Origin: Erysipelotrichaceae bacterium
Lineage (GTDB): Bacteria; Bacillota_I; Bacilli_A; Erysipelotrichales; Erysipelotrichaceae
Assembly (NCBI GenBank): GCA_017441765.1
Contig: JAFRVK010000022.1
Location: 1 to 45,699, forward strand
Reading direction: 5' to 3'
Length of the DNA stretch: 45,699 nt
Shown: in pieces, positions 1-45,699 of the stretch
Layout: each line of letters opens with the position of its first letter
Numbering within the stretch: position 1 is the first letter of the stretch
The notes under the pieces: generated by a model
Told to the model about the DNA's origin: nothing
Seen by the model: the letters and a program-made list of their open reading frames with translations, nothing else
Database searches by the model: none
Position numbers and translations under genes: made by a program

Positions 1-2
1 AA

Positions 3-395
3 AAGGATGAGAAGCGTATCCAGGAATTGGACAAGCTGTTCATCCGTCTCTATGAGGACAATGTGGCTTCCCGGATCAGCGATGACCGTTTCACCATGAT
101 GAGTCAGGCCTATGAGGACGAGCAGCGTGATCTGAAAGCGGAAGCGGAAGTCTTACGGCAGGAGATTGAAACACAGGAACAACAGAACCAGAATCTTGAA
201 CAGTTCATTCAAAAGGTCAGAAAGTACGCAGAGCTGACGGAATTGACGCCTTACGCGGCCCATGAGCTGATAAAGGCAATCTATGTCGGGGCTCCGGACA
301 AAAGCAGCGGAAAACGCCGCCAGAGCATCCATATCTGCTATGATCTGATTGGATTCATCCCGCTGAGTGAACTGATGACACAGGAAATGGCATGA
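3..395 (+). CDS. C-terminal fragment of a large serine recombinase (Tn4451/TnpX-like), 5' end outside window
   Basis: The frame is open from base 3 to the TGA at 393-395, so this is the tail of a gene starting upstream. The about 130 visible residues begin KDEKRIQELDKLF and continue with LYEDN and RISDDRF motifs, a long Glu/Gln-rich helix (about residues 45-75) and a C-terminal segment ending in IHICYDLIGFIP. This is the pattern of the DUF4368-type C-terminal domain of large serine recombinases that excise and insert Tn4451-like transposons and conjugative elements. The catalytic N-terminal domain is not visible. Such recombinase genes usually sit at the very end of their element, so the element boundary probably lies just downstream, before gcvT. 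Confidence 0.8.
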   Translation, partial: KDEKRIQELDKLFIRLYEDNVASRISDDRFTMMSQAYEDEQRDLKAEAEVLRQEIETQEQQNQNLEQFIQKVRKYAELTELTPYAAHELIKAIYVGAPDKSSGKRRQSIHICYDLIGFIPLSELMTQEMA

Positions 396-681
396 CCCGA
401 AGATCATGCCATTCCTGGAAACTATAAAACTTTCTTACGAGGGGCGGCCTTTTGTCGTATCTTTTTTATTCCAGAATTTCAATTCGTTTCCTCCTTTACA
501 TTATTCACAGGAAATCAGAAAAATCCTCAAAAGATTTGGTCTGAATCCTCTTTCTGCATATTCCTAGAAGGAACGGATATGTTAAAATGGTAGTAGTCGG
601 ATGATGAAAGTAATCTTGTATTACACATTTCAGATAATTCAAAAGAAACAATAGTTTTTTGTATGGAGAAAGGGTAGGGTT
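396..681. other. Non-coding gap between recombinase and gcvT; candidate element end
   Basis: No ORF of note is present. There is a weak TACGA/TCGTA stem at 436-459 followed by a T-run, which might end recombinase transcription. A TGTTAAAAT extended -10-like box lies at 580-588 and could drive gcvT, with no convincing -35. No glycine riboswitch core was recognised although the downstream operon is a common target of one. The attachment site of the adjoining element would be expected here but cannot be delimited without the other end. Confidence 0.4.
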
Positions 682-1773
682 ATGGAATTAAAAACACCGC
701 TTTATGATGAACATGTTTCATTGAAAGGCAAGATCGTTCCTTTTGCCGGTTATCTTCTGCCGGTACAGTATGAGGGCGTCATCAAGGAGCATCTCGCCGT
801 GCGTCAGGCCTGCGGGCTTTTTGATGTCTCACATATGGGAGAGATCACGTTCAAAGGAGAAACTGCGACTCAGAGTCTGAATCATCTTTTAACGAACGAT
901 TACAGCAAGATGTCGTTAGGCAAGGTCCGTTATTCGCCGATGTGCTACGAAGACGGGGGAACCGTGGATGACCTGCTGGTCTACAAGTTTGCGGAAGACT
1001 ACTACTATATCGTGGTCAACGCCTCCAACAGACACAAGGATTTCGCGCACATGAAAGAGAATATCCTGGAAGGTACTGTGATCGAGGATATTTCCGATTC
1101 TGTCGCACAGGTGGCTTTACAGGGTCCCAGAGCGAAAGAAGTGATGCTGGAACTGCTGCCGGAAGAAAGCATTCCTGCGAAATACTATACCGCCATCGAA
1201 CATGTCGATATTGAAGGCATGGACTGCATGATCTCGTTTACGGGCTATACCGGAGAGAATGGCTATGAGATCTATACGGCAAACGAGAATGTCGTGAAAC
1301 TGTGGAGACTTCTCCTGGAAAAGGGCGAGAAATACGGTCTGATCCCTTGCGGATTGGGAGCGCGTGATACCTTGCGTCTGGAAGCGGCAATGCCGCTGTA
1401 CGGTCATGAACTGAGCGAGACGATCTCGCCGGTCGAAGCAGCCTTGGATTTTGCGATCAAGCTCGATAAGGAAGAATTTATCGGGAAAGAGGCTCTGATC
1501 AAAGTCAAGGAACGCGGTGAAGAGATGCTGACAAGAGTCGGTCTCGGGATCATCGACAAGGGTGTTTTAAGAGAGCATCAGGATATCTATCTGAATGATG
1601 AACTGATCGGTCATACGACCAGCGGCACTTACTCTCCGCTCCTGCAGACGTCGATCGCCATGGCGCTTGTTCCTGTGAAATACAGCGCATTGGATACGGT
1701 CGTCGAAGTCGATGTCCGCGGAAGAAGATTAAAGGCGAAAATCATCAATCTGCCTTTCTATACGAAGAAATAA
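682..1773 (+). CDS. gcvT: Aminomethyltransferase, glycine cleavage system T protein
   Basis: Transfers the methylene group from the aminomethyl-lipoyl arm of GcvH to tetrahydrofolate, releasing ammonia. The 363-residue length is usual for the family. It starts MELKTPLYDEH, followed by the N-terminal folate-binding GcvT signatures (VQYEGVIKEHLAVR, GLFDVSHMGE), the YTGENGYEIY block and LGARDTLRLEAAMPLYGHEL, and ends with the C-terminal barrel (KGVLREHQDIY, GHTTSGTYSPLL). A GGAGAAAGG ribosome site lies 8 nt before the ATG. It is the first gene of a tightly packed seven-gene plus-strand operon that contains all the glycine cleavage subunits, which supports the call. Confidence 0.96.
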   Translation: MELKTPLYDEHVSLKGKIVPFAGYLLPVQYEGVIKEHLAVRQACGLFDVSHMGEITFKGETATQSLNHLLTNDYSKMSLGKVRYSPMCYEDGGTVDDLLVYKFAEDYYYIVVNASNRHKDFAHMKENILEGTVIEDISDSVAQVALQGPRAKEVMLELLPEESIPAKYYTAIEHVDIEGMDCMISFTGYTGENGYEIYTANENVVKLWRLLLEKGEKYGLIPCGLGARDTLRLEAAMPLYGHELSETISPVEAALDFAIKLDKEEFIGKEALIKVKERGEEMLTRVGLGIIDKGVLREHQDIYLNDELIGHTTSGTYSPLLQTSIAMALVPVKYSALDTVVEVDVRGRRLKAKIINLPFYTKK

Positions 1774-1797
1774 ACATTATTGAAGGAGGAAGAAAAA

Positions 1798-2178
1798 ATG
1801 TTTAAAAATCCCGAAGAATTGAAATATGCGAAAACCCATGAATGGCTGAAAGAAGAAGATGGCGTCTATGTAATCGGTCTGACCGATTTTGCCCAGGATG
1901 CTTTAGGTGATGTCGTGTTTGTGAATCTGCCTGCCGTCGATGATGAAGTCAAAGCAGGAGAATCTTTAGGAGATATCGAATCCGTCAAGGCTGTCAGCGA
2001 TGTCTTCTCACCGGTTACCGGCAGAGTCGTCGAAGTCAACGAAGAAGTTGTCGATGATCCGGCACTGGTCAATACAGATCCATATGCCGCATGGCTGATC
2101 AAAGTCGCCGATGTGACGGAATTTGAAGAACTGCTGGATGCTGCGGCTTACGCTGAACACTGCGAACAGGAAGGCTGA
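1798..2178 (+). CDS. gcvH: Glycine cleavage system H protein (lipoyl carrier)
   Basis: A 126-residue lipoyl-domain protein that shuttles the aminomethyl group between the P, T and L proteins. The start is placed at ATG 1798 because AAGGAGGA lies just upstream; a longer reading from TTG 1780 would put the ribosome site inside the gene. The sequence shows the expected YAKTHEWLK opening, GDVVFVNLP, and the lipoylation motif ESVKAVSDV with Lys64 as the modified residue, followed by SPVTGRVVEVN. It sits 24 nt after gcvT and 2 nt before gcvPA. The lipoate ligase encoded four genes on is the likely enzyme that charges Lys64. Confidence 0.96.
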   Translation: MFKNPEELKYAKTHEWLKEEDGVYVIGLTDFAQDALGDVVFVNLPAVDDEVKAGESLGDIESVKAVSDVFSPVTGRVVEVNEEVVDDPALVNTDPYAAWLIKVADVTEFEELLDAAAYAEHCEQEG

Positions 2179-2180
2179 TC

Positions 2181-3485
2181 ATGGGCAATTATATCCCTGA
2201 TACAGCTGCCATCCAGAAAGAGATGCTGCAGGCGATCGGCAAAGAGTCGATCGATGCGCTCTATGAGGATGTGCCTTCCAATGTCCGTTTGAAGGAACTG
2301 CATATCCCTGAAGGAAAACCGGAAATGGCAGTCGCTTCGACGATGAAGAAGATCGCTTCTCAGAACAAGGTCTATGATTCCCTGTTTCGTGGAGCTGGCG
2401 CATATCGCCACTACATTCCTGCCATCGTCAAAGGCATCGTTTCCAAGGAGGAATTCCTGACTGCCTATACCCCATATCAGGCAGAGATCTCCCAGGGTGT
2501 GCTACAGTCCATTTTCGAATACCAGACGCAGATCTGCGAACTGACCGGACTGGATGTATCGAATGCTTCGGTATATGATGGAGCGGTCGCTGCTGCGGAA
2601 GCAGTCTTCATGACGATCGATAAGAATAAGACAGAAGTTTTGGTTTCCAATACGATCGATCCGCGCGTCCTGGAGGTCATTCAGACCTATGGCGAATCAC
2701 GCAATGTCAAGATTACAGTAACGGATGATCTCTATAAGACGGATGTGACGAAACTGTCGGATCTCATCAATGAGAATACCGCATGCGTACTGGTACAGAG
2801 CCCGAACTATTACGGGATCATCGAAGATGTCGAAGAGATCGTCAATATCGCCCATGAGAAGAAGATCAAGGTGATCGAAAGCGTCAATCCGATTTCTTTG
2901 GGTCTTTTGAAATCCCCTGGCGAACTGGGTGTCGATATCGCAGTTGGCGAGGGACAGCCGTTAGGCATGCCTCTGTCATGCGGAGGTCCATATCTTGGTT
3001 TCATGGCCACCACCAAAGAACTGACCAGAAAACTGCCCGGACGTATCGTCGGACAGACGACGGATCATGACGGACGCAGATGTTTCGTTCTGACCCTGCA
3101 GGCCCGTGAACAGCATATCCGCCGCGAGAAAGCCTCAAGCAATATCTGTTCCAATGAAGCATTATGTGCGATGACCGCATCGGTATATCTTGCAGCGGTA
3201 GGACCGGAAGGCCTTCATAAGGTGGCAAAGAACTGCTACGATCATGCGCATTATCTCAAAGATTCTCTGACATCCATCGGTTTCAAAGCAGTCAGCGATG
3301 AACCGTTCTTCCATGAGTTCCTGACTGATTCTCCGATCGATCCTGTCGTATTGGAAAAGAAACTCAAGGAGAAGGGGATCCTGATGGGTCTGGTCAAGGA
3401 GGATAAGATCCTTTGGTGCGCGACCGAACTGAACGACAAAGAAGATATCGATAATCTGATCGAAACGATCCGGGAGGTGATCTGA
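2181..3485 (+). CDS. gcvPA: Glycine dehydrogenase (decarboxylating) subunit 1
   Basis: N-terminal half of the two-subunit P protein found in many Bacillota and archaea; together with GcvPB it decarboxylates glycine and loads the aminomethyl group onto GcvH. It has 434 residues, close to the usual about 445. Recognisable blocks are FRGAGAYRHYIPAIVKG, EFLTAYTPYQAEISQG, the SNASVYDGA segment, and VGEGQPLGMPLSCGGPYLGF. This subunit carries no PLP lysine, as expected. Its TGA shares a base with the ATG of gcvPB, indicating translational coupling that would help 1:1 production of the two subunits. Confidence 0.95.
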   Translation: MGNYIPDTAAIQKEMLQAIGKESIDALYEDVPSNVRLKELHIPEGKPEMAVASTMKKIASQNKVYDSLFRGAGAYRHYIPAIVKGIVSKEEFLTAYTPYQAEISQGVLQSIFEYQTQICELTGLDVSNASVYDGAVAAAEAVFMTIDKNKTEVLVSNTIDPRVLEVIQTYGESRNVKITVTDDLYKTDVTKLSDLINENTACVLVQSPNYYGIIEDVEEIVNIAHEKKIKVIESVNPISLGLLKSPGELGVDIAVGEGQPLGMPLSCGGPYLGFMATTKELTRKLPGRIVGQTTDHDGRRCFVLTLQAREQHIRREKASSNICSNEALCAMTASVYLAAVGPEGLHKVAKNCYDHAHYLKDSLTSIGFKAVSDEPFFHEFLTDSPIDPVVLEKKLKEKGILMGLVKEDKILWCATELNDKEDIDNLIETIREVI

Positions 3486-4921
3486 TGAAACTGTTATTTG
3501 AATTGAGCTCAGCAGACAAGAAACTGGATCTGATTCCTGATTGCGATGTCAAGAGCTATGAACTTGAAGGCAAGTATCTTCGTAAAGAAAAACCGGGTCT
3601 GCCTGAATTGAGCGAAGTCGATCTGAGCAGACATTATACCGAACTGTGCAAGCAGACCTTCGGTGTCAATGACGGATTCTATCCGCTGGGTTCCTGCACG
3701 ATGAAATACAATCCGCGTGTCGATGAAGAAATGGCATCCTTACGTGATTTTACCGATGTCCATCCGTTGCAGGGAGAAGACAGCATCCAGGGTTCCCTGG
3801 AGGTTCTGTACCGTACCCAGGAACTTCTGTGTGAAATCACCGGCATGGATCAGATCAGCCTGCAACCTGCAGCAGGCGCGCATGGCGAATACACGGGACT
3901 GCTGCTGATCAGAAGATACCACCAAGCCCATCATGACGACGAGAGAGTCAATATCATCGTTCCAGATTCCGCTCATGGTACCAACCCTGCAAGTGCGGTC
4001 ATGGCCGGTTTCAAGGTCATCAATGTGCCTTCGAATGCGGATGGCGGTGTCGATCTTGATGAATTGAGAAAAGTCGTAGGAAAAGATACGGCAGGACTGA
4101 TGCTGACGAATCCGAATACCTTGGGACTGTTCGACCCGAATATCCTGGAAATCACGAAGATCATCCATGAAGCAGGAGGCCTGTGCTACTACGATGGCGC
4201 GAATCTGAACGCAATCATGGGTAGAGTCAGACCTGGCGATATGGGCTTCGACTGTATCCACCTGAATCTGCACAAGACCTTCGGTACCCCTCATGGCGGA
4301 GGCGGTCCGGGAAGCGGTCCGGTCGGATGCAAGGATTTCTTGAAGGATTATCTGCCGATGGAAACTGTTAAAAAGGAAGGTGACAGATATGTATTCTATA
4401 ACGCGGAACATTCTTTGGGCAGAGTCAAAAGCTATTACGGAAACTTCCTGGTCATCGTGAAAGCGTTGACTTATATCCTTACCTTAGGCAGAGAAGGCAT
4501 CATTGCATCCAGCGGCAAGGCCGTACTGAATGCCAATTACATGATGAACGCCCTTAAGAAGTGCTACGATGTCGCCTACGACAGGACCTGTATGCATGAG
4601 TTCGTCTTATGTCTGGAAGGAATGAAGAAAGAGACAGGTGTTTCCGCGATGGATATCGCCAAAGCTTCTCTGGACTATGGCGTCCATCCTCCGACAATGT
4701 ATTTCCCGTTGATCGTTCATGAAGCGCTGATGTTTGAGCCAACTGAAACCGAAAGCAAAGAGGTCATCGACAACGCCATCGCTGTCTATACGAAGCTCTA
4801 TGAACTTGCGCATGAAGATCCGGAATATCTGCATTCTGCTCCGCATGATCAGCCGATCGGCAGGCCGAACGAAACGGAAGCTGCCCGTAATCCGATCCTG
4901 CGTTATCAGAAAGAATGCTGA
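3485..4921 (+). CDS. gcvPB: Glycine dehydrogenase (decarboxylating) subunit 2
   Basis: Catalytic PLP-binding half of glycine decarboxylase, 478 residues. The PLP Schiff-base lysine is Lys264 in the LNLHKTFGTPHGGGGPG block; other family blocks are FYPLGSCTMKYNPR, DVHPLQ, LQPAAGAHGEYTGLL, PDSAHGTNPASA and HPPTMYFPL. The start codon overlaps the gcvPA stop by one base. The final codons overlap the start of the lipoate ligase gene by 7 nt. Expression therefore depends on the operon; no internal promoter was seen. Confidence 0.96.
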   Translation: MKLLFELSSADKKLDLIPDCDVKSYELEGKYLRKEKPGLPELSEVDLSRHYTELCKQTFGVNDGFYPLGSCTMKYNPRVDEEMASLRDFTDVHPLQGEDSIQGSLEVLYRTQELLCEITGMDQISLQPAAGAHGEYTGLLLIRRYHQAHHDDERVNIIVPDSAHGTNPASAVMAGFKVINVPSNADGGVDLDELRKVVGKDTAGLMLTNPNTLGLFDPNILEITKIIHEAGGLCYYDGANLNAIMGRVRPGDMGFDCIHLNLHKTFGTPHGGGGPGSGPVGCKDFLKDYLPMETVKKEGDRYVFYNAEHSLGRVKSYYGNFLVIVKALTYILTLGREGIIASSGKAVLNANYMMNALKKCYDVAYDRTCMHEFVLCLEGMKKETGVSAMDIAKASLDYGVHPPTMYFPLIVHEALMFEPTETESKEVIDNAIAVYTKLYELAHEDPEYLHSAPHDQPIGRPNETEAARNPILRYQKEC

Positions 4922-5874
4922 CTGAAGCATATGTAATTATTTCTTCTTCCAGAGTCCCGTTTCACAACCAGGCTCTGGAAGAATTTTTACTTGATCATGT
5001 CACGGATCATGACATCGTTTTATATCTGTGGCAGAACGAACGGACCGTCGTGATCGGCAAGAACCAGAACGCCTTTAATGAATGCAATATCGAAGCATTG
5101 AAAGAAGATTCCGGCCATCTGGCCCGCAGGCTTTCCGGCGGGGGAGCCGTTTACCATGATGATGGGAATCTGAATTTTACTTTTCTGGCTCATAAGAAAA
5201 ACTATGATGTTGCTACACAGACGGAAGTGATCCTGCAAGCGATGAAAGACCTGGGCTTTTCCGCGGAACGCAACGGACGGAACGACCTGCTGATCGAGGG
5301 ACGGAAGTTTTCCGGTCATGCCTACTACAGGCACAAGGACCGCTGTTTCCATCACGGGACATTGATGCTGGATGTGAATGCAGACGATCTTTCCAGATAC
5401 CTGCATGTATCCATGCTGAAACTGCAGGATAAGGGAGTCGATTCAGTCCGGTCGAGAGTGATCAATCTTCGGGATATCAGGAAAGAGCTGACGGTAGAAG
5501 AACTGAAAGATTCCCTGATCAGAGCATTTGGTAATGTCTATGCACTGCCTGTAAAGGAACTGAAAGAAGGAACCTTGGATTCCGATGAGATCGCTCTGCT
5601 GGAAGAGAAGTTTGCGAACGATGTCTGGCGCTACGGTGTCCGCAAGGAACACACATACCGGAAAGAAGCCCGTTTTCCATGGGGCACGATACAGTTGAGT
5701 TATGATCTGCAGGACGATGTGATCATCGATCCGGAAATCTATACGGATTCTCTGGATACAGAGAGTATTGAAGTCTTGCTGAAAATGATGCCGGGAAAGA
5801 GAATCAATGAAATCATTCCCGCAAACCAGATACAGAATGATATCATTTCTTTATTAACGGAGGATGAAATATGA
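4915..5874 (+). CDS. lplA: Lipoate-protein ligase A
   Basis: Activates free lipoate with ATP and transfers it to the lipoyl lysine of acceptor proteins, here most likely GcvH from the same operon. The 319-residue protein has the family signature RRLSGGGAVYHD at 71-82, followed by GNLNFTF, and the catalytic lysine Lys131 in GRKFSGHAYY; the C-terminal accessory domain follows from about residue 240. The ATG lies inside the last codons of gcvPB and the stop overlaps lpdA by 4 nt. No lipA/lipB biosynthesis genes are in the window, so scavenging of exogenous lipoate is a reasonable inference. Confidence 0.93.
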   Translation: MLTEAYVIISSSRVPFHNQALEEFLLDHVTDHDIVLYLWQNERTVVIGKNQNAFNECNIEALKEDSGHLARRLSGGGAVYHDDGNLNFTFLAHKKNYDVATQTEVILQAMKDLGFSAERNGRNDLLIEGRKFSGHAYYRHKDRCFHHGTLMLDVNADDLSRYLHVSMLKLQDKGVDSVRSRVINLRDIRKELTVEELKDSLIRAFGNVYALPVKELKEGTLDSDEIALLEEKFANDVWRYGVRKEHTYRKEARFPWGTIQLSYDLQDDVIIDPEIYTDSLDTESIEVLLKMMPGKRINEIIPANQIQNDIISLLTEDEI

Positions 5875-7205
5875 ACTATGATGTAGCGATTATCGGAGGC
5901 GGACCTGGGGGCTATACCGCTGCCAACAAAGCGGCCGTTTCAGGTCTGAAAACCATCCTGTTTGAAAAGAACAAGCTGGGTGGGACCTGTCTCAACCGCG
6001 GATGCATTCCGATGAAATCACTGATCGCTTCCGCCGGGACTTTCAATAAAATGAAAGAAGGGGAAATCTATGGGATCCATTGCAGTGATACCGGTTTTTC
6101 CTATGAAGAGATCCTGAAGCGAAAGAATGAAGTGACCGATACCTTAAGAGAAGGCATACAGAAATCTCTTCAGAAGAATAAAGTCGATATCGTTTTTGGC
6201 GAAGCAAAGCTCACGGATCCGCATCATATCTCTTGTGAAGGAAATGAATACGAAGCAGAAAGCATCATTCTGGCGACCGGGTCCATTGTCGCAAAGCCTC
6301 CGATCGAAGGAATCGAATTCTGCATAACATCCGATGAAATGTTGGAAGGAAATCACCCTCTGCCGGAAAGCCTTGTCATCATTGGAGGCGGCGTCATCGG
6401 TGTCGAGATCGGGGATGCTTTGAGCGATCTTGGCTGCAGGATAACGATCATCGAAATGTTCGACCATCTTTTGCCGAATCTGGATAAGGATCTAGGACAG
6501 CGTCTGGCCATGTTCTTTAAGAAAAAAGAAATCGAGGTTATCTGTTCCGCCCAGGTCAGAAAGATATCAGCCGATGATGACAGGAAACAGGTTACCTATA
6601 TCGATAAGAAAGGCATGGAACAGTGTATCTCTGCCGAAGAAGTCCTGATCGCTACAGGTAGAAGAGCCAATGTATCTATGCTGGAAGATACAAGTTTGGA
6701 AATCAGCCGTGGCATTGTGGCGGATGAAAACGGAAGAACGAATATCCCGAATATCTATGTGATCGGCGATGCCCGTTCAGGCAACATACAGCTCGCGCAC
6801 GTAGCGGAAGCTCAGGGTGAGAATGTTATCGATCTTCTTTTGGGGAAAGAAGCATCTCATGATCTGAATGTCATTCCAAGCGGAATCTATACTGAACCGG
6901 AAATTGCTGCGGTCGGCATTTCTGAGCAGCAGGCAAAGGATGCAGGCATGGGCTATTCGACCAGAAAGTACCTGACTGGAGCCAATGGCAAGAGTCTGAT
7001 CGAGAACAGCGAAAGCGGTTTTGTAAAACTGATCGTTGATGAAAACAATGTGATCATTGGCGGGCAGCTTGTCTGTATGCATGCTACGGAACTGATCGGG
7101 GAGCTGGCGATTGCCGTACAGAAAAAGATGACATTAAGCCAATTCGCAGAAGTCGTACATCCGCATCCGACTATCAGCGAGATGCTCTGGGATGTCGCAA
7201 AATAA
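5871..7205 (+). CDS. lpdA: Dihydrolipoyl dehydrogenase (L protein)
   Basis: Reoxidises the dihydrolipoyl arm of GcvH with NAD+. It is 444 residues with the FAD motif GGGPGGY at 9-15, the redox disulfide Cys40/Cys45 in GGTCLNRGCIP, the NAD-binding IIGGGVIGVEIG segment in the middle, a second FAD contact at NIYVIGDA, and the C-terminal active-site HPHPTISE with the His-Glu pair. It lacks the N-terminal lipoyl domain that some Gram-positive Lpd proteins carry. A GGAGG site precedes ATG 5871. Location in the gcv operon points to a dedicated L protein rather than the one of a 2-oxoacid dehydrogenase. Confidence 0.94.
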   Translation: MNYDVAIIGGGPGGYTAANKAAVSGLKTILFEKNKLGGTCLNRGCIPMKSLIASAGTFNKMKEGEIYGIHCSDTGFSYEEILKRKNEVTDTLREGIQKSLQKNKVDIVFGEAKLTDPHHISCEGNEYEAESIILATGSIVAKPPIEGIEFCITSDEMLEGNHPLPESLVIIGGGVIGVEIGDALSDLGCRITIIEMFDHLLPNLDKDLGQRLAMFFKKKEIEVICSAQVRKISADDDRKQVTYIDKKGMEQCISAEEVLIATGRRANVSMLEDTSLEISRGIVADENGRTNIPNIYVIGDARSGNIQLAHVAEAQGENVIDLLLGKEASHDLNVIPSGIYTEPEIAAVGISEQQAKDAGMGYSTRKYLTGANGKSLIENSESGFVKLIVDENNVIIGGQLVCMHATELIGELAIAVQKKMTLSQFAEVVHPHPTISEMLWDVAK

Positions 7206-7227
7206 TAAGAATTAAGGGGGAAGGATT

Positions 7228-7857
7228 ATGAAAGAAAAACTGATCAGCTGCCTCATCGGATATTTCTTGGGCTGCTTTCTGACAGCAGAAATCGTTGCCA
7301 GAAAATACACGGGAAAAGGTCCCTCGGAAGTGGGGGAAGGCAATCCGGGCATGGCCAACATCATGATCCATCTGGGTTTTGTTCCGGGGTTGCTCACCGT
7401 GATCGGCGATGTTTCCAAGTGCCTGATCGCCATGTTTCTGGCACGTTATCTGTTCCCGGAAGCGGATAAGAATATCATGTTCTATGCGGGATTCGGTGCG
7501 ACGATCGGTCATTGTTTCCCATTCTGGCGTAAATTCAAGGGCGGCAAAGGTGTCGCTACGACCTGTATCATGATCGTGGTATATAGTTTTCTCTGGGGAG
7601 CGGTTTCGGATCTCGCAGGGGCGATCGTAGTGCTTCTAACACAGTATCTGAATCTGGCAGGTCCGGTTCCGCCATTGGTATTTGCGATCATCATGTTCGT
7701 ATTGAAAGACTATGAGGTCGCAATTATGTCACTGATCCTCGGATTGCTTGCGATAAAACTGCATTGGAATTTCATTGCCGGAATCAAGGATGGTACGACC
7801 GACAAGACCGATGTCCTGGGAGCGATCCGGAAGAAAATGAATAAAAAGAAAGAATAA
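7228..7857 (+). CDS. PlsY-like glycerol-3-phosphate acyltransferase
   Basis: Integral membrane protein of 209 residues resembling PlsY, which acylates glycerol 3-phosphate from acyl-phosphate in phospholipid synthesis. Motif 2 is intact (GHCFPFWRKFKGGKGVA, 94-110). Motif 1 is altered: GEGNPGMANI at 36-45 where PlsY usually has a SGNxGATN-type sequence. About five hydrophobic segments are seen. A GGGGGAAGG ribosome site lies before ATG 7228, 22 nt after lpdA, so it is the last gene of the gcv operon, an odd place for a lipid enzyme. It may be a divergent paralogue; a canonical plsY elsewhere in the genome is expected but not visible here. Confidence 0.82.
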   Translation: MKEKLISCLIGYFLGCFLTAEIVARKYTGKGPSEVGEGNPGMANIMIHLGFVPGLLTVIGDVSKCLIAMFLARYLFPEADKNIMFYAGFGATIGHCFPFWRKFKGGKGVATTCIMIVVYSFLWGAVSDLAGAIVVLLTQYLNLAGPVPPLVFAIIMFVLKDYEVAIMSLILGLLAIKLHWNFIAGIKDGTTDKTDVLGAIRKKMNKKKE

Positions 7858-7882
7858 TCATATTTCATAAAGAAGATGATAT

Positions 7883-7912
7883 AAGCACAGATCGAACTGT
7901 GCTTTTCGTTTG
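7883..7912. terminator. Intrinsic terminator after gcv/plsY-like operon
   Basis: Stem AAGCACAG / CTGTGCTT with a 6-nt loop, followed by TTCGTTTGG. It lies between two convergent genes and could act on both strands. Confidence 0.75.
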
Positions 7913-7935
7913 GATTTATTCATCAGATTCAACTT

Positions 7936-8736
7936 TTATGATTCCTGAAGATAGGAATAGATGAAATGGGACCATTCCCAGATGTTCATTCCTTCATGAT
8001 CGAGATAATGGACTTTGTTTCGAAGTTCTTCGGACAGATGTGGTTCCAGTTTATTGCGATATACGACAGGAACGATGATGGCATGGACCCATTCTTTCAG
8101 GATGACTTTATTTCTGATTCTTAAAGGAAGAACGCCATCGAATATCACATCGGGATGTCTGATCAGTTCATCATAGCGAAAGAAAAAACGCACTCCCGGA
8201 GTGAATCCCGGGCCCAGTTCCTTCTCTTCGGGAAAACGTCCCAGCTTCCGCTCCATGACCAGCCGGTCTCCCGCCTGACAGTTGCCCCAGCTGAACATGA
8301 TGCAGTCGAAGTAGTCTGCAGGATCGTTTGCGGCGTTGCGTGCTTCTTTCTGCAGTTCTGCAGCTGTCATGTTCCGTGCTTTGACCGGAGAAAGCAGACT
8401 TCCGCAATCGAGGATCTGTAGCGCATTCTCCAAAGGAGAGGTATGACAGACCAGATCGGTTTTACATCCTTTATCGATGGGACAAGCTGTACATTCCTGT
8501 ATCAGGTTCGAAGGAGCGATACGCTGATGATCATGATCGCGATACTCTTCGATGGATTCAAGAATGCTGTCCGGAGCTTCGATCTGACAGGTCCTTCCGT
8601 TTTTTTCTTCGTAACGGATGAAATCCAAAACGGACTGGATCTCCCAGTCGCTGATTTTCGGATAATCAGAAAGTGTCTTATAGAAAACGCCATCCCATAC
8701 TTCGGAACAGCTGTATTTTCCAATCTTTATCAGCAT
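7936..8736 (-). CDS. Uncharacterised Cys-rich protein with an ADP-ribosyltransferase-like HT...ILxxGxLLS motif
   Basis: I do not firmly recognise this 266-residue protein. Residues 82-97 hold four cysteines spaced C-x2-C-x5-C-x5-C, which could bind a metal or Fe-S cluster. They run directly into VCHTSPLENALQILDCGSLLS (97-116), whose H-T-x4-N-x2-I-L-x2-G-x-L-S spacing recalls the NAD-binding motif of DarT/DUF4433-type ADP-ribosyltransferases. A further conserved-looking region is FTPGVRFFFRYDEL (178-191). No signal peptide or membrane segment is visible. GAGGAAAAGGA precedes the ATG. It is the last gene of a three-gene minus-strand run, 9 nt after the GNAT gene. The ART link is inference from a short motif only. 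Confidence 0.6.
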   Translation of the reverse strand: MLIKIGKYSCSEVWDGVFYKTLSDYPKISDWEIQSVLDFIRYEEKNGRTCQIEAPDSILESIEEYRDHDHQRIAPSNLIQECTACPIDKGCKTDLVCHTSPLENALQILDCGSLLSPVKARNMTAAELQKEARNAANDPADYFDCIMFSWGNCQAGDRLVMERKLGRFPEEKELGPGFTPGVRFFFRYDELIRHPDVIFDGVLPLRIRNKVILKEWVHAIIVPVVYRNKLEPHLSEELRNKVHYLDHEGMNIWEWSHFIYSYLQES

Positions 8737-8745
8737 TCCTTTTCC

Positions 8746-9204
8746 TCAATGATGGATATAGATCCTGGATGGTTTGTCTTCACCTTCACCCTGTGCCATA
8801 CAGCAAAATTCCCATCCGTAACGTTCATAGAAACCGATATGATCGGTAAGAAGGTACAACGGACTAATGCCTTTTCTGCGCATATCTTCCACAGCGAGAT
8901 CCAGCAGTTGTCCCGCAATGCTTTGTCCGCGATACTCTTCTTCCACATAAACAGCACAGACATTAGGGGTCAGATCTTTCCGGTCATGGAAATCATTATC
9001 GATGACTCCCAGACCGCCGATGATCTTATCGTCTTTCAGGCACAGATACCAGCCATTTGGCGTTTTATCTTCAAGATAATCATTCATACATTCCAGATAG
9101 GCTTCTTTGGATACGCCCCACTTGGCATGAAACCATTCTGCCGCGATTTCTTTGAGTTCAGGCTTATCTTTCAATGTTACATATTCAAAAGAGTATCTGT
9201 TCAT
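8746..9204 (-). CDS. GNAT family N-acetyltransferase
   Basis: 152-residue acetyl-CoA-dependent acyltransferase. The acetyl-CoA binding motif A is CAVYVEEEYRGQSIAGQLLDL (the R/Q-x-x-G-x-A core), followed by YLLTDHIGFYERYGWE, the usual beta-strand/helix end of the fold. Substrate is not evident from sequence. It follows the alpha/beta hydrolase gene by 3 nt and is followed by the Cys-rich protein after 9 nt, so the three are probably co-transcribed. No ribosome site is clear before the ATG, in line with translation coupled to the upstream gene. Confidence 0.85.
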   Translation of the reverse strand: MNRYSFEYVTLKDKPELKEIAAEWFHAKWGVSKEAYLECMNDYLEDKTPNGWYLCLKDDKIIGGLGVIDNDFHDRKDLTPNVCAVYVEEEYRGQSIAGQLLDLAVEDMRRKGISPLYLLTDHIGFYERYGWEFCCMAQGEGEDKPSRIYIHH

Positions 9205-9207
9205 TCT

Positions 9208-9861
9208 TTATTTCGTTTCCTCAAGGATCAGATCGGCGATCTCCGTCTTATGAACGATATAGCTTCCATGTCCCGCACCCGGAATGATGATCAGTTTGGC
9301 ATCCGGGATATTGTCGGCGATGATCTTGGTTTCTTCATAAGTGACCGCATCCTTTTCGCCTGCAACCACAGTCGTTTTTATTTTGATGGCTTGAAGCTCT
9401 TCAGCGCTGATATGCGGTTCTTCCAGAACCATCTTCATCCTTGGATCTCTGCTAAAGAAATAAAGCACCTTGACCAGTTTTCTCAACCAGGGAACGACCC
9501 CGTTCGGTGTGATATTCGTTCCGCTCAGGATCATCTGCGAGACCCGGTCCGTTCTGCTTGCCAGAAGCAGACCGATGATACCGCCATCAGAAAAACCGTA
9601 ATAGACAGCGTCATGCAGATCCAGCTGTTTCAGAAATTCTGCGACGTCGTCTGCCATCTGTTCGTAGTGAATCTCTTTGACTTTCCCGCTTTGTCCATGC
9701 CCCCTGGAATCCAAGAGATATACCGCAAAGTGTTCCTTCAATACTTCTGCCGCTTCATTGAAGATCGTATGATCCTCGGTATTGCCATGAATCATCAGCA
9801 GCGGTCTTCCTTCGCCTTTGACTTCATAATACAGATTCTGGCCATTGATTTGTGCGTACAT
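9208..9861 (-). CDS. Alpha/beta fold hydrolase
   Basis: 217-residue hydrolase with a complete catalytic triad by position: nucleophile Ser91 in GFSDGG, acid Asp171 in VAGEKDAV and His198 in GAGHGSY. The oxyanion motif MIHGNTEDH is at 23-31 and LDSRGHGQS at 50-58. It is cytoplasmic (no signal peptide) and shorter than many homologues because the cap domain is small. Substrate unknown; esterase or carboxylesterase activity is the usual outcome for the family. It begins the minus-strand three-gene unit; GGAGGGA precedes ATG 9861 and a TGTTACAAT extended -10 lies shortly upstream. Confidence 0.85.
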   Translation of the reverse strand: MYAQINGQNLYYEVKGEGRPLLMIHGNTEDHTIFNEAAEVLKEHFAVYLLDSRGHGQSGKVKEIHYEQMADDVAEFLKQLDLHDAVYYGFSDGGIIGLLLASRTDRVSQMILSGTNITPNGVVPWLRKLVKVLYFFSRDPRMKMVLEEPHISAEELQAIKIKTTVVAGEKDAVTYEETKIIADNIPDAKLIIIPGAGHGSYIVHKTEIADLILEETK

Positions 9862-9926
9862 ATCACGTCCCTCCGTTTTTCTTTATCATTGTAACATGCC
9901 TCTTTTCTTCAGAAAGGCAAGGCACT

Positions 9927-9952
9927 AAAAAACTATCTCCTAAGAGATAGTT
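9927..9952 (-). terminator. Intrinsic terminator of tRNA-Arg
   Basis: Perfect 9-bp stem AACTATCTC / GAGATAGTT with a 4-nt loop, followed on the minus strand by TTTTTT. It lies 10 nt beyond the tRNA-Arg CCA end. Confidence 0.85.
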
Positions 9953-9961
9953 CATGTTTAA

Positions 9962-10038
9962 TGGCGTGCCTAGCAAGACTTGAACTCGCAACCTTTTGGT
10001 TCGTAGCCAAACACTCTATCCAGTTGAGCTATAGGCAC
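9962..10038 (-). tRNA. tRNA-Arg (ACG)
   Basis: 77 nt including an encoded CCA at 9962-9964. Acceptor stem GTGCCTA / TAGGCAC, anticodon arm TTTGG-CTACGAA-CCAAA giving anticodon ACG, and a T arm with TTCAAGT. It stands alone next to the arginine deiminase operon, on the opposite strand. Confidence 0.95.
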
Positions 10039-10049
10039 ATCGCTCTATC

Positions 10050-10078
10050 ACAATAGCACTATTTCCGAATTATTTCAA
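10050..10078 (-). promoter_or_regulatory. Promoter of tRNA-Arg
   Basis: On the minus strand: TTGAAA, 17-nt spacer ending in TGC (extended -10), TATTGT. The predicted transcription start is about 5 nt before the tRNA. Confidence 0.7.
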
Positions 10079-10194
10079 ATATTTAGAAAGAATCTGTCAT
10101 ATTTTGATGCCTGAATATCGAAATCTTTCTGTAACGACTGTCTTCAAGAAATATGAAAAACGTTCTTTTTCTAAGAATTCTTATCGTTTTGAAC

Positions 10195-10222
10195 TGACTA
10201 TATGGAACGAAGTTGATACAAT
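10195..10222 (+). promoter_or_regulatory. Possible arcA promoter
   Basis: TGACTA, 16-nt spacer, TACAAT, which would give a leader of about 65 nt before arcA. The -35 box is a weak match. The gap also holds an AGAAAGA / TCTTTCT inverted pair (10085-10129) whose role is unclear. No ArgR box was recognised with confidence. Confidence 0.35.
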
Positions 10223-10294
10223 GATAATGTAAACAATGGACGGATACTGATCGCTTCTGCAGTATCTGTCTTCACCATAATAGAAGGGAGATTT

Positions 10295-11536
10295 ATGAAA
10301 GGCATTCACGTCACCAGTGAAATAAAACCGCTGAAAAAAGTTTTGCTTCACCGTCCGGGAAAAGAGCTTCTCAGCATTACGCCGGACCGCCTGAAGGAAC
10401 TGCTGTTCGATGATATTCCTTTCCTGAAAGTGGCTCAGCAGGAACACGATGCTTTCGCACAGATCCTAAGAGACAACGGCGTCGCAGTCGTCTATCTGGA
10501 GGATCTGATGACAGAAGTATTGGAACAGAATCCGGAACTGATCGAGACATTCCTGTATCAGTGGCTGGAAGAAGGCGATATCCGAACCAAACGGTGGCAG
10601 GATAAACTATTCAGGTATATGATTGAGAACTTCCATGGGAAAGAACTAGTGCTGAAGACGATGGAAGGGATCACGCTGAAGGAAATCGGCGAAAGTGCGA
10701 AGAAGTATTCTTTGCAGGACAGAGTCGCACCGGATGATGACCTGATCGTCGATCCGATGCCAAACCTCTATTTTCAGAGAGATCCGTTCGCTTCCGTAGG
10801 TGATGGCATATTATTGAATAAGATGAAGTATCCGACCAGAAGAAGAGAAACAATCTATGCGGACTATATCTTCCGATACCATCCCGATTTTGCCGGTCAG
10901 GTCAGACGGTACTATGACCGCGATCTGCATGCGAGTATCGAAGGAGGGGATGTCTTCAATCTGACGGATACGGTCCTGGCGATCGGCATCTCCCAGAGGA
11001 CATCTCCAGATGCGATCGAGACGGTATCGAGGAATCTGTTCAATGATCCAAACTGCAGGATCCGTACCGTGCTGGCCTTCAAGATTCCGTCATCCCGTGC
11101 ATTCATGCATCTGGATACGGTATTTACCAGGATCGACGAAGACAAGTACACGGTACATCCGGCTATTATCGGTCCGTTGGAAGTGTTTGAGATCAGACCG
11201 CCTCATAAGGAGGATCACAATCCGGATGATCTCGACATCAGACGTCTTGAGGATTCTCTTGAGCATATCCTGGAGAAATATACCGGAGTCGAAGACGTGA
11301 AGCTGATCAATTGCGGAGGCGACGACATGATCGCTGCTGCAAGGGAACAGTGGAATGACGGATCGAACACGTTATGTATCGCTCCGGGTACGATCGTGTG
11401 TTACGAACGGAATGACATCACCAACGCGATCTTGCGTGACCATGGACTGAATGTCATTACGATCCCTAGTGCGGAATTATCCAGAGGACGTGGCGGACCG
11501 AGATGCATGTCCATGCCTCTGATCAGAGAAGACTGA
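10295..11536 (+). CDS. arcA: Arginine deiminase
   Basis: Hydrolyses arginine to citrulline and ammonia, the first step of the ATP-yielding arginine deiminase pathway. It has 413 residues, the usual size. The catalytic cysteine is Cys404 in [11 protein letters not shown]; other family blocks are [13 protein letters not shown] near the N-terminus, [26 protein letters not shown], and the histidine block [16 protein letters not shown] precedes ATG 10295. It heads arcA-arcB-arcC; no arcD antiporter or ArgR/Crp-type regulator gene is adjacent, so transport must be encoded elsewhere. Confidence 0.97.
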
Positions 11537-11564
11537 ACATTCAAATAATAAGGAGGATAGATGA

Positions 11565-12557
11565 ATGGGTGTTAACTTAAGTGGACGTAGCTTTTTGAAA
11601 CTGTTGGATTTTACTCCGGAAGAGATCCGTTATCTGATCGATATGGCGAAAGAATTCAAGAATATGAAGAGGAATGGCGTTCCTCATGATTATCTGAAGG
11701 GGAAACAGATTGTATTGCTGTTTGAAAAGACGTCGACCAGAACGCGTTGTTCGTTCGAGGTCGCAGGAAGAGACCTGGGCATGGGTGTCACCTATCTGGA
11801 TCCGGGTTCCTCGCAGATGGGCAAGAAAGAATCTCTGGAAGATACCGCAAGGGTACTGGGAAGAATGTACGACGGTATCGAATACAGAGGTTTCGATCAG
11901 TCGATCGTCGAAGAACTGGCAGAGAAATCAGGGATTCCGGTATGGAATGGCCTGACCACGCAGTTTCATCCGACACAGATGCTGGCGGATGTGATGACGG
12001 CAGAAGAGAATTTCGGAGACATGAGAGGCAAGAAACTGGTATTCATGGGAGACGCCAGGAACAATGTGGCGAATTCTTTGATGGTGGTCTGCGCAAAGAT
12101 GGGAATCAATTTCGTTGCCTGCGGACCGGAAAAACAGATGCCTGATAAAGAGCTGGTAGAAACCTGCAAGAAGATCGCGGCAGAGAACGATTGCACGATC
12201 ACCCTGACGGAAGATGTCAAAGAAGGAACCAAAGGCGCACATGTCGTCTATACCGATATCTGGGTATCGATGGGGGAACCGGATGAAGTCTGGACCGAGA
12301 GGATCAAGCTTCTGGAACCTTACCGCGTGACCAAGGAAGTCATGGTGAATGCTGATGAACATGCCATTTTCATGCACTGCCTGCCTTCGTTCCATGATAC
12401 GAATACGACGATCGGCGCAGAGATCGCAAAGAAATTCGGCGTGACGGAAATGGAAGTCGCTGACGAAGTCTTTGAATCGAAACAGTCCAAGGTATTCGAT
12501 GAAGCAGAAAACAGGATGCATACGATCAAAGCGGTCATGTATGCGACTTTGAAATAG
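11565..12557 (+). CDS. arcB: Ornithine carbamoyltransferase (catabolic)
   Basis: Converts citrulline plus phosphate to ornithine and carbamoyl phosphate when working in the deiminase direction. The 330-residue protein has the carbamoyl-phosphate loop STRTR at 57-61, FHPTQMLAD in the middle and the ornithine-binding HCLPSFHD motif near the C-terminus. The start is ATG 11565: AAGGAGG lies 8 nt upstream, while the earlier ATG at 11561 runs into a stop after four codons. The catabolic role is inferred from its place between arcA and arcC. Confidence 0.96.
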
Positions 12558-12558
12558 T

Positions 12559-13494
12559 ATGGGGAAAAGACTGGTGATCGCTCTGGGAGGGAACGCGTTA
12601 GGCAATACTCCCAAAGAGCAGCTTGAATTGGTAAAAAAGACAGCTTCGACCATCGTTGATCTGGTGGAAGAAGGCTATGACGTTGTCGTGGGACATGGCA
12701 ATGGCCCGCAGGTAGGCATGGTGAATCTGGCGTTTGAGAATTCTCACAATAAAGTGGGAGGAACACCGGATATGCCTTTCCCTGAATGCGGGGCAATGAC
12801 TCAGGGATACATCGGCTATCATCTTCAGCAATCCATTGGCAGGGAACTTCAGAAAAGAGGGATCCATAAGCCTGTCGCTACTGTTGTGACGCAGGTCGAA
12901 GTCGATCCATCCGATTCCGCTTTCCAGAATCCGACCAAGCCGATCGGTTCGTTCTATACGAAAGAAGAAGCGGATAAGATCGTTGCGGAAACCGGTTATA
13001 CGTTTGTAGAAGATGCCGGCAGAGGCTACAGAAGAGTCGTTCCTTCACCGAAACCTGTCTCGATCGTCGAACTGGATACTGTAGAGAAACTGGTATCGGA
13101 AGGCTGTGTCGTCATTACGGTAGGCGGCGGCGGGATTCCGGTCGTCAAAACCGATGGCTGGTTTGAAGGTGTCGCCGCTGTCATTGATAAGGATCGAGCT
13201 TCTTCCAAGCTTGCCCTGGATCTCAACGCGGATATGCTGGTGATACTGACGGCAGTTGAAAAGGTTTCGATCAACTTCAACAAGCCAGATCAGATCGATC
13301 TGGATGAAATGTCTCTTACACAAGCGGAACAGTATATCAAAGAAGAGCACTTTGCGAAGGGAAGCATGCTTCCGAAAGTCGAGTCCTGTATCGAATATGT
13401 CCGGAATACGGAAAACGGAAAAGCTCTGATCACATCACTGGAAAAAGCCAAGGATGCACTGCAGGGCAAAACAGGAACGGTCATACACGTATAG
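12559..13494 (+). CDS. arcC: Carbamate kinase
   Basis: Uses carbamoyl phosphate to phosphorylate ADP, giving the ATP of the arginine deiminase pathway, plus carbamate. The 311-residue protein opens with KRLVIALGGNALG, has GHGNGPQVG and the typical VVPSPKPV and ITVGGGGIPV blocks, and AVIDKDRASSKLA. It begins one base after the arcB stop with no ribosome site of its own, so translation is probably coupled. A strong hairpin terminator follows. Confidence 0.96.
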   Translation: MGKRLVIALGGNALGNTPKEQLELVKKTASTIVDLVEEGYDVVVGHGNGPQVGMVNLAFENSHNKVGGTPDMPFPECGAMTQGYIGYHLQQSIGRELQKRGIHKPVATVVTQVEVDPSDSAFQNPTKPIGSFYTKEEADKIVAETGYTFVEDAGRGYRRVVPSPKPVSIVELDTVEKLVSEGCVVITVGGGGIPVVKTDGWFEGVAAVIDKDRASSKLALDLNADMLVILTAVEKVSINFNKPDQIDLDEMSLTQAEQYIKEEHFAKGSMLPKVESCIEYVRNTENGKALITSLEKAKDALQGKTGTVIHV

Positions 13495-13506
13495 CTGGAA
13501 AACAAT

Positions 13507-13538
13507 AAAAAACTATAAGCACACGCTTATAGTTTTTT
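13507..13538. terminator. Bidirectional terminator between arcC and argS
   Basis: Stem AAAACTATAAGC / GCTTATAGTTTT with loop ACAC, flanked by A and T runs on both sides; it can serve both convergent genes. Confidence 0.85.
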
Positions 13539-13556
13539 TGGTTTTGAAGATAATGC

Positions 13557-15212
13557 CTACTCTTTTGCCATGACTTCTGGAGCGCTGACACCCAGAAGAT
13601 ACAGGGCATTCGCCAGAGTGATCCTGGTGGCTTCCGCCAGCGCCAGACGTTCGTTCGTCAGTTCCGGATTCTTCGGGTCATTGATCTTGCAGGCGCCATA
13701 GAAGGAATGGAAATAGGTCGCAAGCTTCTGGATGTAGTTACAGATCTTGTTCGGGCTCCTGGTCTCTGCCGCGTCCGCAACGACATCCGTGAACGTATTG
13801 ATATGCTTCATCAGATCGACTTCTTTCGGATGGTTAAGCAATGTATAGCTGTCCTGTTTCACAAAAGGCTTTTCTGCCTGTTTCAACACGGAACAGATCC
13901 TCGCATAGGCATACTGCGCATAATAGACAGGATTGTCGTTGGACTTCGTTCTTGCCAAAGTCAGATCGAAATCCAGATGGGTATCCAATGCTTTGGACAG
14001 GAAGAAATATCTTGCACAATCCACTCCGATATCATCGATCAGTTCCCTTAATGTGATCGCATTTCCAGTACGTTTGGACATCTTGACTTCCTTGCCATTC
14101 TCGATCATTCTCACCATCTGGCACAGATCGACTTGCAGGTTCTCTCTCGGGTAGCCCAACGCTTCCATCGCAGCCTTCATTCTAGGGATATAGCCATGAT
14201 GATCGGCACCCCAGATGTTTATCAGCAGTTCATAGCCGCGTTCGTACTTGTAGATATGATTGGCGATATCCGGCGTCATATAGGTATAGTATCCGTCTGA
14301 TTTCTTCAGGACACGGTCCTTGTCATCTCCGTATTTGGTCGCTTCGAACCAAATCGCTCCGTCTTTCTCATACAAAAGACCCATCGATTGCATTCTTTCA
14401 ACGGCTTGTTCGACCATTCCCTGGTCCGTGATCCACTGCTCGGAGATCCAGGAATCGAATCCGCAGCGATAGTAGTCCAGGTCTTTTCTGATGCGATCCA
14501 GTTCCAGTTCTTTTCCGATTTCCTTGAGTTCCGGTACGGCTTCTTCTTCATCCATCTTCAGGAATCTGTCGCCATACTTTTCTTTGATTTCCTTCGCGAT
14601 CTCGATCACATCCGGACCGTGGTAGCCATCTTCCGGAAGCGTGAAATCCAAGCCATAGAGTTCCCTGTATCTGCCAAGCAATGATTTTCCCAGATTCATC
14701 ATCTGTGCACCGGCATCGTTGATGTAGTATTCTCTGGTTGCATCATATCCTGCCGCATTCATGATCCTGACACAGGAATCTCCCCAGCAGGCGCCACGCG
14801 CATGACCGCAGTGCAACGGACCGGTCGGGTTGGCGCTGACATATTCTTCCAGGACTTTCAGCCCTTTTCCGGCATTGGAATGCCCATATTCCGCACCTTT
14901 CTCCAGTACCGTATTGATCACATTGGCAATCGCATCTTTATTGAACCAGAAGTTGATGAACCCGGGTCCGGCGATCTCGATTTTCTGTAGATCATCCAGC
15001 CGTTTCTCAAACCCGGCTTTCAGTTCCTGTGCGATCTCTTGCGGACGACGTCTGAGGACTTTCGTAAGACGCATGGCGATATTGGTGGAATAGTCGCCAT
15101 TATTGTTGTCTTTCGGTATTTCGATCATGACCATACCTTCTTCAGGTTCGATCGAATACAGTTCTTTTACCGTTTCGCTGATCGTCTGAAGCAGCTTTTC
15201 TTCAATGTTCAT
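13557..15212 (-). CDS. argS: Arginyl-tRNA synthetase
   Basis: Class I synthetase that charges tRNA-Arg. Read from ATG 15212 it has 551 residues; a longer reading from 15227 is rejected because GAGGAGGG lies just upstream of ATG 15212. The HIGH-type signature is HCGH at 134-137 in NPTGPLHCGHARG, and KMSKR is at 377-381. The N-terminal Add-1 domain (1-110) and the C-terminal anticodon-binding helix bundle (YYAQYAYARICSVL onward) are both present. No T-box leader was seen upstream. It is convergent with the arginine deiminase operon, so enzymes that use and destroy arginine sit side by side. Confidence 0.96.
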   Translation of the reverse strand: MNIEEKLLQTISETVKELYSIEPEEGMVMIEIPKDNNNGDYSTNIAMRLTKVLRRRPQEIAQELKAGFEKRLDDLQKIEIAGPGFINFWFNKDAIANVINTVLEKGAEYGHSNAGKGLKVLEEYVSANPTGPLHCGHARGACWGDSCVRIMNAAGYDATREYYINDAGAQMMNLGKSLLGRYRELYGLDFTLPEDGYHGPDVIEIAKEIKEKYGDRFLKMDEEEAVPELKEIGKELELDRIRKDLDYYRCGFDSWISEQWITDQGMVEQAVERMQSMGLLYEKDGAIWFEATKYGDDKDRVLKKSDGYYTYMTPDIANHIYKYERGYELLINIWGADHHGYIPRMKAAMEALGYPRENLQVDLCQMVRMIENGKEVKMSKRTGNAITLRELIDDIGVDCARYFFLSKALDTHLDFDLTLARTKSNDNPVYYAQYAYARICSVLKQAEKPFVKQDSYTLLNHPKEVDLMKHINTFTDVVADAAETRSPNKICNYIQKLATYFHSFYGACKINDPKNPELTNERLALAEATRITLANALYLLGVSAPEVMAKE

Positions 15213-15285
15213 AAGTTCCCTCCTCAAACATCCACATAATCATAATACATCACAGAAATGAATATAAAAACAGGTACTCTTTAAG

Positions 15286-15312
15286 AAAAAAGCCTATGAC
15301 TTAAGGCTTTTT
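15286..15312 (-). terminator. Terminator of the tRNA-Val/tRNA-Thr unit
   Basis: Stem AAAAAGCCT / AGGCTTTTT with an 8-nt loop; on the minus strand it ends in a T-run, 10 nt beyond the tRNA-Thr CCA. Confidence 0.8.
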
Positions 15313-15321
15313 GTTTTCAAC

Positions 15322-15397
15322 TGGTGCCAACTACAGGAATCGAACCCGTAACCTACTGATTACAAATCAGTTGCTCTACCTATTGCGCTAAGTTGGC
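15322..15397 (-). tRNA. tRNA-Thr (TGT)
   Basis: 76 nt with encoded CCA (15322-15324). Acceptor GCCAACT / AGTTGGC, anticodon arm ACTGA-TTTGTAA-TCAGT giving TGT, and a T loop of TTCGATT. Its last 22 nt before the final A are repeated exactly in inverted orientation at 15601-15622. Confidence 0.95.
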
Positions 15398-15406
15398 AGA
15401 TCTCGA

Positions 15407-15482
15407 TGGTGGAGACTACAGGGCTCGAACCTGTGACCCCCTGCTTGTAAGGCAGGTGCTCTCCCGACTGAGCTAAGTCTCC
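15407..15482 (-). tRNA. tRNA-Val (TAC)
   Basis: 76 nt with encoded CCA (15407-15409). Acceptor GGAGACT / AGTCTCC, anticodon arm CCTGC-CTTACAA-GCAGG giving TAC. It is transcribed ahead of tRNA-Thr, 9 nt apart. Confidence 0.95.
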
Positions 15483-15497
15483 AAGGATTGCTTAATA

Positions 15498-15527
15498 ATT
15501 CTATCATGGCGATATCTTTTTAGTCAA
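15498..15527 (-). promoter_or_regulatory. Promoter of the tRNA-Val/tRNA-Thr unit
   Basis: On the minus strand: TTGACT, 18-nt spacer, TAGAAT. The predicted start is about 9 nt before tRNA-Val. Confidence 0.7.
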
Positions 15528-15600
15528 ACAAAATCGGCATTTCCTTTCATCATGAACAATTCAAGAATCTGAAATCAGAAAAAGACAGGAAACAGATGGT

Positions 15601-15622
15601 TTCGATTCCTGTAGTTGGCACC
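15601..15622 (+). repeat. Inverted copy of the tRNA-Thr 3' end
   Basis: 22 nt identical to the complement of 15323-15344, that is the T-loop to CC part of tRNA-Thr, but on the plus strand. An upstream ACAGGAA (15585-15591) pairs with TTCCTGT inside the copy. There is no anticodon arm, so it is not a functional tRNA. It may be a scar of an element that used the tRNA-Thr 3' end as attachment site, followed by an inversion. The rest of 15483-15765 holds only the tRNA promoter and the tldD ribosome site. Confidence 0.85.
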
Positions 15623-15765
15623 GGTTCATGAAATGAATGATTGTTAAAAACAGCTGAAAGAGTGCATAGTTACCGACATCAGACACAGTATCCATGGCAT
15701 TTCTGAATCGCTTTTCTTTTCAGTTACTGACTTATTTTGATAGTATAAACAATGAGGAGGTTCTT

Positions 15766-17154
15766 ATGCTGGAAAAAAAGAAACTGGAAGAATATCTCAA
15801 CCGATGCATGGATTCCAATGCGGATTTTGCGGAAATCTATGAAGAGAAGGAACTGAGTGAAACAATCAACATGCTGAATGGCAGCGTCGAAAATATCTTT
15901 ACGAAGAACACTTTCGGCGTCGGGATCCGTTTATACAAGGGCTTGCAGGCTGTCTATGGCTATGCCAATGAAACGGATGATGAGACACTGATCGATCTGA
16001 TCGATGATCTCAGAGATGCTTTAGGGAAAGAAGAAAAAAGCTCCGATGTGACTTTGGAACGGGTGGAATACGAGAACCGGCATCCGGTCAGGATCCGCTT
16101 CGATGAAGTGTCTTTGGCAGATAAAACAGACCTGCTGAAAAGAGCGAACGATGCTGCAAAAGCGGTCGATGAAAGAATCGTAAAAGTCGATGGAACGCTT
16201 CTGAATGTCAGACAGGAAGTTCAGATCTCAAACAGCGAGGGCAAACTGATTTCCGATACCAGGGTCAGGACCAGAATGATGGTCACGGCTTACAGTCAGG
16301 AAGGAAACAACTTCCAGAGCGGCAAGGATACGCCGGGCGGAGGAATGGGCCTGGAATTCTTTGAAACGACCAAACCGGAAGACATTGGCAAAGAAGCAGC
16401 ACGTGTTGCTTTGGTCAATCTTGTGGCGAAAGACTGTCCAAGCGGGAAGATGCCTGTGGTTATCGACAGCGGGTTTGGCGGCGTCATTTTCCACGAAGCC
16501 TGCGGGCATGCCCTGGAAGCGACTTCGGTAGCCAAGAATCAGAGCGTCTTCTCCGGAAAGTTCGGTCAGAAGATCGCCAGCGATGTCGTAAGTGCAGTCG
16601 ATGACGGCACGATCCCGAATGCCTGGGGTTCCCAGAACATCGATGATGAAGGAAACTTCCAGAAGAGAAGGGTCCTGATCAAGGATGGCATTCTGACATC
16701 CTACATGATCGACCGGTTGAATGGCAGACGCATGCATGAAGAATCCACATCCAGTTCACGCCGTGAGTCCTACATGTATGAACCGACTTCCAGAATGTCC
16801 AATACCTTTATCTGTGAAGGAAACAGCGAATTCGAAGAACTGTTCGAAGGGATCGAAAAAGGTCTCTATGCGGCAAAAATGGGCGGAGGCAGCGTCAATC
16901 CGCAGACCGGTGAATTCAACTTTGCAGTCCTGGAAGGCTATATGATCGAAAATGGAAAGATCACTTATCCGGTCAAAGGAGCATCCCTGATCGGCAAAGG
17001 CAACGAGATCCTTTTCAATATCGAGAAAGTCGGCAAGACAGTCAGAAGAGGCCAGGGCATGTGCGGATCCATGAGCGGTTCGATTCCGACCGATGTCGGT
17101 CAGCCGCCGATCAAAGTTAGTTCTATCATCGTCGGAGGTACAGCAAATGAATAA
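15766..17154 (+). CDS. tldD: TldD family metalloprotease
   Basis: Catalytic subunit of the TldD/TldE heterodimer, a zinc protease that trims peptides and in enterobacteria matures microcin B17 and degrades CcdA. The 462-residue protein (from ATG 15766, preceded by GAGGAGG) has the HExxxH zinc motif HEACGH at 243-248 and the TldD blocks GVGIRLYKG, TPGGGMGLEFF and SVNPQTGEFNFAVLEGYMIENG. A longer reading from ATG 15694 is unlikely as it would bury the ribosome site. A TATAAA box at 15744-15749 could give a leader of about ten bases starting at the ribosome site. The 3' end overlaps tldE by 8 nt. Confidence 0.93.
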   Translation: MLEKKKLEEYLNRCMDSNADFAEIYEEKELSETINMLNGSVENIFTKNTFGVGIRLYKGLQAVYGYANETDDETLIDLIDDLRDALGKEEKSSDVTLERVEYENRHPVRIRFDEVSLADKTDLLKRANDAAKAVDERIVKVDGTLLNVRQEVQISNSEGKLISDTRVRTRMMVTAYSQEGNNFQSGKDTPGGGMGLEFFETTKPEDIGKEAARVALVNLVAKDCPSGKMPVVIDSGFGGVIFHEACGHALEATSVAKNQSVFSGKFGQKIASDVVSAVDDGTIPNAWGSQNIDDEGNFQKRRVLIKDGILTSYMIDRLNGRRMHEESTSSSRRESYMYEPTSRMSNTFICEGNSEFEELFEGIEKGLYAAKMGGGSVNPQTGEFNFAVLEGYMIENGKITYPVKGASLIGKGNEILFNIEKVGKTVRRGQGMCGSMSGSIPTDVGQPPIKVSSIIVGGTANE

Positions 17155-18472
17155 GCAGAAATGGATCGATTATGCCTTAAGCAAAGGCTTCGACAGTTTT
17201 GAGATCTACCAGAACAATCTCGAAGAAAAGAATATTACCTATTATCAACGTGAGATGGAAAGTTATGTGAAGTCTCATGTCCTGGGAATAGCATTGCGCG
17301 GACTGTATCAGGGCAAGATGGCATCTATCTCTACAGAGGACGGTTCTGATGAGAATATGGAAAAACTCATCGCGACCATGATCGAGCAGGCACAGGCTAC
17401 AACATCTTCGGATAGCGGTGTCATCCTTGAACCGATGACGACGGAGGAAGCAACGAAAGAAAACCGTTTCATCAGACCGGATGCATCTTCGATCGACAAG
17501 ACATTCAAGGAAATCGAAGACAAATTCTATGCATATGATGAACGCGTCTTCCAGGTGACCGATCTCTTCTATACGGAACAGGCTTCCGTCCGGGAGATCA
17601 GCAATTCCCGCGAGATGCATGTCAAGGATGCTTCGCAGGTTCAGGCGGTCATCGCCGGTGTGGCAGTCAAAGAAGGCGATGAAATCAAGAATTCTTTCAA
17701 TGTTGAACTGCTGTATGATGTGAATGAATTCGATACGGATGCTTTCGTCAAGAAAGCGGCTGATAAAGCTCTGAACAAGCTTCATGCGACCAGTATCCCT
17801 AGCGGTACGTATCCTGTCGTCATTGAAAAGGATGCTATGACTTCGTTGTTTACGGCGTTTTCAGGCATCTTCTCGGGTGATCTGATCGGCAAAGGCATCT
17901 CGCCATTGAAAGATAAACTGAACGAAAAGATTTTCGCTGACAATATCACTGTCATCGACGATCCGAAGAATACCGATGCCTTGGTTATCTGCAACTACGA
18001 TGATGAAGGTTATCCGACTTCCAGAAAGACATTGGTCGATCAGGGCGTGTTCAAAGTGATGCTTCACAGTACAAGTTCTGCGATGCGCATGCAGATGGAG
18101 AGCACAGGCAACGGCTTTAAGCAGGGCTATGACTCTCCGGTAGGCGTACGTCCGAAAAACTGCTGCATCGTTCCAGGTGAAAAGTCGTTCGATGAACTGC
18201 TGGAAGAAATGAATGAAGGACTGGTCATCGAAGGATTCCAGGGTCTGCATGCGGGCATCAATATGGCCAGCACCAATTTCTCTTTGCAATGCAGTGGCTA
18301 TTACGTCAAAGACGGCAAGAGAGATAAGAGTGTCACACTGATTACAGCAGCAGCAAATTTCCTGGAACTGATGAAGGATGCCAAGGCAGTAGGCAACGAT
18401 CTCGAATGGAAAACAGAGACGATTGCCTGTCCGAGCATTCTGTTCAAGGGAATCGCCATCAGCGGAGAATAA
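17147..18472 (+). CDS. tldE: TldE/PmbA family protein, partner of TldD
   Basis: Non-catalytic partner of TldD, 441 residues. It shares the fold but, as in TldE proteins, has no HExxxH. Typical features are YYQREMESYVKSHVLGIALRG near the N-terminus, IPSGTYPVVIEKDAMTSLFTAF, and GFQGLHAGINMASTNFSLQCSGYYVKDG. GGAGG in the last tldD codons serves ATG 17147, and the overlap suggests equal output of the two subunits. No modified-peptide precursor gene was found next to the pair, so its substrate here is open. Confidence 0.92.
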   Translation: MNKQKWIDYALSKGFDSFEIYQNNLEEKNITYYQREMESYVKSHVLGIALRGLYQGKMASISTEDGSDENMEKLIATMIEQAQATTSSDSGVILEPMTTEEATKENRFIRPDASSIDKTFKEIEDKFYAYDERVFQVTDLFYTEQASVREISNSREMHVKDASQVQAVIAGVAVKEGDEIKNSFNVELLYDVNEFDTDAFVKKAADKALNKLHATSIPSGTYPVVIEKDAMTSLFTAFSGIFSGDLIGKGISPLKDKLNEKIFADNITVIDDPKNTDALVICNYDDEGYPTSRKTLVDQGVFKVMLHSTSSAMRMQMESTGNGFKQGYDSPVGVRPKNCCIVPGEKSFDELLEEMNEGLVIEGFQGLHAGINMASTNFSLQCSGYYVKDGKRDKSVTLITAAANFLELMKDAKAVGNDLEWKTETIACPSILFKGIAISGE

Positions 18473-18493
18473 TCATTTCTTAAACGCAGCAAG

Positions 18494-18520
18494 AAGCCAT
18501 GGAAACATGGCTTTTTCTTT
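18494..18520 (+). terminator. Terminator after tldE
   Basis: Stem AAGCCATG / CATGGCTT with a GAAA tetraloop, then TTTCTTTCG. Confidence 0.85.
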
Positions 18521-18553
18521 CGTTTTCATAGATAATACTGTTAAGGAAAAATC

Positions 18554-19054
18554 ATGAGTATCATTATTAAACAAGCGGAAACGGAAGAGGAAAGAAAAGG
18601 AAAAGCCTATGTGCACTGGAGATCCTGGCACGAAGCTTATTCCGATATCGTGGATCAGTCCTATCTGGACAAACTGACTCTTGAGAAATGTGAAGAGATC
18701 GCTTTGAAGTTTCCCGACAACCTCCTGATCGCAAAAGACGATGACAGGGTTATCGGTTTTGTGAGCTACGGAGATTGCCGTGATGAGGATCTTTCCGATA
18801 CAGGTGAAGTCTATGCGATCTATGTCCTTCAGGAATACTACGGAAAAGGGATCGGAAACAGCCTGATGAAAGAAGCCATGGATCAGCTGAAGCATCATTC
18901 CACGATTGCGGTCTGGGTGCTGAAAGACAATGAAAGAGCCATCCGTTTCTATGAACATCAGGGTTTTCATTCCGATGGGAAAGAAAGCATCCATAAACTG
19001 GGCTCGCCTGTCGCTGTCATACGGATGATCAGGAGGAAAGAAGATGTTTTTTAG
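18554..19054 (+). CDS. GNAT family N-acetyltransferase
   Basis: 166-residue acyltransferase with motif A VYAIYVLQEYYGKGIGNSLM (the Q/Y-x-x-G-K-G-I-G core) and the C-terminal WVLKDNERAIRFYEHQGF block. The N-terminal WRSWHEAYSDIV segment is common in ribosomal-protein- or small-molecule-acetylating GNATs, but the substrate cannot be told. A GATAAT box at 18531-18536 would start the mRNA about 11 nt before the ATG, at the AAGGA ribosome site. It overlaps the next small gene by 11 nt. Confidence 0.87.
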   Translation: MSIIIKQAETEEERKGKAYVHWRSWHEAYSDIVDQSYLDKLTLEKCEEIALKFPDNLLIAKDDDRVIGFVSYGDCRDEDLSDTGEVYAIYVLQEYYGKGIGNSLMKEAMDQLKHHSTIAVWVLKDNERAIRFYEHQGFHSDGKESIHKLGSPVAVIRMIRRKEDVF

Positions 19055-19259
19055 AAAAAAGAAAGAAACGCAGCATTACGATGCAACAGTAGTCGAACCT
19101 GTCATCCGTGCCAGCATCTGCACAGGGGAACAGGTTGCAGGCTTCAGAGACCGGAAGACAGGACATTTCACGGAAGTGATGCTGATAAGAAACAGTAATG
19201 ATCTTGAATCATTCAGGAAGAAATACGGAATCGAAACAGAGATCAGGAAGATTTACTAG
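19044..19259 (+). CDS. Small conserved protein (SICTGEQVAGF motif)
   Basis: 71 residues, strongly basic N-terminus MFFRKKK, then VVEPVIRASICTGEQVAGFRD and EVMLIRNSNDLESFRKKYGI. I recall short proteins of this kind as common in Clostridia and relatives without a proven function; some carry enzyme names that the length cannot support. AGGAGG lies before ATG 19044, inside the preceding GNAT gene, so the two are coupled. One cysteine is present. No membrane segment. Confidence 0.75.
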   Translation: MFFRKKKETQHYDATVVEPVIRASICTGEQVAGFRDRKTGHFTEVMLIRNSNDLESFRKKYGIETEIRKIY

Positions 19260-19272
19260 AGGGAGAATATGT

Positions 19273-20853
19273 ATGAAGACACTATTTAAGAATGGAACGA
19301 TCTATGACGGTACAGGCGATAAACCGTATCAGGGAGATGTGCTGATTGAAAACGACAGAATCATCGCTGTCGGAGAGATCGAAGAAAAAGCGGATGAGAT
19401 CATCGACATCGGCGGCTTAAGCATCTGTCCGGGACTGATCGATGCCCATTCGCATAATGATTTCTTCTATGACCGTGAAGATGCCAAGAAATTCTACAGA
19501 CCTTTCATCGAACAGGGCATCACGACGCAGATCACCGGCAACTGCAGTTTCTCGCCATTTGGAATGGATAAAGATACGCCATATCAGGACAAGATCGGCG
19601 GAGGTCTCTTCCAGTCTCTGCATCCGGGTTCTTTTGCGGATTTCAAGAAACGTGCCAAAGGCAATCTTTATGTCAACATGGCACCGCTGGTCGGCAACGG
19701 TTCCGTACGCGCAGGCATGACCGGCTATGATCCGACACCTTATACTTCTGAGCAGATCGAGGAAGAACTAACTCATGTAAGAGAAGCCATGGAAGGGGGA
19801 GCGTTAGGCGGTTCCTTTGGCTTCATGTATGAGCCGAACCGTTACAGCAAGCCTGAGGAGCTTTACGCATTCGCCAAGACGATCGCTTACTATGATGGCA
19901 TCGTGACCGTCCATCCGAGAGCCTGTTCCATCGTTTCTGCGGACTATCCGCTCTTCACAAAGAAATCACATCTGGAAATGGGTCTGGATGAAGTCATCGA
20001 TATCATGAAACAGTCCGGCTGCCGTATGGAATACAGCCATCTCATTTTTACCGGAGCCAGAAGCTGGAAGCTGCTCGATGTCATGCTGAAGAAGTTCCAT
20101 GATACGAGAAAAGAAGGCTATGAGATCGCATTCGACAACTACGTCTTCCATTACGGAGCTTCGGTTATCACCCTGGTCTTCCCGGAATGGTATGCGGCTT
20201 TATCCAAAGAAGAAGCCGCGAAGCCGATCAACCGCTTCAAGCTTTCGCTGACCATTCTGATGTACCGCAAGGTCCTTGGCATCGACTGGGATGACATGGT
20301 CGTGGCATATATCTCCGATGAACACCGCGAATACGAAGGCAAGACCGTGCTGGTGGCTGCTGAGGAAGAAGGTCTGTCTCCTTTGGATATGTATCTCAAG
20401 CTGGTAGAACTGTCCAACCGTCAGGGCAGCATCTATTTGGGCAAGTACTACAATGACGAGATCGTTCATCGTCTGATGGAAGATGAATTGTCCGTCTTCA
20501 TGACCGATGCCTGGGTCGAGGACAAAGGTCTGCAGAATATCGCTGCCTTCCAGACGTTCCCGCAGTTCTTTCTCCTGGCAAAACGCTACAATATTCCGAT
20601 CGAAAAGATCGTCCGGAAAATGACCGGTGCAACCGTGGATCGTTATCATATTTCTGAAAGAGGTTATCTCAAAGCAGGATACAAAGCTGATCTGACGATC
20701 CTGGATCTGGATCATCTCAAGGTCGATGAAAGCGTTCCTGACTTCAAGCCGGAAGGGATCGTCCATGTCTATATCAACGGCAAGCCTGTTTTGAAAGATG
20801 GAAACTATATCAGCAGCAAAGCAGGGGAACTGGTCCTGAGAAAAGATAAATAA
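19273..20853 (+). CDS. Amidohydrolase, N-acyl-D-amino-acid deacylase-like
   Basis: 526-residue metal-dependent hydrolase of the D-aminoacylase/dihydroorotase type. The metal-binding HSH motif is at 59-61 (PGLIDAHSHND), preceded by the small beta-domain (FKNGTIYDGTGDKPY). ITGNCSFSPFGM matches the GNC(G/S)FSP block of N-acyl-D-amino-acid deacylases; VTVHPRACS and RMEYSHLIF follow, and the C-terminal MTGATVDRYHISERGYLKAGYKADLTILD closes the barrel. The likely reaction is removal of an acyl group from a D-amino acid, but the substrate is inferred. Start at ATG 19273 follows GAGGGAG; a reading from 19198 would overlap the previous gene heavily. Confidence 0.85.
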   Translation: MKTLFKNGTIYDGTGDKPYQGDVLIENDRIIAVGEIEEKADEIIDIGGLSICPGLIDAHSHNDFFYDREDAKKFYRPFIEQGITTQITGNCSFSPFGMDKDTPYQDKIGGGLFQSLHPGSFADFKKRAKGNLYVNMAPLVGNGSVRAGMTGYDPTPYTSEQIEEELTHVREAMEGGALGGSFGFMYEPNRYSKPEELYAFAKTIAYYDGIVTVHPRACSIVSADYPLFTKKSHLEMGLDEVIDIMKQSGCRMEYSHLIFTGARSWKLLDVMLKKFHDTRKEGYEIAFDNYVFHYGASVITLVFPEWYAALSKEEAAKPINRFKLSLTILMYRKVLGIDWDDMVVAYISDEHREYEGKTVLVAAEEEGLSPLDMYLKLVELSNRQGSIYLGKYYNDEIVHRLMEDELSVFMTDAWVEDKGLQNIAAFQTFPQFFLLAKRYNIPIEKIVRKMTGATVDRYHISERGYLKAGYKADLTILDLDHLKVDESVPDFKPEGIVHVYINGKPVLKDGNYISSKAGELVLRKDK

Positions 20854-20882
20854 CAGTGTCATAGACATCAATAACCATATAT

Positions 20883-20905
20883 AAAAGAGCTGAAAAGCTC
20901 TTTTC
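20883..20905 (+). terminator. Terminator after amidohydrolase
   Basis: Stem AAAAGAGCT / AGCTCTTTT with a GAAA loop, 30 nt after the stop codon. Confidence 0.8.
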
Positions 20906-20914
20906 ATCATAAAA

Positions 20915-20949
20915 CTGTTATAAACTGTTGACATCTGTTATAAACTGTT
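20915..20949 (+). repeat. Four CTGTT repeats phased at exactly 10 bp (candidate operator)
   Basis: CTGTT begins at 20915, 20925, 20935 and 20945, three of the four inside AAACTGTTATA-like units. The array covers the -35 box and the whole spacer of the promoter of the GntR gene just downstream. One-turn spacing puts all four on the same DNA face, which fits autorepression by the GntR protein. Confidence 0.75.
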
Positions 20950-20956
20950 ATATAGT
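20928..20956 (+). promoter_or_regulatory. Promoter of the GntR-ABC operon
   Basis: TTGACA, 17-nt spacer, TATAGT; near consensus, and the best promoter in the window. Predicted start about 20963, leader about 30 nt. Confidence 0.85.
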
Positions 20957-20992
20957 GTTTATATCGAATACTGCAGAAATCGAGGAATGACT

Positions 20993-21367
20993 ATGAGAAT
21001 CATTATCAACACTTCATCGATGGTTCCGATCTATGAGCAGATCATGGATCAGATCAAAAAGATGGTCATCAGTAAAGAATTGAAAAACGGAGACAATCTG
21101 CCTTCGGTCAGGGCTCTGGCAGCAGAATTAAAAATATCTGCATTGACCGTCAAGAAAGCCTATGACCTTTTGGAAGAGGAAGGCTATATTGCTACCGTCC
21201 ATGGAAAGGGCAGCTACGTCAAGAATGCCGACCCCGAAATGATGGCGGAACAGCGCTATCGCCAGATCGAAGAAGAGATGGCACTCATAGTACAGAAAGC
21301 AAGATCATACGGTCTGGAAGATGAAGAGATCATTCAGCTTCTGGATCTGATCCTGGAGGATAAATAA
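20993..21367 (+). CDS. GntR family transcriptional regulator (YtrA type)
   Basis: 124-residue one-domain regulator: a winged helix-turn-helix (IYEQIMDQIKKMVISKELKNGD, then LPSVRALAAELKISALTVKKAYDLLEEEGYI) and a short dimerising helix, with no ligand-binding domain. This small form belongs to the YtrA subfamily, which typically controls its own operon with ABC transporters and reacts to cell-envelope antibiotics. ATG 20993 is preferred over 20987 because GAGG then lies 7 nt upstream. It overlaps nothing and sits 1 nt before the ABC ATPase gene. Confidence 0.92.
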   Translation: MRIIINTSSMVPIYEQIMDQIKKMVISKELKNGDNLPSVRALAAELKISALTVKKAYDLLEEEGYIATVHGKGSYVKNADPEMMAEQRYRQIEEEMALIVQKARSYGLEDEEIIQLLDLILEDK

Positions 21368-21368
21368 A

Positions 21369-22220
21369 ATGTTGAAAGTAAAAGAACTGAAAAAGACGTA
21401 TCCGGGTTTTGAACTGTCCTGCGATATGGAAGTGCCTGCCGGCAGGATCACCGGTCTGATCGGCCAGAATGGCGCAGGGAAGAGCACTTTATTTAAAACC
21501 GTATTACAGCTTTGCTACCCGGATAGCGGTAATATCGAACTGTTCGGGAAAGATCTGAAAGAGATCACCGAAAAAGACAAACAGGATATCGGCGTGGTAC
21601 TGGCAGAATCGCAGTTTTCTTCCTATATCACAATCGAAGATGTGATTAAAATTATGAAGTGTTTCTATGAAGCATTCAACGAAGAAGACTTCCGTAACAA
21701 GTGTGCACAATTCCAGCTGGATACGCATAAGAAGATCAAAGAACTTTCCACCGGAATGAAAGCCAAACTGAATGTCCTTCTGGCCTTGTCGCATAAAGCC
21801 AAGATTCTTCTTCTGGATGAACCTACGGTAGGTCTGGATGTGCTCGCAAGAGATGATATCTTGGCCATGATTAGGGAATACATGGTTGAAGATGAAGAAC
21901 GGGCTGCCCTGATCAGTTCGCATATCTCTACCGATCTGGAAACGCTTTGCGATGATTTCTATATGATTCATGATGGTAAGATCATTCTTCACGAAGAAAC
22001 GGATCGTCTCTTAAGCGATTATGCGATCATCAAGGTTTCCGAAGAAGAATATGAAAAACTGGATAAGAAATATCTGCTGAAGGTCAAAAAAGAAGCCTTC
22101 GGTTATCGTTGTCTGAGCGACCAGCGGGAATTCTATATGGACAACTATCCGCGGCTGGTCATAGAAAGAAGCGGCATCGACGAGCTGATCGAACTGATGC
22201 TGAGAGGTGAATCAATATGA
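21369..22220 (+). CDS. ABC transporter ATP-binding protein
   Basis: 283 residues. Walker A GQNGAGKST at 32-40, an atypical signature LSTGMKAKL (126-134) and Walker B ILLLDE at 146-151 followed by the D-loop PTVGLD. The C-terminal about 70 residues form the extra domain of YtrB/BcrA-like exporters. With the permease encoded next (4-nt overlap) and the GntR gene before, it forms an exporter of the type linked to envelope stress or antimicrobial peptides. The substrate is unknown. Confidence 0.92.
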   Translation: MLKVKELKKTYPGFELSCDMEVPAGRITGLIGQNGAGKSTLFKTVLQLCYPDSGNIELFGKDLKEITEKDKQDIGVVLAESQFSSYITIEDVIKIMKCFYEAFNEEDFRNKCAQFQLDTHKKIKELSTGMKAKLNVLLALSHKAKILLLDEPTVGLDVLARDDILAMIREYMVEDEERAALISSHISTDLETLCDDFYMIHDGKIILHEETDRLLSDYAIIKVSEEEYEKLDKKYLLKVKKEAFGYRCLSDQREFYMDNYPRLVIERSGIDELIELMLRGESI

Positions 22221-22867
22221 AAGGCTTATTCATGAAAGATTTTCTGATTCTCAAGAATCAGAGCAAGACTCTTTTGATGATCTTTGCGATCGGTATCGTC
22301 ATGTCACTGACCTTCGAACCGGCATCCCTGGTCTTCTATATCGGTATGCTTGGCTGTCTGCTGGCATTAGGTACGATCTCCTATGATGAGGCGGACCACG
22401 GCTATGCGTTTCTCTTCAGCTTGCCCATCAACCGCAAGAGCTACGTGATCGAAAAGTATCTTTTCATCCTGGGATCGACTGTCGTCTTTCTGGCGATGTC
22501 CCTGGTCATCTGCGGGATCATGACGGTTATGGGCATCTATGACAGACAGAATCTCCTGGAAGAACTGCCATCCATGCTGCTGGCACTGCTGATGATCATC
22601 ATCGTGGTTTGCGATATCACGATCCCGTTAAGGCTCAAATACGGCAGCGAGAAGTCACGCATCTATCTGTATCTGCTTTCTGCCTTATGCGGAGTCGCAG
22701 GTTTTGTAGGCTCAAAACTGTTCCCATCGATGGGTGCGAAATTCGTCGCAGGGATCGAACAGACGCCTGTTATACTCATTGTTGGCGTTATCATCGTCTT
22801 TGCGATCGTATCTACATTCATTTCCGTGAAAGTCTGTGAAAAGATCATTGCAGCGAAACAGTTCTGA
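22217..22867 (+). CDS. ABC-2 type transporter permease
   Basis: 216 residues with about six hydrophobic segments (for example around LLMIFAIGIVMSL, LVFYIGMLGCLLALGTI, YLFILGSTVVFLAMSLVI, MLLALLMIIIVV, YLLSALCGVAGFVG and VILIVGVIIVFAIVS). The YDEADHGYAFLFSLPINRKSYVIEKYLF segment after the second helix is typical of the small ABC-2 permeases that pair with YtrB-like ATPases. The start overlaps the ATPase stop as ATGA, so the two are translationally coupled. Confidence 0.88.
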   Translation: MKGLFMKDFLILKNQSKTLLMIFAIGIVMSLTFEPASLVFYIGMLGCLLALGTISYDEADHGYAFLFSLPINRKSYVIEKYLFILGSTVVFLAMSLVICGIMTVMGIYDRQNLLEELPSMLLALLMIIIVVCDITIPLRLKYGSEKSRIYLYLLSALCGVAGFVGSKLFPSMGAKFVAGIEQTPVILIVGVIIVFAIVSTFISVKVCEKIIAAKQF

Positions 22868-22869
22868 AT

Positions 22870-23364
22870 ATGTATAAAGAAGAAGTCCGACATCCCATTC
22901 CGCCGGTTTATGACGAAAACGCGAGGATCCTCATTCTGGGCAGTTTTCCTTCCGTAAAATCAAGGGAAGTCGGCTTTTTCTATGGCCATCCCCGAAACCG
23001 TTTCTGGTCGGTCCTTTCTGCTGTTTTGAATGAACCGTTGCCTCAGACAATCGAAGAAAAGAAAACATTCCTTCTTCAAAATCATATCGCCGTATGGGAC
23101 GTGATCGGAGAGTGTAAAATCAGAGGTTCCTCGGATTCCTCGATCGAAGACGTGAAGATCAATGACCTCAGTGCGATCCTTGAAAAAGCGGATATCCGGC
23201 AGATTTTCGTCAATGGGAGGACCGCAGAAAAAATGTACGAACGCTATGCCGAAGATCTCTATCAAAGAAAAGTGATCGCTTTGCCTTCCACGAGTCCGGC
23301 GAACGCTGCCTGGAATATGGAACGTTTGATCGATCGGTGGATGATCATCAGGGATTCTCTCTGA
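22870..23364 (+). CDS. Hypoxanthine/uracil-DNA glycosylase (family 6-like)
   Basis: 164-residue DNA repair glycosylase of the uracil-DNA glycosylase superfamily. The N-terminal ILGSFPSVKSREVGFFYGHPRNRFW block and the C-terminal LPSTSPANA motif match the deoxyinosine (hypoxanthine) glycosylase group, which removes deaminated adenine. It begins 2 nt after the permease stop with no evident ribosome site, so it is probably read as the last gene of the GntR-ABC unit, though its function is unrelated. A terminator follows. Confidence 0.85.
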   Translation: MYKEEVRHPIPPVYDENARILILGSFPSVKSREVGFFYGHPRNRFWSVLSAVLNEPLPQTIEEKKTFLLQNHIAVWDVIGECKIRGSSDSSIEDVKINDLSAILEKADIRQIFVNGRTAEKMYERYAEDLYQRKVIALPSTSPANAAWNMERLIDRWMIIRDSL

Positions 23365-23385
23365 TCCGTATCTGAAACTGTCAGC

Positions 23386-23408
23386 AGGATGCGTTATCGC
23401 ATCCTTTC
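23386..23408 (+). terminator. Terminator after the DNA glycosylase
   Basis: Stem AGGATGCG / CGCATCCT with a TTAT loop, then TTCTTG. The next gene's -10 box begins a few bases later. Confidence 0.75.
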
Positions 23409-23411
23409 TTG

Positions 23412-23420
23412 TGTCATAAT
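23412..23420 (+). promoter_or_regulatory. Extended -10 promoter with predicted leaderless start
   Basis: TGTCATAAT; 7 nt after its last base is the A of ATG 23427. No Shine-Dalgarno sequence lies between. No good -35. Confidence 0.55.
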
Positions 23421-23426
23421 AGTGTC

Positions 23427-23921
23427 ATGAAAGAAAAAGAAACAAAAGTCACAAAGTATTATAATGTCCTGTTTCCGATATGGATGCTGATGTGGTATCC
23501 GCTTCTGTTTATCATCCTGATTCCCGCGAATTATCTGATGGATACTTTCGTATTGTCTTTCTCGCTGACGGATGAACAGATGAGAAAACCTTTCCGTAGG
23601 AAATACACCTGGAAGATCTGCCTGATGGGTTTCCTGGCAGACTTCATCGGTTCGGCATTTCTGTTTGCTATCATCATGCTGACAGATGGGAATTATGATC
23701 TGGTCAATGCCATCTGCTATGATCCTTTCAATAATATCCTTGCCTTCCTAATCATCATGGTTGCGATGCTGCTTTCAGCTGTCTTCATCTATTTCGGTGA
23801 TCTGTGGATCCTGAAGAAAGCCGGTCTCGATGATACGCAAGCCAAACGGTCCGCTCTGTTTCTGGCGATCCTGACTGCACCGTATCTGTTCCTGTTTCCA
23901 ACCAAACTGATATATCAATAA
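23427..23921 (+). CDS. Uncharacterised membrane protein, four predicted helices
   Basis: Not recognised. 164 residues from ATG 23427 (an in-frame TTG at 23409 lies inside the terminator region and is rejected). Hydrophobic stretches are near VLFPIWMLMWYPLLFIILIPANYL, MGFLADFIGSAFLFAIIML, ILAFLIIMVAMLLSAVFIY and ALFLAILTAPYLFLFP, with a basic loop PFRRKYTW. The second and third helices flank a cytoplasm/exterior loop with NYDLVNAICYDPFNN. The stop TAA overlaps the ATG of the TrmD-HD gene (TAATG), implying joint translation and possibly related function. Confidence 0.7.
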   Translation: MKEKETKVTKYYNVLFPIWMLMWYPLLFIILIPANYLMDTFVLSFSLTDEQMRKPFRRKYTWKICLMGFLADFIGSAFLFAIIMLTDGNYDLVNAICYDPFNNILAFLIIMVAMLLSAVFIYFGDLWILKKAGLDDTQAKRSALFLAILTAPYLFLFPTKLIYQ

Positions 23922-25228
23922 TGAAGATCCGTATCCTCAGCATCTGTCCCGAACAGTTTGATTCATTTCTGAAGACGCCTCTGATTTCCCGAAACATGGC
24001 TTCGGGTCTTTTGGATCTAAAGGTCATCGATATCCGTGATTATGCGGAAGGGAGTTTCCGTAAAGTCGATGATTCGCCTTATGGCGGAGGACCGGGCATG
24101 GTCATGCGCTGTCAGCTGGTACTGGATGCACTGAAGGATGTCAGAAGCGAATCAAGTCGCACGATCATCCTGAGCCCGATCGGTCAGCCATTCAGACAGG
24201 AAGATGCGCATCGCCTTTCCATGGAAGAAGAACTGATTCTGATCTGCGGTCATTACGAAGGCATGGATGCGCGGATCTATCAATATGCGGATGAATTGAT
24301 CTCGATCGGTGACTACATTCTTACCGGAGGCGAACTTCCGTCAATGGCAATCACGGATGCAGTCATGCGCCTGGTGGACGGTTCGATGAAAAAAGAGAGT
24401 ACGGAAGAAGAATCTTTCGAAGAAGGCCTGCTGGAGTATCCCCAATATACCAGGCCTGCCGATCTGGATGGAGACAAAGTCCCGGAGATCCTGCTTTCAG
24501 GCGATCATGAAGCGATCCGCAAATGGCGCCATGATCAGGCGCTGGAACTGACGAAAGAGAGACGTCCGGATCTGATCCGCAAAAATAAGCTGCTGCTGGT
24601 AGATGAAGAACTGAAAGAGTATATCGAGGAAGAAGTATTGCCTTGCTACAGAGAATACGAAGATGGGCATGGCATAGACCATATCCGTAAAGTCATCCGC
24701 AACAGTATGGAACTGATCAGCGATCTGGATGTGGATGTATCAATAGTTTACTGTGTTGCCGCTTACCATGATATCGGCATACGCTACGGACGTGATGATC
24801 ACGAAACGACCTCGGCAAAATGGCTCTATGAGGACAGGAAACTGGAACGCTGGTTTACAAAGGAACAGAAGATCCTCATGAAAGAAGCGATCGAAGATCA
24901 TCGCGCTTCCCGAAAGGAGAAACCGCGTTCCATTTATGGCTGTATCATTGCGGAAGCGGATCGGGATGTCGATCCGGAAACAGTCATCGAGCGATGCGTT
25001 TCTTATGCGTTAAGCAGGCATCCGGAAGAAACGGAGGAAGAAGCCTGTTCCCGTATCCTTCGGCACATTCAGGAGAAATACGGAGAAGAAGGTTATCTTA
25101 AGTTGTGGATGCCTAGTAAAAAGAACGAAGAAGGTCTCGCCACATTGCGCCGATGGCTGAAAAACGGTGAAATCATTCCTAAGGTCCGCAGGCATTTAGA
25201 GAAAAGAAACAGGGAATCTGTATTATGA
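23921..25228 (+). CDS. trmD: TrmD tRNA (guanine-N1)-methyltransferase fused to a C-terminal HD-domain phosphohydrolase
   Basis: 435 residues against about 240 for normal TrmD. Residues 1-220 are TrmD, which makes m1G37 next to the anticodon: SPYGGGPGMVM (52-62), the SAM-knot motifs CGHYEGMDAR (109-118) and SIGDYILTGGELP (128-140), then YPQYTRPADLDGDKVPEILLSGDHEAIRKWR (173-203) with the catalytic Asp region. From about 225 an HD domain follows: H254 in GIDHIRKV, H283-D284 in AAYHDIGIR, H327 in EDHRAS and D347 in EADRDVD. The joint lies in the linker KNKLLLVDEELKEY. The gene is away from the usual rpsP-rimM-trmD-rplS cluster and overlaps the upstream membrane-protein gene. Confidence 0.9.
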   Translation: MKIRILSICPEQFDSFLKTPLISRNMASGLLDLKVIDIRDYAEGSFRKVDDSPYGGGPGMVMRCQLVLDALKDVRSESSRTIILSPIGQPFRQEDAHRLSMEEELILICGHYEGMDARIYQYADELISIGDYILTGGELPSMAITDAVMRLVDGSMKKESTEEESFEEGLLEYPQYTRPADLDGDKVPEILLSGDHEAIRKWRHDQALELTKERRPDLIRKNKLLLVDEELKEYIEEEVLPCYREYEDGHGIDHIRKVIRNSMELISDLDVDVSIVYCVAAYHDIGIRYGRDDHETTSAKWLYEDRKLERWFTKEQKILMKEAIEDHRASRKEKPRSIYGCIIAEADRDVDPETVIERCVSYALSRHPEETEEEACSRILRHIQEKYGEEGYLKLWMPSKKNEEGLATLRRWLKNGEIIPKVRRHLEKRNRESVL

Positions 25229-25252
25229 TAGAAGAAAGAGGAGTAGTACGAG

Positions 25253-26368
25253 ATGGATAATTATACCGACAAAAACAAGATGAAACTTGGTTTCGGTCTG
25301 ATGAGACTGCCGAAACTGGAGGATGGAAGTATCGATGTTGCGCAGACCGCAGAAATGGCAGATCTTTTCCTGGAAGCGGGAGGTACTTATTTCGATACGG
25401 CATTTATGTATCCGGGTTCTGAGGAAGCCATACGTGATGCTCTGGTCAAGAGACATCCGCGTGATTCTTATACTCTGGCGACCAAACTGATGTGTTCAAA
25501 CGATATCGCTGACGAAGAAACCGCCAAGAAAGAATTCTATACCAGCCTGGAACGGACACAGGCAGGTTATTTTGACTATTATCTGCTGCATGCGTTGCAG
25601 CGTTCCAACTATCAGAAATATGAGGAGTATCATATCTGGGACTTTGTCAAGGAACTGAAAGAAAAAGGATTGATCAGACATTACGGCTTCTCCTTCCATG
25701 CGGATCCGGAACTGTTGGAAGAACTGCTGAATCAACATCCGGATGTGGATTTTGTGCAGCTGCAGATCAACTATGCGGACTGGGAGAATCCGGGTGTCAA
25801 TTCCAGGAAGAATCTGGAAATCTGCCGTGCACATGGCAAGTTGGTCACCGTCATGGAGCCGGTCAAGGGAGGTATCCTGGCGGATCCGATCGACAGCGTC
25901 AAAGAGATTCTTGACAGCGACGGCCACAATGTATCCTATCCATCCTGGGCCATCCGTTTCGTAGCGTCTCAGGAAGGCATCCTGATCGTTTTAAGTGGCA
26001 TGAGCAATCTCGAACAGATGAAAGACAATCTCAGTTTTATGACCGATTTCAAGCCGCTCAACGAACATGAGCAGGAACTGATCAGAAAGGCGCAGGAAGC
26101 GCTGAATGCCGATCAGACGATCCCGTGTACAGGGTGCCGCTACTGTACCAAGGGCTGTCCGATGTCGATTCCGATTCCGGATATCTTTACGGTGGAAAAC
26201 CGCAAGAAAGGTTCTCCGGAATTCCGTACCAAGAGAGAATATGCGATCGTCACGCAAGGGAAAGGCAAAGCCAGTGACTGTCTGGAATGCGGTCAGTGCG
26301 AAGCTGCCTGCCCTCAGCATCTGCCGATCATCGATCTCTTGAAACAGTGCAGAGCGCTGGAAAACTAA
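25253..26368 (+). CDS. Aldo/keto reductase with C-terminal 2x[4Fe-4S] domain
   Basis: 371 residues. The N-terminal TIM-barrel (about 1-275) has GFGLMRLPK, YFDTAFMYPGSEEAIRDAL (catalytic Tyr of the AKR family), the Lys of LATKLM, and YLLHALQ. The C-terminal part has two CX2CX2CX3C clusters: Cys292, 295, 298, 302 and Cys343, 346, 349, 353, as in bacterial ferredoxins. Such fusions probably pass electrons between NAD(P)H or ferredoxin and a carbonyl substrate; the substrate is unknown. GAGGAG precedes the ATG, 24 nt after trmD. Confidence 0.9.
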   Translation: MDNYTDKNKMKLGFGLMRLPKLEDGSIDVAQTAEMADLFLEAGGTYFDTAFMYPGSEEAIRDALVKRHPRDSYTLATKLMCSNDIADEETAKKEFYTSLERTQAGYFDYYLLHALQRSNYQKYEEYHIWDFVKELKEKGLIRHYGFSFHADPELLEELLNQHPDVDFVQLQINYADWENPGVNSRKNLEICRAHGKLVTVMEPVKGGILADPIDSVKEILDSDGHNVSYPSWAIRFVASQEGILIVLSGMSNLEQMKDNLSFMTDFKPLNEHEQELIRKAQEALNADQTIPCTGCRYCTKGCPMSIPIPDIFTVENRKKGSPEFRTKREYAIVTQGKGKASDCLECGQCEAACPQHLPIIDLLKQCRALEN

Positions 26369-26377
26369 GCAAAAGGG

Positions 26378-26400
26378 AAGGATCGTCACGATCCTTTTCA
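26378..26400 (+). terminator. Terminator after aldo/keto reductase
   Basis: Stem AAGGATCG / CGATCCTT, 3-nt loop TCA, then TTCA. The T-run is short, so some read-through into the next gene is likely. Confidence 0.6.
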
Positions 26401-26409
26401 AAAGAATAA

Positions 26410-26916
26410 ATGGATTACATCTATCACTATGAATCGCCTCTGGGTGGAATCACCCTGGCTTCCGATGGCGAAGCTCTCATCGGTCTCTGGTTCGACGATC
26501 AGAAATATTTCGGCAGTGTCCTGAAAGAACCGTTCCTGGAAGAAAGACTCCCGGTATTTGATGATGCGCTCCGCTGGCTGGATGACTATTTCAGCGGACA
26601 GATACCACCCTTTACACCGAAGCTTCATCTGCGTACGACAGCTTTCCGTCAGAGAGTCTGGCAGGCCCTTCTGGCCATCCCTTACGGACAGACCATGACA
26701 TATAAACAGATCGCACGGCTTATCGATGAAACAGGAAAGATGTCATGTCAGGCGATCGGCAATGCGGTAGGCCACAATGCGATTTCTTTGATCATACCCT
26801 GCCACAGGGTGATTGGAAGCGACGGTTCTCTGGTCGGCTATGCCGGTGGATTGGACCGGAAAAAGAGGCTCCTGGCAATGGAAAAGGATAGAATAAATTT
26901 AGAGGTTAGGAAATGA
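26410..26916 (+). CDS. ogt: Methylated-DNA--protein-cysteine methyltransferase
   Basis: 168-residue suicide enzyme that takes alkyl groups off O6-alkylguanine in DNA. The acceptor Cys131 lies in the IIPCHRVIG motif, and the DNA-binding helix-turn-helix region FRQRVWQALLAIPYGQTMTYKQIARLI precedes it. The N-terminal half is the short ribonuclease-like domain of Ogt proteins. No ribosome site is visible before ATG 26410, which lies 10 nt after a terminator hairpin; expression may rely on read-through. The stop overlaps the next gene by 4 nt. Confidence 0.92.
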   Translation: MDYIYHYESPLGGITLASDGEALIGLWFDDQKYFGSVLKEPFLEERLPVFDDALRWLDDYFSGQIPPFTPKLHLRTTAFRQRVWQALLAIPYGQTMTYKQIARLIDETGKMSCQAIGNAVGHNAISLIIPCHRVIGSDGSLVGYAGGLDRKKRLLAMEKDRINLEVRK

Positions 26917-28079
26917 AAAAGATACTGATGATATTGCTGATGATCCTGGTCTGTGTATCGTGCGCAAAGAAAGAAGAGCCTATTGACGATACACTCTCAA
27001 TAAAGGATTATCCGACCATCCATGAAACAGAATTCGGCGGAGTCTATATCGAGATCACGATCGATGACTTCAATGAGTTGGGCTTCTCTTTCGGAGACAG
27101 TGTCGATGTGGAATTCTCGAACGGCTATAAGCTGGAAGATATCCCTTACTATAACGGCTACTATGTCGAAGCAGGAGAACCGCTGCTGGTAGGTTATCCG
27201 GGCTACGACTACATCAAGGCTGCCATCAATTATGGCGACGACCTGTGGGATACGGGAAAGCTCTATGCTTCTACCACCAACAACCTCTGGCTGCAGGCCG
27301 CTTTAGACGAACACTGTACAGCGACTGTCCGCCTGCATGAAAAAGCAAAGTATCTTGCCATCCAGGGAGCACGGGATATCCATTACTATGATGAACGGGA
27401 ACGCTACGACAGCGATACGGTCTTTGCAAACTTCCGCAGCATCAAGATGGGCAAGATCAAGGAGAACATCCTTTACCGTTCTGCCTCTCCTTGCGATAAT
27501 TCGCATAACAGAGCCCACTATGTGGATTCCCTCATCAGCAACGCCAAGGTCAACGGCATTCTTGATCTGGCAGATGATGAAGACAAGATCGAAGGCTATA
27601 TCGAGAAAGAAGATTTCGGATCGCCTTATTTCTTATCTCTCTATGAGAACGGCAAGGTCTTTCCGATCGCTTTAAGCATGAATTATCTGTCAGATGTATT
27701 TGCGGAAAAGATCGCTCAGGGATTCATCATGCTGATGACGGTGGAAGGGCCCTATCTGGTCCATTGCACGGAAGGAAAAGACCGTACAGGTTTCGTATGC
27801 ATGCTGATCGAAGCGTTATGCGGTGCAAGCTATCAGGAGATCGCCGACGACTATATGCTGACGTACGCCAACTACTATGACATCACCAAAGAAAAAGAAC
27901 CTGACAAGTATCAGATTATTCTTCAGCAGAATCTGGATGCCATGCTAAAGTATCTGATCGACGATGATAAGGTCGATTTCAAGACAGTGGATCTCTCATC
28001 CTGTGCCCGCAGTTATCTGATCAAGGCAGGTATGGAAAAAACACAGATCGATGCCTTCATCGCACGTATCTGCGAGTGA
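26913..28079 (+). CDS. Lipoprotein tyrosine phosphatase with N-terminal SAM_HAT-C-like domain
   Basis: 388 residues. The N-terminal signal with a slightly degenerate lipobox ends at Cys17 (LVCVSC), so the protein should be anchored outside the membrane. The phosphatase P-loop is HCTEGKDRTGF with Cys285 and Arg291 (CX5R), in a Y_phosphatase3-type domain (about 165-388, including LYRSASPCD and INGILDLADDEDK-like blocks). Residues about 41-115 (GGVYIEITIDDF, GDSVDVEFSNGY, GEPLLVGYPGYDYIKAAINYGD) resemble the C-terminal barrel of SAM hydroxide adenosyltransferases; this link is inference. The start overlaps ogt as ATGA. Confidence 0.82.
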   Translation: MKKILMILLMILVCVSCAKKEEPIDDTLSIKDYPTIHETEFGGVYIEITIDDFNELGFSFGDSVDVEFSNGYKLEDIPYYNGYYVEAGEPLLVGYPGYDYIKAAINYGDDLWDTGKLYASTTNNLWLQAALDEHCTATVRLHEKAKYLAIQGARDIHYYDERERYDSDTVFANFRSIKMGKIKENILYRSASPCDNSHNRAHYVDSLISNAKVNGILDLADDEDKIEGYIEKEDFGSPYFLSLYENGKVFPIALSMNYLSDVFAEKIAQGFIMLMTVEGPYLVHCTEGKDRTGFVCMLIEALCGASYQEIADDYMLTYANYYDITKEKEPDKYQIILQQNLDAMLKYLIDDDKVDFKTVDLSSCARSYLIKAGMEKTQIDAFIARICE

Positions 28080-28844
28080 TCAGTAGATCAGAAGATCATT
28101 TCCTTCATCGGGACAGACATAGAGATCGATCTCAGGATCATTGATCCTCTTCCGGGTCGTTTCCAATGCGATTTCCGGCGTATTGTTATGTAGAGATAAG
28201 TGGGCAAGCAGAAAATGGCTTGTCCCTTTTTCTTTGAGATAGGCGATGGTTTCCGCGCATTCGTCATTGGACAGATGTCCTGCTTCCGAGCGTATCCGTG
28301 CCTGCAGCTGTTTGGGGTATGGCCCGTTCTTCAGCATTTCCACATCATGGTTGGATTCGATGATGACGACATCCGCACCGATCAGTTCCTGCAGGAACTG
28401 TTCCTTCATTCTGCCACAGTCAGTCACATAAGCGACTTTACGATTCGCAGTACGGAAAGAATACCCGCAGGTATAAGCGAAATCATGAGGGACTTTGAAC
28501 ATTCTCACGGTCAGTCCCGGAAACAGTTCGATGTCTTCGTACATATTCAGAACCACTCTCTCGGTTTTGGTCTTTCGGATGCTGTACATGACGCTTCTGT
28601 TCGCATAGACTTTGCAGACGGTATGATTGGTGATCGGTTCCGCCGCTTTCACATGATCGTAATGACCATGCGTCAGAAAAATCGCATCGATCTCTTCCAA
28701 AGAACGATCATGCATCGCCAAAGCGTCTCTGACCTTCTTGTAACCGATTCCCATATCGATCAGAAAACGATATCCACCGATCTCGATATAGAAACAGTTT
28801 CCCGTTGAACCTGAACCGATGGGAATGATCCTGATTTCATCCAT
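28080..28844 (-). CDS. MBL-fold metallo-hydrolase (YycJ/WalJ-like)
   Basis: 254 residues with the two-metal motif THGHYDH (His59, His61, Asp63, His64), the N-terminal GSGSTGNCFYIEIGGYRFLIDMG block, TDCGRM, and AGHLSNDECAE near the C-terminus, all typical of the YycJ/WalJ group. WalJ acts in coordinating cell division with replication in some Bacillota; here no walRK genes are nearby, so this may be a paralogue. A TGCTATGAT extended -10 lies so close to the ATG that the mRNA should start at the A of the ATG. Its stop TCA abuts the stop TGA of the convergent phosphatase gene, sharing a TGATCA palindrome. Confidence 0.88.
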   Translation of the reverse strand: MDEIRIIPIGSGSTGNCFYIEIGGYRFLIDMGIGYKKVRDALAMHDRSLEEIDAIFLTHGHYDHVKAAEPITNHTVCKVYANRSVMYSIRKTKTERVVLNMYEDIELFPGLTVRMFKVPHDFAYTCGYSFRTANRKVAYVTDCGRMKEQFLQELIGADVVIIESNHDVEMLKNGPYPKQLQARIRSEAGHLSNDECAETIAYLKEKGTSHFLLAHLSLHNNTPEIALETTRKRINDPEIDLYVCPDEGNDLLIY

Positions 28845-28850
28845 AACATA

Positions 28851-28859
28851 ATCATAGCA
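28851..28859 (-). promoter_or_regulatory. Extended -10, predicted leaderless start of the MBL gene
   Basis: TGCTATGAT on the minus strand, then six bases TATGTT and ATG; +1 falls on the A of the start codon. Confidence 0.6.
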
Positions 28860-28898
28860 GATAATCCGAGTCTCATCTGTGATCTTATGATGAAACTG

Positions 28899-28907
28899 TG
28901 TTACATT
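28899..28907 (+). promoter_or_regulatory. Extended -10 of the YgjV-family gene
   Basis: TGTTACATT; predicted start about 2 nt before ATG 28916. Back to back with the MBL promoter in a 71-bp gap. Confidence 0.5.
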
Positions 28908-28915
28908 AGAACCAT

Positions 28916-29419
28916 ATGGATATCGTCCTTTTCGCCAACATTCTTACATTGATCGCCCAGTTGGTCTCGTTCTATGCTTCGACCAGAAAAAACAAGAATC
29001 AGGTCCTGTTCTTTCAGAATATCTTCATGCTGATCATCAGTGTCGCAAGCTATCTTTTGAAATGATACAGTGCAATCATCACCAATGTCGTCTGTGTGAT
29101 CCGGAACTGCCTGTCGATGAGAGGTATCAGTTCCAGATGGATCACATATGGGCTGATCCTCTTTTCTGTCATTTTTGGGACGATCGTCAACCGCAACGGC
29201 TATCTGGGTTATTTGCCTATCCTTGCGAATATCATACAGACCCTTGCGGTTCTTAACGAGAAAGCAGGAGTCAGAAGGGTGAAGATATCATTTGGAATCG
29301 CCTGCCTGTTGTGGACGGCTTTCAACTGGTCGATCAAGAGCTATGTAGGATCGTTCTTCAATCTGTTTAACGTAATCTCTTATCTGTTCAACGGAATAAG
29401 AGATAGCAAAAACAATTAA
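28916..29419 (+). pseudogene. YgjV-family inner membrane protein interrupted by an in-frame TGA
   Basis: A single frame of 168 codons from ATG 28916 to TAA 29417-29419 is broken at 29063-29065 by TGA, where a Trp codon TGG (one base change) would be natural: SYLLK-stop-YSAIITNVVCVIRN. The first 49 residues (FANILTLIAQLVSFYAS, VLFFQNIFMLIISVASYLL) and the remainder (YGLILFSVIFGTIV, YLGYLPILANIIQTLAVL, WTAFNWSIKSYVGSFFNLFNVISYL) together match the helical layout of YgjV/Imp proteins, about 170 residues. Most likely a recent nonsense mutation; read-through or a sequencing error remain possible. A downstream ATG might give a C-terminal piece. Confidence 0.75.
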
Positions 29420-29450
29420 AAGATAGTTCGCAAGGAACTATCTTTTCATA
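29418..29450. terminator. Bidirectional terminator
   Basis: 12-bp stem AAAAGATAGTTC / GAACTATCTTTT with loop GCAAG, between the convergent YgjV-family and mscS-like genes. Confidence 0.85.
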
Positions 29451-29466
29451 AGTCTGATGAATGTGA

Positions 29467-30240
29467 CTACACTATTTTGATTTTATTTTTTGCCAAAGCA
29501 TTCGACAGTTTCGGAAGCAGATGGTTGCGTACTTCGCTGAAATCATTGAGACTGTCGGTATAGACCGGAAAACTGAGCTGGTATCCTTCCACAGTTAATC
29601 CTTTCACTACCAGCAGCGATTCTTTTTCGTGATTCACCAGTTCTTCCTGATCAAGAAGTTCTTTGATGATCTTCTGCAGCTTTTTGAGATCCGTATCCCC
29701 GGCAACCTTCAGTTCGATCGCTTTGGAATAGTTGCCGTTGGACATATCCTCGATGATCGCTGAATTCATGACCGTATTCGGAATGATGATCTCAGTCTGT
29801 TCCTGTGTCAGCAGGACCGTATGGCGGAAAGTGATTTCCTGGACTGTACCGGAGAGGTCTTTTTCTTTGATAGAGATGATATCTCCGACTTTGAAAGGCT
29901 GATGGACTGCAAGGAAGAATCCGGCGATATAGTTGCCAAATGTCGCCTGGGCAGCAATACCGACAGCGACGGCAATGATACTGGTCGCTCCCAGGATCGT
30001 ATCCCCAAGGCTGCTTAACGGTTTGATCTGACGGATGATCACGATGATCGCCACCATCCAGACCAGAGCACGTATCGTCTGGTAGAGATACTGATTGGTC
30101 GTGATCTTGTCCTCGTATTTCTTATTGAAACGGTCAGTCAGTCTTTTGCAGATACGGTCGATGACCAAAGCAAAAAGAACAGTTACTGTAGAACTGATCA
30201 GAAAGTAATTCAAACCGTTCGTAAAAATGCTGTCATTCAT
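29467..30240 (-). CDS. Small-conductance mechanosensitive channel (MscS family)
   Basis: 257 residues. Three hydrophobic segments: about 10-28, 55-72 and the pore helix 83-112 (GATSIIAVAVGIAAQATFGNYIAGFFLAV), whose Gly/Ala packing and following HQPFKVGDIISI are MscS signatures. The cytoplasmic beta domain follows (GTVQEITFRHTVL, IIPNTVMNSAIIEDMS), with a shorter C-terminal portal domain. It would open under hypo-osmotic membrane tension. It is the last gene of a minus-strand run after barnase, barstar and the isochorismatase-like gene. Confidence 0.92.
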   Translation of the reverse strand: MNDSIFTNGLNYFLISSTVTVLFALVIDRICKRLTDRFNKKYEDKITTNQYLYQTIRALVWMVAIIVIIRQIKPLSSLGDTILGATSIIAVAVGIAAQATFGNYIAGFFLAVHQPFKVGDIISIKEKDLSGTVQEITFRHTVLLTQEQTEIIIPNTVMNSAIIEDMSNGNYSKAIELKVAGDTDLKKLQKIIKELLDQEELVNHEKESLLVVKGLTVEGYQLSFPVYTDSLNDFSEVRNHLLPKLSNALAKNKIKIV

Positions 30241-30252
30241 ATTTCAGATATC

Positions 30253-30783
30253 CTAGATAATTTCGATCTGACACATCTGCATCGTTTTTAAGGCGGCTTC
30301 ATGCGTTTCAGGAGTCACTCCTGCGCAGCAGTTCGCTTTGACCATGACCGGGATTTCCGGGAAAGCTGTCTTCACCAGATGAGCGTTTGTTACGACGCAG
30401 ATATCTGTACACAGACCGATCAGAGTGATGCTTTCAATCGGTTCCCTTTCATCATGATCTTTCAAGACTTGGACAAGCTCCTCGCTGCCGAAAGTCGGTT
30501 TATCGATGATGATGAAAGATTCTCTTTCTTTCAAAGCATTTCCGACTTCTTCATTCAGCATCCATCCTTCCGTATTCTCGACGCAATGTACGACCGGAAG
30601 ATGTCTTCCTTCATTTGTTTCCAGATAGTTTTCATGATGGGTATCGCGGGTTGCGATCACCAGGTCATAGTCTTTTCTGATTTCCTCACAGACAGCAGGG
30701 ATGATCGCGACAGCTTCTTTGGTACCCAGAGCCGCATCAACGAAATCATTCTGCATATCGACACTGATCAAGATCTTTGACAT
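30253..30783 (-). CDS. Cysteine hydrolase, isochorismatase/nicotinamidase family
   Basis: 176 residues with the catalytic triad Asp9 (SVDMQNDF), Lys95 (IDKPTFGS) and Cys129 (GLCTDICV), the metal-site-like TRDTHHENY block at 45-53, and the cis-peptide region before Cys129. The D-x-H-x-x region suggests a nicotinamidase-like amidohydrolase more than a true isochorismatase, but the assignment of substrate is inference. AGGAGG precedes the ATG. It sits 14 nt after barstar and 12 nt before mscS, probably in one transcript. Confidence 0.85.
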   Translation of the reverse strand: MSKILISVDMQNDFVDAALGTKEAVAIIPAVCEEIRKDYDLVIATRDTHHENYLETNEGRHLPVVHCVENTEGWMLNEEVGNALKERESFIIIDKPTFGSEELVQVLKDHDEREPIESITLIGLCTDICVVTNAHLVKTAFPEIPVMVKANCCAGVTPETHEAALKTMQMCQIEII

Positions 30784-30797
30784 AAGAACCTCCTATT

Positions 30798-31301
30798 TTA
30801 TTCCTCATCCAGCAGTTCATCATAGTCATAGTTCAAAGAGATGTTGCGATACTCCTCTGCCACATCTTCCATGACACTCAGAACCTTTAAAGAAAAATCA
30901 TCGATCGCCTCAAGATTGGTCACAACGATTTTCTTGTCATTTCCTTCACTCAGACACTCATACAAAGAATCCAGATTTTCCCCATAATAGTCCGGGAAAT
31001 GGAATAACTCTTTCAGATATTCATGCTTCTTTTCATTCAGCCTCTCGATATCCAGAACGATCACATCCTCGACAGTCTCTTCCGGATAATAGAATTCCAG
31101 TTCAACATCCTCTTTCTCTTCCATCAGTTCATTCAAATGCTTCAAGATCTCGCTGCTTTCTTCATCCGGAATCTCATCCAGAATGATTTCGATCAACGTA
31201 TCTTCGACAGCCGAAAGATCCCCGTCTTCCCAGATTTCTTTTAACAGATCTTCATGTTTCTGATTGAGCTGGCTTATTAAAAACGTAACGATATTCATCA
31301 T
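30798..31301 (-). CDS. Barstar-family ribonuclease inhibitor with N-terminal extension
   Basis: 167 residues; a barstar domain occupies about 78-167 and is preceded by an acidic helical extension of about 77 residues absent from classical 90-residue barstar. The barnase-binding helix is FPDYYGENLDSLYECL: Asp111 matches barstar Asp35, Glu115 matches Asp39 and Tyr114 matches Trp38. It should bind and block the RNase encoded just upstream. The start overlaps the barnase stop by 4 nt (CCATGATG), which would make inhibitor with each round of toxin translation; ATG 31298 is an equally possible start. Confidence 0.88.
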   Translation of the reverse strand: MMNIVTFLISQLNQKHEDLLKEIWEDGDLSAVEDTLIEIILDEIPDEESSEILKHLNELMEEKEDVELEFYYPEETVEDVIVLDIERLNEKKHEYLKELFHFPDYYGENLDSLYECLSEGNDKKIVVTNLEAIDDFSLKVLSVMEDVAEEYRNISLNYDYDELLDEE

Positions 31302-31762
31302 GGTTCTCCATATAGTAATTCAAACGTGTTGTAATGGTCCTCGGTGTAATAAATCAGACCATCATTGGAATAGACGATTCTCTTGGCGTTCCGCGTTCCG
31401 CCACTGTAATCGATGTCGCACTCATAATACTTTCTTCCTTCTCTCTCAGGAAGATGACCTTCATAATTGGAAAAACGGTCTCCACCGATGCTGCAGCCCG
31501 GACAGACCTTGTTCAGATTGCCTTTCTCGGCGTCCCAGCCTTTCTTTTTCGCTTCAGTCTTAGTGATGTAATTGGATGGAAGCTTTCCATAAGTAAAGAG
31601 ATACAAAGCGACATCGTCCTTCGACGTGTATTGTCCATCTTCGCTGATTTCGACCTGTTCCACGGGATATTCGATGATATCTTGATGGAAATAGTTCTCA
31701 TAGAAATAAAACAGACCAAGGCCGATAAGAACGATGAGAATGAGCTTCAACAGTTTTTTCAT
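31298..31762 (-). CDS. Barnase-family ribonuclease with N-terminal membrane anchor
   Basis: 154 residues. Residues 4-21 are hydrophobic (signal peptide or anchor) and 45-154 are a barnase domain. Barnase active-site residues map to Lys68 (K27), Glu114 (E73), Arg124 (R83), Arg128 (R87) and His143 (H102), all present, so it should cleave RNA. Barnase Arg59 is replaced by Tyr100, and VCPGCSIGGD puts Cys87 and Cys90 where barnase has Ala46 and Lys49. TATAAT ends 7 nt before the ATG, giving a leaderless mRNA, and no ribosome site is present. The barstar gene follows with a 4-nt overlap. Confidence 0.9.
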   Translation of the reverse strand: MKKLLKLILIVLIGLGLFYFYENYFHQDIIEYPVEQVEISEDGQYTSKDDVALYLFTYGKLPSNYITKTEAKKKGWDAEKGNLNKVCPGCSIGGDRFSNYEGHLPEREGRKYYECDIDYSGGTRNAKRIVYSNDGLIYYTEDHYNTFELLYGEP

Positions 31763-31768
31763 AGTTTC

Positions 31769-31774
31769 ATTATA
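31769..31774 (-). promoter_or_regulatory. -10 box, predicted leaderless start of barnase
   Basis: Perfect TATAAT on the minus strand, six bases GAAACT, then ATG. -35 region is T-rich without a clear hexamer. Confidence 0.6.
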
Positions 31775-31818
31775 AGAAAGATAAATGAAAAGAAAAAGAG
31801 AATCGAATGAAAAGAAAA

Positions 31819-31827
31819 TGCTAGAAT
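31819..31827 (+). promoter_or_regulatory. Extended -10 of the esterase gene
   Basis: TGCTAGAAT; predicted start about 31834, three bases before ATG 31837. Divergent from the barnase promoter within a 74-bp gap. Confidence 0.55.
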
Positions 31828-31836
31828 GACATTAAG

Positions 31837-32475
31837 ATGAAAACATATCGTTATGGAAATGAGAATTCGCCGGTCGTTCTGGTTCAGCTGATCTCGGATT
31901 ATGAACTGTCTTTCATGGAACAGGAATATGCCTGGATCAAAGAGAATGTTGCGAATAAAGAGTTTTTGCTGCTTGGTGTGATAATCGAAGACTGGAACGA
32001 AGAACTGTCGCCATGGAAAGCTCCTGCGGTTTTTGGCAAGGATGATTTCGGTGACGGAGCGCAAAAGACGCTTGAAATGATGGAACGGGAACTTTCTTTG
32101 TTCCATGAACAAAACAGAGAAATGTACCTTGGCGGTTATTCATTAGCAGGTCTTTTTACGCTGTGGCAGGCGTATCAGAAGGGGCTTTTCGAAGGCATCG
32201 CTGCTGTTTCGCCATCCGTCTGGTTTTCGGGCTTTCTAGATTATGCCAAAGAGAATACGATCCGTGCGCAGAAGATCTATCTTTCATTAGGCGACAAAGA
32301 ACACAAGACCCGCAATCCTGTCATGGCTACGGTCAGAGACAATATCACAGAGCTTTATGAATACTATCAGCAGAAAGGCTATGATTGCATGCTGGAATTC
32401 AATCCGGGCAATCATTTTACTGATCCCTGGCTTCGGATGGCCAAAGGTTTTAGCTGTCTTATCAAAGATGAATAA
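31837..32475 (+). CDS. Putative alpha/beta-hydrolase-fold esterase
   Basis: 212 residues. LGGYSLAGLFTLW holds the nucleophile elbow G-x-S-x-x-G, VSPSVWFSGFLDYA and KIYLSLGDKEHKTRNPVM follow as in esterases of the enterochelin esterase/YbbA group, with the acid in GDKEHKT and the His in NPGNHFTDP. Cytoplasmic by lack of a signal. Substrate unknown. Divergently transcribed from the barnase gene. Confidence 0.78.
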   Translation: MKTYRYGNENSPVVLVQLISDYELSFMEQEYAWIKENVANKEFLLLGVIIEDWNEELSPWKAPAVFGKDDFGDGAQKTLEMMERELSLFHEQNREMYLGGYSLAGLFTLWQAYQKGLFEGIAAVSPSVWFSGFLDYAKENTIRAQKIYLSLGDKEHKTRNPVMATVRDNITELYEYYQQKGYDCMLEFNPGNHFTDPWLRMAKGFSCLIKDE

Positions 32476-32490
32476 GAAATGATCTTCTAG

Positions 32491-32496
32491 TATAAT
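32491..32496 (+). promoter_or_regulatory. -10 box of the DUF4236 gene
   Basis: TATAAT; predicted start about 32503, so the mRNA would begin at the AGAGGTGG ribosome site, 14 nt before the ATG. Confidence 0.5.
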
Positions 32497-32516
32497 AGAA
32501 ACAGAGGTGGACAACC

Positions 32517-33650
32517 ATGGGTGTAAGATTCAGTAAATCAATCAAAATAGGAAAATACCTGCGTCTGAATATATCGCGCTACGGTATCAGTCTGAATGTC
32601 GGCAAGAAGGGTGCTTCTGTCAGTTTTGGAAACAAGGGAACATATCTTAATCTGTCTCCGGCCCTGGCAGGAATCACAGGCACAGGCATTTCTTACCGCA
32701 AGCGTATCGGTTCCGGTTTCATCAGCAATAACAAGAAAAAGAAGAATACCAAAAAGAAGACTTATGTCAAAGCGGATGATGCAGTCAAGCCGAAGGAAAC
32801 GGTAGAAGAAAATGAACTGACCGAAATCGATGATATCCTTCTGGAATATGAAAAAGAAAAAGAAGAGATCATCAATCTGCATAAGTATACCGATAATGTC
32901 ATGAGCAAGAAGGCGTTCGAAGCCAATATCGAAAAGCTCAAATCGGAAGCCAGCAAGGAGATCTATCATTACAGCGCCATGGGCGATGAGGATATCGTCG
33001 AGAATCTGGTGAGCACTTTCATGAACAATCTCGAACTGGCTTATGAAGTCAGAGTCAGCTATGAGCTGGAAGACAATATCCTTTATGTGGACCTGGATCT
33101 TCCGGAAATCGAAGAGCTCAGCGACACGTATCCGTCGACTATCAATGGCAAGCTTGTCAACAAGAAAAAGACAGCTGCCCAGCTGAAAGAAGAATATGCC
33201 CGTATGGCCATGTCTCTGGGTGTCTTTTTAAGTGCAAATTATTTCAATCTGTCATCCTATATCGATGAAATCGTTTTATCAGGTTTCACGACTTCCCGAA
33301 ACAGCGATGGCGATCCGATCGACCTGTATCTGTATTCCGTCAAATACAAGAGAGATGTCTTTGAGAAGACCGACTTAAGCAAGCTGGATGATCTTTACGG
33401 ATTCCTGCTGAAGTTTGAAAACCGGATCAACATGTCTACTGCCTACAATTTCAAAGCGATCAAGCCATTCGAGATGGAAGCTGTCACTCTGAAGAATTCC
33501 TACATCGATGATGCCGTGCTTGGTCTCAAAGAACTGGGCTACAAGACAAGCGATATCAATAAGATCCTGCCGAAACTGAATACTTATGCTTATGAAAGTC
33601 CGGCAGAATATCTGAAAGAGGGCTTGCGTTTATTGAAGGAAGAAAACTGA
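32517..33650 (+). CDS. DUF4236 domain protein
   Basis: 377 residues. The N-terminal about 55 residues (VRFSKSIKIGKYLRLNISRYGISLNVGKKGASVSF, then TGTGISYRKR) are a clear DUF4236 domain, a small basic beta-rich module of unknown role. A Lys-rich linker (KKKKNTKKKT) and a helical region of about residues 90-160 follow, then a C-terminal mixed domain (ILYVDLDLPEIEELSDTYPSTINGKLV, VFLSANYFNLSSYIDEIVLSGFT). No membrane segments. It stands alone between the esterase and the A24 peptidase. Confidence 0.75.
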   Translation: MGVRFSKSIKIGKYLRLNISRYGISLNVGKKGASVSFGNKGTYLNLSPALAGITGTGISYRKRIGSGFISNNKKKKNTKKKTYVKADDAVKPKETVEENELTEIDDILLEYEKEKEEIINLHKYTDNVMSKKAFEANIEKLKSEASKEIYHYSAMGDEDIVENLVSTFMNNLELAYEVRVSYELEDNILYVDLDLPEIEELSDTYPSTINGKLVNKKKTAAQLKEEYARMAMSLGVFLSANYFNLSSYIDEIVLSGFTTSRNSDGDPIDLYLYSVKYKRDVFEKTDLSKLDDLYGFLLKFENRINMSTAYNFKAIKPFEMEAVTLKNSYIDDAVLGLKELGYKTSDINKILPKLNTYAYESPAEYLKEGLRLLKEEN

Positions 33651-33707
33651 CAGACAATTGAGAAACAGTTGAAAAAACATTGAGAAGAAAAAACTTATGA
33701 CAGCGAT

Positions 33708-33713
33708 GATAAT
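33708..33713 (+). promoter_or_regulatory. -10 box, predicted leaderless start of the A24 peptidase gene
   Basis: GATAAT, six bases GGAAGT, ATG 33720. No ribosome site and no clear -35. Confidence 0.45.
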
Positions 33714-33719
33714 GGAAGT

Positions 33720-34145
33720 ATGAGATTGTTCCTGATCATCACGATGCTGGGCATAAGTTTTTTTGATTTCAGGTATTATATCATTCCTGATCTTTTTCAT
33801 GTGATCCTGGTTTTTAGTAGGATGGTGATATCGGACTCAATGAAAGAGTTTTATTTTGCCTGTCTGAATGGAATAGCCATCGCTTTTCCTTTGATTCTGC
33901 TGCGCTATCTCATGAACAGGATCCTGCATCAGGAGTGTATGGGAGATGGCGATATTAAGCTTGTATTTTCATTTAGTATTTATTTCCATCTGCTGCATGA
34001 TCTCTATGCCTTGCTATTTGCATCTGTGATCGGTTTATGCATGTCATTGCTGTATCTGAGAAAGAAAGAACGTATGATTCCCTTCGGACCATGCATCTGC
34101 GGAGGTTTTCTGATCATGATGCTGATGAGAACAAAATTGTTCTGA
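33720..34145 (+). CDS. A24-family prepilin peptidase-like protein
   Basis: 141-residue integral membrane aspartic peptidase. The two catalytic aspartates are Asp16 in FFDFRYYIIPD and Asp78 in the GxGD motif (MGDGDIKL, 75-78); IPFGPCICGG near the C-terminus is the usual substrate-groove block. It lacks the N-terminal N-methyltransferase domain of full prepilin peptidases. No pilin or secretion ATPase genes occur in the window, so its substrate must be encoded elsewhere. Confidence 0.85.
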   Translation: MRLFLIITMLGISFFDFRYYIIPDLFHVILVFSRMVISDSMKEFYFACLNGIAIAFPLILLRYLMNRILHQECMGDGDIKLVFSFSIYFHLLHDLYALLFASVIGLCMSLLYLRKKERMIPFGPCICGGFLIMMLMRTKLF

Positions 34146-34184
34146 CAGGCAAACGATTTCTGATAAAAACCATACGTTCTATTT

Positions 34185-34190
34185 TATAAT
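34185..34190 (+). promoter_or_regulatory. -10 box of the GlpA-like operon
   Basis: Perfect TATAAT; predicted start at 34197, one base before ATG 34198. The bases between (AAAGGTG) would be outside the mRNA. Confidence 0.55.
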
Positions 34191-34197
34191 AAAGGTG

Positions 34198-35619
34198 ATG
34201 TATGACGTTACAATAATCGGAGCAGGTATCACCGGAACGCTGCTGGCACATGAACTAAGCAAATATCAGCTGAATGTGCTGGTTTTAGAGAAAGAAAACG
34301 ATGTGGCCATGGGGGCGACAGGAGCCAACAGCGCCATGATCCATTCCGGGCATGATCCCAAGCCGGGCACATTGAAATGCAAGTATAATCTTTTGGGAAA
34401 CAGGATGTATCCTGTTTTGTGTGAAGAACTGCAGGTAGACTATCAGCCGGTAGGCGCTTTTGTCGTGGCAGTCAGCGACGAGGAACTGGAAACCCTTGAT
34501 ATGCTGATCAGGCAATGCGATGAGCGTAATGTACCTTATGAGATCCTGGATGGCGCCAAAGCAAGAGAGCTGGAGCCTCATTTAAGCGATGAAGTGGTCA
34601 GGGCTTTGTCTTTGCCGACTACCGGAATCGTCATGCCATTTGAGGTAGCGATCGCCGCCATGGAAGAAGCGATGCTCAATGGCGTCGAACTGCGTCTGGG
34701 CTATGAAGTCAGACAGATCAGAAAAGAAGAGAATTTTATCATCAATGATGAGATCGAAACAAAAGTCCTGGTCAACTGCGCAGGCGTCCATTGTGACGAT
34801 ATCTCGAAGATGCTGAGAGAATCTCCTTATCATGTGGAAGCACGGAAAGGGGAATACTTTGTACTGGATCATCTGGACGGACAGTTCGTTTCCCGGGTGA
34901 TCTATCCTGTTCCCGGAAGCAAAGGCAAGGGCGTGCTGGCGGTACCGACGACCCATGGCAATGTGATGCTGGGACCGGACAGCGAAGTCAGCGCCAATGT
35001 CGACGACAACTCGACGACCGGAAGAGGGCTGGAATATGTCCGCAGTCAGATCAACAAGACCGTGAAGAATATTCCATATCATCGGATGATCCATACATTT
35101 GCAGGCTTGAGACCGCATATCGATCTCAATGATTTCTATATCCAGGAAGATGATCAGATCAAAGGTTTTATCCATATCGCCGGCATCGAATCGCCGGGGC
35201 TGACTGCGGCGCCTGTGATCGCCAAGGACGTGGCAGAACAGATCATCCTGCCAAAATTCGAGACAGAAAGAAAAGAAAGCTACGAACGCCGCAGAGCGTT
35301 TATCAATATCAGCAAGATGTCCATCGAAGAACTGAATGCCTTGATTGAACAGGATCCTGATTTCGGAAGGATCGTCTGCCGCTGTGAGAAGATCAGCAAA
35401 GGCCAGATCAAAGACGTCATCCACCGTCAATGCGGAGCACGTACCATCAAGGGCGTCAAGAGAAGATGCCGTCCGGGAATGGGAAGATGTCAGGGCGGTT
35501 TCTGCGAGCCGGAAGTCACAGCTATCCTGGCAGAAGAATTGGACTTGGATGTCAGGGATATTCTTTTGGATAAAGACGGTTCTGAGATCGTGGCAGCTAC
35601 CTCAAAGGAGGAACTGTGA
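34198..35619 (+). CDS. GlpA-like FAD-dependent dehydrogenase with C-terminal [2Fe-2S] BFD-like domain
   Basis: 473 residues. N-terminal FAD motif IIGAGITGTLLAHEL, then ATGANSAMIHSGHD and IAGIESPGLTAAPVIAKDVAEQI as in glycerol-3-phosphate dehydrogenase/DAO-fold enzymes. The C-terminal domain has Cys394, Cys396, Cys431 and Cys436 (CRC...GRCQGGFC), the pattern of the BFD-like [2Fe-2S] domain of GlpA. With the next two genes it forms the flavoprotein-flavoprotein-DUF1667 set often found with glycerol metabolism in Clostridia. Glycerol 3-phosphate is a likely substrate, but this is inference. First gene of a five-gene operon. Confidence 0.87.
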   Translation: MYDVTIIGAGITGTLLAHELSKYQLNVLVLEKENDVAMGATGANSAMIHSGHDPKPGTLKCKYNLLGNRMYPVLCEELQVDYQPVGAFVVAVSDEELETLDMLIRQCDERNVPYEILDGAKARELEPHLSDEVVRALSLPTTGIVMPFEVAIAAMEEAMLNGVELRLGYEVRQIRKEENFIINDEIETKVLVNCAGVHCDDISKMLRESPYHVEARKGEYFVLDHLDGQFVSRVIYPVPGSKGKGVLAVPTTHGNVMLGPDSEVSANVDDNSTTGRGLEYVRSQINKTVKNIPYHRMIHTFAGLRPHIDLNDFYIQEDDQIKGFIHIAGIESPGLTAAPVIAKDVAEQIILPKFETERKESYERRRAFINISKMSIEELNALIEQDPDFGRIVCRCEKISKGQIKDVIHRQCGARTIKGVKRRCRPGMGRCQGGFCEPEVTAILAEELDLDVRDILLDKDGSEIVAATSKEEL

Positions 35620-36854
35620 TGCGTACACATGATCTGATCATCATCGGTGCAGGATCGGCAGGCATGGCTGCTGCCAGAGGCGCTTTTGATGCGGGCATCA
35701 GGGATATCCTGGTCATTGAACGGGAAAAAGAATACGGCGGCATCCTCCAGCAATGCATCCATAACGGTTTCGGCCTGCATACCTTCAATGAAGAACTGTC
35801 CGGACCTGCCTATGCGGAGAAATACTATGAATATCTCAAGGATAAGGATTCCATTCATTTTATTTACGAGAGTTCCGTATTAAGCATCGAAGATCATATC
35901 GTTACCGTATTGTCTCCTGAAGGAGAGATTCAATATAAAGCAAAAGCCATCATTCTTGCGGCTGGCTGCAGAGAACGTCCGGCAGGAGCGATCGGCCTGA
36001 AAGGTGACCGCTGTGAAGGCGTCTATACCGCAGGAACGGCACAGAAGTATCTGAACAAATCAGGTTATCTGGTAGGCAAGAAAGTTTTCATATTGGGCAG
36101 TGGAGATATCGGACTGATCATGGCCAGAAGAATGACCCTGGAAGGTGCCAAGGTCATCGGCGTGGCTGAACTGCAGCCCTATTCCAACGGTCTTGCGAGA
36201 AACATCAAACAGTGCCTGGAAGATTTCAATATCCCGTTATATCTTTCTCATACCGTAGAAGCAGTCATAGGATCTTCACGTCTTGAAAAGATCATACTCA
36301 TCGAAGTCGATGAAAAGCTGCAGAAGATCCCGGGATCCGAACAGGAGATCCCCTGCGACTGTCTATTGTTAAGTGTGGGACTGATTCCGGACAATACTTT
36401 GCTGGAAGCCTGTAGCGTCAGTATCGATCCGAAGACCAAAGGTCCTTTCGTGGATGATACCTATATGACCTCGATCGAAGGCATCTTTACCTGCGGCAAT
36501 GCGCTGCATGTCCATGATCTGGTCGACTATGTCTCAATCGAAGGAGAAAAAGCCGGAAAAGCGGCTGCTGCCTATATCCTGAAGAAAACCGATGATGCTC
36601 CTTTGCATCTGAATAAGACCGTCGACGGCATTTCTTATGTCATTCCACAGTCCTTCCGCACGAATGACGATCACGAATTCATGTTCCGGGTGAACCGGGT
36701 ATTCAAAGATTCCTATATCCACATCTATGGCGATGGTATCGATAAGAAAATCAAGAAAACCGGTATCGTACCGAGCGAGATGCAGAAAGTGAAACTGAAA
36801 AAAGAAGAACTGCAGGATCTGAATGGCGAACTGTTCTGGGAGGTCCTTTCATGA
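35619..36854 (+). CDS. NAD(P)/FAD-dependent oxidoreductase (pyridine nucleotide-disulfide type)
   Basis: 411 residues. FAD motif IIGAGSAGMAAARGA at the N-terminus, ILAAGCRERPAG, NAD-binding FILGSGDIGLIMARRM, and the second FAD contact GIFTCGNAL near residue 290. It lacks a redox CxxC, as in the GlpB-like/HcnB-like partners. It probably moves electrons between the GlpA-like subunit and NAD(P)H or another carrier. The start is ATG 35619 with AAGGAGG upstream; an in-frame GTG three bases earlier is rejected. Overlaps both neighbours by 1-4 nt. Confidence 0.87.
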   Translation: MRTHDLIIIGAGSAGMAAARGAFDAGIRDILVIEREKEYGGILQQCIHNGFGLHTFNEELSGPAYAEKYYEYLKDKDSIHFIYESSVLSIEDHIVTVLSPEGEIQYKAKAIILAAGCRERPAGAIGLKGDRCEGVYTAGTAQKYLNKSGYLVGKKVFILGSGDIGLIMARRMTLEGAKVIGVAELQPYSNGLARNIKQCLEDFNIPLYLSHTVEAVIGSSRLEKIILIEVDEKLQKIPGSEQEIPCDCLLLSVGLIPDNTLLEACSVSIDPKTKGPFVDDTYMTSIEGIFTCGNALHVHDLVDYVSIEGEKAGKAAAAYILKKTDDAPLHLNKTVDGISYVIPQSFRTNDDHEFMFRVNRVFKDSYIHIYGDGIDKKIKKTGIVPSEMQKVKLKKEELQDLNGELFWEVLS

Positions 36855-37201
36855 AACTGGTGTGTATCAACTGTCCGAGAGGATGCCATCTTCTCGTGGA
36901 AAAGCAAGGGGATCAGATCAAGGTCGAAGGAAACGCCTGTCCAAGAGGCGTCACTTATGCGACCAATGAGATGACCAATCCATTACGTACACTGACCACG
37001 ACCGTGCCGATCCTTTCGGATACCTGTCAGCGTCTTCCGGTCATCACCTCGAAACCGATCCCGAGAGATCTGCAGTTTGAGGTGATCAGAGCCTTGAAAG
37101 ATGTCCGGGTGAATGCTCCTGTCCATTATGGCGAGGTGATTGTAAAAGACGTACTGAATCTGAACAGTGATATCATTGCTTCGAAAACAATACTGAAATG
37201 A
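36851..37201 (+). CDS. DUF1667 protein (Cys-rich partner of the flavoproteins)
   Basis: 116 residues. The N-terminal CINCPRGCHL and NACPRGVTYA segments hold four cysteines (C-x2-C-x3-C and a later CP) that could bind an Fe-S cluster; the rest (PLRTLTTTVPI, PVITSKPIPRDL) is typical DUF1667. The family occurs almost always behind GlpA/GlpB-like genes, suggesting a small electron-transfer subunit. Coupled by an ATGA overlap at each end. Confidence 0.9.
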   Translation: MKLVCINCPRGCHLLVEKQGDQIKVEGNACPRGVTYATNEMTNPLRTLTTTVPILSDTCQRLPVITSKPIPRDLQFEVIRALKDVRVNAPVHYGEVIVKDVLNLNSDIIASKTILK

Positions 37202-37719
37202 AGAAGTTTCTGATCCTGTTATTCTGTCTGTTTCTGTGCTCATGTCGTCCCGAGAGGGAAGACTATTTTGTTTTGGAATTCGATGACTATTCTCTGGCCG
37301 TCGGCTATGACGATATGAATTATCTGAAACTCGTATTTGAGGCGGATCTTCCCGAAGAGATGGAAGCGAATGAAGAAATGAAAGACATCGAAATGACTTT
37401 CTGGGGTAACTATTTTGCCGATATCGATCTCCGGAATCCGATCGATGAAACGATCAGTCCCGACGATGCAATACTGTCGGGTCTCGATCTGTATCTTCCG
37501 AATGCGGGCATGACGACATACAAACTGGATGGCATCGAACTGAGCAGCAGCGTCAAAGAAAACTGCAGAATGTTTGATGGGGAATATATCGAACGTAACG
37601 GATATGCCTGTCTGATTACCCGGCAGGTGGATCAAAAGCTGAATGTGGTGATCCTGCATGGGGATATATTGAACATGGATCAGGATGAATTGAGCCGGAT
37701 CGAAATCTATGTTGAGTGA
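37198..37719 (+). CDS. Predicted lipoprotein, unknown function
   Basis: 173 residues. Signal LILLFCLFLCSC with lipobox cysteine Cys16, so it is secreted and lipid-anchored. The mature part is acidic with several short beta-like stretches (YFVLEFDDYSLAVGYDD, LKLVFEADL, EMTFWGNYFADIDL) and resembles no family I know. It is inserted between DUF1667 and the glycerate kinase gene, overlapping both (4 and 11 nt), which is unexpected for a surface protein in a metabolic operon. Confidence 0.7.
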   Translation: MKKFLILLFCLFLCSCRPEREDYFVLEFDDYSLAVGYDDMNYLKLVFEADLPEEMEANEEMKDIEMTFWGNYFADIDLRNPIDETISPDDAILSGLDLYLPNAGMTTYKLDGIELSSSVKENCRMFDGEYIERNGYACLITRQVDQKLNVVILHGDILNMDQDELSRIEIYVE

Positions 37720-38923
37720 TGCATTGAAGATCTGCCTGGGAGCGATCGATGCTTCGCTGCCGAAACAGAGTGTAAAGGATACATTATCAAAATTGCAGAT
37801 AAGCGGCGATATCTATCTGGTTGCGGTGGGCAAGGCGTCTTTTGCGATGGCAGAAGCAGCTGGTGAACTGCTGAATATCAAAAGGGGTATCGTTTTAAGC
37901 AAGTATGGCCATATCAAAGGCACACTGCCTGATATCACATCATATGAAGCGGGACATCCCGTTACGGATGAAAACGGCATTCTGGCAACACGGGAGATCA
38001 TCCGGATGTGCTCCGATCTGAAGGAAGAAGACAATGTGCTTTTCCTGTTATCAGGAGGAGCCAGCGCTTTGTTTGAGGAGCCGCTGATTCCTTTGAAAGA
38101 ACTGCAGGATCTGAACGAACAGATGCTGAGAAAAGGCCTGGATATCAATGAGATCAATACGCTGCGCAAACGGCTTTCCAAAGTCAAGGGCGGACGCTTC
38201 TATCAGCTCTGCCAGCCTGCCAGGGTCTATTCACTGATCCTCAGCGATGTTCTGGGAGACCGCTTGGACAGCATCGGTTCAGGGCCGACTGTTCAGGATC
38301 ATTCCAAAAGAGAGGAAGCTCTTTCGATCATCGGCAAGTATGGCCTTGTCCTGTCCAAACAAGCCATGGAATGCATCCATAATTCTGATTCTATTCCGGT
38401 CGATGAGAAGAATGTTTCTATCATCGGTTCGGTGAAACTGCTGGCACAGAAAGCCATCGGTATCGCAAAGGATCTTGGCTACAGGCCCGTTCTGCTTAGC
38501 GATCATATCGCCATGGAAGCAAAAGAAGCGGGCGATTACCTGTACAGCGAGATTCAATGCCATCGCGGACAGGGGAAGATCGCGTTGATCATGACCGGAG
38601 AGACGGTAGTTCATGTGAAAGGAAATGGCCTAGGTGGACGCAATCAGGAGCTGGTTCTTTCACAGGTCGCACACCTGAGAGGCATGGACGGTGTCCTAAT
38701 CGTGTCACTGGGCTCGGATGGCACGGATGGGCCGACGGATGCAGCAGGAGCCTATGCTGATAGGTATACCCATGACAGGTTCATTGAGAGTGGAATCGAC
38801 TATCCGGCTATGCTGGAGAACAACGACTCCTATCACGCTTTGAAGCAGATCGATGCCCTGATCAAGACAGGTCCGACCGGAACCAATGTGAACGACATCA
38901 CGATCGCCCTGATTGAACAATGA
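37709..38923 (+). CDS. Glycerate 2-kinase (DUF4147/MOFRL type)
   Basis: 404 residues of the GckA/type-2 glycerate kinase family: VAVGKASFAMAEAAGE, YEAGHPVTDENG, LFLLSGGASALFEEP, INTLRKRLSKVKGG, ILSDVLGDRLDSIGSGPT in the N-terminal domain, and GETVVHVKGNGLGGRNQELVL, GSDGTDGPTDAAGAYAD in the MOFRL domain. It phosphorylates glycerate to 2-phosphoglycerate. Together with the GlpA-like enzymes this suggests handling of glycerol-derived three-carbon compounds; alternatively it may take glycerate made from serine or hydroxypyruvate. Confidence 0.92.
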   Translation: MLSDALKICLGAIDASLPKQSVKDTLSKLQISGDIYLVAVGKASFAMAEAAGELLNIKRGIVLSKYGHIKGTLPDITSYEAGHPVTDENGILATREIIRMCSDLKEEDNVLFLLSGGASALFEEPLIPLKELQDLNEQMLRKGLDINEINTLRKRLSKVKGGRFYQLCQPARVYSLILSDVLGDRLDSIGSGPTVQDHSKREEALSIIGKYGLVLSKQAMECIHNSDSIPVDEKNVSIIGSVKLLAQKAIGIAKDLGYRPVLLSDHIAMEAKEAGDYLYSEIQCHRGQGKIALIMTGETVVHVKGNGLGGRNQELVLSQVAHLRGMDGVLIVSLGSDGTDGPTDAAGAYADRYTHDRFIESGIDYPAMLENNDSYHALKQIDALIKTGPTGTNVNDITIALIEQ

Positions 38924-38925
38924 TA

Positions 38926-38934
38926 TGCTATAAT
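38926..38934 (+). promoter_or_regulatory. Extended -10 promoter of the small RNA/peptide unit
   Basis: TGCTATAAT, a perfect -10 with TGn extension, three bases after the glycerate kinase stop. Predicted start 38941, the first A of AAGGAGG. Confidence 0.75.
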
Positions 38935-38950
38935 GAAATAAAGGAGGTAC

Positions 38951-38998
38951 ATGGTTATGAAGACATTGTACATATCTCCTGATTACAGATATCGCTGA
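38951..38998 (+). CDS. 15-residue ORF inside the small RNA
   Basis: MVMKTLYISPDYRYR. ATG lies 4 nt after a consensus AAGGAGG; ATG 38957 (MKTLYISPDYRYR) gives better spacing (10 nt) and may be the true start. The peptide is basic with three Tyr and no hydrophobic stretch, unlike type I toxins. Whether it is made, acts as a leader, or is only the RNA's by-product is unknown. Confidence 0.45.
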   Translation: MVMKTLYISPDYRYR

Positions 38999-39014
38999 TA
39001 TCTGTTCCATACAT

Positions 39015-39036
39015 GCAAGCTCAGGCTTGCTTTTTT
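39015..39036 (+). terminator. Terminator of the small RNA unit
   Basis: Stem GCAAGC / GCTTGC, loop TCAG, followed by TTTTTT. Confidence 0.85.
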
Positions 39037-39098
39037 GGTTGCAAACAACAGAAATCATTTGTTGTGACCTGGAATTAAGAAAAGTTTAGTAGATAATT

Positions 39099-39120
39099 AA
39101 GAGGAACTTTGTTTCCTCTT
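39099..39120. repeat. Inverted repeat over the PASTA-operon promoter
   Basis: Perfect 8-bp arms AAGAGGAA / TTCCTCTT with a 6-nt loop, ending 4 nt before the TATAAT at 39125. No T-run follows, so it looks like an operator rather than a terminator. Confidence 0.6.
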
Positions 39121-39124
39121 GACT

Positions 39125-39130
39125 TATAAT
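39125..39130 (+). promoter_or_regulatory. -10 box of the PASTA-ABC operon
   Basis: TATAAT with predicted start about 39137 and leader of about 24 nt carrying AAGGAGG. The -35 region is taken up by the inverted repeat. Confidence 0.6.
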
Positions 39131-39160
39131 AGGAATGATAAGGCAAAGGAGGATGGAACG

Positions 39161-40690
39161 ATGCCTGAGGATAAAAACTTTCTGGATCAGTTTTCCAACA
39201 GCGGAAAACCAGCCAGTTTTGAAGAAGAAAAACGGATCCCTGTCACCAAGGAAAGAAAACCGCTCAACTGGAAACTGCTGATCATTTTGTTGGCGATCGC
39301 TTTGATTCTGGGGATTCTGGCATATTTCCTTTTCCTGGCTCCGAAGATCGTCATGCCTGACTTCGAAGGCAAGAGCAAGTCAGATGTGGCTGCCTGGGTC
39401 AAGCAGCAGGGCATCGAACCGTCGGGAATCATTTTCCAGGAAGCCTATGATTTCGATACCGATGAAGGGACCATCCTGACCCAAAGCATCCCTGCAGGCA
39501 AGAAAGTACGCAAGGATGTCAAACTGAATTTCGATCTGTCCCTGGGCCCGGATCCGGAAGAACGGATCAAGGTTCCTGACTTCTACAGCATGGATAAAGA
39601 ATCCGTTCAGGAGTGGATCAACAAGCATAAACTAAGCAAGACCCGCGTCATTACCGCCTATTCGGATACTGTCGCGGAAAATGAAGTCATCGACTACCAA
39701 TTCACAGGCTGCGATGAAGACAGTTTTACCAGAGGCTGTACCTTAAAGATCAATGTTTCCAAAGGTTCTGCTCCGGCAGGAAAAGTCACCGTCGAAGACT
39801 TCGAAAAGAAGATCTATGAGACAGCTGAAAGCTGGGCGAAAGCACATAAAGTGAATCTGGTCAAGACAGAAGTCTATTCCGATAAGGTCGATGCCGGTTA
39901 TATCGTTTCACAGTCCATCCCATCCGGCAGAACGATCAACGAAGGCGATACGCTGGAAGTCGTTGTCTCCAAAGGGAAGGCCATCTTTATGCCGAATATG
40001 GCAGGCTGGGATGAACATAAACTGGATTCCTGGATCCAGGAAAATCCGAGCGTCCGTGTCTATCGTGAAGAATACTATTCTGATTACGCCAAAGGTATTG
40101 TCATCTCACAGAATGTTGCTGCCAAGAGCCTGCTTGACGATGACGACTATATCGAACTGAAGATCTCGCTAGGCAATATCGTTGAATTGCCGAGCAGTTA
40201 TGTCGGACAGACCTATCACGACTATGGAGGACTGCATGACTGGAAGGATAAGCAGAACGAGCTTGGCGCAAACATTAAGATTGAGCGTACTTTCGAATTC
40301 TCCGACACCGTTCCAGCCAAAGCGATCATTCGTCACGACATGGCGGTTGAAGTCGGAGGAACTCTGCACGTGGTCGTTTCCAAAGGTAGAAATATTCTTC
40401 TAAAAGACAAGGATAATCCATACCATGACGATGATACGACAAGACCAGCGAAACTGGAATGGGCAAAACTAGCCAAAGGAGACAACATTACCGAAGAAGA
40501 AGCGCGAAGTCTATGCGAACAAAACGGAGTTACAAATTTTGAAATAAGATACAGTTATAGTGCGAGCCGAGAGAATGGCTATGTCATCTATGCTGAACGC
40601 TGGGACAAATTGAAGATTGATCAGAATACCTATCTCCCTGAAGATATCATTCTTTATATCTATATCAACGATCTCAGCATGAAACCTTAA
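39161..40690 (+). CDS. PASTA-domain membrane protein
   Basis: 509 residues, starting at ATG 39161 behind AAGGAGG. A cytoplasmic N-terminus of about 36 residues is followed by one membrane helix (37-60, WKLLIILLAIALILGILAYF) and an extracellular region of PASTA-like repeats: VMPDFEGKSKSDVAAWVKQQGI, VPDFYSMDKESVQEWINKHKL, then several more ending in INVSKGS, VVVSKGK, LKISLGN and VVVSKGR. PASTA domains bind peptidoglycan fragments or beta-lactams in kinases such as PrkC, but no kinase domain is present. It heads an operon with an FtsX-like permease and ATPase, suggesting a cell-wall sensor or partner for that transporter. Confidence 0.87.
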   Translation: MPEDKNFLDQFSNSGKPASFEEEKRIPVTKERKPLNWKLLIILLAIALILGILAYFLFLAPKIVMPDFEGKSKSDVAAWVKQQGIEPSGIIFQEAYDFDTDEGTILTQSIPAGKKVRKDVKLNFDLSLGPDPEERIKVPDFYSMDKESVQEWINKHKLSKTRVITAYSDTVAENEVIDYQFTGCDEDSFTRGCTLKINVSKGSAPAGKVTVEDFEKKIYETAESWAKAHKVNLVKTEVYSDKVDAGYIVSQSIPSGRTINEGDTLEVVVSKGKAIFMPNMAGWDEHKLDSWIQENPSVRVYREEYYSDYAKGIVISQNVAAKSLLDDDDYIELKISLGNIVELPSSYVGQTYHDYGGLHDWKDKQNELGANIKIERTFEFSDTVPAKAIIRHDMAVEVGGTLHVVVSKGRNILLKDKDNPYHDDDTTRPAKLEWAKLAKGDNITEEEARSLCEQNGVTNFEIRYSYSASRENGYVIYAERWDKLKIDQNTYLPEDIILYIYINDLSMKP

Positions 40691-40701
40691 GGAGGTCAAC
40701 T

Positions 40702-42318
40702 ATGAATTTTATCAAACGGGCAATCAGGAATGTTACAAGAAAACCGTCGAAATCGATTCTGTTGATTCTGACCTTTTTCCTGATCGGCAACCTGGTCATC
40801 ATCGGCTTAGGCGTATCGAATGCTGCCGAAAGCGCAAAGATCCTGACCAGACAGAAAATGCGGGCAGTCGTATCCTATAAGATCGACTACAACAAGATCA
40901 ATGAGTACGTCATGCAACTGACGGATGAAGACGAGATCAACAAGTTCTATGAGAACTACCCGCGGGTGAAACTGGCAGATGTTGCTTTGCTTCTGCAGGA
41001 TGAACGTGTCAAGACGGCCAACGCGATCAATACCAACATGTGGTACAGCGACAAAGACAATACACTGGATTTCGTTCATCTGAACAACCAGGTAGAAGAA
41101 AACATGGGCGAGAACGGCCAGTCCTGCTGGTACGATGAAAACAACGTGCAGCAGTGCGAGACTTATAAAGAGCCATATTTCCTGATCAAAGGAAACATGT
41201 TCCCAAGCATGATCGAATTCGAAGATGGCGATTATCAGATCGTCAACGGACGTTTCTATACGCAGCAGGAGATCGACAATGCCGATATGGTCTGCCTGAT
41301 TTCCGAGAATCTGGCAGCCTTAAATGGCATCAGCATTGGTGATACGATCACCCTGGCGATAAATTATTATTCGACCTGGCTGCAGCAGTATGAGATCTCG
41401 GAAGACGATCTGGAAAGCAGTTTCGAAGTCATCGGCATCTTCTCCCATAACAACCCGGTCACTCCGGATGTACCGAATTTTGATTATATCTATCCTTATG
41501 AGAACCCTGACAACATGATCTTTATGCCTTCGACAGCGGAATACACAGCACAACTTACGCTGTCGCAGAAACAGTTCGACTACTTTGCCAAGATGTATCC
41601 GGAAGAGAGCTACTACAGTGAAGACAAACGTCCGAGCATGGAGACCATGGAAGAAAATCTCTATATCGAGAATGTGACATTGCTGCTGGATGATCCGATG
41701 AATGTCGACAAATTCGTGGAAGACCATCAGGATTCGCTGTCACAGTTCACTTCTCTGGATGCGAACAACGAGGAATTCAACAAGCTGGCGAAGCCGTTGG
41801 ATACATTGAGCATCTATGCGAACTTCATCGTCTGGCTCGTTCTGATCAATGCGATCGTCATTATTACGCTTGTGACGGCACTGACTCTAAAGACCAGAGA
41901 ATATGAGATTGGTGTCTTATTGTCTGTCGGCGCATCGAAGCTTAAGGTCATCGGACAGTTCTTCATCGAACTGGCGATCGTCGCCATCATCGGTTTCACA
42001 TTGTCCATCGTATCGGGGAGTCTGATTGCGAAATCATTGGGCAATAAGGTACTGGAATATCAGATCGCTTCCAGCGATATCGATGAAAACAACAATAACT
42101 TCTATTACTATGACAACGGCTTCGATCCATGGAACACGGATTATTCTACGGATATCACACTGGAAGATCTGGTCAGCGAATATGAAGTGAAGATCTCTCC
42201 GCTGATCATCGCCGAGATCTATGTCCTGGGACTTGGCATCGTGTTCATCTCGGTCATCATCCCATCGTTCATGATCATGCGGTACAATCCGAAGAAGATC
42301 CTGATGAATCAGAACTAG
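40702..42318 (+). CDS. FtsX/MacB-type ABC transporter permease
   Basis: 538 residues. One N-terminal helix (ILLILTFFLIGNLVIIGLGVS), a large extracellular domain of about 330 residues, then three C-terminal helices: IYANFIVWLVLINAIVIITLVTAL, LKVIGQFFIELAIVAIIGFTLSIVSG and IIAEIYVLGLGIVFISVIIPSFMI, with REYEIGVLLSVGASK between the first two. This is the mechanotransmission layout of MacB/FtsX proteins. AAGGAGG precedes the ATG. The large outer domain may touch the PASTA protein encoded upstream. Confidence 0.9.
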   Translation: MNFIKRAIRNVTRKPSKSILLILTFFLIGNLVIIGLGVSNAAESAKILTRQKMRAVVSYKIDYNKINEYVMQLTDEDEINKFYENYPRVKLADVALLLQDERVKTANAINTNMWYSDKDNTLDFVHLNNQVEENMGENGQSCWYDENNVQQCETYKEPYFLIKGNMFPSMIEFEDGDYQIVNGRFYTQQEIDNADMVCLISENLAALNGISIGDTITLAINYYSTWLQQYEISEDDLESSFEVIGIFSHNNPVTPDVPNFDYIYPYENPDNMIFMPSTAEYTAQLTLSQKQFDYFAKMYPEESYYSEDKRPSMETMEENLYIENVTLLLDDPMNVDKFVEDHQDSLSQFTSLDANNEEFNKLAKPLDTLSIYANFIVWLVLINAIVIITLVTALTLKTREYEIGVLLSVGASKLKVIGQFFIELAIVAIIGFTLSIVSGSLIAKSLGNKVLEYQIASSDIDENNNNFYYYDNGFDPWNTDYSTDITLEDLVSEYEVKISPLIIAEIYVLGLGIVFISVIIPSFMIMRYNPKKILMNQN

Positions 42319-42327
42319 GAGGTCCAT

Positions 42328-43002
42328 ATGTCTGCAATCTTAGAATTAGAAAACCTGAATTATTCCTATATCGATGGCGGCTACGAGCGGCAGATCCTCC
42401 AGGATCTTTCCTACAGTTTTGAAGAGAAACAGTTCTATACGATCCTCGGTCCTTCCGGTTCCGGCAAGACCACATTATTATCACTGGTCGCAGGGCTGGA
42501 TACGCCGAAAAGCGGCAGGATCCTGTTTGAAGGGAAAGATATCAAAGAGATCGGTCTTCACAAATACAGAAGAAACGACATCTCGATCGTCTTCCAGCAG
42601 TTCAATCTGATCTCCTATCTGACGGCGTTAGAGAACGTCCTGCTGGCGATGTCCGAGACAGATAACGAACTGCCTAAGGATCGTAAAAACGTGGCCTACA
42701 ACCTGCTGGAACGCTTCGGTATCGTTGCCAGCAAGGCAGACCGTCTAGTCAACCAGCTCTCCGGTGGCGAGCAGCAGCGTGTGGCGATCGCCCGTTCATT
42801 GGCAAGCAATGTGAATCTCATCTTTGCAGATGAACCGACCGGCAACCTGGATACGGCGACCGAGAAGGAGATCATCGGCATCTTCAAGGATCTTGCCCAC
42901 GAATACGGAAAGACCATCATCGTGGTCACCCACTCCGATTCCGTCAGTTCCATGTCCGACCAGAGAGTTCTTCTCAAAGACGGAAAACTGACCAAACTAT
43001 AA
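42328..43002 (+). CDS. ABC transporter ATPase (MacB/LolD-like)
   Basis: 224 residues. Walker A GPSGSGKTT at 41-49, Q-loop in FQQFNLISYLTALENV, signature LSGGEQQRVAIARS and Walker B LIFADEPTGNLD, all intact; the H-loop His is in VVTHSDS. AGGAGG precedes ATG 42328. It powers the FtsX-like permease encoded before it. Mechanotransmission pairs of this kind act on cell-wall or lipoprotein targets outside the membrane rather than moving a substrate through it. Confidence 0.94.
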   Translation: MSAILELENLNYSYIDGGYERQILQDLSYSFEEKQFYTILGPSGSGKTTLLSLVAGLDTPKSGRILFEGKDIKEIGLHKYRRNDISIVFQQFNLISYLTALENVLLAMSETDNELPKDRKNVAYNLLERFGIVASKADRLVNQLSGGEQQRVAIARSLASNVNLIFADEPTGNLDTATEKEIIGIFKDLAHEYGKTIIVVTHSDSVSSMSDQRVLLKDGKLTKL

Positions 43003-43028
43003 TCGTTAGAGAACACACAAACATAAGA

Positions 43029-43054
43029 AAAGGGTCCGCATCTGCGGACCCTTT
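43029..43054. terminator. Bidirectional terminator
   Basis: Long GC-rich stem AAAGGGTCCGC / GCGGACCCTTT with an ATCT loop, between the ATPase gene and the convergent coiled-coil gene. Confidence 0.85.
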
Positions 43055-43069
43055 GAACTGAAATCTCTT

Positions 43070-43669
43070 TTATTCTTTCGGTTCTTCGACGACTTCTTCA
43101 GCTACTTCTTCAACAGCTTTCTTCGCCTGTTCGATCTCTTCGGTATTCAGGACTTTCTTCAAGCCTTCCACACCTTTTTCAGCGATATTCACTGTCTTGA
43201 TCTTTGCCTTGTCGATCGCTTCCTTGACATCCGGTCTCTCGAAGAATTCGTTGATCTTCTTGTTGATCTCACCCAGGAATTCAGCTGTCTTCTTCAGAGT
43301 TTCCGATTCCTTGATATTCTCGAACGTAGACATGATATCATTGCTGGCTTCATCCAGCGCCTTTTCCGGTTCCTCTTCTTTCTTAGCTGTCAGTTCCTGA
43401 ACTTTCTCTCTGGTAAAATCTACAGCTTCCATGGATTTTGCCTTCACTTTATCTAAGAATTCATCAAGTTTTTCATCTTCCTTGACATTGGTGATGACTG
43501 TCCTGACTTTTTCAATAGATGTTCTGATTGCTTCCTCGGTTCTTTCTACCAGAGCCTTGGCCTTTTCTTTGCCTTCTTCATCAAGCTTATCGATCTCTCC
43601 AGCCAGATCATCTTCGAGTTCCTTGACCTGAGATTCCATTTCTTTTACAGTATCTTCAAATTTACTCAT
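43070..43669 (-). CDS. Charged coiled-coil protein, unknown function
   Basis: 199 residues, almost entirely Glu/Lys-rich amphipathic helix, without cysteine, signal or membrane segment. Repeated patterns of about 11 residues (VKEMESQVKELEDDL, AKALVERTEEAIRTSIEKVR, VKAKSMEAVDFTREKVQEL) recall apolipoprotein-like or YtxH-type stress proteins, but no family can be named. AAGGAGG lies before the ATG with a TATAAT at 43694-43699 upstream. Divergent from the XpaC-like operon. Confidence 0.7.
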   Translation of the reverse strand: MSKFEDTVKEMESQVKELEDDLAGEIDKLDEEGKEKAKALVERTEEAIRTSIEKVRTVITNVKEDEKLDEFLDKVKAKSMEAVDFTREKVQELTAKKEEEPEKALDEASNDIMSTFENIKESETLKKTAEFLGEINKKINEFFERPDVKEAIDKAKIKTVNIAEKGVEGLKKVLNTEEIEQAKKAVEEVAEEVVEEPKE

Positions 43670-43765
43670 AATCCAATACCTCCTTTAATTTATATTATAA
43701 CTAAAATAAAAAGAAACTATCCTATTTTAATGTAAAATTAGCACACTTTTATTACTCGTTGATGA

Positions 43766-43771
43766 TATAAT
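43766..43771 (+). promoter_or_regulatory. -10 box of the XpaC-like operon
   Basis: TATAAT; predicted start about 43778, four bases before ATG 43782, with no ribosome site. Confidence 0.5.
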
Positions 43772-43781
43772 TATTAGTACT

Positions 43782-44738
43782 ATGAGAAGAAGACGCGGTG
43801 GTTTAGGTATATTCGGTTTTATCTTATTTATCATGATGTTCGATCTGATCGATTACGGGATCGATTTGCTTTATTATTTCATGCCGCTGATCGTATTCGG
43901 ACTGGTCGGTTTCGGTTTCGTGAAACTGTTCCAGAACCTGTTCGGTATCAGCAACATGCAGCAGAGAAGGAATACAACATACACACAAAGCAATGTCCGT
44001 AATGCGAAGCTCAACAGCATCGATAAAGTATTCGGAGACTATTACAAGAATAATGTTTCTTTCGTATTGTTCGATGATGTTTCATTGTGCACGAAATCAG
44101 GAACGTACAGCACGGTAGACAATCTTTATGTCTGCTACAAGGATGAGAAGATCTGCCAGCTTTCCGAACTGAAGAAGACGTATCCGGGCGCTTATGAGAA
44201 GATCATTGAAGCGTTAGGCAAGGTCACCAAGAAAGATCTGAAGGCCATGACGGAGAACGGCAAGAAGAAAGAAGAAAGCAAGAAGGATAAAAAGGAAGAA
44301 AAGAAGAAAGATGCCTTCTCACAGGCGGAGGAATTCATCGACAAGATCAACAGCCTCAACAACAATCTGAATAACGAAGAAGTTACCAACGGCCTGTATC
44401 AGACCTGTGATCTTTTGAAACAGATCGATGTCGTCGACCGTGAGGATGGTACCGTCGATCCAAAACTGAATAAACTTTATGAATACTATCTTCCTATATT
44501 GGAAGGCATTCTGACCGACTACAAGCGTCTTTCGGAATCACCGATCAAGGGTGATGACTTCAAGAAATGCGAGACTCAGCTGGTCAAGACGATCAAACTG
44601 ATCAATGAAGCGTTGAAGATCATCTACAATTCATTGCATGAAGCGGATTATATGAATCTCAATGCGGATATCAATACCTTGCAGTCTTTGCTGAAACAGG
44701 ATGGATATGTTGATACTCCATTCAACAAGGAGGGTTAA
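43782..44738 (+). CDS. XpaC-like membrane protein
   Basis: 318 residues. Two N-terminal helices (about 10-30 and 33-55), a short globular part, a very Lys/Glu-rich linker (about 160-182) and a C-terminal helical domain with LNKLYEYYLPILEGILTDYKRL and TIKLINEALKIIYNSL, which match the XpaC (5-bromo-4-chloroindolyl phosphate hydrolysis) family. XpaC genes usually pair with telA (toxic anion resistance); here the partner is instead an unknown protein and a Clp-like ATPase. The real function of XpaC is not established. Confidence 0.75.
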   Translation: MRRRRGGLGIFGFILFIMMFDLIDYGIDLLYYFMPLIVFGLVGFGFVKLFQNLFGISNMQQRRNTTYTQSNVRNAKLNSIDKVFGDYYKNNVSFVLFDDVSLCTKSGTYSTVDNLYVCYKDEKICQLSELKKTYPGAYEKIIEALGKVTKKDLKAMTENGKKKEESKKDKKEEKKKDAFSQAEEFIDKINSLNNNLNNEEVTNGLYQTCDLLKQIDVVDREDGTVDPKLNKLYEYYLPILEGILTDYKRLSESPIKGDDFKKCETQLVKTIKLINEALKIIYNSLHEADYMNLNADINTLQSLLKQDGYVDTPFNKEG

Positions 44739-44740
44739 TT

Positions 44741-45253
44741 ATGGCGAATAATCAGATCGATATGTTCGAGCTTGTGAAAGAAGTAGAGAAACAGCAACTG
44801 CGCAATGTCGACGATGTTTTCAGCAGCCTGGACTCTTTGAAGAATGAAGATGTGACCTATGTGCAGCAGGAAACCCCGCGCTATTCAAATACCAATGAAG
44901 TCAAGCGTGTCAGTAAGCCCGGTCTTCCTGAGAATATCGGACCTTATGATACCCGTTTCGAAGCTTTCAAAGGAATCGTCGAACATGTTTCCTACGGAAC
45001 AATCGATGTCAATAACTATATCGAAGGCCATAAGACCGCATTGGAGAAATACTTCAGGGATGCTTATGAGAATGCCAAGGATCTCTATGTCGTCGAAGGC
45101 AGAGTCAATGATGAGATCACCAGATATACATCCAGAACGCATCTGTATGAGAAGGGCTACTATGATGGCTTATTGTATGTCTATAATGCTCTGAAGAAGT
45201 CTAAGGAACTGCTGATGGGTAAAATCAACAAGGAGATCACAAAGAACTTATAA
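44741..45253 (+). CDS. Unknown protein between XpaC-like and AAA+ genes
   Basis: 170 residues, not recognised. The first about 65 residues look disordered and charged (MFELVKEVEKQQLRNVDDVF, VTYVQQETPRYS); the rest (FEAFKGIVEHVSYGTIDVNNYIEGHKTALEKYF, SRTHLYEKGYYDGLLYVYNALKKSKELL) is helical. The start follows the XpaC-like stop by 2 nt behind AAGGAGGG, and the stop lies one base before the AAA+ start, so the three are clearly one transcript. It may be an adaptor between the two. Confidence 0.75.
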   Translation: MANNQIDMFELVKEVEKQQLRNVDDVFSSLDSLKNEDVTYVQQETPRYSNTNEVKRVSKPGLPENIGPYDTRFEAFKGIVEHVSYGTIDVNNYIEGHKTALEKYFRDAYENAKDLYVVEGRVNDEITRYTSRTHLYEKGYYDGLLYVYNALKKSKELLMGKINKEITKNL

Positions 45254-45254
45254 T

Positions 45255-45699
45255 ATGAACAGACAAGAAGAAAAAGAAAAACTGCTTAATGAAACTTTCT
45301 CCAGAAGGAGAAGTTTTTCTAATATCTACAACGATTCCGTGGATGTTCTGAAGGATACCGAGAGTGAACTTAACAAGATCCTTCAACAGAATCAGAAGGA
45401 TATCGAAGAGATGCTGGGTTCCTATCGCTACTCGGATGAGGATCTTAAGAAGCTGAAATCCGATATCGAAAAGGATTTCAACATCACTATCGAGACGCCG
45501 GATACGGTCGTTTTAGGCAAGGCTTCCAAGGAAGTATTCAACAATATCTACAATGACCTTTCCAACGAGATCATCGGCCAGGATGAAGCCTGCAAAGCGT
45601 TTACGATGGCGTTCCGCAGGCCGTATGTCATCGGCAGCGATCCTAAAAAGATCCGTAACAGCATTATCCTGTACGGTTCCAACGGCACGGGACGCTACC
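45255..45699 (+). CDS. Clp-like AAA+ ATPase, 3' end outside window
   Basis: 148 residues visible from ATG 45255. A helical N-terminal region (1-95) leads into NEIIGQDEACKAFTMAFRRPYV, the usual entry to the second AAA+ module of ClpB/ClpC proteins, then NSIILYGSNGTGRY. In the last segment the P-loop consensus GxxGxGK(S/T) reads G-S-N-G-T-G-R-Y: Lys is replaced by Arg and Ser/Thr by Tyr. Either a divergent nucleotide site or an inactive one. The rest of the gene is needed to judge Walker B and the pore loops. Confidence 0.75.
   Translation, partial: MNRQEEKEKLLNETFSRRRSFSNIYNDSVDVLKDTESELNKILQQNQKDIEEMLGSYRYSDEDLKKLKSDIEKDFNITIETPDTVVLGKASKEVFNNIYNDLSNEIIGQDEACKAFTMAFRRPYVIGSDPKKIRNSIILYGSNGTGRY

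What the first reader, a model, noticed from the sequence alone, without database searches (positions are those of the whole stretch)
38926..39036. Self-contained small RNA/peptide unit after the glycerate kinase gene
Seen: a perfect extended -10, a transcript predicted to begin at AAGGAGG, a 15-codon ORF, three hairpins and a U6 terminator within 111 bp. The ribosome site is in stem 1 opposite CTCCT, so translation and a possible CTCCT seed against other Shine-Dalgarno sequences would exclude each other. Known: C-rich small RNAs in Bacillota block ribosome sites. Inference: a dual-function regulator or a switchable leader.
Basis: partly seen in the sequence, partly recalled or inferred. Interest (0 to 1): 0.7.

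Follow-up and report, generated by a model that had tools for sequence, protein, structure and literature searches.

The report
Self-masking small RNA, gut Erysipelotrichaceae
Fourteen of 36 species genomes of one gut-bacterium genus carry the same short predicted small-RNA gene, which keeps a ribosome-binding site and a start codon but not a fixed peptide; the RNA is predicted to hide that site by folding on itself, so it likely acts as a ribosome-gated regulatory RNA with targets still unknown.

Summary
The unit at 38926-39036 recurs, one convincing copy per genome, in 14 of 36 genomes of the same Erysipelotrichaceae genus, plus a truncated copy in another genus (L066). Conserved parts: an extended -10 (13 of 14), GGAGG 6-9 nt after the -10, ATG 8-9 nt after GGAGG (14 of 14), an SD/anti-SD stem, a stem 2 with compensatory changes, and a GCAAG terminator. 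Neighbouring genes differ, so it is likely a stand-alone unit, usually nested at the 3' end of some gene. The coding half fails: the peptide is not conserved, four members carry a frame-shifting gap, and substitutions show no codon-like pattern. The start codon is kept, the peptide is not. The CUCCU 'seed' drifts and one test found no shared target. A switchable leader is unlikely: downstream genes differ and are convergent in 5 of 13. Best reading: a lineage-specific small RNA whose SD is predicted to be open only until its anti-SD is transcribed. Transcription, translation and trans-targets are untested.

The parts
38926..38934 (+). extended -10 promoter element TGCTATAAT (no recognisable -35)
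   Evidence: TGNTANNNT 7-9 nt before GGAGG in 13 of 14 members; the 14th (G013) has TATAAT without TG, 6 nt before; best -35 has 2-5 mismatches of 6 in the 13 scored
38941..39036 (+). predicted 96-nt transcript (small RNA)
   Evidence: fold, z -4.5; R3 hit 38941-39030 E 1.3e-15; one full copy in own genome (seven other matches are fragments of at most 31 nt)
38943..38947 (+). GGAGG Shine-Dalgarno sequence at the predicted 5' end
   Evidence: present in 14 of 14 full-length members; predicted unpaired 0.00 in the full RNA of G000, 0.79 before the anti-SD is made
38942..38980 (+). stem 1: AGGAG/CTCCT and GTACA/TGTAC, start codon in the loop
   Evidence: outer five pairs 94.0% and inner four 69.6% of cells paired over 15 rows, outer changes mainly GC to GU
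38957..38998 (+). conserved mini-ORF, 13 codons (MKTLYISPDYRYR), stop overlapping the loop of stem 2
   Evidence: ATG 8-9 nt after GGAGG in 14 of 14; peptide not conserved
38976..38980 (+). anti-SD CTCCT
   Evidence: differs in relatives (CCTTT, TCCTT, CCTCG, CTCCC)
38985..39005 (+). stem 2 (ACAGATATC/GATATCTGT)
   Evidence: 4 pairs with changes on both sides, 94.5% of cells paired over 15 rows
39006..39014 (+). linker TCCATACAT, unpaired in the predicted fold (commonest form in relatives CCATATAC)
   Evidence: CAT missing in G013, G015 and G032
39015..39036 (+). intrinsic terminator, GCAAGC-TCAG-GCTTGC and T6
   Evidence: the five pairs GCAAG/CTTGC formed in 100% of cells over 15 rows
37709..38923 (+). 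upstream gene, MOFRL/DUF4147 (glycerate-kinase type); its stop lies 19 nt before GGAGG, so its mRNA is predicted to end at the same terminator

Best explanation
This is a conserved and likely stand-alone unit that is predicted to be transcribed as a roughly 96-nt small RNA starting at its own Shine-Dalgarno sequence, and that likely works as a ribosome-gated regulatory RNA: while the 5' end is being made the site would be open, and once the anti-SD is transcribed stem 1 would shut it. A ribosome that loads in time would translate 8-17 codons, hold stem 1 open and, in 11 of 15 copies, stop in the loop of stem 2, so that its 3' arm and the linker would be freed; without a ribosome the RNA would fold into three closed hairpins. 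Shown: the unit, its conservation, the covariation in stem 2, the conserved SD-ATG, the non-conserved peptide and the changing neighbours. Predicted: promoter, transcript ends, folding. Inferred: that the act of translation rather than the peptide matters, and that the RNA acts in trans.
For: One convincing copy per genome in 14 of 36 genus genomes, E 6e-17 to 9e-8. Extended -10 in 13 of 14. ATG at 8-9 nt in 14 of 14, while the 15 flanking positions are on average 46% identical (chance about 0.05 per sequence, sequences not independent). SD mean unpaired probability 0.07 in the full RNA against 0.72 just before the anti-SD, 14 members. Stem 2: 4 pairs changed on both sides; whole-structure covariation score 0.202, reached by 0 of 500 shuffles, slid controls at most 0.085. 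No codon-like pattern, one-base gaps in four members shift the frame. Stand-alone: upstream genes differ (MOFRL kinase, NUDIX, MazG-like, hydrolase, 5'-nucleotidase, ECF transporter) and downstream genes are convergent in 5 of 13. rpoB tree of 27 genomes: 13 members, 3 label changes against a shuffled mean of 9.2.
Against: No RNA-seq, ribosome profiling or target data. No shared target was found in the one test made. The freed-segment step rests on folding logic alone, and the linker is not constant (CAT missing in G013, G015, G032). In G013, G027 and G032 the ORF stops before the anti-SD, so there a ribosome would not reach stem 2; in G029 it stops beyond stem 2. In G028 and G013 the SD is predicted mostly paired even before the anti-SD (0.31, 0.30 unpaired), and in G013 and G027 the ATG is not free (0.01, 0.35). 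The inner half of stem 1 pairs in only 69.6% of cells. Shuffles reached the count of pairs changed on both sides in 15 of 500 and the count of pair types in 382 of 500. 22 of 36 genus genomes gave no convincing match; some are incomplete, but G001 (99% complete) and G007 (97%) also lack it, so it is not essential in the genus, and starred branches force at least three gains or losses.
Confidence: 0.45

Rival explanations
1. A plain trans-acting small RNA in which CUCCU pairs with Shine-Dalgarno sequences of other mRNAs, like C-rich small RNAs of Bacillota; the SD and ORF are by-products of masking that seed.
For: A pyrimidine-rich anti-SD is aligned in all 15 members; the RNA is structured and likely stand-alone. 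TAATCAGGAG occurs 15 times outside the unit in 6 genomes, against 2 for the same pattern read backwards, although the reversed pattern is not SD-like and so is a loose control.
Against: The anti-SD is paired in the predicted fold (mean unpaired 0.20) and changes (CUCCU, CCUUU, UCCUU, CCUCG, CUCCC). The 15 outside sites are spread 0 to 8 per genome, 4 of 15 lie before an ORF of over 100 codons, and no gene recurs among them by eye. It does not explain the ATG kept in 14 of 14.
Confidence: 0.17
2. A 3'-end module: its main role is to end and protect the mRNA of the upstream gene, the SD and mini-ORF acting as a ribosome landing place near the 3' end, as stabilising SD sequences are reported to do at 5' ends (STAB-SD, seen only as a reference title and passages on ribosome protection).
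For: In 12 of 14 members a same-strand open frame ends 7-28 nt before GGAGG, which leaves no room for another terminator, and in G032 it runs into the unit.
Against: An extended -10 stands right before GGAGG in 13 of 14, which a 3' UTR does not need; G027 lies 255 nt from its upstream gene; only one copy per genome.
Confidence: 0.15
3. A dual-function RNA or tiny gene whose 13-residue peptide is the active product, with translation kept low by stem 1.
For: SD, ATG and an in-frame stop in 14 of 14; N-terminal MKVK[DY]IS recurs in part of the family; G011 against G015 has 5 synonymous and 1 non-synonymous codon changes.
Against: Among equal-length ORFs in the same frame, 15 of 18 pairs have more non-synonymous than synonymous changed codons; four members are shifted by one base; peptides such as MKVKYISPDYRYR, MYLERNKI and MERKNRNR show no common sequence.
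Confidence: 0.1
4. A switchable leader (attenuator, riboswitch or thermometer) of the downstream gene.
For: The order hairpin, mini-ORF, terminator resembles uORF attenuators; the downstream gene is on the same strand in 8 of 13, and close by in G026 and G033.
Against: The downstream gene is convergent in 5 of 13 and differs among most of the rest. The minimum-energy folds show the terminator intact and no rival pairing for it (alternative structures were not searched). In the window the next gene starts 124 nt after the T-run, with a TATAAT of its own upstream.
Confidence: 0.06

Closest known systems
Dual-function RNAs (SgrS/SgrT, SR1/SR1P, VcdRP)
   Same: a small RNA with a short ORF
   Different: here the peptide is not conserved and no base-pairing target is known; compared with passages of PMC8672173
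Streptococcal csRNAs (RF02379)
   Same: small, terminator-ended, with anti-SD and, in most members, CAU stretches
   Different: csRNA anti-SD lies in unpaired regions and their promoters carry TTTAAG-N5-TTTAAG (passages of PMC3091779); here the anti-SD is predicted paired and no such repeat occurs. Rfam's only csRNA hit is sub-threshold (19.8 bits against 57), on the other strand at 39043-39123, outside the unit
Type I toxin mRNAs with SD-sequestering hairpins (aapA1/aapA3)
   Same: SD trapped by an anti-SD, with folding order during transcription mattering (passages of PMC6733600)
   Different: no conserved peptide; an antisense antitoxin was not looked for
fthC motif (uORF candidate, Streptococcus)
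   Same: three hairpins, the third terminator-like, SD-like region and AUG, stop codon often in P2 (passages of PMC11109978)
   Different: the fthC motif lies upstream of one constant gene; this unit has no constant downstream gene
3'-UTR small RNAs with an internal promoter
   Same: nested at the 3' end of an unrelated gene and sharing its terminator
   Different: the upstream gene changes between lineages; only search listings were seen

Membership tests
dual-function RNA | stand-alone small RNA | tested here: inconclusive
   conserved promoter-like site and terminator, changing neighbours; transcription itself could not be tested
dual-function RNA | conserved functional peptide | tested here: not met
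   no codon-like pattern, frame shifts
dual-function RNA | base-pairing with target mRNAs | tested here: inconclusive
   no shared target for one 10-nt seed in 6 genomes; linker and imperfect pairing not tested
streptococcal csRNA | CiaR repeat TTTAAG-N5-TTTAAG before the -10 | tested here: not met
   at best 4 mismatches of 12 in 80 nt upstream, 14 members
streptococcal csRNA | anti-SD in an unpaired region | tested here: not met
   anti-SD mean unpaired probability 0.20 over 14 members (prediction)
uORF attenuator / cis-leader | constant downstream gene on the same strand | tested here: not met
   convergent in 5 of 13, mostly different genes in the others
type I toxin mRNA | conserved toxic peptide (feature recalled) | tested here: not met
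   no conserved peptide; toxicity not testable here
any Rfam 15 family | score at or above the gathering threshold | tested here: not met
   (one search lists 7 hits at E up to 10, all below gathering)

The most novel reading that the evidence does not exclude
A class of small RNA whose activity is gated by the act of translating a meaningless mini-ORF: the ribosome is the ligand, the start codon is conserved and the peptide is free to drift, so the RNA would read out free-ribosome supply and convert it into exposure of a regulatory 3' segment.
Probability: 0.25. Interest if true: 0.8.

Novelty: new variant of a known kind. Interest (0 to 1): 0.55.

Why it matters
If true, it would separate translation from coding inside a small RNA: a conserved start codon without a conserved peptide is a clean genetic signature of ribosome sensing. 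The signature could be searched for in other bacteria, where such units may be filed as spurious small ORFs or missed. No Rfam 15 family covers the unit, and one literature search for small RNAs with Erysipelotrichaceae found no description of it, so it looks like an undescribed RNA family in little-studied gut bacteria.

Tried and rejected
Repeat or mobile element: rejected, one full copy in the own genome and one convincing copy per genome. Known RNA family: none at gathering score. Wider spread: 272 genomes of the family and 315 of the order with model R2 and an even draw of 395 from the class with R3 gave no further convincing member except L066 (stricter filters above 40 genomes); L068 and L069 were judged chance by eye because no terminator follows. 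R1 matches with E above 0.01 (L052-L065) were rejected by eye, several being stem-2-like palindromes, and R3 did not recover them; three R3 matches at E 0.6-1.0 (G000 C17, G020, G023) were left out as chance. Targets of the anti-SD patch: none shared. Absence in G005, sister of G033: its YjbR gene lies near a contig end, so absence there cannot be told from an assembly break. A guess that the sequence at that end is a group II intron got no support from Rfam (a literature search on such introns found nothing) and is dropped. The linker-2 column is unreliable (its script misplaced the stem-2 end in several rows) and is not used. In the rpoB tree, 9 of 36 genomes are missing: five without a match, G019, and G015, G020 and G021, whose short pieces I left out.

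Full report
What is there. The stretch 38926-39036 reads as described: an extended -10 just after the stop of the upstream gene, a predicted transcript that begins at the Shine-Dalgarno sequence, a short ORF, two hairpins and a terminator. The fold (-31.7 kcal/mol) is lower than all 200 dinucleotide shuffles. The start codon to keep is 38957, not 38951: an ATG 3 nt after GGAGG occurs in 2 of 14 members, the one at 8-9 nt in 14 of 14.

Family. BLAST of 101 genomes (own included) gave strong matches in same-genus genomes, E 7e-74 to 9e-14 for four of them and 2.5e-7 to 0.004 for four more that proved real; the many other hits at E up to 1 are short. A covariance model from six sequences gave 13 convincing members in 36 genus genomes (20 of 36 had some match at E up to 1). 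A second model added G013 and a copy cut off at a contig end in G162, a genome of another genus with 7% stated contamination. A third, with the terminator, found 14 of 36, one convincing copy each. The order search covered 315 genomes and a draw from the class 395, with no further convincing member. On an rpoB tree of the 27 genomes with enough sequence, the 13 members present lie in one region with 3 label changes against 9.2 in shuffles; starred branches force at least 3, so losses, gains or assembly gaps must be assumed.

Structure. On 15 aligned members, stem 2 keeps pairing through changes on both sides at four pairs, the five terminator pairs form in every row, and the SD/anti-SD pairs form in 94.0% of cells; GGAGG itself is fixed and its partners mostly move between C and U, which keeps the pair. 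No shuffle reaches the covariation score or the percentage paired, and slid controls are far lower. Two of the five measures are weaker: 15 of 500 shuffles reach the number of pairs changed on both sides, and 382 of 500 the number of pair types. The inner half of stem 1 pairs in 69.6% of cells only.

Coding. Nine members have ORFs of equal length (36 pairs). Eighteen of these pairs share a frame (G000, G003, G006, G011, G015, G017 among themselves; G009, G033, G162 among themselves): 15 of 18 have more non-synonymous than synonymous changed codons, one is even, and two have fewer (G011/G015 5 against 1, G000/G015 4 against 3). The other 18 pairs compare shifted frames without a gap and say little. 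No expected ratio was computed. Four members (G009, G029, G033, G162) carry a one-base gap that shifts the frame, and in G013, G027 and G032 the stop lies just before the anti-SD. The peptide is therefore not what is kept. SD and ATG are: 14 of 14, with flanks 46% identical on average. By my reading of the sequences, the stop overlaps the loop of stem 2 in 11 of 15.

Timing. The SD is on average 7% unpaired in the whole RNA but 72% unpaired in the piece made before the anti-SD, over 14 members, with G028 and G013 as exceptions; the start codon is at least 70% unpaired in the whole RNA in 12 of 14. This is equilibrium folding of fixed pieces, not a kinetic simulation.

Context. A same-strand open frame ends 7-28 nt before GGAGG in 12 of 14; in G032 it runs into the unit and in G027 it ends 255 nt away. 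The upstream genes searched are a MOFRL-type kinase, NUDIX, MazG-like, alpha/beta hydrolase, 5'-nucleotidase and ECF transporter component (those of G013 and G032 were not searched), so no partner is constant. Some lineages share neighbours (NUDIX, MazG-like, YjbR), which suggests a stable locus with local turnover. The downstream gene is convergent in 5 of 13. This argues for a stand-alone unit and against a leader.

Function. I commit to ribosome gating with action in trans, at 0.45 for the whole chain; that the unit is a real conserved RNA gene I hold near 0.9. The proposed CUCCU seed was tested by one 10-nt pattern in six genomes: 22 sites, 7 of them in the unit itself; of the other 15, four precede an ORF of over 100 codons and no gene recurs by eye. 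The pattern read backwards has 2 sites in the same genomes, so the 15 are an excess, but an SD-like sequence is expected to exceed its reverse. Shorter or imperfect pairing was not tested.

Print. A search for Erysipelotrichaceae with small-RNA terms listed two papers; passages of one were read and describe no such unit, the other is known only from its listing. Other papers were seen as passages or listings; one search found none.

Noticed in passing
window 39061-39160: The region before the PASTA gene holds an inverted repeat (AAGAGGAAC..GTTTCCTCTT) that is also present before the PASTA gene in G011 and G003, where the small RNA lies elsewhere.
   Followed up: partly
L165 (G005), near 2000-2130: In the sister species of G033 the contig ends just upstream of YjbR, where the small RNA would be expected, in sequence unlike G033; Rfam names no family for it.
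   Followed up: partly
L104 (G162) 1950-5450: The truncated copy in another genus sits next to integrase-like and NERD-like genes (names recalled from sequence, not searched), perhaps a mobile element or a contaminating contig.
   Followed up: no
terminator arm, window 39015-39019, and all members: GCAAG is present in 14 of 15 members (GCAGG in G028) across lineages that otherwise diverged, unusual for a plain terminator and unexplained.
   Followed up: no
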